Origin: Plantactinospora soyae
GTDB lineage: Bacteria > Actinomycetota > Actinomycetes > Mycobacteriales > Micromonosporaceae
Assembly (NCBI RefSeq): GCF_014874095.1
Contig: NZ_JADBEB010000001.1
Coordinates: 992,001 to 1,056,000 of the forward strand
DNA: 64,000 nt
Reading direction: 5' to 3'
The translations under genes were made by a program, and so were the position numbers. Below, one piece after another: positions 1 to 64,000 of this stretch; position 1 is the stretch's first letter, and every line of letters starts with the position of its first letter. A model generated the notes under the pieces. The model was not told where the DNA came from, ran no database searches, and worked only from the letters and a program-made list of their open reading frames with translations.

Positions 1-12
1 CCGGCCCACCGG

Positions 13-591
13 TCAGCGATCTCCGGCAGGTGGTGCGACCGGAGCGGCGGTCAGCGACTCGACGCTGCGCCCGGCGGGCGGGCCGGTGCGGTCGGCCGGC
101 GATTCCAGCGCGTCGGGCCGGGCGACGCCGCCGATCCCGGACTGTTCCGCCGCGATCTTCTCCTGAAGGCGCAGGATCCCGTGCAGCAGCGCCTCCGGAC
201 GCGGCGGGCAGCCCGGCACGTAGACGTCGACCGGGATGATCTGGTCCACGCCCTTGGTCACCGAGTACGAGTCCCAGTACGGCCCACCGCAGTTCGAGCA
301 GGCGCCGAACGAGATGACGTACTTCGGCTCGGGCATCTGGTCGTAGAGCCGCTTGATCGCCGGGGCCATCTTGTCGGTGACCGTGCCGGAGACCACCATC
401 AGATCGGCCTGGCGCGGGCCGTGCGCGAACGGGATCACGCCCAGCCGGATGAAGTCGTGCCGACCCATGCTGGTGGCGATGAACTCGATGGCGCAGCAGG
501 CCAGCCCGAAGTTGAAGACCCAGAGCGAGTAGCGCCGTCCCCAGTTGAGCACGAACCGGATCGGCTCACCGAGCACTGCCGGTAGCTGCAC
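13..591 (-). CDS. nuoB: NADH-quinone oxidoreductase subunit B (NuoB)
   Basis: This 192-residue protein is the NuoB/PSST subunit of respiratory complex I. It carries the terminal N2 [4Fe-4S] cluster and lies at the quinone junction on the cytoplasmic face of the membrane. The cluster ligands are visible: the tandem cysteines in GLACCAIEF, the cysteine in [11 protein letters not shown], and the one in [13 protein letters not shown]. The start is the GTG at 591 because AAAGAGGAGG lies just upstream; the open frame runs much further but loses coding character there. The C-terminal tail of about 30 residues after [11 protein letters not shown] is Pro/Ala rich and not conserved in the family. NuoA normally precedes NuoB, but here the upstream gene is an unrelated ROK repressor, so this is either an orphan copy or the first gene of a second nuo-type cluster continuing off the left edge. 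Identity is firm; its complex is uncertain. Confidence 0.93.
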
Positions 592-665
592 GGCCGCCTC
601 CTCTTTCCCGGTCCCCCATCCGCTTTCCCGGTTCCCATCCGACAGTGAACCACAGTGCCGGGATC

Positions 666-1805
666 TCAGCCCGGCCCCTCGATCCGGAACAGGACGTCGT
701 CGATCCGGTCCAGGGCCAGCCGTACGGCGCCGAGCCCGACCGACTCGTCGCCGAGCGTGGACGCCTCGATCCGGGTCGGGCTGAGGCAGAACGGTTGGAC
801 GTGCCGGCGCAGCTCGGTCACGAGCAGGTCTCCGGCCAGCGTCAGTGCGCCGCCGACGACGACGGTTTCCGGGTCGATCGCCAGCACCATCGCCGCGACG
901 CCCACGGCCATCCGCGCGGCGAGCCGCTCGACCCGGGCCCGGGCGGCCGGATCGCCCGCCTGCGCGGCCACCAGCACCTTCTCGGCCATCCGCTCCGCCA
1001 CGCCCGGCTGCGGTTCGCCGGCCAGCTCCTCGGTGGTGTCCCGCAGGCCGAGCCCGGGGATCACGCCCACCTCGCCGGCCGCGCCCCAGCGGCCCCGGTG
1101 CAGCCGGCCGCCGATCACGGTTCCGGTGCCGGTGTGCAGCCCGGCGAGGATGTACACCAGGTCGTCGACGCCCTGGGCGGCGCCGCGCCAGCGTTCGGCC
1201 ACCGCCGCCAGGTTGGCGTCGTTCTCGACCAGCACCGGGCAGGGGAACGATCGGCCGAGTTCCCGGGCGAGGTGGACGCCGTCCCAGTCGGGCACCACGG
1301 TGCAGAACGCGACCCGGCCGGACGGGTCGATCACCCCTGGGGTGCCGGCCGCGACGGCCCACAGCCGGGAACGGGACACGTCCGCCTCGGCCAGGCAGGT
1401 CGCCACCGCGGCCCGGACCGCCGTCAGCCGCTCCCGGGCCGGGCAGTCGACCTCCAGGTCCGCCCGGTGGACGCCGACCACCCGGCCGTCGAGGTCGGCC
1501 AGGAGCAGCAGCACCCGGCGCGCGTCGATCTCCATGCCCAGCGCGTACCCGGCCTCGGCCCGGAACCGGTAGCGCCGGGCGGGGCGACCCAGCCGGCGAC
1601 CCGCGTCCGGGGCCACCTCCTCGGCCAGACCACGGCCGACCAGCTCGACGAGCACGCCCTCGGTCGTGGGGCGGGACAGGCCGACCTGACCGGCCAGTTC
1701 GGTGACGGTCGGCTCACCGCCACCGCGCAGGCCGCGCAGCGTGGCGGCGAGATTGAGCCGGCGCAGCACCGAGGGATCGCCTCCGTGCAGAGGAACTTCG
1801 GCCAC
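666..1805 (-). CDS. ROK-family transcriptional repressor
   Basis: This is a sugar-responsive ROK regulator of 379 residues. It has an N-terminal winged helix-turn-helix (about residues 20-75, with [19 protein letters not shown] as recognition region) followed by an ASKHA sugar-kinase-like fold, including [13 protein letters not shown] and the glycine-rich [10 protein letters not shown] segment. The usual ROK zinc-binding Cys cluster after GEVGV is absent. I place the start at the GTG at 1805 because AAGGGG sits five bases upstream; a GTG at 1811 abuts that site. The gene diverges from the dehydrogenase/ABC operon beginning at 1976, so by the normal logic of the family it represses that operon, and perhaps itself, until a sugar ligand binds. 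The palindrome at 1842-1885 is the probable operator. The ligand cannot be read from the sequence. Confidence 0.88.
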
Positions 1806-1841
1806 AGGCACCCCTTGACATCGACCGACGAAGCGACCAGG

Positions 1842-1885
1842 TTAAGAAATCATCTTTCGAAAAGACTTTTCGTAAAGGAACCTTA
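1842..1885. promoter_or_regulatory. Candidate ROK operator in divergent promoter region
   Basis: The divergent intergenic region holds a conspicuous AT-rich inverted repeat. CGAAAAG and CTTTTCG flank a single A at 1858-1872. CTTT and TAAAG flank this core, and outer TTAAG (1842) and CTTA (1882) arms extend the symmetry. A perfect TTGACA hexamer lies at 1815-1820, oriented toward the operon, but no good -10 box at standard spacing is visible. A palindrome between a ROK gene and its divergent sugar operon is the expected repressor site; the assignment is inferred. Confidence 0.55.
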
Positions 1886-1975
1886 CCGGCCGGCAGGACC
1901 GCGGCCCTGCCAGGGGCGCGCCGGGTCGGTCCGGGCAGACGGCGGACCACGGAGCAGAACAGGCAGGTGAGGCGG

Positions 1976-3241
1976 ATGCCGGAGGTGACACTGGCGGTGG
2001 CCGGGGCAGGGCTGCGCGGCACGATCTACGCCAGACGGGCCCACGCGACCGGCACGGCCGTCGTCGCGGTCGCGGAACCCGATCCGGTACGCCGGGCCCG
2101 GTTCGCCGCCGAATTCGGGATCGCGCCCGCGCGGACCTTCGCGGACTGGCGGGACCTCGCCGGGATCGGCCGGATCGCGGACGGCATCGTCATCGCGACC
2201 CAGGACAGCGAGCACGCCGAGCCGGCTGTCCGGTTCGCCGGGCTGGGCTACCACATCCTGCTGGAGAAGCCGATGGCGCCCGACGAGGCCGACTCCGTCC
2301 GGATCGTCGAGGCCGTCGAGCACGCCGGGACCATGCTCGCCGTCTGTCACGTGCTCCGTTATATGCCCTACACCCGCAAACTCCGAGAGCTGGTCGGTCA
2401 GGGCCGGATCGGCGAGCCGATCAGCATCCAGCACCTCGAGCCGATCGGCTGGTGGCACTACGCCCACTCGTACGTCCGGGGCAACTGGCGCCGTACGGAC
2501 ACCTCCGGCCCGATGTTGCTGACCAAGTCCTGCCACGACATCGACTGGATCAGCTACGTGATGGGCGAGACCCCGGTCCGGGTCTCCTCGTTCGGCCGGC
2601 GCTCACACTTCCGGGCCGAGCAGCGGCCGGCCGGTGCCACCGACCGTTGCGTCAGCTGCCCGGTAGAGCCGGACTGCCCCTACTCCGCGCCCCGGCTCTA
2701 CCTCTCCTGCCTCGGCGATCCCCGCCGGGAGGCCTGGCCGCTGGGCGCGGTGACCCACGACGTCACCCGGGCCGGCGTACTCGCCGCGCTCGCCGACGGG
2801 CCGTACGGGCGCTGTGTGTACGCCAGCGACAACGACGTCGTCGACCACCAGGTGGTGAACCTGGAGTTCGGATCCGGCCGGACCGGCTCGTTCACCGTCA
2901 CCGCCTTCACCCCGCTCGCCCAGCGGCAGACCCGACTCTTCGGCACCCACGGCGCCATCGAGGGCGACGGGCGCCGGCTGACCGTGCACGACTTCGTCTC
3001 CGGGCAGGTGGAGACGATCGAGACCGCCGGCGCCGACGAGGAACTGCACGGGCACGGTGGCGGTGACGAGGCACTGACCGACGCGTTCGTGTCGGCGATC
3101 GCCACCGGCGATCCGTCCCTGCTGGGTTCCGACGCGCGGCATGCCCTGGCGGGCCATCGCGTGGTCTGGGCCGCCGAGCAGGCCCGCCGTACCGGGACGG
3201 TGGTGGACATCGCCCCGACCACCCCGAGGAAAGGCGACTGA
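1976..3241 (+). CDS. Gfo/Idh/MocA-family NAD(P)-dependent sugar dehydrogenase
   Basis: A 421-residue oxidoreductase with an N-terminal Rossmann fold (VAVAGAGLRGTIYARRA), the family signature LLEKPMAPDEA near residue 100 with the catalytic-type lysine, and a C-terminal alpha/beta substrate domain. HVLRYMPYTRKL and the KSCHDIDW segment supply the His/Asp residues usual at the active site. A cysteine-rich insert (CVSCPVEPDCPYSAPRLYLSC) marks a subfamily often found with sugar ABC transporters and may bind a metal. The ATG at 1976 is chosen because AGGTGAGG precedes it; a GTG at 1967 is possible. It is the first gene of the operon facing the ROK repressor and probably oxidises the imported sugar or a derivative. 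The substrate is unknown. Confidence 0.88.
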   Translation: MPEVTLAVAGAGLRGTIYARRAHATGTAVVAVAEPDPVRRARFAAEFGIAPARTFADWRDLAGIGRIADGIVIATQDSEHAEPAVRFAGLGYHILLEKPMAPDEADSVRIVEAVEHAGTMLAVCHVLRYMPYTRKLRELVGQGRIGEPISIQHLEPIGWWHYAHSYVRGNWRRTDTSGPMLLTKSCHDIDWISYVMGETPVRVSSFGRRSHFRAEQRPAGATDRCVSCPVEPDCPYSAPRLYLSCLGDPRREAWPLGAVTHDVTRAGVLAALADGPYGRCVYASDNDVVDHQVVNLEFGSGRTGSFTVTAFTPLAQRQTRLFGTHGAIEGDGRRLTVHDFVSGQVETIETAGADEELHGHGGGDEALTDAFVSAIATGDPSLLGSDARHALAGHRVVWAAEQARRTGTVVDIAPTTPRKGD

Positions 3242-3244
3242 TCC

Positions 3245-3280
3245 GATGACGCACAGGACGCCGATGACGCACAGGACGCC
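3245..3280 (+). repeat. Perfect 18-bp tandem duplication at a gene start
   Basis: GATGACGCACAGGACGCC occurs twice head to tail (3245-3262 and 3263-3280). Each copy contains an in-frame ATG, so the binding-protein gene has two equivalent start codons and its N-terminus repeats MTHRTP. The unit is a multiple of three, so the frame is kept. The first ATG is closer to the upstream GAGGAAAGG. Confidence 0.9.
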
Positions 3281-4586
3281 GACGAGGCGCGGGACTTCGA
3301 GGACGGCCGGCACCAGGGTGCTGCTGGCCCGTACCGGTACGGCGCTGTGCCTGGCGCTGACGCTGGGCGGGTGCGGCTCGGACAGCGAGCCGACGGCCAC
3401 GACCGACGGCCGTGGCGAGATCACCTTCGCCACCGGGAAGGACAACACCGGGCAGTTGCAGACCCTTGTGGACAGCTGGAACAGCGCCCATCCGGACGAG
3501 CGGGTACGCATGGTCGAGCTGCCGGAGGCCGCCGACCAGGTACGCCAGATGCTGGTGCAGAACGCCCAGATCAAGTCGAAGTCGTACGACGTCGTCACGC
3601 TCGACGCGGTCTGGACAGCGGAGTTCGCCGCCCGAAGCTGGGTCGTCGAACTGCCGAAGGACAAGTTCGACCCGGCGAGCTTCCTTGCCCCGGCGCTGGA
3701 GACCGGGCTGTACCGGGACCGGCTGTACGCCGCGCCGTGGCTGACTGGTACCGGGGTGCTCTACTACCGGACCGACCTGCTGGCCGCAGCCGGCATCAAG
3801 GAGCCTCCGAAGACCTGGGCGGCGCTGGCCGACGCCTGTGCGGCGGTGGCCAAGCTGCCCGCCGGCAAGGGCGTCGCCTGCTACGCCGGCCAGTACGACA
3901 AGTACGAGGGCCTCACCGTCAACTTCTCCGAGGCGGTGCAGTCCGCCGGCGGAACCGTCTTCGACCCGGCGGGCAAGCCGCAGCTCACCACTCCGGCGGT
4001 GCGGGAGGGGCTGTCGTTCCTGGTGGACGGCTTCAAGCAGGGCCGGATCCCGAGCAAGGGCATCACCTTCAAGGAGGAGGAGGGGCGCCGCGAGTTCCAG
4101 GAGGGCCGGCTGCTGTTCCACCGCAACTGGGCGTACGTCTACGCGCTCGCCTCGGCCGCCGACGGCTCGTCCAAGGTGAACGGCAGGTTCGACGTGGCGC
4201 CGCTGCCCGGCAAGGACGGGCTCGGCTCGGGCACCCTCGGTGGCAACAACCTGGCGGTTTCCGCGTTCTCCGAGCGCCAGGCCAGCGCGCGGGACTTCAT
4301 CGCGTACGTCACGAGCCTGGAGACCGAGCGGGAGTACGCGAAGAAGCAGTCCTTCCCGCTGTCCCGCGCGGCGCTCTACGACGACCCGGAGATGCTCCAG
4401 CGCTACCCCTACCTGGCGGTGATGAAGGAGGCCATCGGGCGGGCGAAGCCGCGACCGGCGGCGGTCCGGTACGGCGACGTGACAGCGGCGATCCAGGACC
4501 ACGTCTCCGCCGCGCTGACCGGGCAGAAGAGCGTGGACCAGGCGACGACCGACCTGCAGGCGGCGCTGGCCGCGCTGACGGGGTGA
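3246..4586 (+). CDS. Sugar ABC transporter substrate-binding lipoprotein
   Basis: A 446-residue extracellular solute-binding protein of the family that serves carbohydrate importers. The N-terminus has a basic stretch, a hydrophobic segment and a lipobox ending LTLGGC, placing the lipidated cysteine near residue 43. The mature part follows the usual two-lobe pattern: ITFATGKDNTGQLQTLVDSWN near the start, VVTLDAVWTAEFAA, and TGVLYYRTDLL in the hinge region. It lies directly after the dehydrogenase and overlaps the first permease by four bases (GTGA), so the genes are translationally coupled. The start region contains an 18-bp duplication giving two possible ATGs; 3246 is used here and 3264 would remove six residues. 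It delivers the unknown sugar to the two permeases. Confidence 0.92.
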   Translation: MTHRTPMTHRTPTRRGTSRTAGTRVLLARTGTALCLALTLGGCGSDSEPTATTDGRGEITFATGKDNTGQLQTLVDSWNSAHPDERVRMVELPEAADQVRQMLVQNAQIKSKSYDVVTLDAVWTAEFAARSWVVELPKDKFDPASFLAPALETGLYRDRLYAAPWLTGTGVLYYRTDLLAAAGIKEPPKTWAALADACAAVAKLPAGKGVACYAGQYDKYEGLTVNFSEAVQSAGGTVFDPAGKPQLTTPAVREGLSFLVDGFKQGRIPSKGITFKEEEGRREFQEGRLLFHRNWAYVYALASAADGSSKVNGRFDVAPLPGKDGLGSGTLGGNNLAVSAFSERQASARDFIAYVTSLETEREYAKKQSFPLSRAALYDDPEMLQRYPYLAVMKEAIGRAKPRPAAVRYGDVTAAIQDHVSAALTGQKSVDQATTDLQAALAALTG

Positions 4587-5521
4587 CGGCGTACGGCGGG
4601 GCCGGTCCGCTCGCCGGGCCGGCCCGGCGCGTCGGTCAGGGCCGGCTGGCCGTCGCGCTGCTCTCTCCCACGTTCGCGGTGCTCGCCGTCGTCATCGCCT
4701 TCCCGATCGTCGCCGCGGTCTGGGACTCGCTGCGGGTCACCACGGAGGGATTGAACGCCGACGGGCTCGTCGTGCAGGGCGAGCGGTTCGGCGGGCTGAC
4801 CAACTACACCAACCTGTTCTCCGGCGCTGCCGGCGACCGGTTCCGGACCGCGCTCGGCAACACCACCTTCTTCACGGTCACCACCGTGGCGATCGAGACG
4901 GTGCTCGGGCTGGCGATGGCGCTGCTGATGCACCGGGCCTTCCGGGGCCGGGCGCTGTTCCGGGCCGCGGTGCTGGTTCCGTGGGCGATCCCCACCGCCA
5001 TCTCCGCGCTGCTCTGGCGATGGATCTTCGCCACCGACGGGGTGGCGAACACGATCCTGGGCCGTCAGGTGCTCTGGACCGCCGACGGGATCCAGGCGAA
5101 GTTCGCCGTGATCATCGCGGACACCTGGAAGACGGCGCCGTTCGTGGCGCTGCTCGTGCTCGCCGGGCTGCAGGTCATCCCCCGGGAGGTGTACGAGGCG
5201 GCGTCGGTGGACGGTGCGACCGGGGTCCGGCGTTTCTTCCGGATCACCCTGCCGCTGGTCAAGCCGGCGCTGCTGGTGGCGGTGATGTTCCGGATGATGG
5301 ACGCGCTGCGGATGTTCGACCTTCCGCAGGTGCTCGTCGGCGCCCGCGAGCCGGCAGTGGAGACGCTGTCGCAGCTCGCCTGGGACGAGGCGACGAATCT
5401 GCGGTACGGCCCCGCCGCCGCCTGCGCCACGCTGCTGTTCGGCTACATCGCGCTGGCCGCGTACGTCTTCGTCAGGCTGCTCGGCGCGGATCTGGTCGGG
5501 GACAGGGAGGCACGGCGGTGA
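4583..5521 (+). CDS. Sugar ABC transporter permease (MalF/UgpA type)
   Basis: A 312-residue integral membrane subunit with about six transmembrane helices. The cytoplasmic EAA loop that docks the ATPase is seen as EAASVDGATGVRRFFRITLP. The GTG at 4583 overlaps the stop of the binding-protein gene (GTGA), so the much longer open frame upstream is not real. It pairs with the next gene to form the transmembrane channel. No ATPase gene is in the operon; many actinobacterial carbohydrate importers share one MsiK-type ATPase encoded elsewhere, which probably applies here. Confidence 0.93.
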   Translation: MTAYGGAGPLAGPARRVGQGRLAVALLSPTFAVLAVVIAFPIVAAVWDSLRVTTEGLNADGLVVQGERFGGLTNYTNLFSGAAGDRFRTALGNTTFFTVTTVAIETVLGLAMALLMHRAFRGRALFRAAVLVPWAIPTAISALLWRWIFATDGVANTILGRQVLWTADGIQAKFAVIIADTWKTAPFVALLVLAGLQVIPREVYEAASVDGATGVRRFFRITLPLVKPALLVAVMFRMMDALRMFDLPQVLVGAREPAVETLSQLAWDEATNLRYGPAAACATLLFGYIALAAYVFVRLLGADLVGDREARR

Positions 5522-6372
5522 GCGACAGCACCGGCACCCGTCGGCGACGGCTCTCCGTACGCCGGCTGGGTGACCATGCCTCCCTGGTGGCGGTGGCGGT
5601 CTTCTGCCTCGGGCCGTTCTACTGGATGGTGGTCTCCAGCCTGCGCCGGACCCAGGACATCTTCGACTCCGCTCCGCTGCCGAGCCCGGTCTCGCTGGAC
5701 AACTACCGGGCGGTCTTCCAGCCGGGCAACGGATTCGTCCGGGCCCTTGGCAACAGCCTGGTGGTGGCCGGCGTGACCACGATCCTGACCCTGATCGTCG
5801 GGGTCTTCGCGGCGTACGCGCTCGCCCGGCTGAACTTCCGGTTCAAGCGACCGGTGCTGGCCCTGATCGTCGCCACGTCGATGTTCCCGGGCAGTTTGCT
5901 GATCGTTCCGCTGTTGAAGCTCTTCACGGACATCGGCTGGATCAACAGTTACCAGGCGATGATCGTGCCGAACCTCTCCTTCGCGCTGCCGCTCGCGGTC
6001 TGGAACCTCACCGCCTTCTTCCGGCAGTTGCCGTTCGAGCTGGAGCAGGCGGCCATGGTGGACGGTTGCGGTGCCGGTCAGGCGTTTCGCAAGATCATCC
6101 TGCCACTCGCCGCACCCGGCGTCTTCACCACCGCGATCATCACCTTCGTCGTCGCCTGGAACGAATTCATGATCGCCCTCGCCATGGTGAACGACCAGGA
6201 CATGAAGACCGCCAACGTCATCGTCGCCCAGTTCACCGGCCAGCACGGCTTCGACCAGCCGTTCGGTACGCAGATGGCGGCCGGCGTGGTCGTCACCGTG
6301 CCGCTGGTGATCGCCGTACTCGTCTTCCAGCGCCGCATCGTCGCCGGGCTCACCTCCGGCGGCCTCAAGTAG
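5518..6372 (+). CDS. Sugar ABC transporter permease (MalG/UgpE type)
   Basis: The second 284-residue permease of the importer. It overlaps the first by GTGA at 5518. It has the MalG-type N-terminal helix (AVFCLGPFYWMVVSSL), a periplasmic loop before TM2, and an EAA loop seen as EQAAMVDGCGAGQAFRKIIL. The stop at 6372 is followed after 38 bases by the secreted phosphodiesterase gene in the same direction, with no clear terminator between them, so the operon probably continues. Confidence 0.93.
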   Translation: MSDSTGTRRRRLSVRRLGDHASLVAVAVFCLGPFYWMVVSSLRRTQDIFDSAPLPSPVSLDNYRAVFQPGNGFVRALGNSLVVAGVTTILTLIVGVFAAYALARLNFRFKRPVLALIVATSMFPGSLLIVPLLKLFTDIGWINSYQAMIVPNLSFALPLAVWNLTAFFRQLPFELEQAAMVDGCGAGQAFRKIILPLAAPGVFTTAIITFVVAWNEFMIALAMVNDQDMKTANVIVAQFTGQHGFDQPFGTQMAAGVVVTVPLVIAVLVFQRRIVAGLTSGGLK

Positions 6373-6410
6373 GCCGTGAAGTCCCCGCCGTCCCCACCCA
6401 GGAGCCGCGA

Positions 6411-8012
6411 ATGAGATCACCTGACCCGTCCGCCGGCCTCGGATCGCCGAACCGACGCTCGTTCCTCGCCCTCACCGGGGTGAGCAGCGCGGCATTCGTG
6501 CTCGGCACCGGCCATCCCGCCGCCGCCGATCATGATCCACCGGCTCCGGCCGACCCGTTCACCCTCGGCGTCGCCTCGGGCGACCCACTGCCCGACGGCG
6601 TGGTGCTGTGGACCCGGCTCGCGCCGGAACCGCTGGCCGCCGACGGGCACGGCGGGATGCCCCGGCGGTCGTACACCGTGCACTACGAGGTCGCCGAGGA
6701 CGAGCGGTTCCGCCGGGTGGTGACCCGGGGGCCGGCGTTGGCGACGCCCGAACTCGCGCACTCCGTACACGCCGAGGTGCGGGGGCTGCGGCCGGGCCGG
6801 GAGTACTTCTACCGGTTCCGGGTCGGCGGCGAGATCAGCCCGGTCGGCCGGACCAGGACCGCCCCGGCGTACGACGCCATGCCCGGCGAACTGCGCTTCG
6901 CCACCGCCTCCTGCCAGGCCTGGTACCACGGCCACTTCACCGCGTACGAACACCTGGCCCAGCAGGACCTCGACATGGTCATCTTTCTCGGCGACTACAT
7001 CTACGAGTACGCGATCAACGCGACGAACCTGTGGCGGCAGGGCGTACCGCTGCCCGCGGCCGAGCACAACGCCGAGATACACACCCTGGAGCAGTACCGG
7101 CTGCGCTATGCGCTGTTCAAGCTCGACCCGAACCTCCAGGCGGCACACGCCGCCGCACCGTGGATGATCACCACCGACGACCACGAGGTGCAGAACAACC
7201 ACGCCGACGAGTGGTCGGAGACCGGCATCCCGCCGGAGGACTTCCTGCGCCGCCGCGCGGTGGCCTACCGCGCGTGGTACGAAAACCTGCCGCTACGTGC
7301 CACATCCCTGCCCAAGGGCCCGGACCTGGCGTTGTACCGCCGGCTGCGCTGGGGCCGGCTGGCCGAACTGAACGTGCTGGACAACCGCCAGCACCGCGAC
7401 CCGTACCCGGCCGGGCTGGTCATCGACAACTCCCCGGAACGCCTCGACGAACGCCGCTCGATCCTCGGGCACCGCCAGGAGGAGTGGCTGTACGACGGAT
7501 TCCGGCGTACCGAGGCGACCTGGAACATGATGGCGACCGGGGTGGTGATGACCCAGATCGACCGGGACACCGGTGCCGGCGAGCTGTACAGCAACGACCA
7601 GTGGGACGGCTTCCCGGCCAACCAGGACCGGCTCTTCGCGGCGCTGCAACGGCACCGCGTACCGAATCCGCTGGTGCTCAGCGGGGACATCCACCGGCAG
7701 GTCGCCGCCGAGTTGAAGGCCGACTGGCGCGACCCGGGCTCGGCGACGATCGGCACCGAACTGGTCACCGGCTCGATCACCTCGGACGGGGACGGCGCCG
7801 AGACCGACAGCTACGGGCCGCTCTGGTTGAGCAACCCGCACGTCAAGCTCTACAACGCCCGCCGGGGATACGTGAGCTGCCGACTGACCCCGACCGAACT
7901 GACGTCGGAGTTCAAGAACCTGCCGTACGTCACCCGGCCGGGTGCCCCGGTCGGCACCCTGGCCCGTTTCGTCACCGAGGCCGGGCGACCCGGCCTGAAC
8001 CGAGAGGTGTGA
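6411..8012 (+). CDS. Secreted PhoD-family alkaline phosphatase/phosphodiesterase
   Basis: A 533-residue enzyme exported by the Tat pathway. The signal is SPNRRSFLALTGVSSAAFV, with the twin arginines at about residues 15-16 and an AAA cleavage region near residue 39. An N-terminal PhoD_N beta domain (FTLGVASGDPLPDGVVLWTR) is followed by the metallophosphatase domain with FATASCQAW, IFLGDYIYEY and TTDDHEVQNN. These supply the conserved Asp, Asn and His metal ligands. PhoD enzymes act as calcium/iron phosphodiesterases on phosphate esters such as teichoic acids. AGGAG precedes the ATG. The gene sits 38 bases behind the sugar permeases and eight bases before a second secreted protein, suggesting joint release and uptake of a phosphorylated glycan or glycerol-type substrate; that link is inferred. 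Confidence 0.9.
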   Translation: MRSPDPSAGLGSPNRRSFLALTGVSSAAFVLGTGHPAAADHDPPAPADPFTLGVASGDPLPDGVVLWTRLAPEPLAADGHGGMPRRSYTVHYEVAEDERFRRVVTRGPALATPELAHSVHAEVRGLRPGREYFYRFRVGGEISPVGRTRTAPAYDAMPGELRFATASCQAWYHGHFTAYEHLAQQDLDMVIFLGDYIYEYAINATNLWRQGVPLPAAEHNAEIHTLEQYRLRYALFKLDPNLQAAHAAAPWMITTDDHEVQNNHADEWSETGIPPEDFLRRRAVAYRAWYENLPLRATSLPKGPDLALYRRLRWGRLAELNVLDNRQHRDPYPAGLVIDNSPERLDERRSILGHRQEEWLYDGFRRTEATWNMMATGVVMTQIDRDTGAGELYSNDQWDGFPANQDRLFAALQRHRVPNPLVLSGDIHRQVAAELKADWRDPGSATIGTELVTGSITSDGDGAETDSYGPLWLSNPHVKLYNARRGYVSCRLTPTELTSEFKNLPYVTRPGAPVGTLARFVTEAGRPGLNREV

Positions 8013-8020
8013 GCAGCGCG

Positions 8021-9007
8021 ATGACGCAGCAGCAGAGCCCCGCCTCCCGGGGCGGACGGAGCCGGCGGACCGCACTCGGACTGGCCGCCACCGTGTCGGC
8101 GCTGGCCGCGACCGGGGCGGCGACCGCCGCTCCGGCGCAGGCCACCGGCTCCGGCTCCGGCTCGGGCGCCGACGGCGGCCGACCCCGACCCGTGGGCCGT
8201 CCCCGCACCTCCGGCGAGCTCGGCCGGATCCGGCTCTCCTGGACGGGTGAGGCGTACCGGCCACTGGTCGACCACTACGCCGTGTACGGCTCGCGCACGG
8301 CCGGCTTCCCCGTCGGCCCGGAGACCCTGATCGGCAAGACCGTCTATCCGAACTTCCCGCACGGCCGGCTGGGCGGCTCGGCACAGACCTGGCACTACCG
8401 GGTGGTGGTGGTCGACGCGGCGGGCGGACGGAGTCACCCGTCGGTGGAGTTCTCCGGCACCAGCATCGAGTCCGTCACGGTCTCCGGTCGGCCGGTCGCG
8501 ACCGTCGGCGAGTTCGACCACCGCAGCCTCGAACTCGCGCTGGCGCCGAACGGCACCGCCCAGTACACCGCCCGTTTCGGCACCGGCGTCGACTTCACCG
8601 CCGGTACCGACGCGGCCGGCACCGACTGGTCGTTCATCCACCCGGGACCGTCGGACGCCTGGGCCGGCCGGACGTCACACCGGTTCAGCTTCCGGTTCCA
8701 CCTGGACGCCGTACCCGACGACGAACTGTGGTTGGCGATGTGGCTGATCGACACCCATGCCTCGATCCCCGGCGCGGTGGTCTTCGGCCTGAACGGCGTA
8801 CCGGTGGCCGAGGTGCCGCTGGAGAAGGGCGCGACCCGGGGCTCGCTGGAGGGCGACGCCACCGTGCCGGGCAGTCCGCTGAAGCCCTCGTACGTCGAAC
8901 TGGCCCTGCCGGCCGCCCCGGTTCGGGCCGGGGAGAACGTGCTGACCATCGACAAGAACACCGGCTCCTGGCACGTCTACGACGCCCTCGGCATCTACCT
9001 GCGGTAA
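8021..9007 (+). CDS. Secreted polysaccharide-lyase-4-like (CBM-type) protein
   Basis: A 328-residue exported protein. It begins with a Tat-like signal (GRSRRTALGLAATVSALAA, cleavage near APAQA), then a low-complexity Gly/Ser stretch. A fibronectin-III-like segment (GRIRLSWTGEAYRPLVDHYAVYGS) follows, then a C-terminal beta-sandwich resembling the carbohydrate-binding-like third domain of family 4 polysaccharide lyases ([33 protein letters not shown] at the end). I see no catalytic lyase module, so it may bind rather than cleave. It begins eight bases after the PhoD stop and is probably the last gene of the sugar operon. The family call is by pattern and moderate in certainty. Confidence 0.6.
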   Translation: MTQQQSPASRGGRSRRTALGLAATVSALAATGAATAAPAQATGSGSGSGADGGRPRPVGRPRTSGELGRIRLSWTGEAYRPLVDHYAVYGSRTAGFPVGPETLIGKTVYPNFPHGRLGGSAQTWHYRVVVVDAAGGRSHPSVEFSGTSIESVTVSGRPVATVGEFDHRSLELALAPNGTAQYTARFGTGVDFTAGTDAAGTDWSFIHPGPSDAWAGRTSHRFSFRFHLDAVPDDELWLAMWLIDTHASIPGAVVFGLNGVPVAEVPLEKGATRGSLEGDATVPGSPLKPSYVELALPAAPVRAGENVLTIDKNTGSWHVYDALGIYLR

Positions 9008-9014
9008 CGGCGAT

Positions 9015-9045
9015 CGGGCCGCTGTCGCCCGTCGACGGCGGCCCG
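9015..9045. terminator. Bidirectional hairpin between convergent genes
   Basis: CGGGCCGC and GCGGCCCG (9015-9022, 9038-9045) form a perfect stem that continues through GTCG/CGAC around a CCCGT loop, with one wobble. It lies just after the stop at 9007 and before the convergent DUF305 gene, so it can end transcription from both sides. There is no U-tract, as is common in high-GC actinobacteria. Confidence 0.65.
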
Positions 9046-9071
9046 TTGCTGGCTGGAGGCGGTGGGCGGCC

Positions 9072-9692
9072 CTACCGGGCCGACGGCAGCATCGCCAGCA
9101 TCTGGTTGATCTGTGCGGTCCGGGACAGGTCGATCCGCCGGGCCAGGTCAAGGGATTCCGGGTGCACGCCGGCCCCGGTCTCGACCCGGGCCATCTCGAC
9201 GGCGTTGTGCTGGTGCGCGATCAACAGGTTGAGGAAGGCGGTCTCGAACTCGGTCCCGCTGGTCCGGGCCAGCGCGGCGATCTGCTCCGGTCCGGTCGCC
9301 GGCAACCCGCCGTGGTCGGCGTGCGCGTGCGCGTTCGGGTCCGCCGAGGTGGCCCGACCCCAGCCGCGCAGCCAGTCGCGCATGGTCTCCTGCTCGGCGT
9401 CCTGGGTGACCTCGATCGCGGCGGCCAGGGTCTTCACCTCGGTCCGCCGGGCCCGGCTCTCCACCAGCCGTACCAGCTCCAGGCCCTGACCGTGGTGGGT
9501 CACCATCATCTGGAGGAACATCACGTCCGCCTCGTTGAACGCCCCGGCCGCGTCGGCCGGGGCCGGGGTGGCGGAGCCGGCCGGGCCCGGCGCGGGAACG
9601 GCGGGCGCGGCACCGGTCCCACTCGGAGCGGACGCGCAGCCGCCGAGCATCAGCAGCGTCGCGACGATCACGGTACGGCGGTAGCGGGTCAT
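9072..9692 (-). CDS. DUF305-family lipoprotein
   Basis: A 206-residue exported lipoprotein; the lipobox LMLGGC places the cysteine at about residue 19, followed by a Pro/Ala-rich tether. The DUF305 four-helix fold is recognised by its paired histidine motifs, MVTHHGQGLELV and IAHQHNAVEMA. These resemble metal-binding sites, and the family is often found near copper or iron homeostasis genes. A His-rich HAHADHGG segment lies between the two halves. The ATG at 9692 has GAGACGAGG upstream. No metal-transport gene is adjacent, so the role here is open. Confidence 0.85.
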   Translation of the reverse strand: MTRYRRTVIVATLLMLGGCASAPSGTGAAPAVPAPGPAGSATPAPADAAGAFNEADVMFLQMMVTHHGQGLELVRLVESRARRTEVKTLAAAIEVTQDAEQETMRDWLRGWGRATSADPNAHAHADHGGLPATGPEQIAALARTSGTEFETAFLNLLIAHQHNAVEMARVETGAGVHPESLDLARRIDLSRTAQINQMLAMLPSAR

Positions 9693-9861
9693 GGCCTCGT
9701 CTCCGGTACGCGGTCGCACCCGGGTCCCGGGTGCGGATGCGGATGGCGGACCTGTGGCGGATACGGACCCGCAGGGGGTACGGGTCCGTATCCGCGACGG
9801 GTACGCCGCCGAGGGGTGGGTCAGCCGCCCGCAGTGCTGGGGCAGCCGCCCCTGGGCTGGG

Positions 9862-10608
9862 TCAGACGCGCTGCCAGAGGGCGGCGACGTTCGGCGGTTC
9901 CCAGCCGGCGATGGCGGTGTGCGCCTGCCGGCAGCGGTAGGTCGCCCCACCGTAGGTCACCTGGCTGCCGACCTGGTACGACGTACCGGCCTGCCAGGTG
10001 CCGCCGGCCGGCGGCGGTGCGGTGGTGGGCGGTGGCGTGGTCGGGTTCACCGTCCGGGTGGGCGTGGGGTTGGGGTTGGGAGGGTTGCTTCCGCCGCCAC
10101 CGATCTGGAGGTCGACGCAGGCGTAGAAGGCGTTCGCGGTGTCGGCGATGTTCCAGACCGCGAGCAGCTTCTGCCGGCCGGTCCGGCCGCCCATGCTGAC
10201 GTTGTGCGAGACCGTGGCACCGGGCTGCCGCCCGCCGTCGTCGAACACGGCGATCCGGGAGTTGCCGATGTAGTACTCCCAGGTGCTGGTGGAGTGCCGG
10301 GCGGTCAGCACCCAGTTGAACGTCACCGAGTTGCCGACCGAGGTGGCCGGCCAGTTCCGGCTCTCGTCGCTCAGCACCGCGAAGTGGCCGATGTTGGCGT
10401 GGCAGTTGCGCAGCCCCTTCGGGCCCTCCACGCTCTGCGGCTCGTACTGGATCTGGCCGCAGTTGGCGACCCGTCCCTGCGCGCAGAGCGCCTGCCGGCT
10501 GGGTGGTGACGAGATGTAACCGTGCGCCTGTGCTGCCGGCACGGCGACGACGAGAGCGGAGAGGACGGCGGCGACGGTGGTCAACGCCAGGACCACGGTT
10601 CTTCGCAT
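9862..10608 (-). CDS. Chitin-type lytic polysaccharide monooxygenase (AA10) with CBM5/12
   Basis: A 248-residue secreted copper enzyme that oxidatively cleaves crystalline chitin or related polysaccharide. A Sec signal ends at PAAQA so that His29 becomes the N-terminal residue (HGYISSPPSR), half of the copper histidine brace. The second brace His is near residue 105 (TARHSTSTWEYYI). NAFYACVDL carries the axial aromatic residue typical of AA10. A Pro/Thr linker leads to a C-terminal CBM5/12 chitin-binding domain (residues 205-248, TWQAGTSYQVGSQVTYGG). AAGGAG lies eight bases before the ATG, and this site is inside a large palindrome at 10617-10656. The upstream 100 bases are unusually AT rich. 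The following gene is unrelated, so it is probably a single-gene unit. Confidence 0.93.
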   Translation of the reverse strand: MRRTVVLALTTVAAVLSALVVAVPAAQAHGYISSPPSRQALCAQGRVANCGQIQYEPQSVEGPKGLRNCHANIGHFAVLSDESRNWPATSVGNSVTFNWVLTARHSTSTWEYYIGNSRIAVFDDGGRQPGATVSHNVSMGGRTGRQKLLAVWNIADTANAFYACVDLQIGGGGSNPPNPNPTPTRTVNPTTPPPTTAPPPAGGTWQAGTSYQVGSQVTYGGATYRCRQAHTAIAGWEPPNVAALWQRV

Positions 10609-10616
10609 CGTGGGCT

Positions 10617-10656
10617 CCTTACTTCATCGGGAAGGTACCCTCAAGATAAAGTAAGG
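10617..10656 (-). promoter_or_regulatory. 40-bp palindrome covering the LPMO ribosome binding site
   Basis: The segment is a near-perfect palindrome centred on GGTACC (10634-10639). Of 20 base pairs across the axis, 16 are Watson-Crick matches, and two more become G-U pairs in the LPMO mRNA. The outer arms are CCTTACTTCATC (10617-10628) and GATAAAGTAAGG (10645-10656). On the transcript the 3' arm contains most of the AAGGAG ribosome binding site, so a folded hairpin would hide it; as DNA it could equally be an operator. Confidence 0.7.
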
Positions 10657-10705
10657 ATTATTAACAGTAAATATCTACGGACAGAAAAACATCGATCAAA
10701 CGAAA

Positions 10706-12175
10706 TCAGTACGCCGGGCGTTGCAGAACGCCGAGGAACTCGGCCAGCAGGCGTTCCCGTACCGCCACCGGGGCGGCGTCGAGCAGGGTGTTCACCGGCG
10801 CCATCCGCTCCGGCGGCCGACCGGCGGCGGCCGGGTCCAGCCCCAGCCCGGCGGCGATGCCGGCCACCAGGTCCGGGGTGAGCTGCTCGGGAGGCAGCGC
10901 ACCGAGCGTCCCCAGCAGCTCGGCGGGCAGCCGCACCGGGCCGGCACGCCGGGCGGCTTCCACTGCGGTCCGCAGGTCGACGCCGAACTCCGCCACCCGG
11001 GGCGCCACCGAGGCGGTCACCGACAGGTGGATGTTCGCCGGCAGCCCGCCGTACGACAACTGGGGCTGGGTGTGCCAGCCGCGCGCGGTCAGCTCGTCGG
11101 CCAGGACGAACAGGTCCAGCCCGGGATCGGTGCTGACGAAGCAGACCACCGTCGACTCCGGTTCGGCGAACAGCCGCAGACCCTCCACACCGGACACCTC
11201 GGCGGCCAGTCCGCGTACGGCCACGAGAGTCCGCTCGGCCAACGCCAGGTAGCCGGCCTCACCGAGATGCCGCAGCGTGGCGTACGCGGCGGCCAGCGGC
11301 CCACCCGACCGGGTGGACGAGATCACCGGGTTGACCATGGTGTACCCGGGCCAGCCGGCGAACGCGAAGTACTGCGGACGGCGCAGTTCGGCATCCCGGT
11401 GCAGCAGTACCGACACCCCCTTCGGGGCGTACGCGTACTTGTGCAGGTCCACCGAGATCGAGGTGACGCCCGGCAGGTCGAAGTCGAACGGCGGCACCGG
11501 TTCACCGAGCTGCCGCAGGAAGGGCAGGATCCAACCGCCGAAGCAGGCGTCCACGTGGCACCGCACCCCGGCCCCGGCGGCGACCTCCGCGATCTCGGCG
11601 ACCGGATCCACCACCCCGTACGGATACGACGGCGCCGAGCACGCCACCAGTACGGTCTCCGGGCCGATCGCCGCCGCCACCTCCCCGACCTCGGGGCGGA
11701 GCGTCCGCGCCGACACCGGCACCTGGTCGAGCGCGACCCCGAGATAGTGCGCCGCCTTGGCGAACGCCGCGTGCCCGGTCGTCGGCACCACCAGCCGGGG
11801 GCGGGCCACCTCCGGCCGGGCGTCCCGGGCCGCCTTGACGGCCAGGATCAGCGACTCGGTGCCGCCACCGGTGACGCTGCCGACCACATCCGGCGCCGCC
11901 GTACCCGGCCCGCCGCCGAGCAGCCGGGACGCCGCGCCGACCAGTGCGTTCTCCAGCCCCAGTACGGACGGGAAGGCGGTCGGGTCGAGCCCGTTGACGT
12001 GTGCCGACAGGGCGTACGCCGACATCGCCAGCTCGTCCAGGCCGGGCAGCGCCGAGTCGTAGACGTAGGCGAAGAGCCGCCCGCCGTGCGTCGGCAGATC
12101 CACCGCCCGCAGGTCGCGCAGCTCGGCCAGGACCTTGTCCGCGGGTACGCCCTCCGGCGGCAACGCCTCGATCAT
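10706..12175 (-). CDS. Pyridoxal-phosphate decarboxylase, sphingosine-phosphate-lyase-like
   Basis: A 489-residue group II decarboxylase-type PLP enzyme. Visible landmarks are SVTGGGTESLILAVKAARD for cofactor phosphate binding, HVDACFGGW with the Asp that pairs with the pyridine nitrogen, and SVDLHKYAYAPKG with the Schiff-base lysine. The last motif and overall length resemble sphingosine-1-phosphate lyases and bacterial homologues more than amino-acid decarboxylases. The ATG at 12175 is preferred; a TTG at 12199 in the same frame would add eight residues, and neither has a strong ribosome binding site. The AT-rich 97 bases after the stop are the LPMO promoter. No pathway partner is nearby and the substrate cannot be named. 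Confidence 0.82.
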   Translation of the reverse strand: MIEALPPEGVPADKVLAELRDLRAVDLPTHGGRLFAYVYDSALPGLDELAMSAYALSAHVNGLDPTAFPSVLGLENALVGAASRLLGGGPGTAAPDVVGSVTGGGTESLILAVKAARDARPEVARPRLVVPTTGHAAFAKAAHYLGVALDQVPVSARTLRPEVGEVAAAIGPETVLVACSAPSYPYGVVDPVAEIAEVAAGAGVRCHVDACFGGWILPFLRQLGEPVPPFDFDLPGVTSISVDLHKYAYAPKGVSVLLHRDAELRRPQYFAFAGWPGYTMVNPVISSTRSGGPLAAAYATLRHLGEAGYLALAERTLVAVRGLAAEVSGVEGLRLFAEPESTVVCFVSTDPGLDLFVLADELTARGWHTQPQLSYGGLPANIHLSVTASVAPRVAEFGVDLRTAVEAARRAGPVRLPAELLGTLGALPPEQLTPDLVAGIAAGLGLDPAAAGRPPERMAPVNTLLDAAPVAVRERLLAEFLGVLQRPAY

Positions 12176-12288
12176 GGCGGCCACCGTAACAGCCGACAAC
12201 GCGCCGATGGCGGTGCCGCGAACTCGGTGTACGGCCGGAATCCGTGCCGTGGTGCCGGGCCTTTGGCGGGGTTACGGGCCGCAGCCGG

Positions 12289-12507
12289 TCAGCGCTCTCG
12301 GACGTAAACCCCGACTCCGGGCAGCGTCTCCGTGATGCCCTTGGCCCGGAGGTTCTGCATGGCGCGGTCGATGACGGGCTCCGTGACGCCGTAGTGCTCG
12401 ATCAACTCCCGTCGGCTGGGCAGCCTGGAGCCCGGCGGAAACTCGCCCGCCTCAATCCGTTTCTCCAGGTCATCGGCTATTTCCTCATAGCGGTAGCGCG
12501 GTGGCAC
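12289..12507 (-). CDS. Mini GntR-type winged-helix protein (1 of 2)
   Basis: A 72-residue protein that is little more than a GntR winged helix-turn-helix: YEEIADDLEKRIEAGEFPPG, LPSRRELIEHYGVTEPVIDR, then LPGVGVYVRER as the wing. There is no effector or dimerisation domain, whereas normal GntR regulators exceed 230 residues. The GTG at 12507 is set by GGAGGG eight bases upstream. A similar 73-residue protein lies directly upstream on the same strand, and both share a 13-bp leader box. Its targets are unknown. Confidence 0.78.
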   Translation of the reverse strand: MPPRYRYEEIADDLEKRIEAGEFPPGSRLPSRRELIEHYGVTEPVIDRAMQNLRAKGITETLPGVGVYVRER

Positions 12508-12513
12508 GGTGAT

Positions 12514-12936
12514 CCCTCCGGTCGGCACCGTGGAAAACGCCGACCACGGCACGGTTTCCTGCCGTCGTCGCGGGCCACCGGCCAGACTCTGCGCGCCTCT
12601 GGTGCCGCTCAGACCTTCTTCACGTACACGCCGCGCCCGGGAACGGTCTCCGTGAGTCCGCGCAGCTTGAGCGTCAGGAAGACGCGATCCGCCACGAAGT
12701 CCGAGACCTCGTACTCCGCGCACAGCTCAGCACGGGTCGGGAGCTTGGCTCCGGGCGCGAATTCCCCGGAGGCGATCCGCGCTGCCATTTCATCGGCAAT
12801 TCGCTCATAGATAGACGAATAGGGAGACACTGCTGAAATCCCCTCCGGTCGGCGATTCCAGTAGACCACTCCCCGTGGACCCTTGCCTACCCATGGCACC
12901 CATGGCACCCTCTCTTACATAGCCCCTCCGGTCGGC
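12514..12936 (-). repeat. Three copies of a 13-bp leader box
   Basis: GCCGACCGGAGGG on the minus strand occurs at 12514-12526, 12841-12853 and 12924-12936. Two copies supply the ribosome binding sites of the mini GntR genes. The third is followed two bases later by ATGTAA, a start directly followed by a stop, and then by a 9-bp repeat (GTGCCATGG twice). The identity extends beyond the purine-rich core, so it is more than a shared Shine-Dalgarno. Confidence 0.7.
12609..12830 (-). CDS. Mini GntR-type winged-helix protein (2 of 2)
   Basis: A 73-residue stand-alone winged helix paralogous to the neighbour at 12289: SIYERIADEMAARIASGEFA, LPTRAELCAEYEVSDFVADR, and VPGRGVYVKKV as the wing. The GTG at 12830 follows GGAGGGG at a spacing of about nine. 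A longer in-frame version starting at 12908 (MPWVPWVGKG...) would read through the leader box and is less likely. The pair probably arose by duplication and may heterodimerise, since each lacks a dimerisation domain (inference). Confidence 0.75.
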   Translation of the reverse strand: MSPYSSIYERIADEMAARIASGEFAPGAKLPTRAELCAEYEVSDFVADRVFLTLKLRGLTETVPGRGVYVKKV

Positions 12937-13021
12937 AACCAGGCGGGGCGGATGGCGGTCCGGCTACGCGACGCAGGGCTCCGTGGCCGGACCTGCCGTA
13001 CCCGACGAAGGGTGGACGCGC

Positions 13022-13242
13022 GTGTTCAGCGACGACCTACCGCACCAGCCCGTACCGCTGACCGACCGGGACCGGTACCCGTACCGGAGTCCGTCGAACG
13101 GGCCGAGATGCGCAGCGTGCTCCTGCGCCACGTCAGCAACGGCGGTAACTGCCGGTCGTGCGGAAGGCCGCCGGACCACACCGGAAGATGCTGGGCGGCC
13201 AGGGTTGCGTACGAACGACTCGCCAGCGACTGGGGAAAGTGA
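13022..13242 (+). pseudogene. Frameshifted small hypothetical gene
   Basis: The first half reads well in one frame from the GTG at 13022 (VFSDDLPHQPVPLTDRDRYPYR) with AAGGGTGG upstream. The second half reads well in another frame (MRSVLLRHVSNGGNCRSCGR onward, to DWGK and TGA at 13242). Third-position GC is high in the first frame up to about 13090 and high in the second frame from about 13095. This suggests a single-base indel in that interval. The C-terminal part has a CxxC and a later Cys like a small zinc ribbon. It may be a decayed gene, a sequencing error or a programmed shift; function is unknown. Confidence 0.5.
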
Positions 13243-13248
13243 CCCCCG

Positions 13249-14637
13249 CTACCGCGCCGCGCCGGGAGCTGAGGCGGCTGCCAGCCGTTCCGGGGTCAGG
13301 TCGTAGCCGCGCATCGCGAGCAGCCCCAGCCCGACCAGCAGAGCGGGCAGCACGGTGAAGCCGACCAGCACCCCGGCTCGGGCGGTGCCGGACTGGGCCG
13401 CCGCCGAGCCGGTCGACGAGGAGACGTAGCCGGTCAGTTGCAGCACCAGGCCGTAGATGCCGGGCCCGAGGGCCAGCCCGAACGTCTCGCCGGCCGTCCA
13501 GAGCCCGGTGAAGACCCCGGCCTGGCGGCGGCCGGTGCGCGCGGTGTCGTACCCGATACAGTCCGGCAGCATCGCCAGCGCGAAGACCTGCTGGCCGGCG
13601 TAACCGCAGCCGATCGCCGCGACCACCAGGTAGACCAGCGGGGCCGGCAGGACCGGCGCGGCGGCCAGGGCCAGTGCGCCGGCCGCGAAGAGCAGCGACG
13701 CGTACCCGAAGGCCCGGGGCTTGCCGAGTCGGGCGCCGGCCCGGCTCCACAGCGGCATCACCAGCAGCGCCGGGCCGACGAAACAGGCGAACAGCAGGGT
13801 CGACCCGGTGTCCGGGCTGCGCAGCACGTGCGTGGCGAAGTAGCTGACCCCGGCCAGCACGGTCGCGACGCCGGCCGACTGGACGACGAAGCAGATCAGC
13901 AGCAGCCGGAACGGCCGGTTGGCGGCGGCGACCGCGAGTTGGGCCCGCAGGCTCGGCTCGCTCGCCACCACCACCCCGGTCGGGGCGGAACGGGTGCCGA
14001 GGAACGCGCCGACCGCACCGAGCACGATCAGCACCGCCACGAAGAGTCCCAGCCAGCGGTGCCCGGCGACGCCGTCGCCGCCGGCACTCACCACCACCGG
14101 GGCCAGCGCGCCGGAGACCAGGATGGCCAGCGCCAGCACCGCGACCCGCCAGGTCATCAGGCGGGTCCGCTCGGCGTAGTCGTCGGTCAGCTCGGCCGGC
14201 ATCGCCACGTACGGGACCTGGAAGAAGGCGAACGCGGTCGCGGTGAGCAGGAACGCCACCGCGACGTACCCGGCGGCGGCCGGACCCGCCCCGAACGGCG
14301 CGGCGAAGATCGAGGCGAAGAGCAGGGCCAGGGCGAGACCGCCGGCCAGCAGGTACGGCCTACGCGCGCCCCAGCGGGACCGGGTCCGATCCGAGATCCG
14401 GCCGGCGACCGGGTTCACCAGCACGTCCCAGGCCTTCGGCAGCAGTACCAGCAGTGCGGCGAGCCCGGCCGCCACGCCCAGGGTGTCGGTCAGGTACGGC
14501 AGCAGCACCAGGCCGGGGACCGTACCGAAGGCGCCGGTGGCCAGCGATCCGAGGGCGTACCCGGCATGCACCCGCCGGGGCAGGACGACCCGGGACGACG
14601 GCGGTCCGGCGGCGGCCCGGGGTGGCGGGACATCCAT
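13249..14637 (-). CDS. GPH/MelB-type MFS sugar-cation symporter
   Basis: A 462-residue transporter with about 12 hydrophobic helices. It matches the glycoside-pentoside-hexuronide family rather than drug exporters: KAWDVLVNPVAGRISDRTRSRWGARRPYL after TM2 is split across the typical loop with its Asp and Arg residues, and PYVAMPAELTDDYAERTRL is the characteristic TM4-TM5 loop. It should import a glycoside with H+ or Na+, but the substrate is not evident. The start is ATG 14637 (a second in-frame ATG is not available nearby). It is the downstream neighbour of the M14 peptidase on the same strand but separated by a strong terminator. Confidence 0.83.
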   Translation of the reverse strand: MDVPPPRAAAGPPSSRVVLPRRVHAGYALGSLATGAFGTVPGLVLLPYLTDTLGVAAGLAALLVLLPKAWDVLVNPVAGRISDRTRSRWGARRPYLLAGGLALALLFASIFAAPFGAGPAAAGYVAVAFLLTATAFAFFQVPYVAMPAELTDDYAERTRLMTWRVAVLALAILVSGALAPVVVSAGGDGVAGHRWLGLFVAVLIVLGAVGAFLGTRSAPTGVVVASEPSLRAQLAVAAANRPFRLLLICFVVQSAGVATVLAGVSYFATHVLRSPDTGSTLLFACFVGPALLVMPLWSRAGARLGKPRAFGYASLLFAAGALALAAAPVLPAPLVYLVVAAIGCGYAGQQVFALAMLPDCIGYDTARTGRRQAGVFTGLWTAGETFGLALGPGIYGLVLQLTGYVSSSTGSAAAQSGTARAGVLVGFTVLPALLVGLGLLAMRGYDLTPERLAAASAPGAAR

Positions 14638-14691
14638 GCGCCGGAATGTTAGCCGTACCGATCTTGTCCGGGCTCCCGCGTTCGTGCGGTA

Positions 14692-14728
14692 GTGGTGGCC
14701 GATCGGCGTAACGCCGACCGGCCACCAC
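14692..14728 (-). terminator. Strong terminator of the M14 peptidase gene
   Basis: A 17-bp stem (14692-14708 with 14712-14728) closes on a three-base TAA loop and has only one G-U type mismatch. It starts 15 bases beyond the peptidase stop at 14743. The stem contains GTGGTGGCC and GGCCACCAC ends. Confidence 0.85.
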
Positions 14729-14742
14729 GGCTGAGTCTCAGG

Positions 14743-17337
14743 TCAGCCCTGACCACCCAGGTACATCGCGTTGAACAGCAGCCGGTAGGTGCCGTGCGAC
14801 TGGGCCCGGTGCTGCGGCTTGAAGCCGATCATCACCACCTGTCCGTCACCCACCTTCGCGGTCACCACGGCGCTCTTGCCGCCGATGACGTCCTCACCGA
14901 GCAGGAACCCGCTCTTGAGCAGGTTGTCCGTCGGCCAGGTGGCCGCCACCGAAACACCCTTCGCACCCGGGTTCACCTCGAACGCCGGGCCGTCGGCGAC
15001 GAACGCCGAGGCAGTCGAACCGAAGCCGGCCGCCACCGGGTCGCTGGCGTCGACGTTCAGGTTCAGCACCGAACCCGGGATGTTGAACTCGGTCTCCTCC
15101 ACCCCGGCGGTGACGTCCTTCACCGGTACGCCGAACGCCTGGATCGGCAGCTGCGCCGCCCGGTTCAGGGTGACCACGGTGCCGCCCGCCTCGACGAACG
15201 CCTTGAGGTTGGCCACACCCGCGTCGGTCATACCACCGGTGTACGCGTCCGGCAGCGAGCCGGCCGCCCGACCGTTGCGCATCGAGTTGTACGTGGCGTC
15301 CGGCAGCACGATGGTGTCGTACGCCGCCCGCAGGTTCCCGGTCCGCACCGCCGCATTGGTCAGCTTCTGGTACGGGAACCGGAACTGGTCCAGGATCAGC
15401 CGGGTCCAGCCCTCGTCGTAGTTGTTGAACCCGTCGTACAGGCCGATCCGGGGTGCGGCCAACGCCTTCGCCTGGGCCGGCTTGGCGTCCACCGCCGCGA
15501 TGCTGAGCCCCAGCTCGGTGGCGAGGGCGGTGACCCGGTCACCGGTCTCCGGGCCGGTCTTGACCAGGAAGGTGCCGGCCGGCAGCTTGCCGGTACGGGT
15601 GGTCACCTCGCCGGTGCTGCGGGAGACCTTCTCGCCCGCCGCCAGCAACGCGTTCACCGCGGTCGAGCTGTCGTTGACCCGGGGGTCGAGCGCGTACGCG
15701 TGCTTCGGCGCTCCGGCCACGGTTCCGGTCGGCACCTTCGGCCAACCGACCTCGGTGGCGCTGACCCGGACGGTCTTGTCGAGCTTGTCGACGGCGACAC
15801 CCATCTGGAACGACAGGGTGTAGCCGGTGATGTCGTACGGCGGCTCCAGCGGGCCACCGGGGTAGAGCCGCCGGTCCGGGTAGACCTGCGGGTTGAGCAG
15901 GTCCAGCACCGCAGCCCGGTACGGCTGGGCCTCCCGGACCAGGTAGCTGCCGGCCGGGTAGGTCCGCTTGCCCACCTTGAACGAGCTGAGCGCCTGCTCG
16001 ACCCGGATGTTGTTCCAGCGCAGCTTGTCGACCAGCTTGGTGGCGGTCGGGAAGTCCGCCTGGTCCGCCGGGATCACGTAGGTGGTGCCAGCACCGTTCT
16101 TGGCACCGTCCTTGGCCATCTGGTACGCGCCGTAGAGCCAGCCCTCGCGGTCGTCGCTGGCCAGCCGGAGCATCGCCCAGGAGGCGGTCTTGATGTAGTC
16201 GCAGCTCTGCGACAGGTGCCACTCGCCGCCCTCCCACGGGCTCGGGTAGAACACCGACGGCTGGCTGGTCGAGGTGCCGTCGGCGAAGGTGGCCGGGAAG
16301 TCCTTCGGGTCGTACGTCCTCGGGGTCGCCGAGGCGTGCGCGGTCTCGGTCAGGATGCCGATCTGGTTGTGGTAGTACGGCGCGGTCCGGGCGCCGCCGT
16401 TCCACCAGATGTCGTACGACTGCCGGGCCAGCGCGCCGACCTTGTCCTCGCGCTCCAGTCGCTGCCCCATCGCGTCACCGACGATGTTGACGCCCCGCAC
16501 CACCTGCGGGTGGATGTTCGGGTTCAGCGGGTCCTCGAACGGCGGGATGCTGATCCGGGCCGGGAAGACCGCCGTCTGGTGCACGTTGTGCATCACCTGC
16601 GGCAGCCACTCGTGGAAGAGCTGCCGGCCGACGTTCTGGGTCTCCTGGAGGTTGAACATGTACCAGTCACGGTTGTTGTCGTGGCCGGCGTACTTCTGGT
16701 ACAGCTCCGGGTAGCCGGCGTCCTGGTACGGCCCGCCCAGGTTCTGCCGGTACCACTCGGCGACCTTGGTGCCGCCGTCCGGGTTGGTGTTCGGCACCAG
16801 CAGCGTGATGACGTTGTCCCGGATCGCCCGCGCCTCCGGCGTCTCACTGGTCAGCAGGTCGTACGCGAACTGCGGGGCGGTCTGGTGCCCGGCCACCTCG
16901 GTGGAGTGGATACCGAAGTCGACCCAGGCGACCGCCTTGCCGCTTTCGGCCAGGCCCCGGGCCACCGACTCGGAGAGCCCGTCGCCCTGGGACAGCCGGA
17001 CCGAGGTCTCCCGGTACCGGTTAAGGTTGCTGTCCTTGAGGTTCTCCTCGGAGGAGACGATGGCCATCAGCTGCGGCCGTCCCTCGCTGGTCTTCCCGAT
17101 CTCGACCAGCTTCATCCGGTCGCTGGCCTGGTCCAGTTTCCGGTAGTAGTCGGCGATCTGTTCGTAGGTGGCCAGCTTGTAGTCGGCGCACGGCACCCAG
17201 CCGAGCACGGACTGCGGCTTGGGTACCCGGCCGGCGGCGTTCGCGGCGTCCGCGGTCGCGGACGTCAGGACCGGAGTGCCCAGCAGCGCCACGGCGATCG
17301 CGGTCGGCAGAGCGATTCCGGAGAGTCTTCGGTTCAC
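14743..17337 (-). CDS. Secreted M14-family zinc carboxypeptidase
   Basis: An 864-residue exported metallopeptidase. A Sec signal (ALPTAIAVALLGTPVLTSATA) is followed by the M14 domain with the zinc motif HSTEVAGHQ (HxxE, near residue 145), LLVPNTNPDGG, NNRDWYMFNLQE, and the third-ligand region VMHNVHQTA. ILTETAHA probably holds the catalytic Glu. The C-terminal half is a long beta-rich and flavodoxin-like region with LYDGFNNYDEGWTRLILDQF, typical of a large actinobacterial M14 subgroup. The GTG at 17337 has GAAGGG eight bases upstream. It diverges from the two-component genes at 17550, which may control it. It likely trims peptides outside the cell. Confidence 0.9.
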   Translation of the reverse strand: MNRRLSGIALPTAIAVALLGTPVLTSATADAANAAGRVPKPQSVLGWVPCADYKLATYEQIADYYRKLDQASDRMKLVEIGKTSEGRPQLMAIVSSEENLKDSNLNRYRETSVRLSQGDGLSESVARGLAESGKAVAWVDFGIHSTEVAGHQTAPQFAYDLLTSETPEARAIRDNVITLLVPNTNPDGGTKVAEWYRQNLGGPYQDAGYPELYQKYAGHDNNRDWYMFNLQETQNVGRQLFHEWLPQVMHNVHQTAVFPARISIPPFEDPLNPNIHPQVVRGVNIVGDAMGQRLEREDKVGALARQSYDIWWNGGARTAPYYHNQIGILTETAHASATPRTYDPKDFPATFADGTSTSQPSVFYPSPWEGGEWHLSQSCDYIKTASWAMLRLASDDREGWLYGAYQMAKDGAKNGAGTTYVIPADQADFPTATKLVDKLRWNNIRVEQALSSFKVGKRTYPAGSYLVREAQPYRAAVLDLLNPQVYPDRRLYPGGPLEPPYDITGYTLSFQMGVAVDKLDKTVRVSATEVGWPKVPTGTVAGAPKHAYALDPRVNDSSTAVNALLAAGEKVSRSTGEVTTRTGKLPAGTFLVKTGPETGDRVTALATELGLSIAAVDAKPAQAKALAAPRIGLYDGFNNYDEGWTRLILDQFRFPYQKLTNAAVRTGNLRAAYDTIVLPDATYNSMRNGRAAGSLPDAYTGGMTDAGVANLKAFVEAGGTVVTLNRAAQLPIQAFGVPVKDVTAGVEETEFNIPGSVLNLNVDASDPVAAGFGSTASAFVADGPAFEVNPGAKGVSVAATWPTDNLLKSGFLLGEDVIGGKSAVVTAKVGDGQVVMIGFKPQHRAQSHGTYRLLFNAMYLGGQG

Positions 17338-17457
17338 CTGATAAGCCCTTCATACGACGATGTACGACGGAAAAGGGTCCGACAGGGGCGGCCGCGCCAA
17401 CTCGGATGACCTTGATCTAACCCGTCTACCCGCAGGTCAGGAACATCGATGCGCGAA

Positions 17458-17475
17458 GTTGAGGCAATCTTGAGA
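17458..17475 (+). promoter_or_regulatory. Direct repeats upstream of the response regulator
   Basis: TTGAG occurs at 17459 and 17470, a period of 11 bp (GTTGAGGCAATCTTGAGA). OmpR/PhoB-type regulators bind direct repeats at this spacing. The site lies in the 212-bp region between the divergent M14 peptidase and the two-component genes, so it could serve either. Evidence is spacing only. Confidence 0.35.
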
Positions 17476-17549
17476 ATCCCGGCATTCGGTGTCGCGGGCT
17501 AATGCGGGATGATCGCAGTGCTGGTACTCCAGACGAGGAGCGGGCGGGT

Positions 17550-18206
17550 ATGCGCATCCTGTTGGTCGAGGACGACGCCCGGGTGGCCGGCGCGATGGCC
17601 TCCGCCCTGTCCCGGCGCGGGTACGACGTGGAGCGGGCCGCGACCGCCGCCGCCGCGCTCGCCGCCGCCCCGTGTGACCTGGTACTGCTCGACCTCACCC
17701 TGCCCGACGGCGACGGCGTGGAGGTGTGCCGGGCGCTGCGCCAGCGCAGTGCGCAGCTCGGCATCATCGCGGTCACCGCGCGCGGCGAGGAACGCGACCG
17801 GGTCCTGGGCCTGCGGATGGGCGCCGACGACTACGTGGTGAAGCCGTTCTCGATGGCCGAGTTGGAGGCCCGGATCGTCGCCGTGCTCCGTCGGGTCAGG
17901 GCCGGGGCGCCCCGGCCGGAAATCGTCGAGGTCGGCCCGATCTGGATCGACGTCGCGGCCCGACTCGTCACCGTGCACGGCCAGCCGGTGACGCTGACCC
18001 GCAAGGAGTTCGACATCCTGGTCTCGGTGGCCCGGCAACCGGGTTCGGTGGTGCCGCACGAGCGCATCGTCCTCGACGTCTGGCCGACCACCGGTGCGGC
18101 CCGGCACACCGTCGAGGTGCACGTCGGCTCGCTGCGCGGCAAACTCGGCGATCCCGACCTGGTGCAGACCGTGCGCGGCATCGGCTACCGGCTCCGGGCC
18201 GAGTAG
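17550..18206 (+). CDS. OmpR-family response regulator
   Basis: A 218-residue regulator with an N-terminal receiver: acidic pocket VEDD at residues 6-9, phosphoacceptor Asp48 in LVLLDLTLPDGDG, and the switch lysine Lys98 in VVKPFS. A C-terminal OmpR winged helix follows (LTRKEFDILVSVARQPGSVV, HVGSLRGKLGDPDLVQTVRGIGYRL). The ATG at 17550 has GGAG nine bases upstream. It precedes its histidine kinase by 12 bases and diverges from the M14 carboxypeptidase gene. Confidence 0.94.
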   Translation: MRILLVEDDARVAGAMASALSRRGYDVERAATAAAALAAAPCDLVLLDLTLPDGDGVEVCRALRQRSAQLGIIAVTARGEERDRVLGLRMGADDYVVKPFSMAELEARIVAVLRRVRAGAPRPEIVEVGPIWIDVAARLVTVHGQPVTLTRKEFDILVSVARQPGSVVPHERIVLDVWPTTGAARHTVEVHVGSLRGKLGDPDLVQTVRGIGYRLRAE

Positions 18207-18218
18207 ACCGGAGCCGAC

Positions 18219-19637
18219 GTGCGCCGCCGTTTGGTCTTCAGCTACTCGCTGCTCATGATCCTGGTCCTGCTGGCCCTGGAGACGCCACTGGCCATCACCC
18301 TCGCCAACCGGGAGACCGAGCGGATCAGGGCGGACCGGCTGGCCGACGCCAACCGGTTCGCGTCGCTGTCCGGCCCCGCGCTGCGCAGCGGTGCGGTCAG
18401 TGCGATCGACGACGAACTGCGGCGCTACCGGGAGCTGTACGGGATCACCGCAGCGGTGATCGACCGGGAACGGCGGTCGGTGGTCGCCACCGGCGGCCTG
18501 CACGTCGGCTCGGAGTTGACCGATCCGGCGGTCTTCGGTGCCCTGGCCGGCCGGCAGATGACGATTCCGGAGGTGATCTGGCCCTGGCAGGCCGACCCGC
18601 TGGTGGTGGCGGTGCCGGTGAACGACGGCGGCGAGGTGATCGGGGCGGTCGTCACGGTCTCGTCCACCAACCGGGTGCGCCGGAGCGTCACCGTTTGGTG
18701 GGCGGCCCTGGCCACGATCGGGCTGCTGGCCGTCTCCGCCGGGGTGATGACCGCGTTCCGGCTGGCCGGCTGGGTGCTGCGCCCGGTCACCGTACTCGAC
18801 GTGGTGACCCACGACATCGCCGCCGGAGACGGCCTGGCCCGGGTACCGACCCAGCAGGGGCCGCCCGAGCTGCGCCGGCTCGCCACCAGCTTCAACGAGA
18901 TGGCGGACGCGGTCGCCGACGCGCTGGAACGACAACGGGCGTTCGTCGCGCACGCCAGTCACCAGTTGCGTAACCCGTTGACCGCGCTGCGGCTGCGGGT
19001 CGAGGAGCTCGGCCCGAGCCTGACCGACGAGTACGGCCGCGACGAGCACAAACTGGCCCTGGAGGAGACCGACCGACTGGCCCAGGTACTCGACGGGTTG
19101 CTCACCCTGGCCCGCGCCGAACGGGCCCAGCACGCGATGGTGGTGGTGAACGCCGCCACGCTGGCCGCGTCCCGGGTCGCCGCCTGGCAACCGTTGGCCA
19201 ACCGGCACGGCATCGCGCTGCGGCTGCGGCCGGGCGACGGCGGCCCGGCGTACGCCCGCGCGGTCCGGACCGCCGTCGACCAGGTACTGGACGCGCTGAT
19301 CGACAACTCGGTCAAGTTCGGCCACTCCGGCGGACGGGTCGAGGTCTCGGTCCACCACCGGGACGACGGGGTGGTCGTCGAGGTCACCGACGACGGTCCC
19401 GGGATGACCGACGCACAGCTCGAACTGTCGACCGAACGGTTCTGGCGGGCGCCGGACACGCAGAACATCGACGGCGCCGGCCTCGGCCTGACCATCGTGG
19501 CGGTGCTCGTCGACGCCTCCGGCGGCCGGCTCACGATGCGGCAGGCCGAGCCGACCGGGCTCACCGCGCAGGTGTGGTTCCGGGCGGCCGAACCACCCGC
19601 CCCGGCCCGACCGGTGGAGGCACCCGGGCCCGCCTGA
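18219..19637 (+). CDS. Sensor histidine kinase
   Basis: A 472-residue membrane kinase. TM1 (residues 6-28) and TM2 (about 160-182) enclose an extracytoplasmic sensor of 130 residues. A HAMP segment and HisKA domain follow, with phosphoacceptor His248 in HASHQLRNPL. The ATPase domain has the N box (DALIDNSVKF), G1 (VTDDGPGM) and G2 (GAGLGLTIV). It starts with GTG at 18219 behind GGAG and partners the preceding regulator. Its stop lies only six bases from that of the convergent TAXI lipoprotein gene, a possible periplasmic ligand presenter. Confidence 0.93.
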   Translation: MRRRLVFSYSLLMILVLLALETPLAITLANRETERIRADRLADANRFASLSGPALRSGAVSAIDDELRRYRELYGITAAVIDRERRSVVATGGLHVGSELTDPAVFGALAGRQMTIPEVIWPWQADPLVVAVPVNDGGEVIGAVVTVSSTNRVRRSVTVWWAALATIGLLAVSAGVMTAFRLAGWVLRPVTVLDVVTHDIAAGDGLARVPTQQGPPELRRLATSFNEMADAVADALERQRAFVAHASHQLRNPLTALRLRVEELGPSLTDEYGRDEHKLALEETDRLAQVLDGLLTLARAERAQHAMVVVNAATLAASRVAAWQPLANRHGIALRLRPGDGGPAYARAVRTAVDQVLDALIDNSVKFGHSGGRVEVSVHHRDDGVVVEVTDDGPGMTDAQLELSTERFWRAPDTQNIDGAGLGLTIVAVLVDASGGRLTMRQAEPTGLTAQVWFRAAEPPAPARPVEAPGPA

Positions 19638-19643
19638 GCCGGC

Positions 19644-20654
19644 TCAGGGCTTGTGGGTCTGGTAGTACCGGGCCGCGCCGGGATGCAGGGCGAGCGGAGT
19701 CGTGGTGATCGCCGACTGCGCGTTCAGCCGGGCGGCGGCCGGGTGGGCGCCGCTGAGTTCGTCGCGGCGCTGCATCAGCAGTCGGGTCACGTCGTAGACC
19801 AGCTGCTCCGGCAACGCCGTGGCCACCACCAGGTAGTTCGGCACCGCCACCGTCGTCACCGGCTCCGTGCCGTACGCCGAGGTGGGAATGTCCCGGCCGA
19901 CGTACACCTCCCGGTACGACTTGCGCAGCGGCTCGACCCACTGGCCGAGGTCGACGAACTGGGCCGGGGTCTCGGCGGCGAAGTCCGCCACGGCCTTGAC
20001 CGGCAGGCCGCCGGAGAAGAAGAAGGCGTCGATCTTGCCAGCCCGCAGTGCCGCCACCGAGTCGTCGATGCCGAGCCAGAGCGTCTCGGCCAGCCCGTCG
20101 TCCACCTCGGCCACCTCGAGCAGCCGGTTGGCGGTAACCGCCGTACCCGAGCCCGGCGCCCCGATCGCCACCCGGCGACCTCGCAGGTCCTGGAGCTGGC
20201 GGACCGGCCCCTGCTTCCGGGTGACCAGGTGCAGGAGGTCGTCGTAGACCCGGGCGATGGCGCTCATTCCGCCGGCCGGGGCGCCGACGGGCAGGATGTC
20301 GGCCTGGGTGAAGCCCAGCTCGGCCCGGCCACTGGAGACCAGCGACACGTTCTCCGCCGACGCGGCGGTGACCACCACGCTCGCGGTGACGTCGGGCAGT
20401 TCCCGGTTGAGGATGCTGGCCAGGGACTGACCGACCGCGTAGTAGACCGCCGTCGCGCTGCCGGTGGCGATCCGCAGCCTGGTCGGATTCGCCACCGGAG
20501 ACGTGCAGGCGGTGATGATGGGCAGCGCGGTGGAAACCACGGCAACCGCGACGGCCAACGTGTGCAGCCGCCGCCCGGCCACTCCTCGGCCAGCGCGTCG
20601 GTGCGATCGTGCCCCGCCCACCCGACCACCACCCCGGCGAAGATCGACACTCAA
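19644..20654 (-). CDS. TAXI-family solute-binding lipoprotein
   Basis: A 336-residue substrate-binding protein of the TRAP-associated extracytoplasmic (TAXI) family: LRIATGSATAVYYAVGQSLA at the mature N-terminus, AENVSLVSSGRAELGFTQAD, and VAIGAPGSGTAVTANRLL. A lipobox (PIITAC) places the lipidated Cys at about residue 50 of the longest version. The annotated TTG at 20654 is weak; later GTGs are possible and only the signal part is affected. No TRAP permease gene is in the window, so it is an orphan binding protein. Being tail to tail with a sensor kinase, it may feed ligand to that kinase rather than to a transporter (inference). Confidence 0.85.
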   Translation of the reverse strand: MSVDLRRGGGRVGGARSHRRAGRGVAGRRLHTLAVAVAVVSTALPIITACTSPVANPTRLRIATGSATAVYYAVGQSLASILNRELPDVTASVVVTAASAENVSLVSSGRAELGFTQADILPVGAPAGGMSAIARVYDDLLHLVTRKQGPVRQLQDLRGRRVAIGAPGSGTAVTANRLLEVAEVDDGLAETLWLGIDDSVAALRAGKIDAFFFSGGLPVKAVADFAAETPAQFVDLGQWVEPLRKSYREVYVGRDIPTSAYGTEPVTTVAVPNYLVVATALPEQLVYDVTRLLMQRRDELSGAHPAAARLNAQSAITTTPLALHPGAARYYQTHKP

Positions 20655-20655
20655 C

Positions 20656-20756
20656 GCAAATTTTGCTCAAGCCTTCAACCGATGTCTACCGCCTGACGGC
20701 TGATACAGCCACCGTTGAAGTAGTTGGTTGTCGCGACTACGGGGGGCGACAGAAAA
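20656..20756. promoter_or_regulatory. Divergent promoter region of TAXI and WhiA-like genes
   Basis: This short intergenic region is lower in GC than its surroundings. It contains the palindrome GCAAATTTTGC (20656-20666), a CTTCAAC...GTTGAAG inverted repeat (20672 and 20714) and an 8-bp palindrome GTCGCGAC near 20731. I cannot assign promoters with confidence. Confidence 0.3.
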
Positions 20757-21407
20757 ATGATCTGGAGCACCGGGGCGTACGCATCGACGCGGCCGCCCGG
20801 CCGGCCGTCCGGCGGAACCAGCCTGCTGGACCGGGCCTCGCTGGCCGACGCCTTCGAGGCGGCGTGCCTGATCAGGTGCACCCGAGTGGAGAGCGTGCGG
20901 CAGCCGACCACCGTCCTGGCCGAGTTCAGCTCGGCGGCCGCCGCCGCTCGACTCGCCGAACTCCTGGCCCGACTCGGTACACCGGTCTTTCCGGAGCGGG
21001 TCACCGCCGGGGTCCGGCGCCGGTACGAACTGCACCGCCTGCACATCGCCCAGCCGGGCCAGCCCGCCGTGCTGACCGGCGGCTGGCGGCAGGGGCGTAC
21101 CGCCCTGCTCGATCCGGCCGCCGTCGGTGCGTCCGCGCCCCGGCACGCCCGCCGGCAGGCCCTGGCCGCCGCCGCGTGGCGGGCCGCACTGCTGGCCGCC
21201 GGCCGGCACGTCCGGACCAACATCCTCGGCGTACGGCTCTGCGACACCGAACTGGCCGCCGTGCTGGTCCGGAGCGCCCAACTGCTCGGCTCGGCGGCCT
21301 CGGTCGCACCGCGCTCGGGTTGCCTGCTGGTGACCGTGCCCGGTGGCCCGGACAAGGAACGCATCCTGCGGCACAGCAGCCGGCCGGTACCGGTGCCCGC
21401 GAGCTGA
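20757..21407 (+). CDS. WhiA-N-domain-like protein lacking the helix-turn-helix
   Basis: A 216-residue protein that I tentatively relate to the LAGLIDADG-like N-terminal part of the sporulation regulator WhiA. The order of segments is similar: a first repeat (AACLIRCTRVES...VLAEFSSAAAAARLAELLARLG), then TALLDP, AAWRAALLAAG (compare AAWRGAFLAHG in WhiA), and LGVRLCDTELAAVLVRSAQLLG. The acidic LAGLIDADG residues are missing and there is no C-terminal DNA-binding domain, whereas WhiA is about 330 residues. The ATG at 20757 has GGGGGGCG upstream. It diverges from the TAXI gene. The homology is by eye and could be wrong; otherwise it is a hypothetical protein. Confidence 0.4.
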   Translation: MIWSTGAYASTRPPGRPSGGTSLLDRASLADAFEAACLIRCTRVESVRQPTTVLAEFSSAAAAARLAELLARLGTPVFPERVTAGVRRRYELHRLHIAQPGQPAVLTGGWRQGRTALLDPAAVGASAPRHARRQALAAAAWRAALLAAGRHVRTNILGVRLCDTELAAVLVRSAQLLGSAASVAPRSGCLLVTVPGGPDKERILRHSSRPVPVPAS

Positions 21408-21416
21408 CGGCGCTCA

Positions 21417-21462
21417 GTCGGTCGGGTGCCGGTCAGTCGGGGTGCCGGTCGGTCGGGCGCCA
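21417..21462. repeat. Degenerate 15-16-bp tandem repeat over a stop codon
   Basis: Three successive units, GTCGGTCGGGTGCCG, GTCAGTCGGGGTGCCG and GTCGGTCGGGCGCCA, run from 21417 to 21462, and a fourth partial unit follows. They cover the 3' end and stop of the alkyltransferase-like gene (stop at 21433) and the gap to the convergent gene. Confidence 0.7.
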
Positions 21463-21753
21463 GTCGGCCGCCGCCATGTCGACCCCGGTGCCGCGCAGCG
21501 GAGTTCCCTCGGCTGTCAACCGGGTGCGTGCCTCGTTCTCGTGCCCCGGCGGCAGCCGGCCCGCCGAGTTGACCACCCGGTACCAGGGCACCGCGGCACC
21601 GTGCCGGGCCATGATCGAACCGACCAGTCGGGCCGACGCCCGGCCGGACCGGTCGGCCAGGTGGTCGGCGATCCCGCCGTACGACATGACCCGCCCCGGT
21701 GGGATGCGCTCGACCAGCGCGAGCACCTCTTCGACGTACTCCTCGGGTGTCAT
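21433..21753 (-). CDS. Alkyltransferase-like protein (MGMT family)
   Basis: A 106-residue DNA repair protein of the O6-alkylguanine alkyltransferase fold. It has RIPPGRVMSYGGIADHL (helix-turn-helix region) and the active-site segment reads VPWYRVVNSAGRL, where the reactive Cys of PCHRV is replaced by Trp. This marks alkyltransferase-like proteins, which bind O6-alkylguanine, flip and bend the DNA, and hand the lesion to nucleotide excision repair without transferring the alkyl group. The C-terminal residues (RPTDRHPD) come from a small tandem repeat. The ATG at 21753 lacks a strong ribosome binding site. Confidence 0.88.
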   Translation of the reverse strand: MTPEEYVEEVLALVERIPPGRVMSYGGIADHLADRSGRASARLVGSIMARHGAAVPWYRVVNSAGRLPPGHENEARTRLTAEGTPLRGTGVDMAAADWRPTDRHPD

Positions 21754-21822
21754 GAGCTGCCACGATATGGGAGCCGCCGGCCGGCACCCAGGTCGAGGGG
21801 GGCGGCCGAGCAGAATGGGCGG

Positions 21823-23013
21823 GTGCGGGAAGCAGTCAACGCAGCACGCCGGATCGTGGTGAAGGTCGGTTCGTCGTCCCTCACCACGGCCGCCGGTGGG
21901 CTGGACACGGAACGGGTCGACGCGCTGGCCGACGTACTCGCCGGCTGGCTGGCCGGTGGGACGACCGGTGCCGGGCCGACGGAGGCCGCCCCGCCACCGG
22001 CCGGGTCCGGTCGTCGCCGGGCGGCCCCGGCGGACCGCCGCGAGCTGGTGCTGGTGTCGTCCGGAGCGATCGCCGCCGGCCTGGCCCCGCTCGGGCTCCC
22101 CCGCCGACCCCGTGACCTGGCCACCCAGCAGGCGGCGGCCAGCGTCGGGCAGGGCCTGCTGATCGGGCGCTACTCGGCCGGCCTCGCCCGGCACGGCCGT
22201 ACGGTCGGCCAGGTGCTGCTGACCGTCGACGACGTCACCCGGCGGGCGCACTACCGCAACGCCTACCGCACGCTGCGGAAACTGCTCGACCTCGGTGCGG
22301 TGCCGATCGTCAACGAGAACGACACGGTGGCCACCGACGAGATCCGGTTCGGCGACAACGACCGGCTGGCCGCGCTGGTGGCCGCGCTGGTCCACGCCGA
22401 CCTGCTGGTGCTGCTCTCCGACGTCGACGCGCTCTACACCGGTGATCCGGCCCGGCCCGGCACGGTACGGATCGAGGACGTCCACGACGAGCGGGACCTC
22501 GCCCACGTCGCCATCGGTCGGACCGGCCGGGCCGGGGTCGGCACCGGAGGCATGGTCACCAAGGTCGAGGCGGCCCGGATCGCGACCGGCTTCGGCATCC
22601 CGGTGGTGCTGACCTCCGCGTCGCTGGCTCCGGAGGCGCTCGCCGGTATGGAGGTCGGCACCTTCTTCCATCGGGTCCGGCAACGGCCGACCGCCCGGCT
22701 GTTCTGGCTCGCCCACGCCACCTCGCCCCGGGGTCGGCTGCACCTCGACCCGGGCGCGGTGGCGGCCGTGGTGGGCCGGCGGAAGTCCCTGCTACCCGCC
22801 GGGATCACCGCCGTGGACGGCACGTTCACCGCCGGGGACCCGGTCGACCTGGTGGACGCCGCCGGCGCCGCGGTGGCCCGGGGGCTGGTCAACTACGACG
22901 CCGTGGAGCTGCCCGGCCTGCTCGGCCGGTCCACCTCGGAACTCGCCGCCGCGCTCGGCCCGGCGTACGAGCGCGAGGTCGTGCACCGCGACGACCTGGT
23001 GCTCCTTGTCTGA
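21823..23013 (+). CDS. proB: Glutamate 5-kinase
   Basis: A 396-residue enzyme that phosphorylates glutamate in the first step of proline synthesis. The amino-acid kinase domain shows IVVKVGSSSLT, LVLVSSGAIAAGL, VPIVNENDTVATDEIRFGDND, and VGTGGMVTKVEAA. A C-terminal PUA domain follows (GRRKSLLPAGITAV, GLVNYDAVELPGLLG). Residues 45-72 are a Gly/Ala/Pro/Arg-rich insertion between the first helix and LVLVSSG that is not usual in the family. The GTG at 21823 is the start in frame. The obg upstream and proA downstream common in actinobacteria are missing; the flanks are a repair protein and a hypothetical protein. Confidence 0.95.
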   Translation: MREAVNAARRIVVKVGSSSLTTAAGGLDTERVDALADVLAGWLAGGTTGAGPTEAAPPPAGSGRRRAAPADRRELVLVSSGAIAAGLAPLGLPRRPRDLATQQAAASVGQGLLIGRYSAGLARHGRTVGQVLLTVDDVTRRAHYRNAYRTLRKLLDLGAVPIVNENDTVATDEIRFGDNDRLAALVAALVHADLLVLLSDVDALYTGDPARPGTVRIEDVHDERDLAHVAIGRTGRAGVGTGGMVTKVEAARIATGFGIPVVLTSASLAPEALAGMEVGTFFHRVRQRPTARLFWLAHATSPRGRLHLDPGAVAAVVGRRKSLLPAGITAVDGTFTAGDPVDLVDAAGAAVARGLVNYDAVELPGLLGRSTSELAAALGPAYEREVVHRDDLVLLV

Positions 23014-23032
23014 GGAAGGGCCGGAGGAAGAG

Positions 23033-23401
23033 ATGACGCACATCTCCAGCAGTCCGGAGTTCGAGGCGGAGATCATCCTCAGCCACCGGGCCTCGCCCCG
23101 CAACCTGCAACTGGCCGGCGAGATGGTTGCCGCGTACGCCGCGTTGAACATCTGGTACGTCGAGGAGTTGTTGTTGCGCAAGGTACCCGGGAAGGAAAGA
23201 GACGCGATAACCGACCCGATCGTGGCCCTGGGGGACGACTGTAGGCGGGCCTGGGTCCGGTACCGGGACGGGGACGACAACTGGTGGAGCGAGGCATGCC
23301 GGGAGTTCACGGCGGCTCAACAGCGATACATTGCCGCGATATGGAGCGTCCTGCCTCCGGAATACCGTCCCCATCCTCCCGCCCGGCCGGAAGAGTCCTG
23401 A
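23033..23401 (+). CDS. Hypothetical protein
   Basis: A 122-residue soluble, acidic protein of unknown function with predicted helices throughout (NLQLAGEMVAAYAALNIWYV, WWSEACREFTAAQQRYIAAI). GGAGGAAG precedes the ATG at 23033. It follows proB by 19 bases and is probably cotranscribed. The last codons overlap one arm of a terminator-like hairpin. I recognise no domain. Confidence 0.6.
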   Translation: MTHISSSPEFEAEIILSHRASPRNLQLAGEMVAAYAALNIWYVEELLLRKVPGKERDAITDPIVALGDDCRRAWVRYRDGDDNWWSEACREFTAAQQRYIAAIWSVLPPEYRPHPPARPEES

Positions 23402-23417
23402 ACGGACGGGCGGGAGG
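23375..23417. terminator. Hairpin at the end of the proB unit
   Basis: CCTCCCGCCCG (23375-23385) pairs perfectly with CGGGCGGGAGG (23407-23417) across a 21-base loop. It overlaps the last codons of the upstream gene and lies before the convergent XRE gene, so it may act in both directions. Confidence 0.5.
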
Positions 23418-23432
23418 GCGACACGACGGCGG

Positions 23433-23675
23433 TCAGGCCGTGGCCCGCTCCGCCGCGCCGATCCGGGGGAAGGGTTGGGTGGAGAAGACCACCTCCACCG
23501 TCACCTCGAAGTACTCCGCGATCCGCAGCGCCAGGTGCAGGCTGGGGTTGTACTCGCCCCGCTCCAGGTAGCCGATCGTCTGGTAGTGCACCCCGAGCGC
23601 GTCGGCGAGATCCCGGCGGGAGATTCCGCGCTCCGCGCGCAGCACCGCGATGCGGTTGTAGATCGCCTCGCTCAT
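23433..23675 (-). CDS. XRE-family transcriptional regulator of the ABC-2 operon
   Basis: An 80-residue Cro/CI-type regulator made of a single helix-turn-helix (RIAVLRAERGISRRDLADAL, HYQTIGYLERGEYNPSLHLALRIAEYF), then FEVTVEVVFSTQPFP. This is the short YozG/transporter-linked XRE type. Its ATG overlaps the stop of the ABC-2 permease by one base, so it is the third gene of the exporter operon and translated with it. It likely represses the operon at the inverted repeat near 25533. Confidence 0.88.
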   Translation of the reverse strand: MSEAIYNRIAVLRAERGISRRDLADALGVHYQTIGYLERGEYNPSLHLALRIAEYFEVTVEVVFSTQPFPRIGAAERATA

Positions 23676-24526
23676 CAGGTGACCCTCTGCATCGCCTTCT
23701 CCTTGCGGGCGGCCACACTCGACCCGGACTCCCGGCGGGCCATCCGGCGCAACACGATCGGCGCCACCACCAGACCCACCACGGCCCAGGCGCCAAGTAC
23801 GCCGAACGTCTCCAGCTGCCGCCACGAGCCGCCGAGTTCCACCGCCGCCATCTCGTCCGGCAGCAGCGCCGAGCGCATCCCCAGGCCGAGCCAGTAGACC
23901 GGGAACGCCTGGCCGATCCACTGCAACCAGACCGGGAAGGTGGTCAGTGGATAGAAGATCCCGGAGGTGGCGACCAGGCCCATGATAGGCAGCGTGATCA
24001 CTCCGACGTTGCGCGGGTTGGCGAAGAGCGAGCCGAAGATCGCCCCGAGCGGCAGGCAGGCGACCAGCCCGAGTGCCAGTACCCAGAGCAGGGTCAGCCA
24101 GGCAGCGGGGCTGTCCAGCGCCAGCCCGTCGACCAGGAACACCCCCGAGAACAGCAGCACGGCGCTGCCGATCAGGCTCATGCCGGAGACCTGGACCACC
24201 TTGCCGACCAGGTAGCCGAGCATGCCGTTCGGGATCGCCTTGGCGCGTAGCAGGGTTCCGTCCTCGCGCTCGACGGTGAGCGTCATCATCATCGTCACCA
24301 GCGACCCGAACGCCAGCCCACCGCCGAGCACGCTGGGCAGCGTGCGTGCGCCGAGCGAGAATTCGGTGCCGGGCACCGTGGCGTCCCCCATGAAGAACAT
24401 GACGGCCAGGAAGGCCAGGTTCGGGAAGAGGTAGTTCCACAGGTCCTGGACGCTGGTCAGGGACTGCCGCACCTCGATCCCGCCGCGCTGGACGCCCGAC
24501 CGTACGGCCACCAGGGTCGGATTCAC
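23675..24526 (-). CDS. ABC-2 type exporter permease
   Basis: A 283-residue membrane protein with six predicted helices (NLAFLAVMFFMG, LGGGLAFGSLVTMMMTL, LIGSAVLLFSGVFLVDGLAL, LTLLWVLALGLVACLPLGAI, and two more) and the ABC-2 loop TVEREDGTLLRAKAIPNGML between TM2 and TM3. The GTG at 24526 overlaps the ATPase stop as GTGA. Together they form a DrrAB-like exporter, likely for a drug or lipid; the substrate is unknown. Confidence 0.88.
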   Translation of the reverse strand: MNPTLVAVRSGVQRGGIEVRQSLTSVQDLWNYLFPNLAFLAVMFFMGDATVPGTEFSLGARTLPSVLGGGLAFGSLVTMMMTLTVEREDGTLLRAKAIPNGMLGYLVGKVVQVSGMSLIGSAVLLFSGVFLVDGLALDSPAAWLTLLWVLALGLVACLPLGAIFGSLFANPRNVGVITLPIMGLVATSGIFYPLTTFPVWLQWIGQAFPVYWLGLGMRSALLPDEMAAVELGGSWRQLETFGVLGAWAVVGLVVAPIVLRRMARRESGSSVAARKEKAMQRVT

Positions 24527-25494
24527 CGGTTCGCCTCCTCGAACTCGCGGAGCGCGGCGGCGCCCTGGCCGGACTCGAACTCGCGTACCAGCGCCATGTA
24601 GGTGTCCTCCAGAGTGGCCCGCCGGACCTCCAGGTCGGCGATGCGGTCGCCGTGCTGCTGGAACAACTCCCGGACGTAGCGGGTGGCGTCGGTGGTCGCG
24701 TGCACGAAACGCTGGCCGTCCTGGCTCCACTTCACCTCGGCCTCCGACGACATCCGCCGGGCCAGTTGGTCGGCCGACCCGTCGGCGATGATCGACCCGC
24801 CGGCCAGGATCAGGATCCGGTCGGCCAGTTTCTCGGCCTCGTCCAGGTCGTGGGTGGTCAGCAGGATCGTGGTCTGCTCCAGGTCGGCCAGGCGGTGCAC
24901 CAGGTCGTGGAACTCGCGGCGGGCCTCCGGGTCGAACCCCGCCGTGGGCTCGTCGAGGAAGAGCAGTTCGGGTCGCCCGACGATGCCGATCGCGACGTCC
25001 AGGCGCCGTCGCTGCCCACCGGAGAGCTGGCCGACCCGCTTGTGCGCGTGCGGGGTCAGCCCCACCGCGTCCACCAGCTCGTCGACGTCCCAGGGCCGCC
25101 GGACCTGGTCGGTCGAGTACGGCGGGTAGTACGAGCCGAGGTGGGCGAGCAGTTCGCGTACCCGCCACTTGGCATGGTCCCGCCAGGACTGGAGCACGAC
25201 GCCCAGCCGCGCCCGCCAGCGCTCGTCACCGTGGGCCGGGTCCACGCCCAGCACGGTCACCTCGCCGGCCGAGCGCATCCGGAAGCCCTCCAGGATCTCG
25301 ATCGTCGTGGTCTTGCCCGCGCCGTTCGGACCCAGCAGCACCAGTACCTCGCCGGGACTGGCGGTGAAGGTCACCCCGGTCAGCACGTCCGTGCTGCCAT
25401 ATCGCATCCGCAGATCACGGACGTCCAACACGGGTCTTTCCACCAGCACCTCGGCCGGCTCAGGTGTTCGTCCAGGCTGCCCGACGATGGTCAT
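24523..25494 (-). CDS. ABC exporter ATP-binding protein
   Basis: A 323-residue ATPase of the DrrA/ABC-2 class. Walker A is LLGPNGAGKTTTIEIL, the signature is LSGGQRRRLDVAIGI, Walker B is LLFLDEPTAGFDP, and the H loop is LLTTHDLDEAEKLADRI. The C-terminal extension after residue 220 is usual for this class. GGGGAGGTG precedes the ATG. First gene of a coupled ATPase-permease-XRE operon with overlapping stops and starts. Confidence 0.93.
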   Translation of the reverse strand: MTIVGQPGRTPEPAEVLVERPVLDVRDLRMRYGSTDVLTGVTFTASPGEVLVLLGPNGAGKTTTIEILEGFRMRSAGEVTVLGVDPAHGDERWRARLGVVLQSWRDHAKWRVRELLAHLGSYYPPYSTDQVRRPWDVDELVDAVGLTPHAHKRVGQLSGGQRRRLDVAIGIVGRPELLFLDEPTAGFDPEARREFHDLVHRLADLEQTTILLTTHDLDEAEKLADRILILAGGSIIADGSADQLARRMSSEAEVKWSQDGQRFVHATTDATRYVRELFQQHGDRIADLEVRRATLEDTYMALVREFESGQGAAALREFEEANR

Positions 25495-25532
25495 AGAGCT
25501 ACACCTCCCCGTCTAACTCCTACGCGAGAAGA

Positions 25533-25546
25533 TAGTACATCTACTA
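25533..25546. promoter_or_regulatory. Candidate operator upstream of the ABC-2/XRE operon
   Basis: TAGTA and TACTA (25533-25537, 25542-25546) flank CATC in an AT-rich stretch about 40 bases upstream of the ATPase start. TACTAT on the minus strand could also be a -10 box. A repressor site here would suit the operon-encoded XRE protein; this is inferred from position and symmetry. Confidence 0.45.
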
Positions 25547-25609
25547 CATCCTGATCCAGCAAGAGATTACTTCGAGTCACTTCACGACGAAGATCCGGCC
25601 GGAAACGCG

Positions 25610-25644
25610 TCGCGGGGCAGCTCCAGTCCGGAGCTGCCCCGCGA
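25610..25644 (-). terminator. Terminator of moeZ
   Basis: A perfect 14-bp stem, CGCGGGGCAGCTCC (25611-25624) with its complement at 25630-25643, closes on a five-base loop; a further T-A pair extends it. It lies 33 bases after the moeZ stop at 25677. Confidence 0.85.
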
Positions 25645-25676
25645 TCGAGCGGTGTGGTGCGTCGGCCAGATGAAAC

Positions 25677-26858
25677 TCAGTAGGCGGGCAGGGACGGATC
25701 GATCTGCTTGATCCAGGAGAGCACCCCGCCCTGGACGTGCACCGCGTCCCGGAACCCGGCCGCCTTCACCGCGGCCAGCGCCTCGGCGGAGCGTACGCCC
25801 GACTTGCAGTGCAGCACGATCTGCTTGTCCTGCGGCAGCGTGGCCAGGGCCGCGCCGGAGAGGATGTCGCCCTTCGGGATCAGCGTGGCGCCGGGAATGC
25901 GGACGATCTCGTACTCGGCCGGCTCCCGGACGTCGACCAGGAAGATGTCCTTGCCGGCGTCCTGCCAGTCCTTCAGCTCCCGGGCGGTGATGGTCGCGTC
26001 CGCCACCGCCTCCTCCGCCTCCGGCGAGACCGCGCCGCAGAAGTCCTCGTAGTCCTCCAGCAGGTCGGTCACGGTCGGGTTCTCCCCGCACAGCGCACAG
26101 GCCGGATCCTTGCGGACCTTGATCTTCCGGTACGACATCTCCAGGGCGTCGTAGACCATCAGCCGGCCGACCAGCGGGTCACCGATCCCGGTGAGCAGCT
26201 TGATCGCCTCGGTGACCTGGATCGCGCCGATCGACGCGCAGAGCACCCCGAGCACTCCGCCCTCGGCGCAGGACGGCACCATCCCGGGCGGCGGCGGCTC
26301 CGGGTAGAGGCAGCGGTAGCAGGGACCGTGCTCGGCCCAGAACACCGACGCCTGCCCGTCGAAGCGGTAGATCGACCCCCAGACGTACGGCTTGCCGAGC
26401 AGCACCGCCGCGTCGTTGACCATGTACCGGGTGGCGAAGTTGTCCGTCCCGTCGACGATCAGGTCGTACTGGCTGAAGATCTCCTTGACGTTGTCCCGGT
26501 CCAGGGCGGTGTTGTGGATCTCCACGCTGACCAGCGGATTGATCTCCCGGATGGTCGCCGCCGCGGACTCGGCCTTCGGCCGGCCGACGTCCGACTGGCC
26601 GTGGATGATCTGCCGTTGCAGGTTGGACTCGTCGACGGTGTCGAAGTCGATGATGCCGAGCGTGCCGACTCCGGCCGCGGCCAGGTACATCAGCGCGGGC
26701 GAGCCGAGACCACCGGCCCCGACACAGAGCACCCGGGCATTCTTCAACCGCTTCTGCCCCTCGACCCCGACGTCCGGGATGATCAGGTGGCGCGAGTAGC
26801 GGCGGATCTCGTCAACGGTCAGCTCGGCGGCGGGTTCGACGAGCGGGGGCAGTGACAC
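25677..26858 (-). CDS. moeZ: Adenylyltransferase/sulfurtransferase MoeZ
   Basis: A 393-residue two-domain enzyme that adenylates the C-terminal glycine of ThiS/MoaD-like sulfur carriers and passes sulfur to them, serving molybdopterin, thiamine and cysteine-type thiocarboxylate pathways. The ThiF/MoeB domain (residues 1-270) shows RYSRHLIIPDVGVEGQ, VGAGGLGSPALMYLAAAGV, DGTDNFATRYMVND, and one zinc CxxC (CALCGENP). The rhodanese domain (from about 290) has the active cysteine in LHCKSGVRSAEAL. The GTG at 26858 follows GGGGAG. A hairpin stands in its leader and a strong terminator ends it, so it is monocistronic. Confidence 0.95.
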   Translation of the reverse strand: MSLPPLVEPAAELTVDEIRRYSRHLIIPDVGVEGQKRLKNARVLCVGAGGLGSPALMYLAAAGVGTLGIIDFDTVDESNLQRQIIHGQSDVGRPKAESAAATIREINPLVSVEIHNTALDRDNVKEIFSQYDLIVDGTDNFATRYMVNDAAVLLGKPYVWGSIYRFDGQASVFWAEHGPCYRCLYPEPPPPGMVPSCAEGGVLGVLCASIGAIQVTEAIKLLTGIGDPLVGRLMVYDALEMSYRKIKVRKDPACALCGENPTVTDLLEDYEDFCGAVSPEAEEAVADATITARELKDWQDAGKDIFLVDVREPAEYEIVRIPGATLIPKGDILSGAALATLPQDKQIVLHCKSGVRSAEALAAVKAAGFRDAVHVQGGVLSWIKQIDPSLPAY

Positions 26859-26882
26859 GGTGGACTCCCCGGTTCCGATCGT

Positions 26883-26903
26883 CGCTCAGCGGACGGCTGA
26901 GCG
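26883..26903 (-). promoter_or_regulatory. Leader hairpin upstream of moeZ
   Basis: CGCTCAGC and GCTGAGCG form a perfect 8-bp stem with a GGACG loop, 24 bases upstream of the moeZ start. It could be an operator or an mRNA leader element; I see no known riboswitch consensus. The rest of the 210 bases up to the DUF3152 gene shows no gene. Confidence 0.35.
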
Positions 26904-27068
26904 CATCGACAGTGGCATGTCGGGCCATTGTCGCTCCTCCGACCCGAAATCGACCATGAGGTGGAACACCTGCCCGAAATCCGGGAGCGGGAATAAGCCG
27001 ACCGTCGGGAACGGGTCAGCGCGGATGGGCGGCGGGACCGAGCCGGTCGGCGGGAGCGGGCGGGCCGG

Positions 27069-27926
27069 CTACGGCACGACCGGGCCGGCGTACCGGCGCC
27101 CGTCGACGTACGGCCAGCCGTTCGGCGCGCAGCCCCGCAGGCCGTACGTCTGCTGCGCCATCACCGGCGCGGGTGCCCCGGTACGCGGGCAGGCCTGGTG
27201 ATCCTCGCCGAGTTCGTGCCCGACCTCGTGGTTCAGCGCGAACGCCTGGTAGACCTCCAACGGCGCGCCGTACTCCGGCACCGCCGTCAGCCACCGGGCG
27301 ACGTTCAGGACCACCTCGCCCGGCAGGCGGCACGAGCCGTACCGCTCGGTGTGCAGCCCGGCGGTCGCGCACATCCGTTCCGAACTGCCCGGGGTGGCGA
27401 GGAAGACGGTGAACTCCGCCTTGGCGGCCTTGCCGACCCGCTGGAACCGGAGCCGCTTCGAGGCCGTCCAGCCACGCGGATCACCGAGGACCGCGTCGAC
27501 CGCACCGGCGAATCCGGCGACGTCCTGGCCGATGTCCTGCTCCACCGCGACGCGGTACCGGCGCAGGGCACCCGCACTGCCGAGCACCGGGCCCGCACCG
27601 GCGTACCCGAAGGTGCCCGGACCGGTGGTCGGATAACCGGCGTCCGGGTCGGTCTTCGGACCACCCCGGCCGGCCGTCGTGCCCGCCGCCCCGGCGACGA
27701 CCCGGTCCCGGCCCGCCGCCGCCACCGTCGAATCCGGCCCGCCCGGACGGCCGTGCACCAACCCGACCGCGAGCAGGCCGGCGGTGACCGCGAACAGGGC
27801 GAGTGCGACGGTACGCCGCCGCCGCGCGCGGGCGACGGCGACGCGGTGCCGTTCACGCCGGCCGTGCGAGCGGGCCGACCCGGGCCGAGAACGGTCGCGG
27901 TCGTGATGGTTTGCCGGAATCGTCAT
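27069..27926 (-). CDS. DUF3152 metallopeptidase-like membrane-anchored protein (1 of 2)
   Basis: A 285-residue protein with a basic cytoplasmic N-terminus, one signal-anchor helix (TVALALFAVTAGLLAVGLVHG, residues 40-60) and an extracytoplasmic DUF3152 domain. The motif NHEVGHELGEDHQACP matches the HExxHxxGxxH zinc pattern of metzincin-like peptidases. GCAPNGWPYVDGRRYAGP ends the domain. Cysteines in MCATAG, GSCRLPG, HQACP and LRGCAPN could form disulfides. The ATG at 27926 has no strong ribosome binding site. A second DUF3152 gene lies 73 bases upstream on the same strand. Confidence 0.87.
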   Translation of the reverse strand: MTIPANHHDRDRSRPGSARSHGRRERHRVAVARARRRRTVALALFAVTAGLLAVGLVHGRPGGPDSTVAAAGRDRVVAGAAGTTAGRGGPKTDPDAGYPTTGPGTFGYAGAGPVLGSAGALRRYRVAVEQDIGQDVAGFAGAVDAVLGDPRGWTASKRLRFQRVGKAAKAEFTVFLATPGSSERMCATAGLHTERYGSCRLPGEVVLNVARWLTAVPEYGAPLEVYQAFALNHEVGHELGEDHQACPRTGAPAPVMAQQTYGLRGCAPNGWPYVDGRRYAGPVVP

Positions 27927-27998
27927 GGCGGGACATAGACTGCCATATCGGCCGGTCGGGCAACAGCGCCACCGCACCGGTTCCGGCCGGCGCCCGGC

Positions 27999-28892
27999 TC
28001 ACAGCGACGGGCCGGCGTACCGCTTCCCCCGCAGGTACGGCCACGGATTCGCCGAGCAGCCCCGGAGAAAGAGCGTCTGCTGCATCATCACCGGGGCGGC
28101 CCGGCCGGTACGCGGACACTGCTCGTGCCCGTGGCCCAACTCGTGTCCCACCTCGTGGTTGACCACGTAGGTCCGGTACGTCTCCAGCGGCACCTTCGCC
28201 GAGACGAAGTGCGGCACGGAGAGCCGCCAGCGGTCGAGATTGAGGATCACCCGTCCGGTGCCCCGGCAGGAGGTGTACGGCTTACCGCCGACCTGGATGT
28301 TCACCCCGGACTCGGCGCACATCCTGCGGGCCGTACCGGCGGTGGCGAGATAGATCGTGAAGTCGTGGCCGCCCCCGTTCGGCACCCGCTGCAACCGCAG
28401 CCGCCCGCTGCCGATCCAACTGCGCGGGTCGGCCAATGAGGCGTCCACCTTCGCGGCGAACTCCCCGATGTCCTCGTTGGCGCCCCGCTCCATCGCCACC
28501 CGGTAACGACGCAGGGTCCCGGCCCGGCCGAGCACCTCGCCCCGACCGGTCGCGTACGTGAACTTGCCCGACCCGCTCGCCGGCACCGGACCGCCGAGCC
28601 GCAGGACGGGCGGCGGCGGTACGACCGGCGTAGGGGTGGGCGTCGGCGTCGGGGCGGCGACGCTGGCCGGAGCCGTCAGGGACGCCGTCGGCACCGCCTC
28701 GGCGGCCGAGCGGTCGGCCGGCGGCACCAGCAACGCGACGACGGCGATCGCGGCGGCCACGCAGAGCAGGGCGACCGCGAGCAGGTGACCGGGCCGGGGA
28801 CGCCGCCGGGAGCCCGGTCGACCCGAGGATGCCTCGCCGGGCGGTGGGACGGAATTGGGTGCCGATGGTTTGAGCCGAGGGTTGATCCGCAC
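27999..28892 (-). CDS. DUF3152 metallopeptidase-like membrane-anchored protein (2 of 2)
   Basis: A 297-residue paralogue of the adjacent protein. One N-terminal membrane helix (LLAVALLCVAAAIAVVALLV), a Pro/Thr linker with a TPTPTPTP run, then the DUF3152 domain with NHEVGHELGHGHEQCP, again fitting HExxHxxGxxH. The domain has the same order of motifs (GTLRRYRVAMERG, RVILNLDRW, ending GKRYAGPSL). The start is a GTG at 28892 with a weak ribosome binding site. The linker and anchor differ from the neighbour, so the two may act at different distances from the membrane. Confidence 0.87.
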   Translation of the reverse strand: MRINPRLKPSAPNSVPPPGEASSGRPGSRRRPRPGHLLAVALLCVAAAIAVVALLVPPADRSAAEAVPTASLTAPASVAAPTPTPTPTPVVPPPPVLRLGGPVPASGSGKFTYATGRGEVLGRAGTLRRYRVAMERGANEDIGEFAAKVDASLADPRSWIGSGRLRLQRVPNGGGHDFTIYLATAGTARRMCAESGVNIQVGGKPYTSCRGTGRVILNLDRWRLSVPHFVSAKVPLETYRTYVVNHEVGHELGHGHEQCPRTGRAAPVMMQQTLFLRGCSANPWPYLRGKRYAGPSL

Positions 28893-29007
28893 GTCTACTT
28901 AGTACGCCACGCCCATCGGTTTCGTTGCACGTTCGGCCGCACCGGACCGGCCCGGAACCGCCGCCGCGCTCGCCGAGCGGAGACATCTCCCAACTGGTGG
29001 CCGGCCC

Positions 29008-29054
29008 TATCCAGCAGCCGGGACACGGCCTTATCCAGCAGCCGGGACACGGCC
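29008..29054. repeat. 24-bp tandem duplication across the hydrolase stop codon
   Basis: A 23-bp sequence at 29008-29030 recurs at 29032-29054 with one intervening base (period 24). The minus-strand reading is in frame in both copies, so the last codons and stop of the hydrolase gene (RVPAAG, stop) are followed by a second RVPAAG and stop. Confidence 0.9.
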
Positions 29055-29993
29055 CGTCTCGCGCAGCAGCGCGACCGCCGCCCGGGCGACCGTCCGGGGC
29101 ACCTCCATCTGCGGAACGTGCCCCACGCCGTCCAGCACCAGCAGCCGGCTGTCCGGGATCAGTCGAGCCACCTGGGCCGGCACCCGGACGTCAACCAGCC
29201 GGTCCTGCGTACCGCCGATGACCAGGGTCGGCGCGGTGATCAGGCCGGCGATCCGCCACAGCGACCCGGCGCCGGGCAGGTACGCCCGGACGAAACTGCC
29301 GACCAGCCCACGCAGCGTACGCAGGTACGCCGCCGCATAGTGCTCGGCGGTGTACCGGATCCGGATCTCGTCGATCGCCTCCTGGCGCCGCTGGTCACAG
29401 ATCCGCCCCGTGTCGGCCACGCAGGCCTCCATCACCTGACGGGCCATCTCCTCCGGCGGCAACTGGGTCAGCCAGCGCGAGGCGAACCGTTCCGCCCCGG
29501 GCACCGCCAGCAGCGGCACCATCCGACCCTGCAACGAACGCCGGGGATCGAGGAACGGCATCGCCGGCGAGATCAGGGTGAGCGTGCGTACGAGATCGGG
29601 CCGCAGGCCGGCGACCCGTACCGAGATGGCGCCGCCGAGCGAGTTCCCGAACAGGTGCACCGGACCTCGACCGGAGTGCTCGATGTACCGGACGACCCGG
29701 TCGGCGAAGGCGGGAATGGTGTACCGGCGACCCGGCTCACTCCGGCCGAACCCGGGCAGGTCGATGGCCTGGCCGTCCAGGCGGTCGGCGAGCAGGCCGG
29801 CCAGGTCTGTCCAGTTCTGCGCCGAGCCGCCCAGCCCGTGCACGTAGAGCGCCGGCTCGGCGTCGGCCCGGGTCGCCGGGGTGTCCCGGACGTACGTGAC
29901 GGAGCCGTCGATCCGTACGGCCCGGCCGGGCCACGGCGGCGGCACCTCGTCCCGGGCGATCGACTCGTCCGCCTCCAACAGCGCACGCTTCAT
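29031..29993 (-). CDS. Alpha/beta hydrolase
   Basis: A 320-residue serine hydrolase. The oxyanion loop is HGLGGSAQNW, the nucleophile elbow GNSLGG (about residue 117), the acid is the Asp in GGTQDRLVD, and the base is the His in GVGHVPQME. A cap domain lies between the elbow and the acid (PGAERFASRWLTQLPPEEM). It starts with ATG 29993. Its substrate cannot be told from sequence; esterase or C-C hydrolase-like enzymes share this layout. The 3' end carries an in-frame 24-bp duplication. Confidence 0.88.
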   Translation of the reverse strand: MKRALLEADESIARDEVPPPWPGRAVRIDGSVTYVRDTPATRADAEPALYVHGLGGSAQNWTDLAGLLADRLDGQAIDLPGFGRSEPGRRYTIPAFADRVVRYIEHSGRGPVHLFGNSLGGAISVRVAGLRPDLVRTLTLISPAMPFLDPRRSLQGRMVPLLAVPGAERFASRWLTQLPPEEMARQVMEACVADTGRICDQRRQEAIDEIRIRYTAEHYAAAYLRTLRGLVGSFVRAYLPGAGSLWRIAGLITAPTLVIGGTQDRLVDVRVPAQVARLIPDSRLLVLDGVGHVPQMEVPRTVARAAVALLRETGRVPAAG

Positions 29994-30140
29994 GGACCAA
30001 GTGTGCCGGGATCACGGTGATCCTGTGGCCCGCCCGGGCCAAGCTCCGGCCGGAACGACACCGGGCGGAGACACCGCGTGCGCGTCTCCTCCCGGGTTGT
30101 CACGATTGCGCCGCCGGTTTCCCGGTTCCCGCCGCCCCGC

Positions 30141-33100
30141 TCAGGTGAGCAACGCCTCAAGCCGACGGTTCACCGCGGCCAGGGTGGCGCGGACCACCGC
30201 CTGACGCGGATCACCGGCGACCAGCGCCGATCCGGCGAGCTGCTCGACCCAGCCGTCGCAGACCAGCAGGACCACCACGGTGGCCACCTCGCAACTGCCG
30301 AACGGTACGACCGCGGCGTGCTCCACGAAGCAGCGACCCCGTTCGGTCACCCGGGTCGAGGCGCTGAGCAGTTCGTCGATCGCCGCCGCCGCCGCGACCG
30401 CGCAGAGGCGCAGGACGTACCCGTCGACCGCCGGACCGGTGGCCAGCCCGGTCGCCGGATGTTTCCCGGCGGCGAGCCGCACCTCGACGGTGGCGTCCAG
30501 CCCGAACGTGCTCACCTGCACGTGGTCGATGATCACGCGGGGCCCCGGCGGTGCTCCGGGGTTGAGCGGCCGGGAGGGCGCCGTTTCGGTCGACGTCACC
30601 TGACTGCCGGAGTACGAGGTGCCGGCCGTGCTCGGGCTGACTCCGGTCGTACCGGCCGACGCCCTCTGCAGGGTCTCCGTCTGCCCCGCGGGCTGGTCCT
30701 CGACGGCGGCCCGGCCCCGATGGCTCGGTGCCTGTCGGCGTCGACGGGGCTCCTCGGTCGACGGCTCGGCCTGGGTGGCCGGCGCCGCCGCGCGGGGCTC
30801 GGCCGGGGACTGCCGGGCCGGTCCTGGCGGGTAGGGGGCGGTGGTGGCACCGGGCGGCGCACCGAAGCCGGACGGGCTCGCGGCGGCCGGGCCGGGCAGA
30901 TTCTGTGGTGCGGCAGCCAGCCCCATCCGCTCCTGGAGCAGCCGCGCCACCTGGCGGCTCACCTCGGCCGGGTCGGCACCGTCGGAGAGGTCCAGCCGGA
31001 GGCTGTGTGCCCCGGCCGGCGTGGTACGCAGCGAGGCGTCCCGCACCCCGGCAACGCCCCGGACCGCGGCGAGGATCGCGTTGACGTCGAAACCGTCCGG
31101 TCGCTCGTGCAGTTGTGCCGCTCCATCCTCCCGACGCAGGTGGGTTGCGATTCGGGCGAGTTCCGGCGTCTCGGCGGGCGGCTCCGCGGCGGGCGGCTCC
31201 GGCACGGTGGGTACGTCCGGCTCGGCGGGTACCCGTTGCGGCAGCACGTCCAGGCTGGAATCCGCCGGCCGGGACGCGGGTTCGGCCGGTGTCGGCTCCG
31301 GATACCGGTACGCCTGTCCCGGATGGCTCGGTGCCGTCGGCAACGCCAGGGCTTCCCGGCGAGGTGGATATCCGGCCGGCTGGCCGGGGTGCGGGTAGCC
31401 CGACGACTCCGGTGTGGGCGAGGGCCGGACGGGGCCCGGCCCGGCCGGGTACCCCGACGAGTCCGCACCCGGCGGAAGCCCGGCACCGCCGAGCCCGGAC
31501 GGATAGTTGGCCGGATCCGCACCCGGCCCAGCGGGTCCCATCCCGGCCGGCCTCGACGAATAGCCCGGCAGTTCGGCCGCCGGCCCGTGCCCGGCACCGC
31601 CATGCGCCGACGGATACCCCGACGACTCCGCACCCGACGACATCCCAGCACCACCGTGCGCCGACGGATACCCCGACGACTCCGCGGCCGGTGGCGAGGG
31701 CGCCAGCCCGGTCGGCCCCGATGGATAGCCCGACGGCTCCCGGGCAGGCGGAAGCCCGGCTCCGGGCGACCCGGGCGGATAACTCGCCGGTTCGACATTC
31801 GGCCCGGCGGCGACGAGTCCGCCCGGCCCGGGCAGATAACCCGGCGACGACGGGCCCGGCGCGGCGGAGAGCCCGCCGGGGCCGGGCAGGTAGCCGGCCG
31901 ACTCCGCACCCGACTGGCCGGACAGCGTGCCCGGCCCCGGTAGGTAGCGCGGCGAATCCGGAGCTGGCGCGGGTGTCAGGGTGGCCGGCCCGGCCGGGCC
32001 GCCGAAGTCGTTCGTCCCGGCCCGGTAGGCGGGCGCCTCGGGGGGTACGGGCACGCCTCGGGCGACCGCCGGATCCTGCGGATAGCCGGGTCCGGTCAGC
32101 GGCTGGGGGTAGCCGTCCTGGTACCCGGACGCCGTGGCGGCCTGCGGTGGCTGCTCGGAGGCCCGCTGCGCCGCCTGGTCGAACGCCCGCTGCGACGCCT
32201 GGTCGGACCAACTCGTCGACGACCAGTGCTCGCGCTCCCGGGGCACCTCCGCGTCCCGACCCTGCTCGGCCGTGGGGGCGGACTCGGCGGGGTGGAAACT
32301 CTCCCCGTCCCGAGGGCCCTGCTGCTCGGCGGCGGGAGCGCCCGAGGCCCACGGCGGGGCCCAGCCGGGCGACCAGGCGCCGGCATTCGCACTGTGGGCA
32401 TCGGCGGGGGCGGTCGGCGGTGCCGCCCGCTCGTCCTGCTCGGCCGCGCGCCAGCCTCGTCCGGGCGACCCGCCCTGGTCAGCGCCGGGAACGTGGTTCG
32501 GTACCTGTTCGGGCTGGCGGGGAACCGCCGGCATCAGCGCGGTCCGCTCGGTCGCCGGCCGGTCGTAGTGGGGCCGCTCGAAATCCGCCGGGACCAGATA
32601 CTCCGACGCCGGGCCGGCCGGGGCGGCGGCCGGCGGACCCGATACCGCTGCCGGCGGACCGGACACCGCTGCCGGGGGTGGACCGGACATCGCCGCCGGG
32701 GGTGCCGAGAAGCTGGCCGGTGGCCCGGAGGTGGGGGCCGGCGGCGGCGAGAAGCTGGCCGGCGGTGCGGACACCGCTGCCGGCGGTGCCGAGAAGCTCG
32801 CCGGTGGCCCGGAGGTGGGTGCCGGTTGGCCCGGCTGACCCGACTCTCGCCACGGCGGCGGTTGAGCGACCTGCCCGGCGCCATGCTCCTGGTGTCTGAA
32901 GTCCCCGAAGTCCCCGAAGGCGTGTCGCGCCGGTCCGGCCGGATCCACCTCGTCGAAGTGGGGCTGCGACAGCGGATGCCCGGAATAGTCCGTTCCCACA
33001 CCGCTGGCCGGGTCCGGCCCGACGGCACGCCGCTCGGACGGCTCGGCGACCTCTGCCTCGTACGGGTAGACCGCCTCGCCCTGCACCGTCCGCCCGGCCC

Positions 33101-33416
33101 ACCCGCGTTCGGCCTCCTGCGCCTCGCCCAGATGTACGCCGTTGACCGGCTGCCGGAGTTCGCGGATCGGAATGCCGGGCGATGCCGGTAACGGCCGGGG
33201 CACGTAGTGCGGGGAACGGTCACCCCAACCGTGTGTCACCACCGGCTCGGCCGGCTGATGCCACTGCCGCCCGTTCGGATCGACGCCGCTCTCCGCACCG
33301 GACCAGCCCGCGTCGGCCGCCCAGCCATTGGCCGAGCGGGCCGGGTCACCCTGCGGACCTGCCCCGTTACCGTGCTCTCCCGGTGTGGGGGCTCCGGGTT
33401 GCCCTGTTTCGTCCAC
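30141..33416 (-). CDS. Giant proline-rich low-complexity protein with conserved C-terminal domain
   Basis: A 1091-residue protein. Residues 1-700 are disordered and rich in Pro, Gly, Ala and Ser, with internal repeats such as SSGYPSAHGGAG and PPASFSAPPAAVS. The last 350 residues contain two ordered pieces: a segment of about 75 residues (FDVNAILAAVRGVAGVRDAS...VARLLQERMG) and a C-terminal domain from VIIDHVQVSTFGLDATVEVR to RRLEALL. I see no signal peptide or membrane helix. AAGGAG sits six bases before the GTG at 33416. It diverges from a TetR gene. I do not recognise a function; the ordered C-terminus suggests a small-molecule or protein-binding role. Confidence 0.7.
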   Translation of the reverse strand: MDETGQPGAPTPGEHGNGAGPQGDPARSANGWAADAGWSGAESGVDPNGRQWHQPAEPVVTHGWGDRSPHYVPRPLPASPGIPIRELRQPVNGVHLGEAQEAERGWAGRTVQGEAVYPYEAEVAEPSERRAVGPDPASGVGTDYSGHPLSQPHFDEVDPAGPARHAFGDFGDFRHQEHGAGQVAQPPPWRESGQPGQPAPTSGPPASFSAPPAAVSAPPASFSPPPAPTSGPPASFSAPPAAMSGPPPAAVSGPPAAVSGPPAAAPAGPASEYLVPADFERPHYDRPATERTALMPAVPRQPEQVPNHVPGADQGGSPGRGWRAAEQDERAAPPTAPADAHSANAGAWSPGWAPPWASGAPAAEQQGPRDGESFHPAESAPTAEQGRDAEVPREREHWSSTSWSDQASQRAFDQAAQRASEQPPQAATASGYQDGYPQPLTGPGYPQDPAVARGVPVPPEAPAYRAGTNDFGGPAGPATLTPAPAPDSPRYLPGPGTLSGQSGAESAGYLPGPGGLSAAPGPSSPGYLPGPGGLVAAGPNVEPASYPPGSPGAGLPPAREPSGYPSGPTGLAPSPPAAESSGYPSAHGGAGMSSGAESSGYPSAHGGAGHGPAAELPGYSSRPAGMGPAGPGADPANYPSGLGGAGLPPGADSSGYPAGPGPVRPSPTPESSGYPHPGQPAGYPPRREALALPTAPSHPGQAYRYPEPTPAEPASRPADSSLDVLPQRVPAEPDVPTVPEPPAAEPPAETPELARIATHLRREDGAAQLHERPDGFDVNAILAAVRGVAGVRDASLRTTPAGAHSLRLDLSDGADPAEVSRQVARLLQERMGLAAAPQNLPGPAAASPSGFGAPPGATTAPYPPGPARQSPAEPRAAAPATQAEPSTEEPRRRRQAPSHRGRAAVEDQPAGQTETLQRASAGTTGVSPSTAGTSYSGSQVTSTETAPSRPLNPGAPPGPRVIIDHVQVSTFGLDATVEVRLAAGKHPATGLATGPAVDGYVLRLCAVAAAAAIDELLSASTRVTERGRCFVEHAAVVPFGSCEVATVVVLLVCDGWVEQLAGSALVAGDPRQAVVRATLAAVNRRLEALLT

Positions 33417-33564
33417 CGTGCGCTCCTTGGTCGCCCCCGCTGAGGCTACCGTGTGGTGGCAGTGCCGATAAGTTACAGCGGCGGGCTAATTCGGCAGTCA
33501 AGGGATGTACCCCGCCCGGTTCGTCAAGAAGGTCGACGGCGTGCGACGTGAAGCGGAGGTGACC

Positions 33565-34203
33565 ATGACCCAGGTGGGAAACGGCGCACAGACAGCCGGC
33601 CGGCCAACTCGTCTGCCGCGCTCGGCACGGCGTAAACAGCTGCTCGCGGCGGCCCAGGAGGTGTTCGTCGCCCAGGGGTACCACTCGGCCGCGATGGATG
33701 ACATCGCCGAGCGGGCCGGGGTCTCCAAGCCCGTCCTCTACCAGCACTTTCCTGGCAAGTTGGAGCTCTACCTGGCGTTGCTGGACACCCACTGCGACGC
33801 GATCGTGGCGAAGGTCCGGGAAGCCATGGCGGCGACCAGCGACAACAAGGAACGGGTCAGCGGGGCGGTTCGGGCCTACTTCGACTTCGTCGACCACGAG
33901 AGCGGGGCGTTCCGGCTGGTCTTCGAGTCGGACCTGCGCAACGAGCCGGCCGTACGCGAGCGGGTCGAACGGGTGGAGCAGGGCTGCATCGCGGCGATCA
34001 CCGACACCATCATCTCGGACACCGGGGTGAGCCGGTCGCGTGCCGAACTCCTCGCCTCCGGACTGGTCGGGGCGGCCGAGACGGCGGCCCAGTTCTGGTT
34101 GGCCGGCGGGCGGAAGGTGCCGAAGGCCGAGGCGGAGGCCCTGCTCACCGGCCTGTCCTGGCGCGGAATCGCGAGCTTTCCGTTGCAGGGCGAGTCGGCC
34201 TGA
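33565..34203 (+). CDS. TetR-family regulator
   Basis: A 212-residue regulator with an N-terminal helix-turn-helix (RRKQLLAAAQEVFVAQGYHSAAMDDIAERAGVSKPVLYQHF, read in two parts) and an all-helical ligand domain. GGAGGTGACC directly before the ATG at 33565 fixes the start, although the open frame begins 60 bases earlier. Followed by a DUF3107 gene, an arrangement widespread in actinobacteria. No palindromic operator stands out in the divergent region with the Pro-rich gene. Confidence 0.9.
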   Translation: MTQVGNGAQTAGRPTRLPRSARRKQLLAAAQEVFVAQGYHSAAMDDIAERAGVSKPVLYQHFPGKLELYLALLDTHCDAIVAKVREAMAATSDNKERVSGAVRAYFDFVDHESGAFRLVFESDLRNEPAVRERVERVEQGCIAAITDTIISDTGVSRSRAELLASGLVGAAETAAQFWLAGGRKVPKAEAEALLTGLSWRGIASFPLQGESA

Positions 34204-34269
34204 CAGTTGCCCCCACCAATCGGATAGCCTTGCCGACGGCGGATCTTTCGCCCCGAATGAGGAGGCCCC

Positions 34270-34494
34270 GTGGAGGTCAAGATCGGCGTGCAGTACGCGC
34301 CGCGCGAGCTGGTCCTGGAGAGCGCGCAGACGCCGGCCGAGATCGAGCAGATCGTGACGGACGCCCTCACCAACAACGGCACGCTGTCGCTGACGGACGA
34401 GAAGGGCCGACGGGTCATCGTGCCCGTCGACAAGGTGGCGTACGTCGAGATCGCCGAGGCGTCGCCCCGGGCGGTCGGGTTCGTCTCCCGCTGA
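34270..34494 (+). CDS. DUF3107 family protein
   Basis: A 74-residue conserved actinobacterial protein: MEVKIGVQYAPRELVLES, DALTNNGTLSLTDEKGRRV, and VAYVEIAE. The function is unknown. The GTG at 34270 follows GAGGAGG. It lies 66 bases after the TetR gene and is likely cotranscribed with it. Confidence 0.9.
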   Translation: MEVKIGVQYAPRELVLESAQTPAEIEQIVTDALTNNGTLSLTDEKGRRVIVPVDKVAYVEIAEASPRAVGFVSR

Positions 34495-34500
34495 TTCCGT

Positions 34501-34517
34501 CCCGCCCCGGCGGGTTT
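34501..34517. terminator. Short hairpin between convergent genes
   Basis: CCCGC and GCGGG pair around CCCG and are followed by TTT on the plus strand. It ends the DUF3107 unit and may also serve the convergent ferritin-like gene. Confidence 0.5.
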
Positions 34518-34528
34518 GGTGCCGAAGG

Positions 34529-35299
34529 TCAGTTGTTCAGCCCCACCGCGGACATCCGGATGGTGTGCGCGGCGGTGATCCGCTTGAACAGACCCTGCGC
34601 TCCGGCCTGATCGTCGAAACCGCTGGCGATCAGGGCGGTCAGCGTTCTCCGCTCACCGGCCATCCGACCGGCCTGGGACAATCCCTCCCCGACGAGTCGG
34701 CGGGCCCACATCGAGAGTCGGTTCGCGACCTTCGGGTCGGCCGCGATCGCCAGCCGGATCTCCTGGCCGGCGAACTCGTCGTACCGGGAGTCGTGCAGCA
34801 CGTCGAGCACGAGCTGCCGGTCGGGTTCGGCGAGGAAGGCCGCCATCTCCCGGACGAAGTCGTCCGCGATGCCCTCGCCGACGTACGCCTTGGTCAGCGC
34901 CTCCAGCCAGTCCTTGGGCTCGGTCGAGTCGTGGTACGACTGCAACGCCGGCACGAACGGGGACATCGCCTCGCCGGGCGCCACCCCGAGTTCGGTGAGC
35001 CGATCGGCGAGCCGCCGGTAGTTGGTGATCTCCACGGCCGCCATCTCGCTCAGTACGGCACGTCGAGCCAGGTCAGGCGCCAATCGGGCGTCTGCGGCCA
35101 TCCGGTCGAAGGCGACCAGTTCGCCGTACGCGACCAGGCCGAGCAGGTCGACGACGGCGGCCGAAGCCGTCGGATCGACGACATCGACACCGGGGACATC
35201 TGCGACAACGGCGACATCTTCGGCGACAACCGGTACAGCCGGAACAGCCGGCTCGGATGCGGCGGATGTGCTGGGGGTGGGGTCTGCGGGGGCGGACAC
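34529..35299 (-). CDS. Ferritin-like (MiaE-like) fold protein
   Basis: A 256-residue protein with an Ala/Val/Pro-rich N-terminal 45 residues and a ferritin-like four-helix bundle resembling the tRNA hydroxylase MiaE. Candidate diiron ligands are Glu in AYGELVAFDRM, Glu in LSEMAAVEITNY, and residues in DVLHDSRYDEFAGQEI. Actinobacterial members of this family are of unknown function and are not proven tRNA hydroxylases. The start is the GTG at 35299; its ribosome binding site is weak. Confidence 0.8.
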   Translation of the reverse strand: MSAPADPTPSTSAASEPAVPAVPVVAEDVAVVADVPGVDVVDPTASAAVVDLLGLVAYGELVAFDRMAADARLAPDLARRAVLSEMAAVEITNYRRLADRLTELGVAPGEAMSPFVPALQSYHDSTEPKDWLEALTKAYVGEGIADDFVREMAAFLAEPDRQLVLDVLHDSRYDEFAGQEIRLAIAADPKVANRLSMWARRLVGEGLSQAGRMAGERRTLTALIASGFDDQAGAQGLFKRITAAHTIRMSAVGLNN

Positions 35300-35695
35300 G
35301 CCCGCAGGTTACCGCCCGGCGCCCCCGGCCGGGCCCCTACCGCCAGGAGCCGGACGGATTCCGTACGCGGCGCCGCCGAGGCGGCGTACCGGACATCCGG
35401 GACGAGGCAGCAGCCGTCGACGGGGTGTAACGGACGTCACATCGAAATACCCCGGGCGGAGCCGTAGCTGACCGACCGGAGGCGACATTTACCCGGCTCA
35501 GGTAGCATGGATCAGTTGCCGCAGGCGGCAGAGATCCACGGGTCCTGTCGGTTCCCGCAAATTCTGCTCCGCGGCGCGCGTGCGGCCCGGTCTTTTCTCG
35601 GCGGTTTGAGCCGTCAACCGTGTGGCCCGCGCCATACCGACATCGCGCCCTTCGGACGAACGGGGCGCACCACGAGAGGGCACCCCCACAACCAC
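35300..35695. other. 396-bp gene-free divergent region before the DEAD-box gene
   Basis: No convincing gene lies here. It contains a GC-rich imperfect hairpin (35361-35392, ends CCGTACGC and GCGTACC), a possible -10 hexamer TAGCAT at 35503-35508 toward the helicase, and nearly 190 bases of potential 5' leader. Long leaders are common for cold-inducible RNA helicases, but I find no defined riboswitch or cold-shock box. Confidence 0.4.
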
Positions 35696-37390
35696 ATGAG
35701 CGATCACATCGAAGAAATCATGGCTGGTGAGGCGCTGGCCGCCGACGCACCGGTCCGCCCCGAGGCTCCCACGTTCGCGGAGCTCGGAGCGCGCGAGGAA
35801 ACCGTCGCCGCACTCGCTGCGGTCGGCATCACCCGGGCCTTCGCCATCCAGGAGTACGCGCTGCCGATCGGGCTGCGCGGCACCGACCTGATCGGCCAGG
35901 CACCCACCGGTACCGGAAAGACCCTGGGCTTCGGCGTACCGCTGCTGGACCGGGTCTTCGCGCCCGGCGAGGGCAGCGACGGCCTGCCCCAGGCACTTGT
36001 CGTCGTACCAACCCGTGAGCTGGGGTTGCAGGTCGCGAAGGATCTCGCCGCGGCCGGCAAGACCCGGAACGTACGGGTACTGCCGATCTACGGCGGTGTG
36101 GCGTACGAGCCGCAGGTCGACGCGCTCCGCAAGGGCGTCGAGATCCTGGTCGGTACGCCCGGCCGGTTGCTGGACCTGGCCAAGCAGAAGCACCTCCGAC
36201 TGGACCGGGTGCACGCACTCGTCCTCGACGAGGCGGACCGGATGCTCGACCTGGGCTTCCTCGACGACGTCGAGAAGATCCTGGCGATGTTGCCGGAGGA
36301 CCGGCAGACGATGCTCTTCTCGGCCACCATGCCGGATCCCATCGTCGCGCTCTCCCGCCGATTCCTCCGCCAGCCGGTGACGATCCACGCGGGGCACACC
36401 GCCGAGACCGGACCGTCCCCGCAGACCGAGCAGCTGGTCTACCGCACCCACTCGATGAACAAGATCGAGATCGTCGCCCGGATCATGCAGGCGCGGGGAC
36501 GTGGCCTGACCATGATCTTCACCCGTACCAAGCGGGCCGCCGACCGGGTCGCCGAGGACCTCGACTTCCGTGGGTTCGCGGTCGCGGCCGTACACGGTGA
36601 CCTGGGCCAGGGTGCCCGGGAGCGGGCGCTGCGCGCGTTCCGGGCCGGGAAGATCGACGTACTGGTCGCCACCGACGTGGCGGCACGCGGGCTCGACGTC
36701 ACCGGTGTCACCCACGTCATCAACTACGACTGTCCCGAGGACCAGGACACCTACACGCACCGGATCGGCCGTACCGGTCGGGCCGGCGCGACCGGTGTCG
36801 CGGTGACCTTCGTCGACTGGGACGACATGCCCCGTTGGCGGATCATCGACAAGACCCTCGGGCTGGAGATGCCGGAACCGCAGGAGACGTACCACACCTC
36901 GGCGCATCTCTACACCGACCTCGACATCCCGACCGACGTGGCCGGCACGCTGCCGTCCGCCGAGCGGACCCGGGCCGGGCTCTCCGCCGAGGTCGAGGAG
37001 GACCTCGGTGGCGGCCGGTCCAGGGGTACGACCGCTCGTCGCGGCCCGGGTCGCGGCGACGGTGCGGGACGTTCCCGTGACCGGCGTGGCAGCACCAGCC
37101 GCAGCACCAGCCCGGCCGAGCCGGTCGTCGGACCGGCGGCCGAGGTCACCGGCTCGGACGAGCCGCGACGGCGGCAGCGCCGACGGCGGCGGGCCGGCGA
37201 GGTCGTCGCCGAGACGGCTGGCACGCCGGAGACCGTGGAGGCCGGAGTCGGCCGCGCGGCCGAGACCGCCGAGGGCACGGCCGTCGGCACGCCGACGGTG
37301 GTCGACGGCGACGCCGCCGGCAAGCCGCGTCGGCGCCGACGGCGGCGGCGGGGCTCCGGTTCCGCCGGCGAGCAGTCGACCGACAGCTGA
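35696..37390 (+). CDS. DEAD-box ATP-dependent RNA helicase
   Basis: A 564-residue helicase. The conserved motifs are in order: Q motif region (FAIQEYALPIGL), I APTGTGKT, Ia PTRELGLQV, Ib GTPGRLLDL, II LDEADRML, III FSATMP, then in the second RecA fold ATDVAARGLDV and HRIGRTGRAGATG. From about residue 430 the tail is rich in Arg, Gly and Ser (RGTTARRGPGRGDGAGRSRD) and ends in poly-Arg clusters, a typical non-specific RNA-binding extension. The ATG at 35696 is chosen although the best purine-rich stretch (GAGAGGG) is distant. It likely remodels mRNA or rRNA, perhaps under cold stress. Confidence 0.93.
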   Translation: MSDHIEEIMAGEALAADAPVRPEAPTFAELGAREETVAALAAVGITRAFAIQEYALPIGLRGTDLIGQAPTGTGKTLGFGVPLLDRVFAPGEGSDGLPQALVVVPTRELGLQVAKDLAAAGKTRNVRVLPIYGGVAYEPQVDALRKGVEILVGTPGRLLDLAKQKHLRLDRVHALVLDEADRMLDLGFLDDVEKILAMLPEDRQTMLFSATMPDPIVALSRRFLRQPVTIHAGHTAETGPSPQTEQLVYRTHSMNKIEIVARIMQARGRGLTMIFTRTKRAADRVAEDLDFRGFAVAAVHGDLGQGARERALRAFRAGKIDVLVATDVAARGLDVTGVTHVINYDCPEDQDTYTHRIGRTGRAGATGVAVTFVDWDDMPRWRIIDKTLGLEMPEPQETYHTSAHLYTDLDIPTDVAGTLPSAERTRAGLSAEVEEDLGGGRSRGTTARRGPGRGDGAGRSRDRRGSTSRSTSPAEPVVGPAAEVTGSDEPRRRQRRRRRAGEVVAETAGTPETVEAGVGRAAETAEGTAVGTPTVVDGDAAGKPRRRRRRRRGSGSAGEQSTDS

Positions 37391-37526
37391 GTTCAACCCC
37401 GCCGAGTGCGGTGGTCGGGTTCCGACCCGGCCACCGGTACCCGCCGGGGCCGCCCCGGCAGCGGACACCTCGGCTGCCCGGGACGGCCGGGCGACCAGGC
37501 CGGGAACACCGGCGGAGAATGGAAAG

Positions 37527-38684
37527 ATGCCGCAACTTCTCGACGTGGCGCTCGCCGAAGTACGGGCGCTGCTGCTCGACCCCGGACTGACCCGCGCCGT
37601 CGCCGCCGGGCGACGACGCGGAGAACTTCCCACCGTGGTACGCGCCGAACTCCGCCCGGTGGCCCTCAAATCCGGCTCCCGGTTGCAGATCGTCACCGAT
37701 GACGGCGCACGGCCGTACACCCGGAACGTCGAGCCCGGTCCCGAGGCGCACGCCGCGGTGGACGCGCTGCTGGCCGAGCCGTTCGGCAACTGGCACGTCG
37801 AGACGGCGACGGCGACCCTGCAACTCCGGGTGACCAAGCGGGGCGAGGCACAGGTGCACCGCGCCGCCGCACAGCGCGGAACGGGTCCGGTCGGTTCGCA
37901 CGACCGCGCCAAGGAGCACCTCCTCGATCCCGGTGACCCGCTGTTCGGCGCGATCGGCGGCAGCGCCGCCAAACGACGCCAGGTCGACGCGTTCCTACGC
38001 GCCCTGGCGGCGACCCTGCCCGACGACCTGACCGGGCCGTTGCGGGTGGTCGACCTCGGCTGCGGCAACGCGTACCTGACCTTCGCGGCGTACCGCTACC
38101 TGGCCGGTCGGGGCATCGACGTCGAACTGGTCGGCGTGGACGTACGCGAGGACCAGCGCCAGCGCAACACCGCGCTCGCCCGCGAACTCGGCTGCGACGA
38201 CCAGGTCCGGTTCGTGGCCGGCACGATTCTGGACGCGGTGGTGGAACCGGCGCCCGATCTCGTACTGGCCCTGCACGCCTGCGACACCGCGACCGACGAG
38301 GCGCTGGCCCGGGCGGTGGGCTGGCGGGCCCGATGGGTGCTGGCCGCCCCGTGCTGCCACCACGACCTCGCCGCGCAACTGCGGACCAGTCCGGCCCCGG
38401 GGCCGTACGATCCGCTGGTCCGGCAGGGCATCCTGCGGGAACGCTTCGCCGACGTACTCACCGATGCGCTCCGGGCGGCGCTGCTGCGACTGCACGGCTA
38501 CCGGGTCGAGGTGGTCGAATTCGTCGACTCCCAGCACACCCCACGCAACCTGCTGCTCCGGGCCCGGCACACCGGAGCCGAACCGACCGACCAGCAACGG
38601 GACGAGTACCGCGCGCTGATCGGTGACTGGCAGCTCACTCCCCGGCTCCAGACCCTGCTCGACCGGCCGCCGCTGGCCGGATAG
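37527..38684 (+). CDS. SAM-dependent methyltransferase (Methyltransf_32 type)
   Basis: A 385-residue protein. The SAM-binding motif I is VVDLGCGNAYLTFAAY (about residue 175), then VELVGVDVRE, and the family motifs LALHACDTATDEALA and APCCHHDLAAQL. An N-terminal 130-residue region (LRLQ-type beta segments, GPVGSHDRAKEHLL) is seen in the actinobacterial members. The ATG at 37527 has GGAG upstream. It follows the helicase by 136 bases on the same strand; an RNA substrate is plausible but unproven. Confidence 0.85.
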   Translation: MPQLLDVALAEVRALLLDPGLTRAVAAGRRRGELPTVVRAELRPVALKSGSRLQIVTDDGARPYTRNVEPGPEAHAAVDALLAEPFGNWHVETATATLQLRVTKRGEAQVHRAAAQRGTGPVGSHDRAKEHLLDPGDPLFGAIGGSAAKRRQVDAFLRALAATLPDDLTGPLRVVDLGCGNAYLTFAAYRYLAGRGIDVELVGVDVREDQRQRNTALARELGCDDQVRFVAGTILDAVVEPAPDLVLALHACDTATDEALARAVGWRARWVLAAPCCHHDLAAQLRTSPAPGPYDPLVRQGILRERFADVLTDALRAALLRLHGYRVEVVEFVDSQHTPRNLLLRARHTGAEPTDQQRDEYRALIGDWQLTPRLQTLLDRPPLAG

Positions 38685-38877
38685 GCCCCGATCGGGAACT
38701 GGCTCCGGCGGCGTCGCCGGCTGCGGGACCGTTGCCGATATCGGCGTGATCAGCCGGTGACCGGATGCGATATCTGGCCGAGGGTACCGGTGGGTCGGTC
38801 GGTCAGTCGGATTTCCCCACCACCCTCGCGGACTAGTCTCAAAACGACCACCCGAGGTCTGGCGAAAGGGATCTCCG

Positions 38878-39306
38878 CTGAGCATCGGTGCTGCACAGGA
38901 CTCGCCGCAGGCAGCCTTCGCCCGCTTCGTACGGCGAGCCATCGACGACGCGAAGAGCGAGCACGGCTGGACGGTCAGCGACGTGGCCGCCCAGACCGGG
39001 GTCGGCCGCTCGACCGTCTTCCGCTGGCTCGCCGGCGACTGGCAGGACTATCCGGAGCTGGCCAAGGTACGCGGATTCTGTTCCGCCCTCGACGTGCCGG
39101 TCGGTGCGGCGTTCCGGGCGCTCGGGCTGCCCGACGGTGAACCGGCCAGCCTCGCCCGGAAGGACCGGGTCGATCCGCCGGTGGACGCCGACCTACGGGT
39201 GATCATGGCCCGGCTCACCGACCCCGCCGTGGCGCCCGAGGAGAAGAAGCTGATCCGCGACATGCTCCGCTACCTGGCCCATCGCCAGGTCCGGCGAGCC
39301 GGATAA
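38878..39306 (+). CDS. Helix-turn-helix protein with a CTG start
   Basis: A 142-residue regulator-like protein. Coding character and a coherent HTH begin well before any ATG, GTG or TTG: FVRRAIDDAKSEHGWTVSDV then AAQTGVGRSTVFRWLAGDW, and FCSALDVPVGAAFRALGL. The frame contains no standard start upstream of 38983, and starting there would cut off the first helices. CTG at 38878, with AAAGGG eight bases before it, is therefore the probable start. The C-terminal half ends in EEKKLIRDMLRYLAHRQ. Resembles XRE-like proteins of actinomycete development; target unknown. The stop lies within a 26-bp tandem repeat. Confidence 0.72.
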   Translation: MSIGAAQDSPQAAFARFVRRAIDDAKSEHGWTVSDVAAQTGVGRSTVFRWLAGDWQDYPELAKVRGFCSALDVPVGAAFRALGLPDGEPASLARKDRVDPPVDADLRVIMARLTDPAVAPEEKKLIRDMLRYLAHRQVRRAG

Positions 39307-39358
39307 GCCTGCTCCGTCGGCGAGCCGGATAAGCCCGCTCAGCCGGCGAGCCGGATAG
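39292..39358. repeat. 26-bp tandem repeat across the HTH gene stop
   Basis: Units start at 39292, 39318 and 39344 with the shared core CGGCGAGCCGGATA; the first two units agree over almost all 26 bases, the third is partial. The TAA stop at 39304-39306 lies in the first unit. The rest fills the gap to the convergent gene. Confidence 0.88.
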
Positions 39359-39373
39359 CACGGGTCACCCGGG

Positions 39374-40342
39374 TCAGGGGACGGTCAGGGTGAACTCGGC
39401 GGTGTGCACCGTTCCGGCCACCTGGAAGTCGAAGTACAGCCGATAGCGGCCGGGGCTCGGCGCGGCCAGCCAGAACTTCACCGCCCCGCCCGCCAGTTCG
39501 GTCTCCGGATGGACGTGGACGTAGCCCAGGTCACCCTCGCGCAGCGCCACCAGGTGCCCGTACGCGCCGAGGTAGGGCTCCAGGGCGGAAACAGGGTTGC
39601 CGCCGGAGAAGACCCGGAACAGCAGCGGCTGGGTGGCACCGACCTGCGGAGTGCCCTCGTAGGTGACGGTGAACCCGTCGACCGTGGCCTCCCGGGCCGC
39701 CGGAGGAAGCGGCTGCGGGGCGTACGCGCCGGTGGCCACCAGGTCGACGCCGAGGGTCACCGGCACCTGTCCCGCCGCGTCGTCGAGAACGGTGAAGTCG
39801 GCGTACGCCCGCCAGACGCCCGGAGTCGGCAGGGTGAGCGGCACGCTCCAGGTCCCGTCCGGTGCCATCGTCGGATGCAGATGCTGGTAGCCGGTGAGGT
39901 CCCGACGGACCACGATCATGTGCAGCGGCTTCTCGTGCACCACGGCGAACCCGGTGGCCACCCGCCGGTCCGCCCCGCGCACCTGGAACCGGAAGTCCTG
40001 TCCCCGACCGGCGGTCAGGGACGTACCCGTCGGCACCAGTGTGTACCCGGCGGCGCTCACCGCCAGGCCGCCCACGTCACCCGCGCTGGCACCACCGGGT
40101 CCGGGGCTGGCGGCGCCGGCCGGATGCTCGTGCGGCCCCATTCCCGGTGGGTGGCTGTGCCCGTCGTCGGTGCCGCTCGGCAGCGGGCCGGTGCCGGGTG
40201 TCGCCGCCGTTCCGGTGTCCAGCCGGCCGAGGCCGAAGCCGGCGAGCAGGGCCAGGACCAGGCCGCCCAGGGTGAGGGCGAGTCGGACGGTACCCCGGTC
40301 CGGTACGGCGGACACGGCCTCCGCTGGCTCCTCCTGGGTCAC
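39374..40342 (-). CDS. Membrane-anchored His-rich extracytoplasmic protein
   Basis: A 322-residue protein with one N-terminal helix (LALTLGGLVLALLAGFGLG), a His-rich stretch (DDGHSHPPGMGPHEHPAG) and two beta-sandwich-like halves, each with a histidine-dense motif: EKPLHMIVVRRDLTGYQHLHP and LGAYGHLVALREGDLGYVHVHPE. Proteins with such motifs often lie with copper or heavy-metal homeostasis genes, so metal binding is likely. No metal gene is adjacent. The start is a GTG at 40342 with a weak ribosome binding site. Function otherwise unknown. Confidence 0.72.
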   Translation of the reverse strand: MTQEEPAEAVSAVPDRGTVRLALTLGGLVLALLAGFGLGRLDTGTAATPGTGPLPSGTDDGHSHPPGMGPHEHPAGAASPGPGGASAGDVGGLAVSAAGYTLVPTGTSLTAGRGQDFRFQVRGADRRVATGFAVVHEKPLHMIVVRRDLTGYQHLHPTMAPDGTWSVPLTLPTPGVWRAYADFTVLDDAAGQVPVTLGVDLVATGAYAPQPLPPAAREATVDGFTVTYEGTPQVGATQPLLFRVFSGGNPVSALEPYLGAYGHLVALREGDLGYVHVHPETELAGGAVKFWLAAPSPGRYRLYFDFQVAGTVHTAEFTLTVP

Positions 40343-40487
40343 GCCGGGCAGGTTACCCCCTGGTCAGGTACGGCCGCATTTCCGGTCACCGACCGTGCCC
40401 AACCGACGGTTCCGATTACGGTACGCAACCGGACAGATTCCCTCGGCAGGGCGTGGCCTGGATCGGGCCCCGATCGTTGAAAGGGTC

Positions 40488-41456
40488 GTGCCGACCACCG
40501 CATGGCCACGTCGCGCCACCGCCCTCGCCGCCGGGATGACCGTGGCGTTGGCCCTCACCCCGACCCCGGGCCGGGGAGCACCGGTCGCCGATCCGATCGA
40601 GCAGCAGCTCAGCGTGATGGCGGAGCAGTTGGAAATCGTGATCGAGCAGTACAACGACCTGCGCGAAGAGCTTCGGGAGACCAGGGCGAGCAGCGCGGCG
40701 ATCCACGCCGAGATGGGGCCGCTGGAGCGCTCGATCGAGGCGCATCGGACCGAGGTCAGCCTGTTGGCGGCGCACGCCTACCGGACCGGCGACGCCCGTT
40801 CGCTGGGCGTCGTGGGTACGCTGCTCAGCGCCGCGACACCGGACAACCTGGTGGACCCGCTGATCCTGCTGGACCGGCTCAGTCGGACGCAGCACCGCGT
40901 CATCACCCGGTTGACCGAGTCCCACGCACGGCTGGCCGCGGCCCGGCGTACCGCCGAGGCGCTGGCCGCCCGGCAGCGTGGCCAGGAGCGGCAGCTCGCC
41001 GCCCGCAAGCTCGCGATCGAGACCGACCTGGCCCGGCTCTCCCACCTGCCCGACCCCTCGGCGGGTATGCCGGTCGAGGCCGCACCCCGGCTGCCCGACC
41101 CGGTTCCCGGAGCCGCCGGAAAGGCGGTGCGGTTCGCGTACGCCCAGCTCGGCAAGGGGTACCGGTGGGGCGGGTCCGGCCCCGACGGGTACGACTGCTC
41201 CGGCCTGACCTCGGCCGCCTGGGCCGCTGCCGGCGTACGGCTGCCGCACAACGCCGCCCGGCAGTGGAGAGTCGTCACCCAGGTCAGCCGGGCCGCGCGG
41301 CAGGCTGGCGATCTGGTCTTCTACTACCGCGACCTGCACCACGTGGCGATCTACATCGGCGGGGGCAAGATCATCCACGCTCCCCGTACCGGCACCCGGA
41401 TCCGGATCGACCGGGTCGACTACCAGCCGATCCGCGGCTACGGCCGACCCGGCTGA
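40488..41456 (+). CDS. NlpC/P60 peptidoglycan hydrolase
   Basis: A 322-residue secreted cell-wall endopeptidase of the RipA type. A signal sequence (ALAAGMTVALALTP) leads to a coiled-coil region of 150 residues (QLSVMAEQLEIVIEQYNDLR, then HRVITRLTESHARLAAARRT). The catalytic NlpC/P60 domain occupies residues 208-322, with Cys237 (GYDCSGLTSAAW), His285 (HHVAIYIGGGKIIH) and His297. The GTG at 40488 is in frame; AAAGGG lies close to it. The coiled coil probably restrains the domain until activation, as in RipA relatives. Confidence 0.9.
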   Translation: MPTTAWPRRATALAAGMTVALALTPTPGRGAPVADPIEQQLSVMAEQLEIVIEQYNDLREELRETRASSAAIHAEMGPLERSIEAHRTEVSLLAAHAYRTGDARSLGVVGTLLSAATPDNLVDPLILLDRLSRTQHRVITRLTESHARLAAARRTAEALAARQRGQERQLAARKLAIETDLARLSHLPDPSAGMPVEAAPRLPDPVPGAAGKAVRFAYAQLGKGYRWGGSGPDGYDCSGLTSAAWAAAGVRLPHNAARQWRVVTQVSRAARQAGDLVFYYRDLHHVAIYIGGGKIIHAPRTGTRIRIDRVDYQPIRGYGRPG

Positions 41457-41475
41457 CCCGGGCAACCACGGCCAG

Positions 41476-43707
41476 TCAGCCCGCCACCGCGAGCGCCAAC
41501 GGCAGTACGCCCGGTGCGCCCGCCTGACGCAGCAGCCGGGCGACCATCGTCATCGTCCAGCCCGAGTCGACCAGATCGTCGACCAGCAGCACCGGACCGG
41601 TCAGCCCGGCGAGGGTCTCCGCCAGCGACTCCGGCACCTCGAAGGCGCCGTGCAGTGCGCGTACCCGCTGGGCGCTGTTGCCGCGCGGACCCGGGCCGGC
41701 CGACTCCCCGGTCCGGGCCGGCACCTCGCCGAGCAACGGCAGCCGGCCGACCTCGGCGATCCGTTCGGCGAGCCCACCCACCAGCCGGGCCCGGCGGCGC
41801 GAGCCGACGGCGACCACCCCGACCGGTCGGGCCGGCCAGGGATCGTCGCCGTGCGCCCAGGCCTTCAGCACCTCGATCACGGCCCCCGCCACGTCGTCCG
41901 GCAGGGCCGCGTCCGAGGCGTCCGGGCCGGTCAGGGCGCGCAGCCGGCCACCCCAACCGAGATCGGACAGCCGTCCGACGGCCCGCCCCGGGTACGCCTG
42001 CTCGCCGGGGCCGATCTTGCCGCGCAGCGGTACGCCGACCGCCTCCAGCCCGGTCGGCCAAAGCTTCTTCGGGGTGACCTCCACGCCGGGGCGGCCGAGG
42101 AACGCCTGCGCCGCCGCGAGTGCCGGCGCCGACACCTCGGACCCGAACCGGGGCTCGGCGCAACGGTCACAGCGCCCGCAGGCGGTGGCCGCCGGATCGT
42201 CCAGGCAGCGGCGGAGGAACTCCATCCGGCAGCCGTCCGTCGCGGCGTACTCCCGCATGGCCTGCTGCTCGGTGGTACGCGCCTGCGCCACCCGGTGCAA
42301 CCGGGCCGCGTCGTACTGCCACGGCTCGCCCGTGGCCAGCCACCCGCCCCGGACCCGGCGTACCGCGCCGTCGACGTCGAGCACCTTGAGCATCAGCTCC
42401 AGCCGGGCCCGGCGCAGGTCGACGATGGGTTCGAGGGCCTGGGTGGAGAGCGGACGGTCCGGCCGCAGGGCGCCGAGCACCGCCCGCACCTGCTCCTCCG
42501 GTGGAAAGGCCAGCGAGGCGAAGTACCGCCAGATCGCCTGGTCCTCCTGGCCGGGCAGCAGCAGCACCTCGGCCTCGCCGACGGCCCGGCCGGCCCGCCC
42601 GACCTGCTGGTAGTAGGCGATCGGCGACGGCGGGGCGCCCAGGTGCACCACGAACCCGAGGTCAGGCTTGTCGAACCCCATGCCCAGCGCCGAGGTCGCC
42701 ACCAGGGCCTTCAGCTTGTTGTCCAGCAGATCCTGCTCGGCCGCGCGGCGGTCCGCGTCGTCGACCTGACCGGTGTACGACGCGACCGGGTACCCCCGCC
42801 CGCGCAGGAACTCGGCGGTCTCGGCGGCTGCCGCGACGGTCAGGGTGTAGATGATCCCGGATCCGGGGAGCCGGTCGAGGTGGTCGGCGAGCCAGCCGAG
42901 CCGGTACGCCGGACTCGGCAGTTCGAGTACGGCCAGCCGCAGCGACTCCCGGTCCAGTGGCCCACGCAGCACCAGCGCGTCGCCGAGTTGCTCCGCCACG
43001 TCGTCGGTGACCCGGCTGTTGGCGGTGGCGGTCGTGGCCAGCACCGGCGTGCCGGCCGGCAACCCGGCCAGGAAGGTGCGCAGCCGGCGGTAGTCCGGCC
43101 GGAAGTCGTGCCCCCAGTCGGAGACGCAGTGCGCCTCGTCCACCACCAGCAGCCCGGTGGTGGCCGCCAGCCGGGGCAGCACCCCGTCCCGGAAGTCGGG
43201 GTTGTTGAGCCGCTCGGGACTGATCAGCAGTACGTCGACGGCCCCGGTCCCGATCTCCGTGGCGATCTCGTCCCACTCGTCCGAGTTCGCGGAGTTGATG
43301 GTGCGGGCCCGAATGCCGGCCCGGGCGGCCGCCTCGACCTGGTTGCGCATCAGCGCGAGCAGCGGCGAGACGATCACCGTCGGACCGGCGACCGTGGCCC
43401 GCTCTGTGACGCCGCTCCCCGCCTCCCGCAGCAGCGCGGTCGCGACGAAGTAGACCGCCGACTTTCCCCAGCCCGTGCGCTGTACGCAGAGCACCCGGCG
43501 CTGGTCGACCACCAGCGCCTCGATCGCCCGCCACTGGTCCTCCCGGAGCCGGGCGTGCTCGCCGGCCAGCCGGCGCAGCACCGCCTCGGCCCGCTCCCGC
43601 ACCAGCGCCCGATCCCCGTCCGCCATCCGGTCCCCGCCTCCGCCCAGGCCTACGCCTTGATCGTCATCCGTCGCCCGGCCGGCGCTGATCGTCGGGTCGT
43701 CGTCCAC
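41476..43707 (-). CDS. RecQ-family DNA helicase fused to a phosphoribosyltransferase-like domain
   Basis: A 743-residue protein. The RecQ helicase part has motif I QRTGWGKSA (Lys near 82), SPLLALMRNQ, VVDEAHCVSDWGHDFRPDYR, ATTATAN, and QVGRAGRA with ALGMGFDKPD. A zinc-type cluster follows (Cys in CRMEFLRRC and ACGRCDRC). The C-terminal 150 residues end in a PRPP-type loop, VLLVDDLVDSGWTM, characteristic of type I phosphoribosyltransferases. There is no HRDC domain. The GTG at 43707 is the longest start; an ATG at 43626 with GGGGACCGG before it is also possible. Probably acts in DNA repair; the role of the fused domain is unknown. Confidence 0.9.
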   Translation of the reverse strand: MDDDPTISAGRATDDDQGVGLGGGGDRMADGDRALVRERAEAVLRRLAGEHARLREDQWRAIEALVVDQRRVLCVQRTGWGKSAVYFVATALLREAGSGVTERATVAGPTVIVSPLLALMRNQVEAAARAGIRARTINSANSDEWDEIATEIGTGAVDVLLISPERLNNPDFRDGVLPRLAATTGLLVVDEAHCVSDWGHDFRPDYRRLRTFLAGLPAGTPVLATTATANSRVTDDVAEQLGDALVLRGPLDRESLRLAVLELPSPAYRLGWLADHLDRLPGSGIIYTLTVAAAAETAEFLRGRGYPVASYTGQVDDADRRAAEQDLLDNKLKALVATSALGMGFDKPDLGFVVHLGAPPSPIAYYQQVGRAGRAVGEAEVLLLPGQEDQAIWRYFASLAFPPEEQVRAVLGALRPDRPLSTQALEPIVDLRRARLELMLKVLDVDGAVRRVRGGWLATGEPWQYDAARLHRVAQARTTEQQAMREYAATDGCRMEFLRRCLDDPAATACGRCDRCAEPRFGSEVSAPALAAAQAFLGRPGVEVTPKKLWPTGLEAVGVPLRGKIGPGEQAYPGRAVGRLSDLGWGGRLRALTGPDASDAALPDDVAGAVIEVLKAWAHGDDPWPARPVGVVAVGSRRRARLVGGLAERIAEVGRLPLLGEVPARTGESAGPGPRGNSAQRVRALHGAFEVPESLAETLAGLTGPVLLVDDLVDSGWTMTMVARLLRQAGAPGVLPLALAVAG

Positions 43708-43800
43708 CCGGCATTTCTACCAGCGACCACCGACCTGGCGGAGCGTACGGCGCGGCGGCGACGCCGGCCCGGCGTGGCGGCGGTCACCGGCGCCGGTCGG

Positions 43801-43836
43801 GTCGCCGGCCGGGTCGCCGGTCAGGTCGCCGGTCGG
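43801..43836 (+). repeat. 12-bp tandem repeat upstream of the receptor-like gene
   Basis: GTCGCCGGCCGG, GTCGCCGGTCAG and GTCGCCGGTCGG follow one another in the 220-bp divergent region between RecQ and the gene at 43928; a related partial unit precedes them. No other element is clear in the region apart from GGAGGT before the ATG. Confidence 0.75.
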
Positions 43837-43927
43837 GGCCAGACCCGATCTTTCCGGCCGACCCTTGTCCGCCGCCGCGACACTATGGTCATCTGTGTGC
43901 CACGCACAGCGACCGGCGGAGGTGCGT

Positions 43928-46615
43928 ATGCGGGGACTGGCCGCGCAGAACCAGCCGACCTCGGGTCGGGAGCGCCTGCCGTCCGGCGGGTCGGAATTCC
44001 TCGGCCTGCTGGCCCGGCTGCTGCGTCGGCCCCGGCGCGGAGACCGCCGGCTACCGCTGATCTGGCTGGTCCGGGCGGACGGTGCCCCGGACCTGATCGC
44101 ACTGCTGCGCCGGGTGCTGGGGCGGGGCCAGCGGCGTCGGATCCCGCACGCCGCGCTCGACCTGGCGGCCCCATCCGGCGGGGACATCGACACGCTGCTG
44201 CGGGACCTGCACCGGCAACTCTCGGTGGAGGCGTTCGGCGGCGAACGCCTGCGGTTCCGGCACTACCCGCTCGCCGACTGGCTGCTGCACCAGAGCGTCG
44301 TGGACGCGGCCGAGGCGGGCGACGACCGACGACCGGCCCTGGCCCGACAGCTCCGGGACCGGCGCGGGCCACGGCCGGCCGCCGACCCCGCCGGGGGCGC
44401 GAGCGGCGACCCCGACCTGGTCTCCACCGCGTACCAGTTCGTGTTCTGGCTGGTCCGACGGGCGATTCCCAGCGTCGTCTTCCGGGTCGCGATCTCCGGT
44501 CGGGTACCGCTGCTCGGGCCGCACTACCGGTGGTTCATGCGCCAGCAGTACCTCGCCCCCCGGCAGTCGGTGACCTTCCTCGGCTTCGCCGAGCGGCTCA
44601 CCGCCGGCTGGCGGGACGGGGAGCAACCGGACCAGGTGAACAAGCTGCTGGTCCACGCGTTCCTGGAGGACCTCCGGCAGGCGTACCGGCGCCGGGTCTG
44701 GCGACCCGCGAGCTGGCGCCGGACGGCGTACCCGGTGCTGTTGCTGGACAACGTCACGCCGGCCGGGCCGGGACACACCCTGGTCCGCCTGATCAACGAC
44801 GTCCGCAACGAGACGGGTCGCAACGATCCGCTGCTGGTGGTCGCGTCGGGCACCGGACCCCCGCCGGAACTGCCCGAGCCGTACTCGTTGGTAGACGCCG
44901 AGGAGGCGTACGACGAATGGGTCGACGTGCTGCCGGAGACGCGGCGGCTGCGCCGACCCGCCGCCTGGCTGATCGCGTTGCTGCTGGCCGACCCGAGCGC
45001 CGGATCGGAGCCGAGGGGCGGACTGCTCCACTTCGTCCCGCCGAACCCGCCCTGGTGGACCCGCCGCTTCCTGCCCACCGCGCTGTGCCTGCTGCTGCTC
45101 GTGGCGGCCGGCGTCTGGGTCAACGCCCGGTGGGACCGCAGCTGTCATCCCCGGCCGTTCGACGGCGCGGTCTCGGTGGAGCTGATCGGCGGCGAGTGTG
45201 TCGGGTACAGCGACAGCGCCGGGCACGTCTTCAACCGCGATCCGGGTCAGGACCGGCTCCGGGACGTCCAGCGGCGGATCTTCCAACAGAACGCCGCCGC
45301 CGAGCAGGTCTGGCAGCGCAGTGCCCAGCGCCGGCCCCTGGTGACCCTCGTCTACCTCGGCACCCTGACCGGCAACCGGACCCGGGCCGACGAGGAGTCG
45401 TACGTCTCCGAGCGGGAGGAGCTGGAGGGCATGGCGACCGCGCAGTACGCGCTGCTCCGGGAGTCTGCCGGAGCCGACGGCGCGGCGCTGCTCCGGGTCG
45501 TCGTCGCCAACGGGGGCCATCAGATGCGGCACGCCGGCCGGGCGGTGGCGTTGCTCGAAGAACTGGTCCGGGACGACCCGACCGTGCTCGGCCTGGTCGG
45601 CCTGGTGGACAGCCGTACCAGCACCGCCGGAGCGCTGCGCGAACTCAACCGGATCGGGCTGCCCACGCTCGCACCGACGCTCTCGGCGGACGGCATGCAC
45701 CAGAACTCCAAGCTGTACCTGCAGATCTCCGCCCCGAACCAGGACCAGGTGGCGTTGATCGACGAGTACGCCCGCCAGGTCCTGCGGGTCAACGAGGCGC
45801 ACGTGTACTACACCACCGGGGAGGACAGCTCCCTGGACGAGGACCTGTACGTCGGCACCCTGGTCAGCGGACTGCGGCAGCGCTTCGGCAGCCGGCTCAC
45901 CCTGGTGCAGGAGTGGCGGGTCGGTCAGCGGCTGACCCAGGAGTGCGGCTACTCCGGCCTGCTGGTCTTCGCCGGTCGGTGGTCCGAGTTCGACGGGTTC
46001 CTCCGGGGACTCAAGGAGTGCGGCCCCAATCCCCCCGCACATCTGGTCGGCGACGACTCGGTCAACCGGTACATGGCCAATCCGGGGCTCCGGGCGAGCG
46101 CACCCGGGAACCTTCCGGTGACGTACGTGTCAAAGGCCGCCCTGGCCACCTGCGCCGCCCTGCGTACCGCGCGCGACCAGCGCGACGACGTACGCGGCAG
46201 TTTCCTCTCCTGGGTGCAGGCCGACGATCTGCTCAGTCCGCCCCGGTGCCGGGCCGAGGGCAGCGTGCCGGTCGGCGAGCGGGTGAGTCTCGCCTACGAC
46301 GCCGCCACGATGGTGGTACGCGCGGTGGAGAGCCTCGCCGCCCGGCTGCGACACGCCAATCCACGGGAGGCGTGGAATCCGCGGGCGGTCAACCCGGTCG
46401 GCGTACACACCGAGGTGCTGCGGCAGAACGCGGAGAACGGCTATCCCGGGGTCAGCGGCCTGATCCGGTTCGCACCCGATTCGGGTGAGCCGGTGGCCAA
46501 GCGGATCTCGCTGGTCCGGGTGGCCCAGGTGACCGACGTCGACACCGAACCGGTCGAGGTCTTCCACTGCGGTACGGCCGCCGACGAGGCCGATCGGCGC
46601 TGCCGGCCGGCGTGA
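43928..46615 (+). CDS. Transmembrane receptor-like protein: degenerate NTPase inside, periplasmic-binding-like domain outside
   Basis: An 895-residue protein. Residues 40-350 look like a STAND-type NTPase gone degenerate: LPLIWLVRADGAPDLIALLRR lies where a P-loop should be but has no GxxGxGK, while AYPVLLLDNV resembles a Walker B. One membrane helix (FLPTALCLLLLVAAGVWVNA, residues 381-399) separates it from about 490 extracytoplasmic residues. From about residue 455 these resemble a type I periplasmic binding protein: LVTLVYLGTLTGN, VVANGGHQM, VLGLVGLVDSRTSTAGALRELNRIG, and ISAPNQDQVALIDEYARQVL, ending with VSLAYDAATMVVRAVESL. The ATG at 43928 follows GGAGGT. It is tail to tail with the SARP gene, 16 bases apart. 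It probably senses a ligand outside and signals inward (inference). Confidence 0.75.
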   Translation: MRGLAAQNQPTSGRERLPSGGSEFLGLLARLLRRPRRGDRRLPLIWLVRADGAPDLIALLRRVLGRGQRRRIPHAALDLAAPSGGDIDTLLRDLHRQLSVEAFGGERLRFRHYPLADWLLHQSVVDAAEAGDDRRPALARQLRDRRGPRPAADPAGGASGDPDLVSTAYQFVFWLVRRAIPSVVFRVAISGRVPLLGPHYRWFMRQQYLAPRQSVTFLGFAERLTAGWRDGEQPDQVNKLLVHAFLEDLRQAYRRRVWRPASWRRTAYPVLLLDNVTPAGPGHTLVRLINDVRNETGRNDPLLVVASGTGPPPELPEPYSLVDAEEAYDEWVDVLPETRRLRRPAAWLIALLLADPSAGSEPRGGLLHFVPPNPPWWTRRFLPTALCLLLLVAAGVWVNARWDRSCHPRPFDGAVSVELIGGECVGYSDSAGHVFNRDPGQDRLRDVQRRIFQQNAAAEQVWQRSAQRRPLVTLVYLGTLTGNRTRADEESYVSEREELEGMATAQYALLRESAGADGAALLRVVVANGGHQMRHAGRAVALLEELVRDDPTVLGLVGLVDSRTSTAGALRELNRIGLPTLAPTLSADGMHQNSKLYLQISAPNQDQVALIDEYARQVLRVNEAHVYYTTGEDSSLDEDLYVGTLVSGLRQRFGSRLTLVQEWRVGQRLTQECGYSGLLVFAGRWSEFDGFLRGLKECGPNPPAHLVGDDSVNRYMANPGLRASAPGNLPVTYVSKAALATCAALRTARDQRDDVRGSFLSWVQADDLLSPPRCRAEGSVPVGERVSLAYDAATMVVRAVESLAARLRHANPREAWNPRAVNPVGVHTEVLRQNAENGYPGVSGLIRFAPDSGEPVAKRISLVRVAQVTDVDTEPVEVFHCGTAADEADRRCRPA

Positions 46616-46631
46616 CCCGTGGACGCGTTCG

Positions 46632-48563
46632 TCAGCCGGGGCCGGTCGGTCCGGCCGAGGGCACGTCGGCGCCGTCCACCGGCCGGGCCGGGAAGGCCGC
46701 TGAGGCCGGAAAGGCCGGCGGAGCCGGGAACACCGGCGGCAGGAAGATCAGGATCTCCCGGAGAAGATCCGCCACGTCCATCGGCAGCAGGCACCGGGCG
46801 ACCAGTTCCTCCAACGAGGCGTACGGGCCGCGCAGCCAGCGGTCCAGCAGGATCTGCCGGCTCTGCTCGGCGGAGAGACCGGGCAACCCGGCGACCACGT
46901 GCTCCGCGACCGAGTTGATGTCGACGAGTCCACCGTCGTCGAAGGCGCTCGGCAGATCCGGTCGGCCGATCCGGAGTTCCGTCCGGGCGGTCGGATAGTG
47001 GTAGAGCAGGTACCGGGCCTGTTCCCGCCGCATTCGTTGGTCGGCACCGACCCGCTCGTTGGGCGCGACCAGTCGCCCGCCGAACATGGCCTTCACGGCC
47101 CGGTTGATCAGGATCACGTGCACGGCGCCACCCAACCAACCCAGCAGTAGCCCGGCGAAGATCCCGAGCGTCTCGGTGTCGGTCGGCAGCACCTCGGGAT
47201 CCGGGTCCATACTGGCCAACGCGACGCAGAAGACGACCGCCACCGCCAGATAGCCGGCGCCGGCCACCGCGAGCGGCCAGCTGCGGCGCCGTACCGCGTA
47301 GCTGAACATGATCAACCAGGTGAAGGTGCCGACGCTGAGGACGACGGTCAACACCGCGAGCACGGTGCCGAGGTGGCTGACCCAGAGGGGCCAGGCGCGG
47401 CTCTGCCGGTAGGCCGTGGTCAGGGGCGGAAGCGGGAACGGCGGCCCGCCGCCGAAGGGCGGAACGCCTCCTGCCCTGCCATCCACCGGCGCCCCCGGCC
47501 AGCCGGACGTCGGCACCTGCGGCGCCTCGGCCACCACCGCCACCGGTACGGACGATGTCGTCGGCGCCGATTCCGCAGCCGAACCTGTCGGCCCGTCGGG
47601 TGCCGACCGCGTTCCGGCCAGAGGTACCGCAGCCTCCACGCCCGTTCCGGCCGGCGGTACCGCAGCGTCCACGCCCGGTCCGGCCGGGTGCGGTACGACC
47701 GGCTCCGGCACTACGACGGTCCTCGACTCCGCCGCGATGGTCTGCGGCGCTGGCACGACGACCTCCGGTTCCGGCGCGAACTGCTCCGGAAGCATCAGCA
47801 TCGGATCGGACCGCAGAATGCGGCGGTGCAGTTCCTGAAGTTGCTCACCGGGTTCCAGGCCATGCTCGTCGCGCAGCAGCGACCGGATCTCCCGGAACGA
47901 GGTGAGCGCCTCCGCCTGCCGTCCAGCCCGATAGAGCGCGAGTATGAGCAGATAGCGCAGCCGCTCCCGGACCGGGAACTGCGCCACCAGCCGACCCAGT
48001 TCCCCGACCACCTCCTGATGGTGACCGAGTTGCAGCTCCAACTCGGCCCAGCTTTCGAGGGCGGCGGTCCGCATGTCGACGAGCCGGTGCCGGGCCGAGT
48101 CGAAGAACGAACCGATCAGCTCCTCGAACGGATCGCCGCGCCAGAGATCGAGCGCGGTCCGTAGTTCACCGACCGCCTCGGACGACCGTCCCTCGGCCCG
48201 GGCCACCTGGGCGCGCCGGGTCCGCTGTTCGAAGCGCAGGAGATCCAGGTCGTCGGTACCGACCCGCAGCAGGTAGCCGGCGTCGGTAAGGCTCAGCACC
48301 TGGCCGGGAGTCCGGGGGGACCGGTCCGGTTCCAGGACCCGGCGGAGTCCGGCCACGTACTTCTGCACCACGTTGGGCCCGTTCGCGGGTGGGTCCTCGG
48401 CCCAGACGGCGTCGACGATCCGCGTCGTCGGCACCGGACGTCCCGCGTGCAGCAACAGGACCGCCAGTACCGCCCGCTGCTTGCCGGGACCGAGATCCAA
48501 CTCCTGGCTGTCCTGCCAGGCCCGCTGCGGTCCGAGGATCTCGAAACGCACCGTTCCCACCAT
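46632..48563 (-). CDS. Membrane-spanning SARP regulator with helix-hairpin-helix C-terminus
   Basis: A 643-residue protein in four parts. Residues 1-100 are an OmpR-like SARP winged helix (VRFEILGPQRAWQDSQELDL, PNVVQKYVAGLRRVLEPD). Residues 105-255 are a BTAD helical repeat (LDLLRFEQRTRRAQVARAEG, LILALYRAGRQAEALTSFRE). A Pro/Ala linker extends to about 390. Then follow about three membrane helices (HLGTVLAVLTVVLSVGTFTW, WPLAVAGAGYLAVAVVFCVA, IFAGLLLGWLGGAVHVILIN). The last 100 residues hold a helix-hairpin-helix like ComEA (VDINSVAEHVVAGLPGLSAE). SARPs are normally soluble; the fusion to a membrane/HHH module is unusual. ATG at 48563 (a GTG at 48551 is possible). A SARP-type box at 48600 lies in the divergent region. 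It probably controls the lipoprotein gene and itself. Confidence 0.85.
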   Translation of the reverse strand: MVGTVRFEILGPQRAWQDSQELDLGPGKQRAVLAVLLLHAGRPVPTTRIVDAVWAEDPPANGPNVVQKYVAGLRRVLEPDRSPRTPGQVLSLTDAGYLLRVGTDDLDLLRFEQRTRRAQVARAEGRSSEAVGELRTALDLWRGDPFEELIGSFFDSARHRLVDMRTAALESWAELELQLGHHQEVVGELGRLVAQFPVRERLRYLLILALYRAGRQAEALTSFREIRSLLRDEHGLEPGEQLQELHRRILRSDPMLMLPEQFAPEPEVVVPAPQTIAAESRTVVVPEPVVPHPAGPGVDAAVPPAGTGVEAAVPLAGTRSAPDGPTGSAAESAPTTSSVPVAVVAEAPQVPTSGWPGAPVDGRAGGVPPFGGGPPFPLPPLTTAYRQSRAWPLWVSHLGTVLAVLTVVLSVGTFTWLIMFSYAVRRRSWPLAVAGAGYLAVAVVFCVALASMDPDPEVLPTDTETLGIFAGLLLGWLGGAVHVILINRAVKAMFGGRLVAPNERVGADQRMRREQARYLLYHYPTARTELRIGRPDLPSAFDDGGLVDINSVAEHVVAGLPGLSAEQSRQILLDRWLRGPYASLEELVARCLLPMDVADLLREILIFLPPVFPAPPAFPASAAFPARPVDGADVPSAGPTGPG

Positions 48564-48599
48564 GCGCCCTCACCCCCGGAAATCCATTCGGACCAGCGC

Positions 48600-48638
48600 A
48601 CGGCAGTCCGACGGCAGCATAACGGCAGCGCGCTATTG
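48600..48638 (+). promoter_or_regulatory. Candidate SARP box: three heptamers at 11-bp spacing
   Basis: ACGGCAG occurs at 48600-48606, 48611-48617 and 48622-48628, exactly 11 bp apart with four-base spacers. CTATTG/TATTGC at 48633-48639 is a plausible -10 element a few bases after the last repeat. SARP proteins bind heptameric direct repeats of this period placed over the -35 region. The site is between the SARP gene and the divergent lipoprotein gene and faces the latter. Confidence 0.65.
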
Positions 48639-48727
48639 CCCGGGCCGCAGAGGACTGTCAGCGAGGCGGCAGTGGCGCTGTGCAGCATTGCTCCCGGCAA
48701 CAGCGAACACCCCTGGAAGGGACAGCA

Positions 48728-49528
48728 ATGAGAAGAGATACCCGCACGGCGCGGTGGGCCCGACGGATGACCGGCCCGATGGCCGCGCTGCTCGGCGCAA
48801 CCGTCTTGCTGGGCGGCTGCGGCGCGGTCAAGGAGGAACTGGCCGAGGTCACGGCCAAGCAAACGCTCCTGGAATCGGTACCGGACGGTTCGGAGGGGCC
48901 GTTCCGGTTCAGCGGCAAGGACGTGACGGGCGACGTCTCCGGTTCGGTCGATCCGGCCGCGAAGGCGCTGGACCTGAAGACGTCGATCAAGGATCCGGAG
49001 CACGGCTTCAGCACGCACATCGCGTTCCGGGTCGTCGCCGACGAAGCCTGGACGAAGATCTCCTTCACCGAGACCAAGGGGCTCACCGGGCTGCCCAAGC
49101 TGCCGAACAAGTGGTTGAAGCTCGACCCCTCGAAGTTCACCGACGCCGACAGCATGCCGACGTACGAGGGCGCCGACCAGGGCAACGCCGGTCCACTGGT
49201 GGAGGCGGCCACCACGGTCAACGACGACGGGGCGGGCAAGTACTCCGGCACCATCGACCTCACCTCGGGCGAGGCGGCGAAGGTGCTTGAGGCGGAGCAG
49301 ATGACCGCGCTCGGGGACGCGGCGAAGCAGGTGCCGTTCACCGCCGTCGTCGGCGACGACAAGAACCTGGCGTCGCTGACCCTCGCCGTACCGGCGGCCG
49401 GTTCGGCCAAGGCGTTCAGCTACGTCGTGAACTACAAGGACTACGGCAGCGCACCGAAGGTCACCGCGCCGACGGCTGCGCAGGCACAGAAGGCGCCGGC
49501 ACTGGCGTACGAACTGCTCAACGGCTGA
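48728..49528 (+). CDS. LppX/LprG-like lipoprotein
   Basis: A 266-residue lipoprotein. The lipobox LLGGC puts the lipidated cysteine at residue 31, followed by GAVKEELAEVTAKQ. The mature part alternates beta strands (GPFRFSGKDVTGDVSGSVD, HIAFRVVADEAWTKISFTET, GKYSGTIDLTSGEAAKVLE) in the manner of the half-barrel lipid-binding LppX/LprG lipoproteins, though identity is only suggested by pattern. GAAGGGA precedes the ATG. It diverges from the SARP gene and has the SARP-type box upstream and a strong terminator downstream, so it is a monocistronic likely target of that regulator. Confidence 0.7.
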   Translation: MRRDTRTARWARRMTGPMAALLGATVLLGGCGAVKEELAEVTAKQTLLESVPDGSEGPFRFSGKDVTGDVSGSVDPAAKALDLKTSIKDPEHGFSTHIAFRVVADEAWTKISFTETKGLTGLPKLPNKWLKLDPSKFTDADSMPTYEGADQGNAGPLVEAATTVNDDGAGKYSGTIDLTSGEAAKVLEAEQMTALGDAAKQVPFTAVVGDDKNLASLTLAVPAAGSAKAFSYVVNYKDYGSAPKVTAPTAAQAQKAPALAYELLNG

Positions 49529-49839
49529 TCGGTGCCGACCGGCCGGGCCGGGTGGGGGCTACACGGGGCGCCCCCACCCGGCCCGGCCCATCATGGTCGC
49601 GTCGACCCGGCCCTGGTGTCCCACCGGCGTCATTTCGCCGCAGGCGCTCACGACCAGGAACAAGTCTGAAACGTCCAAGCGCCCCCGCCCCGGACAGTCC
49701 CGGGAGTGGGGGCACTCTCGTATTGCTCGCACCCACTAATAGCGTCTAGAAATTCGCACAATCCCGCAGGTGTCTTGAGATCCGAAGTTAGAGAGCATGC
49801 GCGACAGTACGGACGGGGCCATGAGTACCCTGACCGACA
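49529..49839. other. 311-bp intergenic region between convergent genes
   Basis: Apart from the terminator above, it has a second hairpin at 49681-49713 (GCCCCCGC with GTGGGGGC, then CCCGG with CCGGG around ACAGTC), suited to end the minus-strand gene at 49840. From 49720 to 49810 the sequence becomes noticeably less GC rich. I see no gene or tRNA in it. Confidence 0.5.
49541..49588 (+). terminator. Strong terminator of the lipoprotein gene
   Basis: A perfect 19-bp stem, with arms at 49541-49559 and 49570-49588 and a ten-base loop, begins 13 bases after the lipoprotein stop. The arm core is CCGGGCCGGGTGGGGGC. Confidence 0.88.
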
Positions 49840-50040
49840 TCACGCATCCCGGTCGGCCACAAAGCGGATCGCCATGAGGATCAACGCGAGGGTGCCGGCG
49901 AACGCCGCGCCGCCAACCAGGATGGCCTCTCCGGGATTTCTGCTGCCCGCCCAGGAGATCAACCCGGCGGCGACGCCAATGATCGCGCCGGCCAGGGCGG
50001 TGACGGCCAGCCAAAGCGCGCGGGTTGCGGTGTCGTGCAT
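49840..50040 (-). CDS. Small two-helix membrane protein
   Basis: A 66-residue protein with two predicted helices (ALWLAVTALAGAIIGVAAGL and ILVGGAAFAGTLALILMAIR) joined by SWAGSRNPGE. The start is set at the ATG at 50040 because AGGAGG lies six bases upstream; an ATG at 50070 in frame lacks this. Similar small membrane proteins are common beside XRE/DUF397 genes in actinomycetes. Function unknown. Confidence 0.68.
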   Translation of the reverse strand: MHDTATRALWLAVTALAGAIIGVAAGLISWAGSRNPGEAILVGGAAFAGTLALILMAIRFVADRDA

Positions 50041-50165
50041 GCGAAGCCTCCTGTAGACGCGGTCCTCCATTTAGGAAGAAGCGTCAGGACTTCGCCTTGC
50101 TTCGCAAGATGCCGGACAGGGTCACCGGTGTCAAGTCGCGCGCGTATCTGCCGGTCCCAGGTACA

Positions 50166-50196
50166 GCAGATTGCTGTATCCAGATCAGCAATCTGC
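50166..50196. repeat. Perfect 11-bp inverted repeat in a low-GC stretch
   Basis: GCAGATTGCTG (50166-50176) and CAGCAATCTGC (50186-50196) flank a nine-base loop. It is downstream of the minus-strand gene ending at 50258 and upstream of the gene at 50040. It may be a terminator, an operator or a recombination-type site; the surrounding 200 bases are lower in GC than the window. Confidence 0.6.
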
Positions 50197-50257
50197 CGCT
50201 ACCAAGACGATGGCCCACAAACCATACATGCGACATGCGATACAACGTTCTGGCAGG

Positions 50258-50578
50258 TCACGGCGGTCGTCGGGTATCGAAGTCGGTACTCGCACTTGTC
50301 ACATTTCCGTCAGTCACGCGCGGTACCCAGTAGATGATCCGTCCTGCGAGCAAGGCGGGGTGCACGTCCGGCAGGTCTTGAATCGCCTTCGCGAGGTAGG
50401 CCGCCAGATAGACCATCAATCCCGGCCGGTTGTTTCGGTACAGGTGAAGTAGTACCCGCCGAGCGAGCGAGCACGGCCAGTCGGCGCCGCACGACCGACA
50501 CCGGAACGACGGGCGCATAGGGGTGTGTGGGCGGTGCGCCGCATGCGGACGGTCCGGCACGGGTGGGCACGGAGTCAT
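50258..50578 (-). CDS. Small hypothetical protein with Cys motif
   Basis: A 106-residue protein with a Pro/His-rich start, then FRCRSCGADWPCSLARRVLL and RPGLMVYLAAYLAKAIQDLP. The CxxC...C cluster suggests a metal site. Homologous small proteins of actinomycetes are usually hypothetical and found near XRE-type genes. Its ATG overlaps the stop of the gene at 50575 as ATGA, so the two are coupled. No function is assigned. Confidence 0.62.
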   Translation of the reverse strand: MTPCPPVPDRPHAAHRPHTPMRPSFRCRSCGADWPCSLARRVLLHLYRNNRPGLMVYLAAYLAKAIQDLPDVHPALLAGRIIYWVPRVTDGNVTSASTDFDTRRPP

Positions 50579-50808
50579 GCGGTGCTATCCGTTCCCTGCG
50601 GCACCGGCTCGACCTGGTCGGTCCGGACCCATCGGCGTATTCGCCCCAACTCCGTACCGTCCGTGTCGACCTGCACGCCCACCAGCTCCAGGTAGCCCCG
50701 GTGGATCTCGCGGGCCCCCATGGTCAGCCGCAGACGTTGCCGGGGCGCCGGACCGCCCCGGGTAAATGCCTGCACGGTCACGGTGTCGCCTGCGTCGTAT
50801 CCGGTCAC
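50575..50808 (-). CDS. Small hypothetical protein
   Basis: A 77-residue beta-rich protein: GDTVTVQAFTRGGPAPRQRL, GYLELVGVQVDTDG, and RRWVRTDQVEPVPQ. The GTG at 50808 is preferred because AGGGGAGA lies just before it; a GTG at 50823 would add five residues. It is the first of two overlapping minus-strand genes, divergent from the XRE regulator at 51052. Function unknown. Confidence 0.6.
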   Translation of the reverse strand: MTGYDAGDTVTVQAFTRGGPAPRQRLRLTMGAREIHRGYLELVGVQVDTDGTELGRIRRWVRTDQVEPVPQGTDSTA

Positions 50809-51051
50809 ATCGTCTCCCCTCACTGCATTGGAAGCGAAGGCGGCGCCGGTCGTACGCCTCGGCGCCGCCTTCGCGCGCCCCCGCCCGTCCTTTCAGTGGT
50901 GCTCACATGGATCCGAGCGGGTGCGCTTGCCTTCCACCTTGGACGCGAAGGGCCTACGCTGGGAATACGCATTGAGCAGCCGGGCGACGCTGACAAATCG
51001 TCGGGTGCGTGTGAGTTGATTGGAATAGTTGATCTGTCCTTTGGAGAGTGC

Positions 51052-51849
51052 ATGATGACGGACGTGCCGGAACCTCTCGCGGCGTTCATCGTTGCCGAGA
51101 TTCGCCGGGGGCGTGACGCGGCCGGAATGACGCAAGACACCTTCGGACGCGCGGCCAACTTTTCGGCATCGCACGTCAGCGCAGTGGAAAACCGCACCCG
51201 CGCGTTGAGTATGGATTTCATCGTGGGAGCGGATCGCGCGCTGAACACTGGCGGGGTCTACGAACGGCTGGTGATCACCCTCGGGGCGCCGTCGTGGCTG
51301 CGCGAGTGGATCGAAATCGAGCGCGAGGCGGTCGCGCTGCGCAGCTATCAGGGCGCCGTACTGCCGGGCCTGCTTCAGACCGAGGCGTACGCGCGGGCAT
51401 TGCTGAGCAGCGGTCTACTCACGCCCGAGCAGGTACAGGTTCAGGTTGCGTCACGGCTTGAGCGGCACACGATACTCGCCCGGGAAGATCCCCCGCAGAT
51501 CGTCGCGGTGATCGACGCCCAAGTGGTGCGTCGGGCGGTCGGCGGGCGCGAGGTAATGCGTGAGCAATTAGGACACCTCCTCAAGCTGACGGCCGCTACC
51601 CCGCTCGTACAAGTCCAGGTAGTTCCCGAGTCTGTCGGGGCGTACCTTGGGCTTGGCGGGCCGTTCGTGCTGGCGACCCCGCCGACGGGCACCGACGTGG
51701 CCTACCTGGACGACCAGTTGCGCGGTCGCGTCGTCGACCAAACGGCCGACGTGCTGTCGCTGCGTCGGGCGTGGGAGGCTATCAGCGGCGTTGCCCTGTC
51801 CGCCCCGCAGTCCCACGAGTGGATCACGGAAGTGATGGAACAGCTATGA
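51052..51849 (+). CDS. XRE/DUF5753 (Scr1-type) regulator with a TTA codon
   Basis: A 265-residue regulator with an N-terminal helix-turn-helix (RRGRDAAGMTQDTFGRAANF, SASHVSAVENRTR) and a C-terminal DUF5753 domain (YQGAVLPGLLQTEAYARALL, RLERHTILAREDPPQIVAVID). GGAGAG precedes the ATG at 51052. Its stop overlaps the DUF397 start as ATGA, the usual XRE-DUF397 pair in which the small protein antagonises or partners the regulator. Codon 173 (51568-51570) is TTA, a very rare leucine codon in such genomes and in streptomycetes a mark of bldA-dependent, late-growth translation. Confidence 0.92.
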   Translation: MMTDVPEPLAAFIVAEIRRGRDAAGMTQDTFGRAANFSASHVSAVENRTRALSMDFIVGADRALNTGGVYERLVITLGAPSWLREWIEIEREAVALRSYQGAVLPGLLQTEAYARALLSSGLLTPEQVQVQVASRLERHTILAREDPPQIVAVIDAQVVRRAVGGREVMREQLGHLLKLTAATPLVQVQVVPESVGAYLGLGGPFVLATPPTGTDVAYLDDQLRGRVVDQTADVLSLRRAWEAISGVALSAPQSHEWITEVMEQL

Positions 51850-52037
51850 ACCTGACCGGCGCCATCTGGCAGAAGAGCAGCCGTAGCAGTACGAACGGCG
51901 GCGACTGTGTGGAGGTCGCACGGAACCTACCCAGCGTCGTTGCCGTCCGCGATACCAAGGACCGTGACGGTGGCACGCTGGCGTTCGGCCCGGACGCGTG
52001 GCGCGCTTTCGTCGCTCTGGCGACCCGCCGACCGTAG
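51846..52037 (+). CDS. DUF397 family protein
   Basis: A 63-residue protein with the family pattern WQKSSRSSTNGGDCVEVARN, VAVRDTKDRDGGTLAFGPDAW, and FVALATRR. ATGA overlap couples it to the preceding XRE regulator, whose activity it is expected to modulate. It ends before a strong hairpin. Confidence 0.93.
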   Translation: MNLTGAIWQKSSRSSTNGGDCVEVARNLPSVVAVRDTKDRDGGTLAFGPDAWRAFVALATRRP

Positions 52038-52054
52038 CGCCGCCAACGACACGA

Positions 52055-52095
52055 GCAGCGCCCCGCCACCCGGTCGACCCGGGCGGCGGTGCGCT
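52055..52095. terminator. Bidirectional terminator between DUF397 and SDR genes
   Basis: CAGCGCCCCGCCACCCGG (52055-52072) pairs with 52078-52095 over 18 positions with two mismatches, around a five-base loop. It lies between convergent genes. Confidence 0.7.
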
Positions 52096-52152
52096 GTGTG
52101 TCACTGCCATCTGGGCCAGCCGTAGCGCGCAGGGCCATCCAGCCGGCCGGGC

Positions 52153-52899
52153 TCAGCGGCCGAACACGGATCCGCCGTTGACCCCGAGCACCTGCCCGGT
52201 CACGTAACCGGCCGCCGGGCTGGCCAGATATCTGATCGCCGCCGCGATCTCGGTTGGCTCACCGGCCCGGCCCACCAGGGTCGCGTCGACCCGGCGCTGA
52301 TGTCCCTCCGGCGTCATCCGGGGACCGAAGAACTCGGTGTCGACGACGTAGCCGGGGCTGACCACGTTGACCGTGATCTGGTCCGGCCCGAGTTCCTGCG
52401 CCAGGTGGTACGCCCAGCCGTGGAGTGCCGCCTTCGCCGCCGAGTACGGGCCACCGCCGCCCCGCTGCGCGGCGATCGAACTGAGCAGGATCACCCGTCC
52501 ACCGGGGCGCCGCAGCGCCGGCCGCAACGCCTCGGTCAGGAGTACGGCGCTGAGCACGTTGCTGTCGAGGTTCGCCCGCCACTGCGCGGCAACGCCGTCC
52601 AGAGTGGACGAATCACCGCCGAGGTAGCCGCCGGCGTTGTTCACGACCACGTCGACGACACGGTCCCCGACCGCCTCGGCGACCCGGGACACCTGTGCCG
52701 GATCGGTCAGGTCCGCCGGCACCGCCGCGATCGCCTCCGGTCGGCCGCAGCCGGCCCCGATCCGATCGGCCGCCTCGCGGAGCAGTTCGACCCGCCGGCC
52801 GACGACGAGGATGTCGTACCCGTCCTCGGCCAGCCCCTCGGCGACCGCCGCACCGATCCCGGTGGCGCCACCGCTGACCACCGCCAGTCGTCGCGTCAT
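52153..52899 (-). CDS. Short-chain dehydrogenase/reductase
   Basis: A 248-residue classical SDR. The nucleotide-binding motif is VSGGATGIGAAVAEGL, then VVNNAGG, the catalytic Ser in VILLSSIAAQ, and the YxxxK in PYSAAKAALHGWA. The C-terminal VTGQVLGVNGGSVFGR is typical of the FabG-like group. The ATG at 52899 is preferred with GGGGGAG nine bases upstream; the ATG two codons earlier is too close. It follows the TetR regulator gene on the same strand after 84 bases. The substrate is unknown. Confidence 0.9.
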   Translation of the reverse strand: MTRRLAVVSGGATGIGAAVAEGLAEDGYDILVVGRRVELLREAADRIGAGCGRPEAIAAVPADLTDPAQVSRVAEAVGDRVVDVVVNNAGGYLGGDSSTLDGVAAQWRANLDSNVLSAVLLTEALRPALRRPGGRVILLSSIAAQRGGGGPYSAAKAALHGWAYHLAQELGPDQITVNVVSPGYVVDTEFFGPRMTPEGHQRRVDATLVGRAGEPTEIAAAIRYLASPAAGYVTGQVLGVNGGSVFGR

Positions 52900-52983
52900 G
52901 CCCATCTCCCCCGTCGAACTGGTCTCGCGCTTCCAGGCCGGTAGGGATTGTTGCCTGTCGACCCGTCGGGCCGCCACCCAGTA

Positions 52984-53586
52984 CTACCCGCCGGGTCGCT
53001 CCTCCTCGGCGGCGTCGCCGGCCTCGGGCTCAGGCCCGGGCTCAGGCTTGTAGATCGTCTCGGCGAGCTCCGACATCCACGGTTCCGGGGCCACCGCGTC
53101 CGGCCCGATCACATGGATCGACGCCAGCACGGTGAGCAGCATTCCGGTGGCCAGGAACTCGCGGGTCTCCTGGGCGGTCGCGCCGGTCAGGTCCCGGACC
53201 AACTGGTAGATCCGGCCGTAGCAGACCCGTACGGCGAAGCCGATCGCCGGTTCGGAGCTGGCCGCGAACCCGTGCAGCAGTACGGCGAGCAGGTCCCGTT
53301 CGACCAGCAACTCGTCGTAGGCGATGCGCAGGCTCGCCAGGTCCGGCTGTCGTTCGGCCGCCCGCTGGAACGCCTGCTCGATCCGGCCGGCGGCGTGCTC
53401 GACCGTGGCGATGAAGAGCCGTTGCTTGGAGCCGAACAACCGGATCACGTACGGCTGCGAGACGCCGGCCAGCCGGGCCACGTCGTCGGTGCTGGTTCCG
53501 GCGTAGCCGGCGGTGGAGAACGCCGTGACCGCCGCGGCCACCAGTTGTTCGCTGCGCTCGCTGGCGGTCAGCCGGGTCCTGGTCAA
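52984..53586 (-). CDS. TetR-family repressor of the adjacent efflux gene
   Basis: A 200-residue regulator: EQLVAAAVTAFSTAGYAGTS, DDVARLAGVSQPYVIRLFGS as the DNA-binding part, then a helical ligand domain and a Pro/Glu-rich tail (KPEPGPEPEAGDAAEEERPG). It starts with TTG at 53586 behind AAGGAG. It diverges from an MFS exporter and two matching palindromes lie between them, so it almost certainly represses both genes until the pump substrate binds. Confidence 0.92.
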   Translation of the reverse strand: MTRTRLTASERSEQLVAAAVTAFSTAGYAGTSTDDVARLAGVSQPYVIRLFGSKQRLFIATVEHAAGRIEQAFQRAAERQPDLASLRIAYDELLVERDLLAVLLHGFAASSEPAIGFAVRVCYGRIYQLVRDLTGATAQETREFLATGMLLTVLASIHVIGPDAVAPEPWMSELAETIYKPEPGPEPEAGDAAEEERPGG

Positions 53587-53614
53587 CGGTGCTCCTTCGC
53601 TCGGACGTTGACAT

Positions 53615-53664
53615 GTTATCAGTCGATAACTACTTTCGGAGAGAGCTAGTTATCATCGGATAAC
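53615..53664. promoter_or_regulatory. Two perfect TetR operators
   Basis: GTTATCAGTCGATAAC (53615-53630) and GTTATCATCGGATAAC (53649-53664) share the arms GTTATC/GATAAC with a four-base spacer. Their centres are 34 bp apart, about three helical turns, so bound dimers would lie on the same face. The second ends four bases before the AAGGAG of the MFS gene. Confidence 0.85.
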
Positions 53665-53678
53665 AACAAGGAGTTCCG

Positions 53679-55112
53679 ATGTCCAGTGCACCTGTCGCGG
53701 AGCGTGCCGCCACATCTCCGCCCGGCCCACCCGACCGCCCCGGCGGCCGGCCCCTGGCCGTCGTACTCGCCGCCATCAGCGTGCCGATGTTCATGGTCAC
53801 CCTGGACAACCTCGTGGTGACGACGGCACTCCCGGTGATCAGGACAGAACTCGGCGCCTCCCTGACCGATCTGCAATGGTTCGTCAACGCGTACACGCTG
53901 CCCTTTGCCGCGTTGCTGCTCACCGCCGCCGCGCTCGGCGACCGGATCGGCCGTCGGCGGCTCTTCATCGCCGGTATCGGGCTGTTCACGCTGGCCTCCG
54001 CCGCCTGCGCACTCGCCACCGAACCGTGGATGCTCACCACCGCCCGGGCGGTCCAGGGAGCCGCCGGGGCGGCGGTGATGCCGCTGTCGCTCACCCTGCT
54101 CGCCGCCGCCGTCCCCGACCGGCTCCGCAACGCCGCCATCGGAATCTGGGGCGGGATCAGCGGCCTCGGCGTCGCGGTCGGCCCACTGGTCGGCGGAGCG
54201 GTGGCCGAAGGGCTGGACTGGACCTGGATCTTCTGGCTGAACGTACCGATCGGACTGCTCGCCATCGGACTGGCCGCGATCACCCTGCGCGAGTCACGCG
54301 GCCCGTCGTCCCGGCTGGACCCGCTCGGTCTGACCCTCTCCACGGCCGGCGTGCTGGCCCTGGTCTGGGGCGTCGTGCACGGCGAGGAGCACGGCTGGAC
54401 CTCGACCGGAGTGCTGGCGGCGCTGACCGGCGGCACCGTGCTGATCTACGGCTTCCTCTGGTGGGAGCGGCGTGCCCCGGCCCCGATGCTGCCGCTGCGG
54501 CTCTTCCGCTCCCGCACCTTCAGCCTGGTCAACGCGGTGGCGTTCACCTTCTCCCTCGGCGTCTTCGGCTCGGTGTTCCTGCTCGCCCAGTTCTTCCAGG
54601 TGGCACAGGGACTGGGTCCGCTGGAGGCCGGGGTACGCACGATGCCGTGGACGATGGCGCCGATGGTGGTCGCCCCGCTGGCCGGACTCCTGGTGGGCAG
54701 GCTCGGCGTCCGCAACCTGATCGTCGCCGGCCAGGGCACACTCGCTATCGCGCTCGGCTGGATCGCCCTGGTCAGTACGGCCGACGTCGCGTACGCCATG
54801 CTGGCCGCACCACTGGCGCTGGCCGGCATCGGGATGGGGCTGACCTTGGCCCCGATCAGCACCGCGACCCTGGCCAGCGTGCCGGCACCCGCCCGTGGCG
54901 TCGCCTCCGGCACCACCAACTCGATCCGGGAACTCGGCGTGGCCGTCGGAGTCGCCGTACTCGCCTCGGTTTTCGCCACCAACGGCGGCTACGGCAGCGG
55001 AACGTCCTTCGTGGACGGCCTGAAGCCGGCGGTCGCGGTGGGCGCGGTCGTGGTCGCCGTCGGTGCCGTACTCGCCTTCTGGCTGCCCCGAACCACCACC
55101 CCGATCGACTGA
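53679..55112 (+). CDS. DHA2-family MFS drug exporter
   Basis: A 477-residue proton-coupled exporter with about 14 helices. Landmarks are the TM1 segment FMVTLDNLVVTTALPVI, motif A GDRIGRRRLFIAGI, and the motif C-like GISGLGVAVGPLVGGAVAEG with an extended TM5. AAGGAG precedes the ATG at 53679, and an operator lies directly upstream. It is under the divergent TetR protein. Substrates of the family are lipophilic drugs or secondary metabolites; the one here is unknown. Confidence 0.93.
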   Translation: MSSAPVAERAATSPPGPPDRPGGRPLAVVLAAISVPMFMVTLDNLVVTTALPVIRTELGASLTDLQWFVNAYTLPFAALLLTAAALGDRIGRRRLFIAGIGLFTLASAACALATEPWMLTTARAVQGAAGAAVMPLSLTLLAAAVPDRLRNAAIGIWGGISGLGVAVGPLVGGAVAEGLDWTWIFWLNVPIGLLAIGLAAITLRESRGPSSRLDPLGLTLSTAGVLALVWGVVHGEEHGWTSTGVLAALTGGTVLIYGFLWWERRAPAPMLPLRLFRSRTFSLVNAVAFTFSLGVFGSVFLLAQFFQVAQGLGPLEAGVRTMPWTMAPMVVAPLAGLLVGRLGVRNLIVAGQGTLAIALGWIALVSTADVAYAMLAAPLALAGIGMGLTLAPISTATLASVPAPARGVASGTTNSIRELGVAVGVAVLASVFATNGGYGSGTSFVDGLKPAVAVGAVVVAVGAVLAFWLPRTTTPID

Positions 55113-55125
55113 CCCGGGCCCCTGT

Positions 55126-55181
55126 CCACGATCCCGTAACGTCCGGCCGCTCGGGGCAGGCCGGACGTTACGGGATCGTGG
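55126..55181. terminator. Perfect 23-bp inverted repeat between convergent genes
   Basis: Arms at 55126-55148 and 55159-55181 are exact reverse complements around a ten-base loop. The sequence begins CCACGATCCCGTAACG. It separates the MFS gene from the liv operon and must form a very stable hairpin in both transcripts. Confidence 0.88.
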
Positions 55182-55186
55182 CGATA

Positions 55187-56326
55187 TCAGGGTGCGGAGT
55201 TGGGGCGACGGAGCGGAAGGACCGCGCGGAGCGGGCCGAGTCGGGTGGCGAGCCCGGCCAGGCCGCCGGGGAAGAAGTAGACCGCCAGGATGAAGACCGT
55301 GCCGAGTACGAAGAGCGGCTGGGACAGCGGAGCACTCAGCACGCCCGGCAGCGAGTCCACCGCCGACGAGGCGCCGAACGCGGTGAGCCGATGGTCCAGG
55401 TACATGTAGAGCATCCCGCCCAGCACCGGGCCCCAGCGGGTACCCGGGCCGCCCAACACCACCATGACCAGGAGCGAGAGGGTCAGTTCGGAGGAGGTGA
55501 CGTGCGGCGACGCGCCCCCGACCAGCAGGCAGTAGATCACCCCACCGCCCGTGGCCAACGTACCGGCGAGGGTGAACGCGACCAGCTTGAACCGGTACGG
55601 GTCGAGCCCGAGTACGCCGATCCGCCGCTCGTCGTCGCGCAGCCCGGCGAACACCCGCCCGGTCGGTGAACCGGTCACCCGGTGCACCACGAAGACGACC
55701 ACGGCCAGGTAGGCCAGGGCCAGCCAGTACAGGTTGACGGTGTTCGTGACCCCGACCAGCATCGCCGGCAGCCCCGAGACGTCCAGCGGCAGGCCCTCCT
55801 CGCCACCGGTCAGCCCACCGAAGTCCCGGGCCACCAGGATCGCGCCGACCTGGGCGAACGCCAGGGTCACCATGGCGAAGGCGATCCCGGCGGTACGCAG
55901 CGCGATCGCTCCGAGCAGGGCGGCCAGGGTGGCGCCACCGGTGAGCGTCAGCAACGCCGCCTGCCACAGCGGCAGACCTGCCCTGGTCACCAGGATGTCG
56001 GTCCCGTAGACCCCGGCGGCGAAGTAGAGCGCGTGCCCGAACGAGAGCATCCCGGTCCGGCCGAACAGCAGGTCGTAGCCGGCCGCCAGGCCACCGAAGA
56101 CGAGGCAGATGGCGAGCAGTTGGAGCGTTCCCGGCGCGTTGACCGGCCCGTCGAAGATCCCCGGTACGGAGATCGTCGAGTAGGGCAGCACCGCGAACAC
56201 CAGCAGTACCAGCAGCGGTGACCAGGTCCGCAGGGCCGACCGCCAACCCCGGCGGGGTACCGGCCCGGGGTCGGCGGTCGGCGGCGCGGCGGGCGGGGTG
56301 ACCGCCGCCGTCCTCACCTCGGTCAT
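55187..56326 (-). CDS. livM: Branched-chain amino-acid type ABC permease LivM
   Basis: A 379-residue permease with a hydrophilic Pro-rich N-terminus and about ten helices. The LivM signature GYDLLFGRTGMLSFGHALYF and the cytoplasmic loop GLRDDERRIGVLGLDPYRFK are present. The ATG overlaps the livH stop as ATGA. It is the last gene of a five-gene operon (livJ-G-F-H-M order in transcription) and ends at a strong terminator. The ligand may be a branched-chain amino acid, amide, urea or an aromatic acid; the family is broad. Confidence 0.92.
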   Translation of the reverse strand: MTEVRTAAVTPPAAPPTADPGPVPRRGWRSALRTWSPLLVLLVFAVLPYSTISVPGIFDGPVNAPGTLQLLAICLVFGGLAAGYDLLFGRTGMLSFGHALYFAAGVYGTDILVTRAGLPLWQAALLTLTGGATLAALLGAIALRTAGIAFAMVTLAFAQVGAILVARDFGGLTGGEEGLPLDVSGLPAMLVGVTNTVNLYWLALAYLAVVVFVVHRVTGSPTGRVFAGLRDDERRIGVLGLDPYRFKLVAFTLAGTLATGGGVIYCLLVGGASPHVTSSELTLSLLVMVVLGGPGTRWGPVLGGMLYMYLDHRLTAFGASSAVDSLPGVLSAPLSQPLFVLGTVFILAVYFFPGGLAGLATRLGPLRAVLPLRRPNSAP

Positions 56327-57213
56327 GTCGTTGCCGCCCTTCCGGCGATGCCCTGCGGGCGGAGCAGCAGCACAATCGCGAGGAGCGCGACCACGCAGAT
56401 GTCCCCCGCGCCGGAGGTGCCGTAGTAGTTGACGAACTGCTGGAGCAGGCCGACCGCGACGGCGGCGTACGCGGAGCCGACCACCGAGCCCATGCCGCCG
56501 ATCACCACCACGATGAAGGCGAAGATCAGCAGCGACCCGCCCTGGCTGGGTGAGACCGAACCGAAGTAGACCCCACCGAGCGCTCCGGCCAGCGCGGCGG
56601 CGGCCCCGCCGATCGCGAAGACCAGGGTGAACGCCTTCCGTACGTCGATGCCGAGCGCGGTGACCATCTCCCGGTTCTCCACCCCGGCCCGGATCACCAG
56701 TCCGTACCGGGTGTAGCGGAGGAAGCCGAGCAGTGCGGCGAGGACCACCGCGGCGGCGAGGATGAGCAGGAGTCCCGAGTTCGGCACCTTGGCACCGAGC
56801 ACCGGGGTCACCTGCTGGGTCCAGTCCGGCCGGGGGAACGGACGCGCGTCCGCGCCCCAGGTGGCCTGGAGCAGCGCCACCCCGGCCAGGGACAGCCCGA
56901 CCGTCACCAGCACCTGCTCGATGGTCCGGGAGTAGAGCGGGCGGATCATGACCAGCTCGACGGCCATCCCGACCACCGCCCCGGCGAGCACGCCGAACGC
57001 GACCGCGAGGACGAAGCCGAAGCCGGACGGGCCGGCACCGGGCAGGTTCCCGGCCGCCCACCAGGTGGCGTACGCGCCCACGGACAGGAACAGCCCGTGC
57101 GCGAAGTTGAGGACGTCGGCCAGCCCGAACACCAGGGACAGTCCGGAGGCGACCAGGAAGTAGAGCGCGGCCAGCCCCAGCCCGGTCAGCGTCAACAGCA
57201 CGATCGTGCTCAC
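56323..57213 (-). CDS. livH: Branched-chain amino-acid type ABC permease LivH
   Basis: A 296-residue permease with LivH features: ASGLSLVFGLADVLNFAHG near the N-terminus and GLVIRAGVENREMVTALGID as cytoplasmic coupling loop. The GTG at 57213 overlaps the livF stop (GTGA). It pairs with LivM. Confidence 0.93.
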   Translation of the reverse strand: MSTIVLLTLTGLGLAALYFLVASGLSLVFGLADVLNFAHGLFLSVGAYATWWAAGNLPGAGPSGFGFVLAVAFGVLAGAVVGMAVELVMIRPLYSRTIEQVLVTVGLSLAGVALLQATWGADARPFPRPDWTQQVTPVLGAKVPNSGLLLILAAAVVLAALLGFLRYTRYGLVIRAGVENREMVTALGIDVRKAFTLVFAIGGAAAALAGALGGVYFGSVSPSQGGSLLIFAFIVVVIGGMGSVVGSAYAAVAVGLLQQFVNYYGTSGAGDICVVALLAIVLLLRPQGIAGRAATT

Positions 57214-58010
57214 TGCGCGGCCACCTCCGGATCGGTTCCGACATGCGCCTCGGCGGCCACTCCGGCATGTGCTCCGGCGGCCACTCCGACGCCGAGCAGG
57301 GCTCTGGTCAACTCCGGCTCCCGCAGCAGCTGGTTCGCGTCACCGGTCCAGGCGACCCGCCCGGCGGCGAGTACCACCGCGTCCCGGGCCAGCCGGCGTA
57401 CCACCGCCAGGTTCTGCTCGACCAGCAGCACCGGTACGGCCACCGCAACCCGTTCCAGTACCTCGGCCACCTCGGTGACGACCTTCGGCGCGAGCCCCTT
57501 GGTCGGCTCGTCGACGAGCAGCAGCCGGTTGTCGTTGAGCAGTACCCGGCCGATCGCCAGCATCTGTTGCTGCCCCCCGGAGAGCGAACCGGCCCGCTGC
57601 CGGCCGCGGCGCTTCAGCTCCGGAAAGAGTTCGAAGACCCGGTCGTACGCCGGGGTGCCGGAACGCCGCTCGGCCAGCCGCAGGTTCTCGCTCACGGTCA
57701 GGCCGGCGAAGACGCAGCGGTCCTCCGGCACGTAGCCCAGTCCGCCCCGGACCAGGCGGTGGGTCGGCTCGCCGCCCAGTGTCCGGGTGCCCATCCGTAC
57801 CGTGCCGCGTACCTCGCCGCCGCGCGGGGTGAGGCCGAGGATCGCCCGCAGCGTGGTGGTCTTGCCGACCCCGTTGCGCCCGAGCAGCACGGTCACGCCG
57901 CTGGGCGCCACCGTGAAGGAGACTCCCTGGAGGATGTGCAGGCCGGCGATCCGTACCGACAGGTCCGACACCGCGAGGACGGGCCCGCCGTCGGGCGGAG
58001 GACTACTCAT
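57210..58010 (-). CDS. livF: ABC transporter ATPase LivF
   Basis: A 266-residue ATPase: Walker A LLGRNGVGKTTTLRAI, signature LSGGQQQMLAIGRV, Walker B LLLVDEPTKGLAP. YVPEDRCVFAGLTVSENL is the LivF-specific Q-loop region. The C-terminus after residue 235 (GVGVAAGAHAGVAAEAHVG) is an Ala/Gly repeat not usual in the family. Overlaps livG by ATGA and livH by GTGA. Confidence 0.93.
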   Translation of the reverse strand: MSSPPPDGGPVLAVSDLSVRIAGLHILQGVSFTVAPSGVTVLLGRNGVGKTTTLRAILGLTPRGGEVRGTVRMGTRTLGGEPTHRLVRGGLGYVPEDRCVFAGLTVSENLRLAERRSGTPAYDRVFELFPELKRRGRQRAGSLSGGQQQMLAIGRVLLNDNRLLLVDEPTKGLAPKVVTEVAEVLERVAVAVPVLLVEQNLAVVRRLARDAVVLAAGRVAWTGDANQLLREPELTRALLGVGVAAGAHAGVAAEAHVGTDPEVAAQ

Positions 58011-58750
58011 AGCGATTCACCTAGGTACGCCTCCTGCACCACCGGGTTGGCCATCACCGTCGCCGGAACATCGCAGGCCAGCAGGGCACCGTGGTGCATC
58101 ACCGCGATCCGGTCGGCGAGCCCGAGGATCACGTCCATGTGGTGCTCCACCATAAGTACCGACCGACCACTGTCGCCGGTCAACGATCGGATGACCGCGA
58201 CCAGTTCCGGTACGTCCTCGGCACTCACCCCGGCCATCGGCTCGTCGAGCAGCATCACGGTCGGCTCGCCCGCGAGCAGCAGCGCGATCTCCAGTTTCCG
58301 CTTCTCGCCGTGCGCGAGCGTGCCGGCCAGCGCCGCCGACCGGTCGGTCAGGCCGACCCGGTCCAGCGCCGCGTCGGCGGCGGCGACCACCTCCCGGTCG
58401 GCCGCCGCCCGCCGCCACAGCCTCATCGAGCCACCGCGATGCGCCTGTACGGCCAGCCGGACGTTCTCCCGCACGCTCAGCGAGCCGAAGACCGAGGAGG
58501 CCTGGAACGTCCGCCCCAACCCCAGCCGGGCCCGCTTGTACGGGGGCAGGGCGCTGATGTCCGTACCGTTGAGCAGCACCTGGCCGGCGGTGGGCCGGCG
58601 CAGGCCGGACACCAGGTTGAACAGCGAGGTCTTGCCGGCGCCGTTCGGCCCGATCACCCCGAGGAACTCCCCGGGTGCCAGGTCCAGTCCGACACCATCC
58701 ACAATGGCGACCTCGCCGATCCGCCAGGTCAGATCGCGGGTGGCGAGCAC
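58007..58750 (-). CDS. livG: ABC transporter ATPase LivG
   Basis: A 247-residue ATPase: Walker A VIGPNGAGKTSLFNLV, LGRTFQASSVFGSLSVRENV, the signature reads LAHGEKRKLEIALLL, Walker B MLLDEPMAGVS, and H loop MVEHHMDVILGLADRI. The degenerate signature (HGEKR in place of SGGQ) is common in LivG. The GTG at 58750 comes three bases after the livJ stop. Confidence 0.93.
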   Translation of the reverse strand: MLATRDLTWRIGEVAIVDGVGLDLAPGEFLGVIGPNGAGKTSLFNLVSGLRRPTAGQVLLNGTDISALPPYKRARLGLGRTFQASSVFGSLSVRENVRLAVQAHRGGSMRLWRRAAADREVVAAADAALDRVGLTDRSAALAGTLAHGEKRKLEIALLLAGEPTVMLLDEPMAGVSAEDVPELVAVIRSLTGDSGRSVLMVEHHMDVILGLADRIAVMHHGALLACDVPATVMANPVVQEAYLGESL

Positions 58751-58753
58751 AGC

Positions 58754-59959
58754 TCAGCCCTTCATCGGTACGGCCGGCGGCGCCGTCTCGTCCGAGGTCA
58801 GCACCTTCTGCGGCTCCGCCTTCATCGCCTCGCCGGTGCCGGTGAGCTTCGCCTGGAACATCGGCTGGAGCAGGGCGTGGTCCTCGGCGCGGACCGTCAT
58901 CTTGCCCTTCACCCCGTCGAAGCTCCAGCCCTCCAGGCCGCTGACCATCTTGTCGACGTCGTCGCCGCCCTCCTGCACCGCCCGGACGATCATCTGCGCG
59001 GCGGCGAACCCGTCCGGGTGGAACAGGTCCAGCACGCCACCCGGAACCGCCGTCTTGGCCGCCTGCGCGGCCGGGTTGTCGGCGGCGCCGTCGAAGAAGT
59101 GCGAGAGGAAGGAGATCTTGGTCCCGGCCGCCCCGAAGGTCGGCCAGGAGGCCCGGATGTCCAGCCCGGTGACCACGGTGGTGGCGCTGAGCACGCCCTG
59201 CTGGTCGAGGGTCTGCCACATCGCCGGGGCGGTGGTGCCGGCCCAGGCCACGAAGAGCAGGTCCGGCTTGGCCGCCGTCAGCTGGCTGGCGAACGGGGTG
59301 AAGTCGGTGGCGCTGGCCGGGGCGAGCACGCTGCTCACCGTGGCGCCGGCACCGCCGATGACGGCCTTGACGGCGGCCTCGTTGCTCTTGCCGAAGGCGC
59401 TGTCCTGGGCGAACACCACGACCTTCTTGCCGGTGGCGTCCCCGATGAACGACTTCGCCGTCAGCACGTCCTGGAACGACTGCCGGCCGGACCGGAAGGT
59501 GTACTTGTTGACCCCGGTCGCGCCGTCGGTCGCGGCCGGTCCGGAGATGAAGAGGACCTTGTTCTGCGCGGCGATCGGCGCGACCTGGAGGGCGACGCCC
59601 GACGCGGTCGAGCCGGCCAGGATCTTGTAGCCCTTGCCGATCAGGTCCTTCGCCGCCGAGACCGCCTTCGCCGGGTCGCCCGCGTCGTCGACCTCGGTCA
59701 CCTCGACCGTACGGTCGCCGATCTTGTTGCTGCCGTTGGTCGCGTACGCCAGGCCGGCCTTGAAGCCTTCGATGTACTGCTTGCCGTAGCTGGCCAGCGC
59801 CCCCGACTGGGAGTAGACCAGACCGACCTTGACCGGGGCGGCACTGTCGCCGCCCCCGCTCGCGGTTTCCTGTGGGCTGCCGCAGGCCGTCGCGGCGAGC
59901 GCCGCGGCCAGCAGCGTAGTGGCGGTGACAAACAGCCGCCGCGTCGTCCGGACCGTCAT
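58754..59959 (-). CDS. livJ: ABC transporter substrate-binding lipoprotein LivJ-type
   Basis: A 401-residue type I periplasmic binding protein with a lipobox ending in LAATAC (Cys26). The mature part begins VKVGLVYSQSGALASYGKQY and shows ILAGSTASGVALQVAPIAAQ, FISGPAATDG, and VVVFAQDSAFGKSNEAAVKA in the expected order. GGAG lies six bases before the ATG at 59959. It is the first gene of the liv operon and determines its specificity. The ligand is not evident; urea- and amide-binding members look similar. Confidence 0.92.
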   Translation of the reverse strand: MTVRTTRRLFVTATTLLAAALAATACGSPQETASGGGDSAAPVKVGLVYSQSGALASYGKQYIEGFKAGLAYATNGSNKIGDRTVEVTEVDDAGDPAKAVSAAKDLIGKGYKILAGSTASGVALQVAPIAAQNKVLFISGPAATDGATGVNKYTFRSGRQSFQDVLTAKSFIGDATGKKVVVFAQDSAFGKSNEAAVKAVIGGAGATVSSVLAPASATDFTPFASQLTAAKPDLLFVAWAGTTAPAMWQTLDQQGVLSATTVVTGLDIRASWPTFGAAGTKISFLSHFFDGAADNPAAQAAKTAVPGGVLDLFHPDGFAAAQMIVRAVQEGGDDVDKMVSGLEGWSFDGVKGKMTVRAEDHALLQPMFQAKLTGTGEAMKAEPQKVLTSDETAPPAVPMKG

Positions 59960-60009
59960 CGTCGCTCCACGTGTGGGGTGGGGAGAAGCATCGTCGGCCC
60001 ACGGTAGGG

Positions 60010-60046
60010 GTGACGTCACGCACGGGCTATGTGGCTGAAACCCACA
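60010..60046. promoter_or_regulatory. Palindromes upstream of the liv operon
   Basis: GTGACGTCAC (60010-60019) is a perfect 10-bp palindrome about 50 bases before livJ. TGTGG and CCACA (60030-60046) form a second small inverted repeat. Either may be a regulator site; no liv regulator gene is adjacent. Confidence 0.4.
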
Positions 60047-60102
60047 AGTAACCCCAGAGGGATGGCCGGGGCAGACAGCAGTCGGTACGCCGGTCCGGCC
60101 GG

Positions 60103-61818
60103 TCAGCCGTGCTTCGGGCCCTTGCCCTTCGGCTCCTTCGGCTCCTTCGGCTCCTTCGGACCCGGCCCGCCCGGACCTTGCCCATCCGGACCCGGACCCC
60201 CGCCCGGACCCTCCTTCTTCGGTCCGGCGTTCCCCTCCGGGTGGTCGGCCGTCGGCGACGAGACCGGCGGTTGCACCCCGACCGCCCCTGCGGCCACGCC
60301 ACCGCTCTCCCCCGCCACCCCGGAGACCTGGACGGAACAGGTGGTGTCGCCGAGCCGGAACGCGACCGGCAGCGGGTTGCTGCCGGCGTACGTGCCGACC
60401 AGGTCGAACCGGGCGACACCGCCGACCGGCAGGACCGCGTCCGGGCCGTTCGCGACCGGCTGGAGCAGCACGTTCCGGCCGTCCTGCCGGGAACCGGGCG
60501 ACGGCGCGGCCCGCAACACCTGATCACCGGGAAAGGCGAAACTCAGGGTCCAGTCGCGGATCGGCCGGAAGCCGAGGTTGGTCACCGTGACCTCGGCCTC
60601 GAAGGTCCAGCCGGCGTCGGTCCGCAGTGCGTAGTCCACGCCGCAGGCCGCCGCGCCGCCCGCCGCCAGGTTCGTCGCCCCGGCGTCACCGCCGGCCGGC
60701 GCGGCGGCGTCGCGGGTACCCATCCAGACCGCTCCGGTCGCCGCGAGCAGGCCGACCCCGACGGCGGCGGTCCGCAGCGGAGTGCCGGCCCAGGCCGGAA
60801 ACCGGCGACGGCGCGGCCCCGGCAGCGCAAGCGCGCCGGTCGCCGTCGTCCGGGACAGGATCGCGGTACCCGCGTCGACCATCGGCACCGCCGGTCCCGG
60901 CTGCCCAGGCTGCCCAGGCTGCCCGGACTCGGGGCGTCCCGGACCGGCCAGCGGCACCGCCACCCCGGCGACCCGGGACAGGGTACGGGCCAGCTCGGCG
61001 CTGCCCGGTCGGTCTGCCGGTACCTTCGCCAGGCTTCGGGCGGCCAGCGTGACCACCTCGGACGGCAGTCCGGGCACCGGCGGCATCGGTGCCGGATCGA
61101 GGTGCAGATGGGCCCGCAGCATCTGGGTACGGGTCGCCGCCCGCCAGGGCAGTCGCCCGGTCAGCATCCGGTACAGCAGCAGGCCGAGCGCGTACACGTC
61201 GGTGGCGGGGCAGACCTCTCCCTGGGTCAGTCGTTCCGGAGCCAGGTACGCGGGCGTGCCGTACAACTCGCCGTCGGCGTCGCCGTCCCGCTCGCCGACC
61301 AGCGCCGAGATCCCGAAGTCGACGACCTTGGCACCCATTTCGGTGAGCATGACGTTGCCCGGGGTGATGTCCCGGTGCACCACTCCCCGGGCGTGCGCGG
61401 TGGCCAGGGCGGCGGCGACCTGCGCGGTGACCACCACGGCGTCCCGCCAGGGCAGGGTCCCCTCCCGGTCGAGCCGGTTCGCCAGCGACTCCCCGTCGAC
61501 CAGTTCCATCACCACGTACGGGACGGTCCGGCCGAACCGCACCGACTCGCCGTAGTCGTACACCCCGGTGATGTGCGGGTGGGAGAGCCGGGCGGCGGCC
61601 CGGGCCTCGACCCGGAGCCCGTGCCGGAAGGTCTGGTCGTTCGCCAGTCGCGGGGTGAGCATCTTGACCGCCACCGGCCGGCCGAGCACCTCGTCGTGGC
61701 CACGCCAGACCACCGACATGCCACCCTCACCGAGTTCCTCGACCAGCCGGTACCGTTCACCGACCAATTCGGTTCCGTGGATGTTCGCCGATCCACCCCA
61801 GCTGCCCCACCCGGTCAT
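60103..61818 (-). CDS. Membrane Ser/Thr protein kinase with CBM2-like outer domain
   Basis: A 571-residue kinase. The kinase domain (residues 20-285) has the glycine loop GEGGMSVVWRG, Lys52 in VAVKML, Asp150 in HRDITPGN, DFG at 167-169, and APE in YLAPERL. A juxtamembrane Pro/Gly region leads to one helix (residues 347-366). Outside, residues 392-494 form a CBM2-like beta sandwich: Cys392 and Cys494 bracket it as in CBM2, with FEAEVTVTNLGFRPIRDWTL and ARFDLVGTYAGSNPLPVAFR. The tail ends in KEPKEPKEPKGKGPKHG, encoded by a 9-bp repeat near 60124-60159. Actinobacterial kinases often carry PASTA outer domains; a polysaccharide-binding fold is unusual and suggests sensing of a glycan. Confidence 0.88.
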   Translation of the reverse strand: MTGWGSWGGSANIHGTELVGERYRLVEELGEGGMSVVWRGHDEVLGRPVAVKMLTPRLANDQTFRHGLRVEARAAARLSHPHITGVYDYGESVRFGRTVPYVVMELVDGESLANRLDREGTLPWRDAVVVTAQVAAALATAHARGVVHRDITPGNVMLTEMGAKVVDFGISALVGERDGDADGELYGTPAYLAPERLTQGEVCPATDVYALGLLLYRMLTGRLPWRAATRTQMLRAHLHLDPAPMPPVPGLPSEVVTLAARSLAKVPADRPGSAELARTLSRVAGVAVPLAGPGRPESGQPGQPGQPGPAVPMVDAGTAILSRTTATGALALPGPRRRRFPAWAGTPLRTAAVGVGLLAATGAVWMGTRDAAAPAGGDAGATNLAAGGAAACGVDYALRTDAGWTFEAEVTVTNLGFRPIRDWTLSFAFPGDQVLRAAPSPGSRQDGRNVLLQPVANGPDAVLPVGGVARFDLVGTYAGSNPLPVAFRLGDTTCSVQVSGVAGESGGVAAGAVGVQPPVSSPTADHPEGNAGPKKEGPGGGPGPDGQGPGGPGPKEPKEPKEPKGKGPKHG

Positions 61819-61918
61819 GCGGAGCTTTCTTGCCCAGCGCCGGGCCGGCTACACCTCCCGGAGCGGAATCGACCGGCCGGGCCGGTCTGCCACCGGCATC
61901 CCAGCCCGGGATGTCGGT

Positions 61919-61955
61919 CCGGCTCAGGAGGTGGCGTCCGGCTCAGGAGGTGGCG
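61919..61955. repeat. 19-bp tandem duplication at a gene end
   Basis: CCGGCTCAGGAGGTGGCG occurs at 61919-61936 and 61938-61955 (period 19). The second copy contains the last codons and TGA stop (61943-61945) of the spermidine-synthase-like gene; the first is a duplicate just beyond it. Confidence 0.88.
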
Positions 61956-63526
61956 AGCAGCTGGTCGACCGGGGCGTACTCGTCGGTGAGCACCATCGCG
62001 TCGTCGACGAACTCGTCGAGTCCGGGACCGGCGAGCAGGGTGACGGGGCCGTCGGCCGAGGTCACGAGCCGCTGCCGCAGCGCCTCCAGCGGCAGCGCCG
62101 CGTCGGAGGCGACGATGACGAAGTTCGCCCCCTGGGAGCCGGCCAGCGCACTCGGCGGCGCGATCAGGGCGACGTGCGGGAACTCGGCCGCCACGGTCGC
62201 GACCTCGGCCCGGATGAAACGCAGCGGCGGATAGTCGATCACGTTCTGCGCGTACATCCCGCCGGGGCGGATCACCCGGCGGACCTCGGCGGCCATTTCC
62301 CGGGTGGACAGGTGCCAGGGCACCACCAGGTGGCCGAAGGCGTCCCCCACCACCAGGTCCGCGCTGTGGTCGGGCCGCTCGCCGATCAGCATCCGGGCGT
62401 CGCCGACCCTGGCCCGAAGTTCTGGACCCGGGCGTACGTCCAACTCGCGCTGGCCCAGCTCGACCAGCCCGCCGTCGATCTCGTAGACCTCGTTGCGGGT
62501 ACCGGGCCGGGTCGCGGTCAGGTAGCGGGGCATGGTGAAACCACCACCCCCGACGTGTACGGCGGCCAGCGGCACGCCGGCCGGACTCATCACGTCCGCG
62601 ACCGCGCCGATCCACTTCGTGTACTCGAATTCGAGGTGGGTCGGGTCGGCCAGGTCGACGTAGGAGTGCCAGGCCGAGTTGAGCACCAGAAGCCGCCCGG
62701 TGGAGTTGTCCGGGTCCGGCTCGACCGAGGCGCAGTGGTAGGCGGTCTCGATGTCGCACGGGTTGGGCGCGACGGCCGAGAAAGAGGCGCCGGCCAGGCC
62801 CAGCACCGCCAGCGCGGCGGTGGCCCGGGACGGCCGGGGCAGCGTGCTGCCGGCCTGCCTGCGCAGATAGACAGCGAGCGCCAGACCGGTCACCCCGAGC
62901 AGGACCGCGAGCCCGATGATGATCGCGGTGCTCGGCATGGCGGCGACGAGCACGAAGCCGGTGCCCAGGGTCGCGGTGATCGCGCCGAGGGTGCCGATGC
63001 TGGACAGCCGGCCCACCACCTGTCCGGTCCGGCGCAGGTCGCTCAGTTGCAACTTGACCACCAGCGGGGTGACCGCGGCGAGCAGTGCCGCCGGAAGGAA
63101 GATCGCCATCGCGGTCAGCAGCAGGATCCCGACCGCGGCGCCGCCGCGCAGCACCTCACCGGCGTACCGGACGATCGGCAGGGTCAGCGCGGTGCAGATG
63201 CTGGCGAGTACCAGCGCGGGGGCGAGCAGCGGACGCGGGTCGCGGCGGTCGGCGAGCCACCCGCCGATCCAGGCGCCGTACGCGATCGCGGCGAGCGCCA
63301 CTCCGATCACCGAGCTGGTGACCTGGAGGGTCACTCCGACGTACGGGCCGACGAGCCGCAGTGACGCCGTCTCCAGGACGAGTACGGCCCCGCTGGCCAG
63401 GAAGACCAGCGCGGCGGCCAGACCCGGCGGCAGGGCGTGTCGCTGGGCCTCGGCCGGCTCGTCCGGCAGTGTGCCCACGCCGACTACCTCAGGTGGTGAA
63501 GTGTCCATCGCAGCGATGGTACGCAT
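61943..63526 (-). CDS. MFS-fused spermidine-synthase-like protein
   Basis: A 527-residue fusion. Residues 30-245 form about seven membrane helices (AALVFLASGAVLVLETASLR, IAYGAWIGGWLADRRDPRPL, VVGRLSSIGTLGAITATLGT). Residues 270-527 are a spermidine-synthase fold: VHVGGGGFTMPRYL binds the nucleotide, VYEIDGGLVELGQREL holds the acidic residue after beta 2, and LVVGDAFGHLVVPWHL the conserved Asp. Such membrane-linked aminopropyltransferase-like proteins are widespread and mostly uncharacterised. The ATG at 63526 is used; an ATG at 63508 is as likely. Confidence 0.88.
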   Translation of the reverse strand: MRTIAAMDTSPPEVVGVGTLPDEPAEAQRHALPPGLAAALVFLASGAVLVLETASLRLVGPYVGVTLQVTSSVIGVALAAIAYGAWIGGWLADRRDPRPLLAPALVLASICTALTLPIVRYAGEVLRGGAAVGILLLTAMAIFLPAALLAAVTPLVVKLQLSDLRRTGQVVGRLSSIGTLGAITATLGTGFVLVAAMPSTAIIIGLAVLLGVTGLALAVYLRRQAGSTLPRPSRATAALAVLGLAGASFSAVAPNPCDIETAYHCASVEPDPDNSTGRLLVLNSAWHSYVDLADPTHLEFEYTKWIGAVADVMSPAGVPLAAVHVGGGGFTMPRYLTATRPGTRNEVYEIDGGLVELGQRELDVRPGPELRARVGDARMLIGERPDHSADLVVGDAFGHLVVPWHLSTREMAAEVRRVIRPGGMYAQNVIDYPPLRFIRAEVATVAAEFPHVALIAPPSALAGSQGANFVIVASDAALPLEALRQRLVTSADGPVTLLAGPGLDEFVDDAMVLTDEYAPVDQLLATS

Positions 63527-63544
63527 CCAACCCGTGGGCCCGGG

Positions 63545-64000
63545 CTACAACATCGAGAGATGAACATGGTTCGTGTGGTCGGACGCGGGATCGCCACCGC
63601 CGTTGTACGCCCGCCAACCGGTGCCCGGCATCCAGATCTTCCGGTACCAGATCACGTAGAGCACGCCCAGCCGACTCGCGTTCTTGACGTAGAACGCGGT
63701 GACGGCGTCGCCGTAGGAGCGGTCGCCGCCGGTCGCGTCGCGGTTCGCGAAGCCTCCGGCCGCGGCCGAGAAGTCGCAGGCACGCCCCTTGGGGTGTTCG
63801 CCGCCGCCACCGTCGCGGTGGCACGAGGTGTGCCGGGTGTACTTGGCCGCCTTGGCCTGGTTCAGCGCGTGCAGGGTGCGCGGAGTGATGCAGCCGTTGG
63901 TGGTCGGGTCGTTGATGGTGCAGGACTCCTTGGGCCAAGACCCGTCGGAGTTGCGCGGCGCCGCCTTGGCCAGCGGCGAGTTGGCGCTGATCAGGGAGCC
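63545..64000 (-). CDS. Secreted peptidoglycan peptidase-like C-terminal domain (partial)
   Basis: The last 151 residues of a minus-strand gene that continues beyond the right edge. The segment includes ISANSPLAKAAPRN, CTINDPTTNGCITPRTLHAL, HTSCHRDGGGGEHPKGRACDF, and ends DHTNHVHLSML. His and Asp residues in GEHPKGRACDFS and HVHLS match the zinc site pattern of D-Ala-D-Ala carboxypeptidase/LD-peptidase-like domains at the C-terminus of actinobacterial wall enzymes, often with an N-terminal coiled coil. The catalytic call is moderate; the start lies outside the window. Confidence 0.7.
   Translation of the reverse strand, partial: GSLISANSPLAKAAPRNSDGSWPKESCTINDPTTNGCITPRTLHALNQAKAAKYTRHTSCHRDGGGGEHPKGRACDFSAAAGGFANRDATGGDRSYGDAVTAFYVKNASRLGVLYVIWYRKIWMPGTGWRAYNGGGDPASDHTNHVHLSML

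Follow-up and report, generated by a model that had tools for sequence, protein, structure and literature searches.

A heptameric repeat array between a membrane-type SARP gene and a lipoprotein gene of Plantactinospora soyae, a probable operator beside two proposed back-to-back promoters

Between two divergent genes of Plantactinospora soyae, one for a SARP-type regulator with predicted membrane segments and the other for a lipoprotein, the heptamer ACGGCAG stands three times in a row. This raises the question of which protein reads the repeats, and which of the two genes they serve. SARPs are known chiefly for switching antibiotic gene clusters. The locus was analysed in a stretch of 64,000 nucleotides (the window, to which all positions refer) and in relatives. 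Judged by sequence and conservation, the repeats are probably the operator of the adjacent membrane-type SARP, which would activate the lipoprotein gene and cover its own promoter. The features concerned are as follows.

46632..48563, minus strand: SARP gene, 643 aa; Pfam matches Trans_reg_C (1.6e-09), BTAD (8.8e-40) and HHH_3 (0.013)
48600..48606, plus strand: SARP repeat 1 (ACGGCAG), kept in 5/5 loci of the genus, the window's own included
48611..48617, plus strand: SARP repeat 2 (ACGGCAG), overlapping the AGCATA element by two bases
48616..48621, minus strand: TATGCT (AGCATA on the plus strand), putative -10 of the SARP gene, whose start codon is 52 bp away; it lies between repeats 2 and 3
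48622..48628, plus strand: SARP repeat 3 (ACGGCAG)
48645..48650, plus strand: degenerate repeat CCGCAG of the lipoprotein-proximal array
48656..48661, plus strand: degenerate repeat TGTCAG of the same array, 11 bp on (GGTCAG or TGTCAG in sister genomes)
48667..48672, plus strand: last repeat, CGGCAG, exactly 10 bp 5′ of the proposed lipoprotein -10
48683..48688, plus strand: CAGCAT, putative weak -10 for the lipoprotein gene, present in 5/5 loci of the genus
48728..49528, plus strand: lipoprotein gene, 266 aa, with a lipobox (LGGC) at residue 28 and a predicted fold closest to LprG

The three heptamers begin at 48600, 48611 and 48622 on the plus strand, with an exact period of 11 bp and spacers of 4 bp, just as a preliminary description of this DNA had reported. 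The triple is matched once in the 64-kb window and not at all in 100 shuffles, even with three mismatches allowed. Across the 9.7-Mb genome an exact CGGCAG triple is found at the 48600 site alone, and an exact ACGGCAG double at one further place. Direct heptameric repeats with a period of 11 or 22 bp are the form expected of a SARP operator, and relatives show some 10-bp steps. The preliminary description also held that ACGGCAG could be read directly as the consensus; the repeated word is real, but its leading A varies outside the genus, which leaves CGGCAG as the conserved word. Ahead of the repeats, at 48590-48597, the SARP gene's leader contains a GACC[AT]GC-like word, which recurs in the window's genus and in one other (g4). 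The window contains further exact heptamer triples at 60126-60135, 39292-39299, 43800-43802 and 32737-32738, with periods of 9, 26, 12 and 21.

The SARP has the N-terminal OmpR-type winged helix and BTAD domain by which SARP regulators are recognised, followed by a Pro-rich linker, membrane segments and a C-terminal helix-hairpin-helix-like (HHH) domain. AfsR (PDB 8hvr) matches it at E 5e-50. Trans_reg_C and BTAD were found in all 24 aligned SARPs of the same type (the window's included; L188, with a misplaced start, was excluded from this alignment, A3), and HHH_3 at E <=0.01 in 17 of them, the match of the window's own protein being weak (E 0.013). Hydrophobic segments are predicted in the window's SARP (L004) at residues 401-419, 431-449 and 468-486. 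In a hydropathy scan of 25 proteins, at least three segments followed the DNA-binding and BTAD part in 22, and two in the other three. The charge distribution makes us lean towards a cytoplasmic C-terminus, a part of the protein that is missing in two of seven genomes of the genus. Membrane activators of the ToxR/CadC type have one membrane segment and a periplasmic domain. The present protein, by its predicted segments, would resemble them in tethering a cytoplasmic winged helix to the membrane, but differs in that several segments are predicted and the C-terminus is HHH-like. Convergent with the SARP gene is a long ORF (43865-46612, plus strand), the second half of which resembles by eye an extracellular ligand-binding domain; searches of Pfam and NCBIfam gave nothing for this ORF up to E 0.1.

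A structure model of the lipoprotein (pLDDT 84.6) was compared with the PDB, and the seven best matches were all LprG chains (best 3mha_A, E 3.1e-07), with modest TM-scores of 0.41-0.59. A Pfam search with 27 members of the lipoprotein group gave no family better than E 0.016. We infer that the membrane part of the SARP and the LprG-like lipoprotein have a sensing or managing role at the envelope; the idea of an envelope or lipid signal as the stimulus is guesswork prompted by the predicted fold.

Conservation was followed through the lipoprotein. A loose form of the triple (three mismatches) matched in 230 of 354 genomes of the family while its reversed control also matched in many, and is unspecific by itself. 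The lipoprotein profile (A1), built from the window and seven loci that had been found by the repeat pattern itself, matched in 308 of the 354 genomes, paralogues included. From the best 150 rows listed, 90 loci were taken, 30 given by the search and 60 hand-picked from the other 120, mostly by rank and with many of one genus (g24) skipped; the hand-picked 60 are not a random sample. Nineteen further, lower-scoring loci of genus g24 served as a held-out set; nine others repeat genomes already counted. A divergent SARP gene lies beside the lipoprotein gene in 85 of the 90 loci (the exceptions are L088, L109, L114, L120 and L124) and in 12 of the 19, or 97/109 together. The intergenic region of these pairs carries the AGCATA element in 84/85 and 12/12 cases (96/97), and the single exception (L129) by eye carries its own array of five repeats. 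The repeats are conserved, together with their presumed regulator, in relatives that have both genes; non-conservation had been named beforehand as the finding that would count against a SARP operator.

Outside the genus, 79 of these loci bear the AGCATA core. Repeat 3 differs from CGGCAG by at most one base in all 79, and repeat 4 in 77; repeat 5 is within two mismatches in 75, and the repeat at -14/-15 within one in 74. The motif [CG]ANNNT occurs exactly at +34 from the start of AGCATA, that is 10 bp past repeat 5, in 72 of the 79. In the remaining seven, ANNNT lies one base further (by eye, preceded by C in six and T in one). Elsewhere between offsets 6 and 79, the A and T of the motif were both in place in at most 21 of the 79 loci (median 0). 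The 12 held-out loci had [CG]ANNNT at +34 in seven and at +35 in five, which for both sets outside the genus gives 79/91 core-bearing loci with the motif at the expected place and ANNNT one base on in the other 12. In the window's genus the arrangement is longer: CAGCAT starts 66 bp (four loci) or 67 bp (the window) from the start of AGCATA. In all five genus loci the proposed lipoprotein -10 again sits 10 bp past CGGCAG or CCGCAG, preceded by two weaker repeats. Counted from CGGCAGN the spacing is 9 bp; the published rule for SARPs has 8 bp between the 3′ repeat and the -10 (PMC10936776; PMC4393881, as far as excerpts of these papers go), and the -10 elements here are predicted ones.

This conserved 10-bp geometry makes 48645-48688 the most likely promoter of the lipoprotein gene, in which case the triple at 48600 would be the upstream part of the operator. 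The preliminary description had extended the site to 48638, 10 bp beyond the last repeat, in order to take in TATTGC (48634-48639) as the -10. That hexamer is absent from all four sister-genome loci (L005-L008) and was rejected as the lipoprotein -10 because it is unconserved. What survives of the 'textbook SARP box' is a SARP-type operator in the divergent region, supported by the relatives; this -10 is not supported, and ACGGCAG gives way to CGGCAG as the word. A sigma-70 scan of 48500-48800 gave no consensus promoter. On the minus strand, the AGCATA between repeats 2 and 3 reads TATGCT and fits a -10 of the SARP gene itself; by eye, no conserved -35 accompanies it.

More distant loci vary the same theme. 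AGCATA is also found in Actinomadura and Catellatospora. In three of four Actinomadura loci (L230, L239 and L242), [CG]ANNNT lies exactly at +34 of an AGCATA core, the fifth repeat of L239 carrying three mismatches, and the fourth locus (L240) is without this geometry; by eye, the divergent genes in Actinomadura seem to encode other small lipoproteins. In another family of the same order (f13), three of five lipoprotein loci combine SARP and array with CAGTCT or CAGGCT 10 bp on, so that repeat, 10 bp and [CG]ANNNT recur in 3/3 without the AGCATA core. The other two (L170, L171) have neither SARP nor array and are counted among the controls below. In the Kribbella locus (L246), five repeats spaced by 10-11 bp can be made out by eye, though they escape the strict 11-bp score; 11 bp and CACAGT follow.

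Two described kinds of system come close to this arrangement, as far as the excerpts available of the cited papers show. PimR, SanG and PolR, which are of the SARP-LAL type, recognise direct repeats of the heptamer CGGCAAG with 4-bp spacers, three in the case of PimR and two in SanG and PolR (PMC3367932; PMC5930380). The PimR site is TGGCAAGaaagCGGCAGGtgttCGGCAAG, with CGGCAGG as its middle repeat (PMC3367932), and PimR needs two repeats (PMC5930380). PimR thus resembles the present case in having nearly the same word and a site between the SARP gene and its target, and a 10-bp unit is also known there (PMC3367932; PMC5930380). It differs in its guanylate-cyclase/LAL-like C-terminal half and in a site that, by the same excerpts, is clear of the -35; here the C-terminus comprises membrane segments and HHH, the target is a lipoprotein, and the repeats stand against the -10. 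AfsR binds as a side-by-side dimer to 11-bp direct repeats beside a suboptimal -10, CACTGT (PMC10936776). The AfsR-afsS complex (PDB 8hvr, 8k60, 8jke) shares with the present case the DNA-binding and BTAD domains and the 11-bp repeats by a -10 of the form CANNNT (PMC10936776), but the repeat sequence is another one, AfsR has NOD and TPR domains, and it uses two repeats instead of an array. The excerpts of PMC10936776 describe no overlapping divergent -10 at afsS. RslR2 is a self-repressing SARP (PMC7917814), although the available part of that paper does not link its self-repression to an embedded -10.

By analogy with AfsR and PimR, the SARP would be expected to switch on the lipoprotein gene when bound at the last repeats. 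Its monomers would sit side by side on CGGCAG-N5 units that read toward the lipoprotein gene, and the one at the last unit, 10 bp before the weak -10 (CAGCAT), would bring RNA polymerase to the promoter of that gene. On the opposite strand the array includes TATGCT, which is probably the SARP gene's own -10; with this element embedded, bound SARP would cover its own promoter, and activation of the target would be coupled to self-limitation. The starts of the two -10 elements are 34 bp apart in most loci of the family outside the genus and 66-67 bp apart in the window's genus, and at 34 bp one polymerase would exclude the other.

The main alternative, which we consider unlikely, is that the lipoprotein -10 is a different CAGCAT, the one read on the plus strand inside the core (48615-48620), and that the downstream copy is secondary. 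It lies 8 bp after repeat 1, the published SARP spacing (PMC10936776; PMC4393881, in excerpt). A free spacing scan of the 85 loci (a repeat with at most one mismatch, then [CG]ANNNT) gave matches at 7 bp in 47 and at 8 bp in 41, which we read as due to this core CAGCAT, but the highest count was at 10 bp (64 of 85). A core -10 on the plus strand would also leave the invariant final A of AGCATA unexplained, whereas TATGCT on the minus strand uses that A, and the three f13 loci have the lipoprotein and a -10 at 10 bp without any core. Of two Catellatospora loci, L238 keeps the core and has no -10 match, which is weak evidence against the core as lipoprotein -10, because L241 has a match at +37 and no ORF of any kind passed the filter in either 3-kb stretch.

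These two Catellatospora loci retain core and repeats with no divergent ORF found, and they thus lend something to another reading, quite unlikely in our view, by which the array activates the SARP gene itself and the lipoprotein gene is incidental. Such positive autoregulation would also agree with the array abutting TATGCT. The repeats, however, point away from the SARP gene, the nearest upstream unit is 1 bp from TATGCT, unlike activating sites, and the [CG]ANNNT geometry toward the lipoprotein gene is kept in 72/79 loci. A strong array elsewhere in the family (L222) retains core and CAGCAT without a divergent lipoprotein ORF, which, like the Catellatospora pair, tells against a clean separation of the two promoters.

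That the repeats are bound by some other winged-helix regulator, with the SARP a mere neighbour, is very improbable. PhoP does recognise the AfsR direct repeats at afsS (PMC10972967, in excerpt), but the array tracks the membrane/HHH architecture of the SARP in several genera. This was seen among 80 SARP loci retrieved from named genomes by their protein, the nearest relative among these genomes being Plantactinospora alkalitolerans: an array score of at least 15 of 18 was reached by 16 of 18 SARPs with the membrane/HHH C-terminus and by 0 of 58 without a match to this C-terminus. The 18 are mostly from Micromonosporaceae; the four outside it are L230, L239, L240 and L246, three of which score at least 15. 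Left out of the 18-versus-58 count were L231, with no upstream DNA, and L233, L235 and L242, whose frames of 289-392 aa have no C-terminal match and whose array scores are 18, 17 and 14; L242 does, however, count among the four Actinomadura loci in the -10 comparison. The named-genome loci and the family loci are not independent sets, because some (e.g., L228 and G001, which share a 9413-bp contig) are probably the same strains. No intergenic strict array was present at 20 SARP-less lipoprotein loci (13 + 7), a control in which strict means two exact CGGCAG, so that weak arrays can escape it; the one strict match (L182) falls inside the lipoprotein coding region. Lastly, a chance repeat in GC-rich DNA is a negligible possibility, for although 2 of 200 simulated 64-kb windows had some exact heptamer three times at an 11-bp period, conservation across genera refutes it.

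With the repeats taken as the operator of the adjacent SARP, what recurs in many species is a conserved SARP, part of which is predicted to lie in the membrane, together with an operator that can be read and a single clear candidate target. The kind of operator is already known; the variation here is a membrane-type SARP with a probable operator common to two proposed back-to-back promoters. A literature search, with most subscription papers outside its reach, found no publication that describes a SARP with a membrane part or an HHH domain. Neither "membrane" nor "transmembrane" is used in a 2024 SARP review (PMC10972967) or in PMC10936776. A wider proposal is tentative and, on balance, somewhat doubtful: an undescribed class of SARPs, membrane-held and with HHH, would form with a lipid-binding-type lipoprotein an envelope-sensing circuit in Micromonosporaceae, Actinomadura and Kribbella, in which one array serves two mutually exclusive back-to-back promoters and the SARP activates its partner and represses itself. 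The geometry predicts two transcription starts, one footprint and one spacing, all of them cheap to check, and the DNA and protein signatures together provide a way to find members of this class.

The genome search with the consensus that the preliminary description had suggested gave no regulon distinguishable from control. In the window's genome, the triple with two mismatches had 13 matches against 17 for the reversed control. The pattern repeat-repeat-10 bp-SANNNT with one mismatch had 40 against 22, and no regulon was drawn from it because all of these matches carry one mismatch and the window's own second array was not recovered; no further target stands out in this genome. Ten regions with strong arrays elsewhere in the family (L218-L227) were also chosen. 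Three (L222, L226 and L227) trace back to a SARP gene. In L218, L219 and L224 (G076, G077 and G030), CGGCAG triples lie some 7-8 kb from the SARP pair, without a -10 at 10 bp, the L219 array being between convergent ORFs. L225 gave no match, and L223 has CATGCT at 10 bp, with neither a SARP nor an ORF passing the filter. In L220, an array at 1767 (plus strand) is followed at 10 bp by CAGGGT and precedes an ORF for a secreted protein, a possible second SARP target in one other genus. L221, of the same genus, has an array at 1913 (plus strand) with a similar downstream leader by eye; it has no [CG]ANNNT at 10 bp, and no ORF passed the filter there. A variation on the gene pair is seen in Micromonospora sp. 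CPCC 205371 (L251), where the SARP keeps its C-terminus but the divergent gene encodes another lipoprotein-like protein, of 183 aa.
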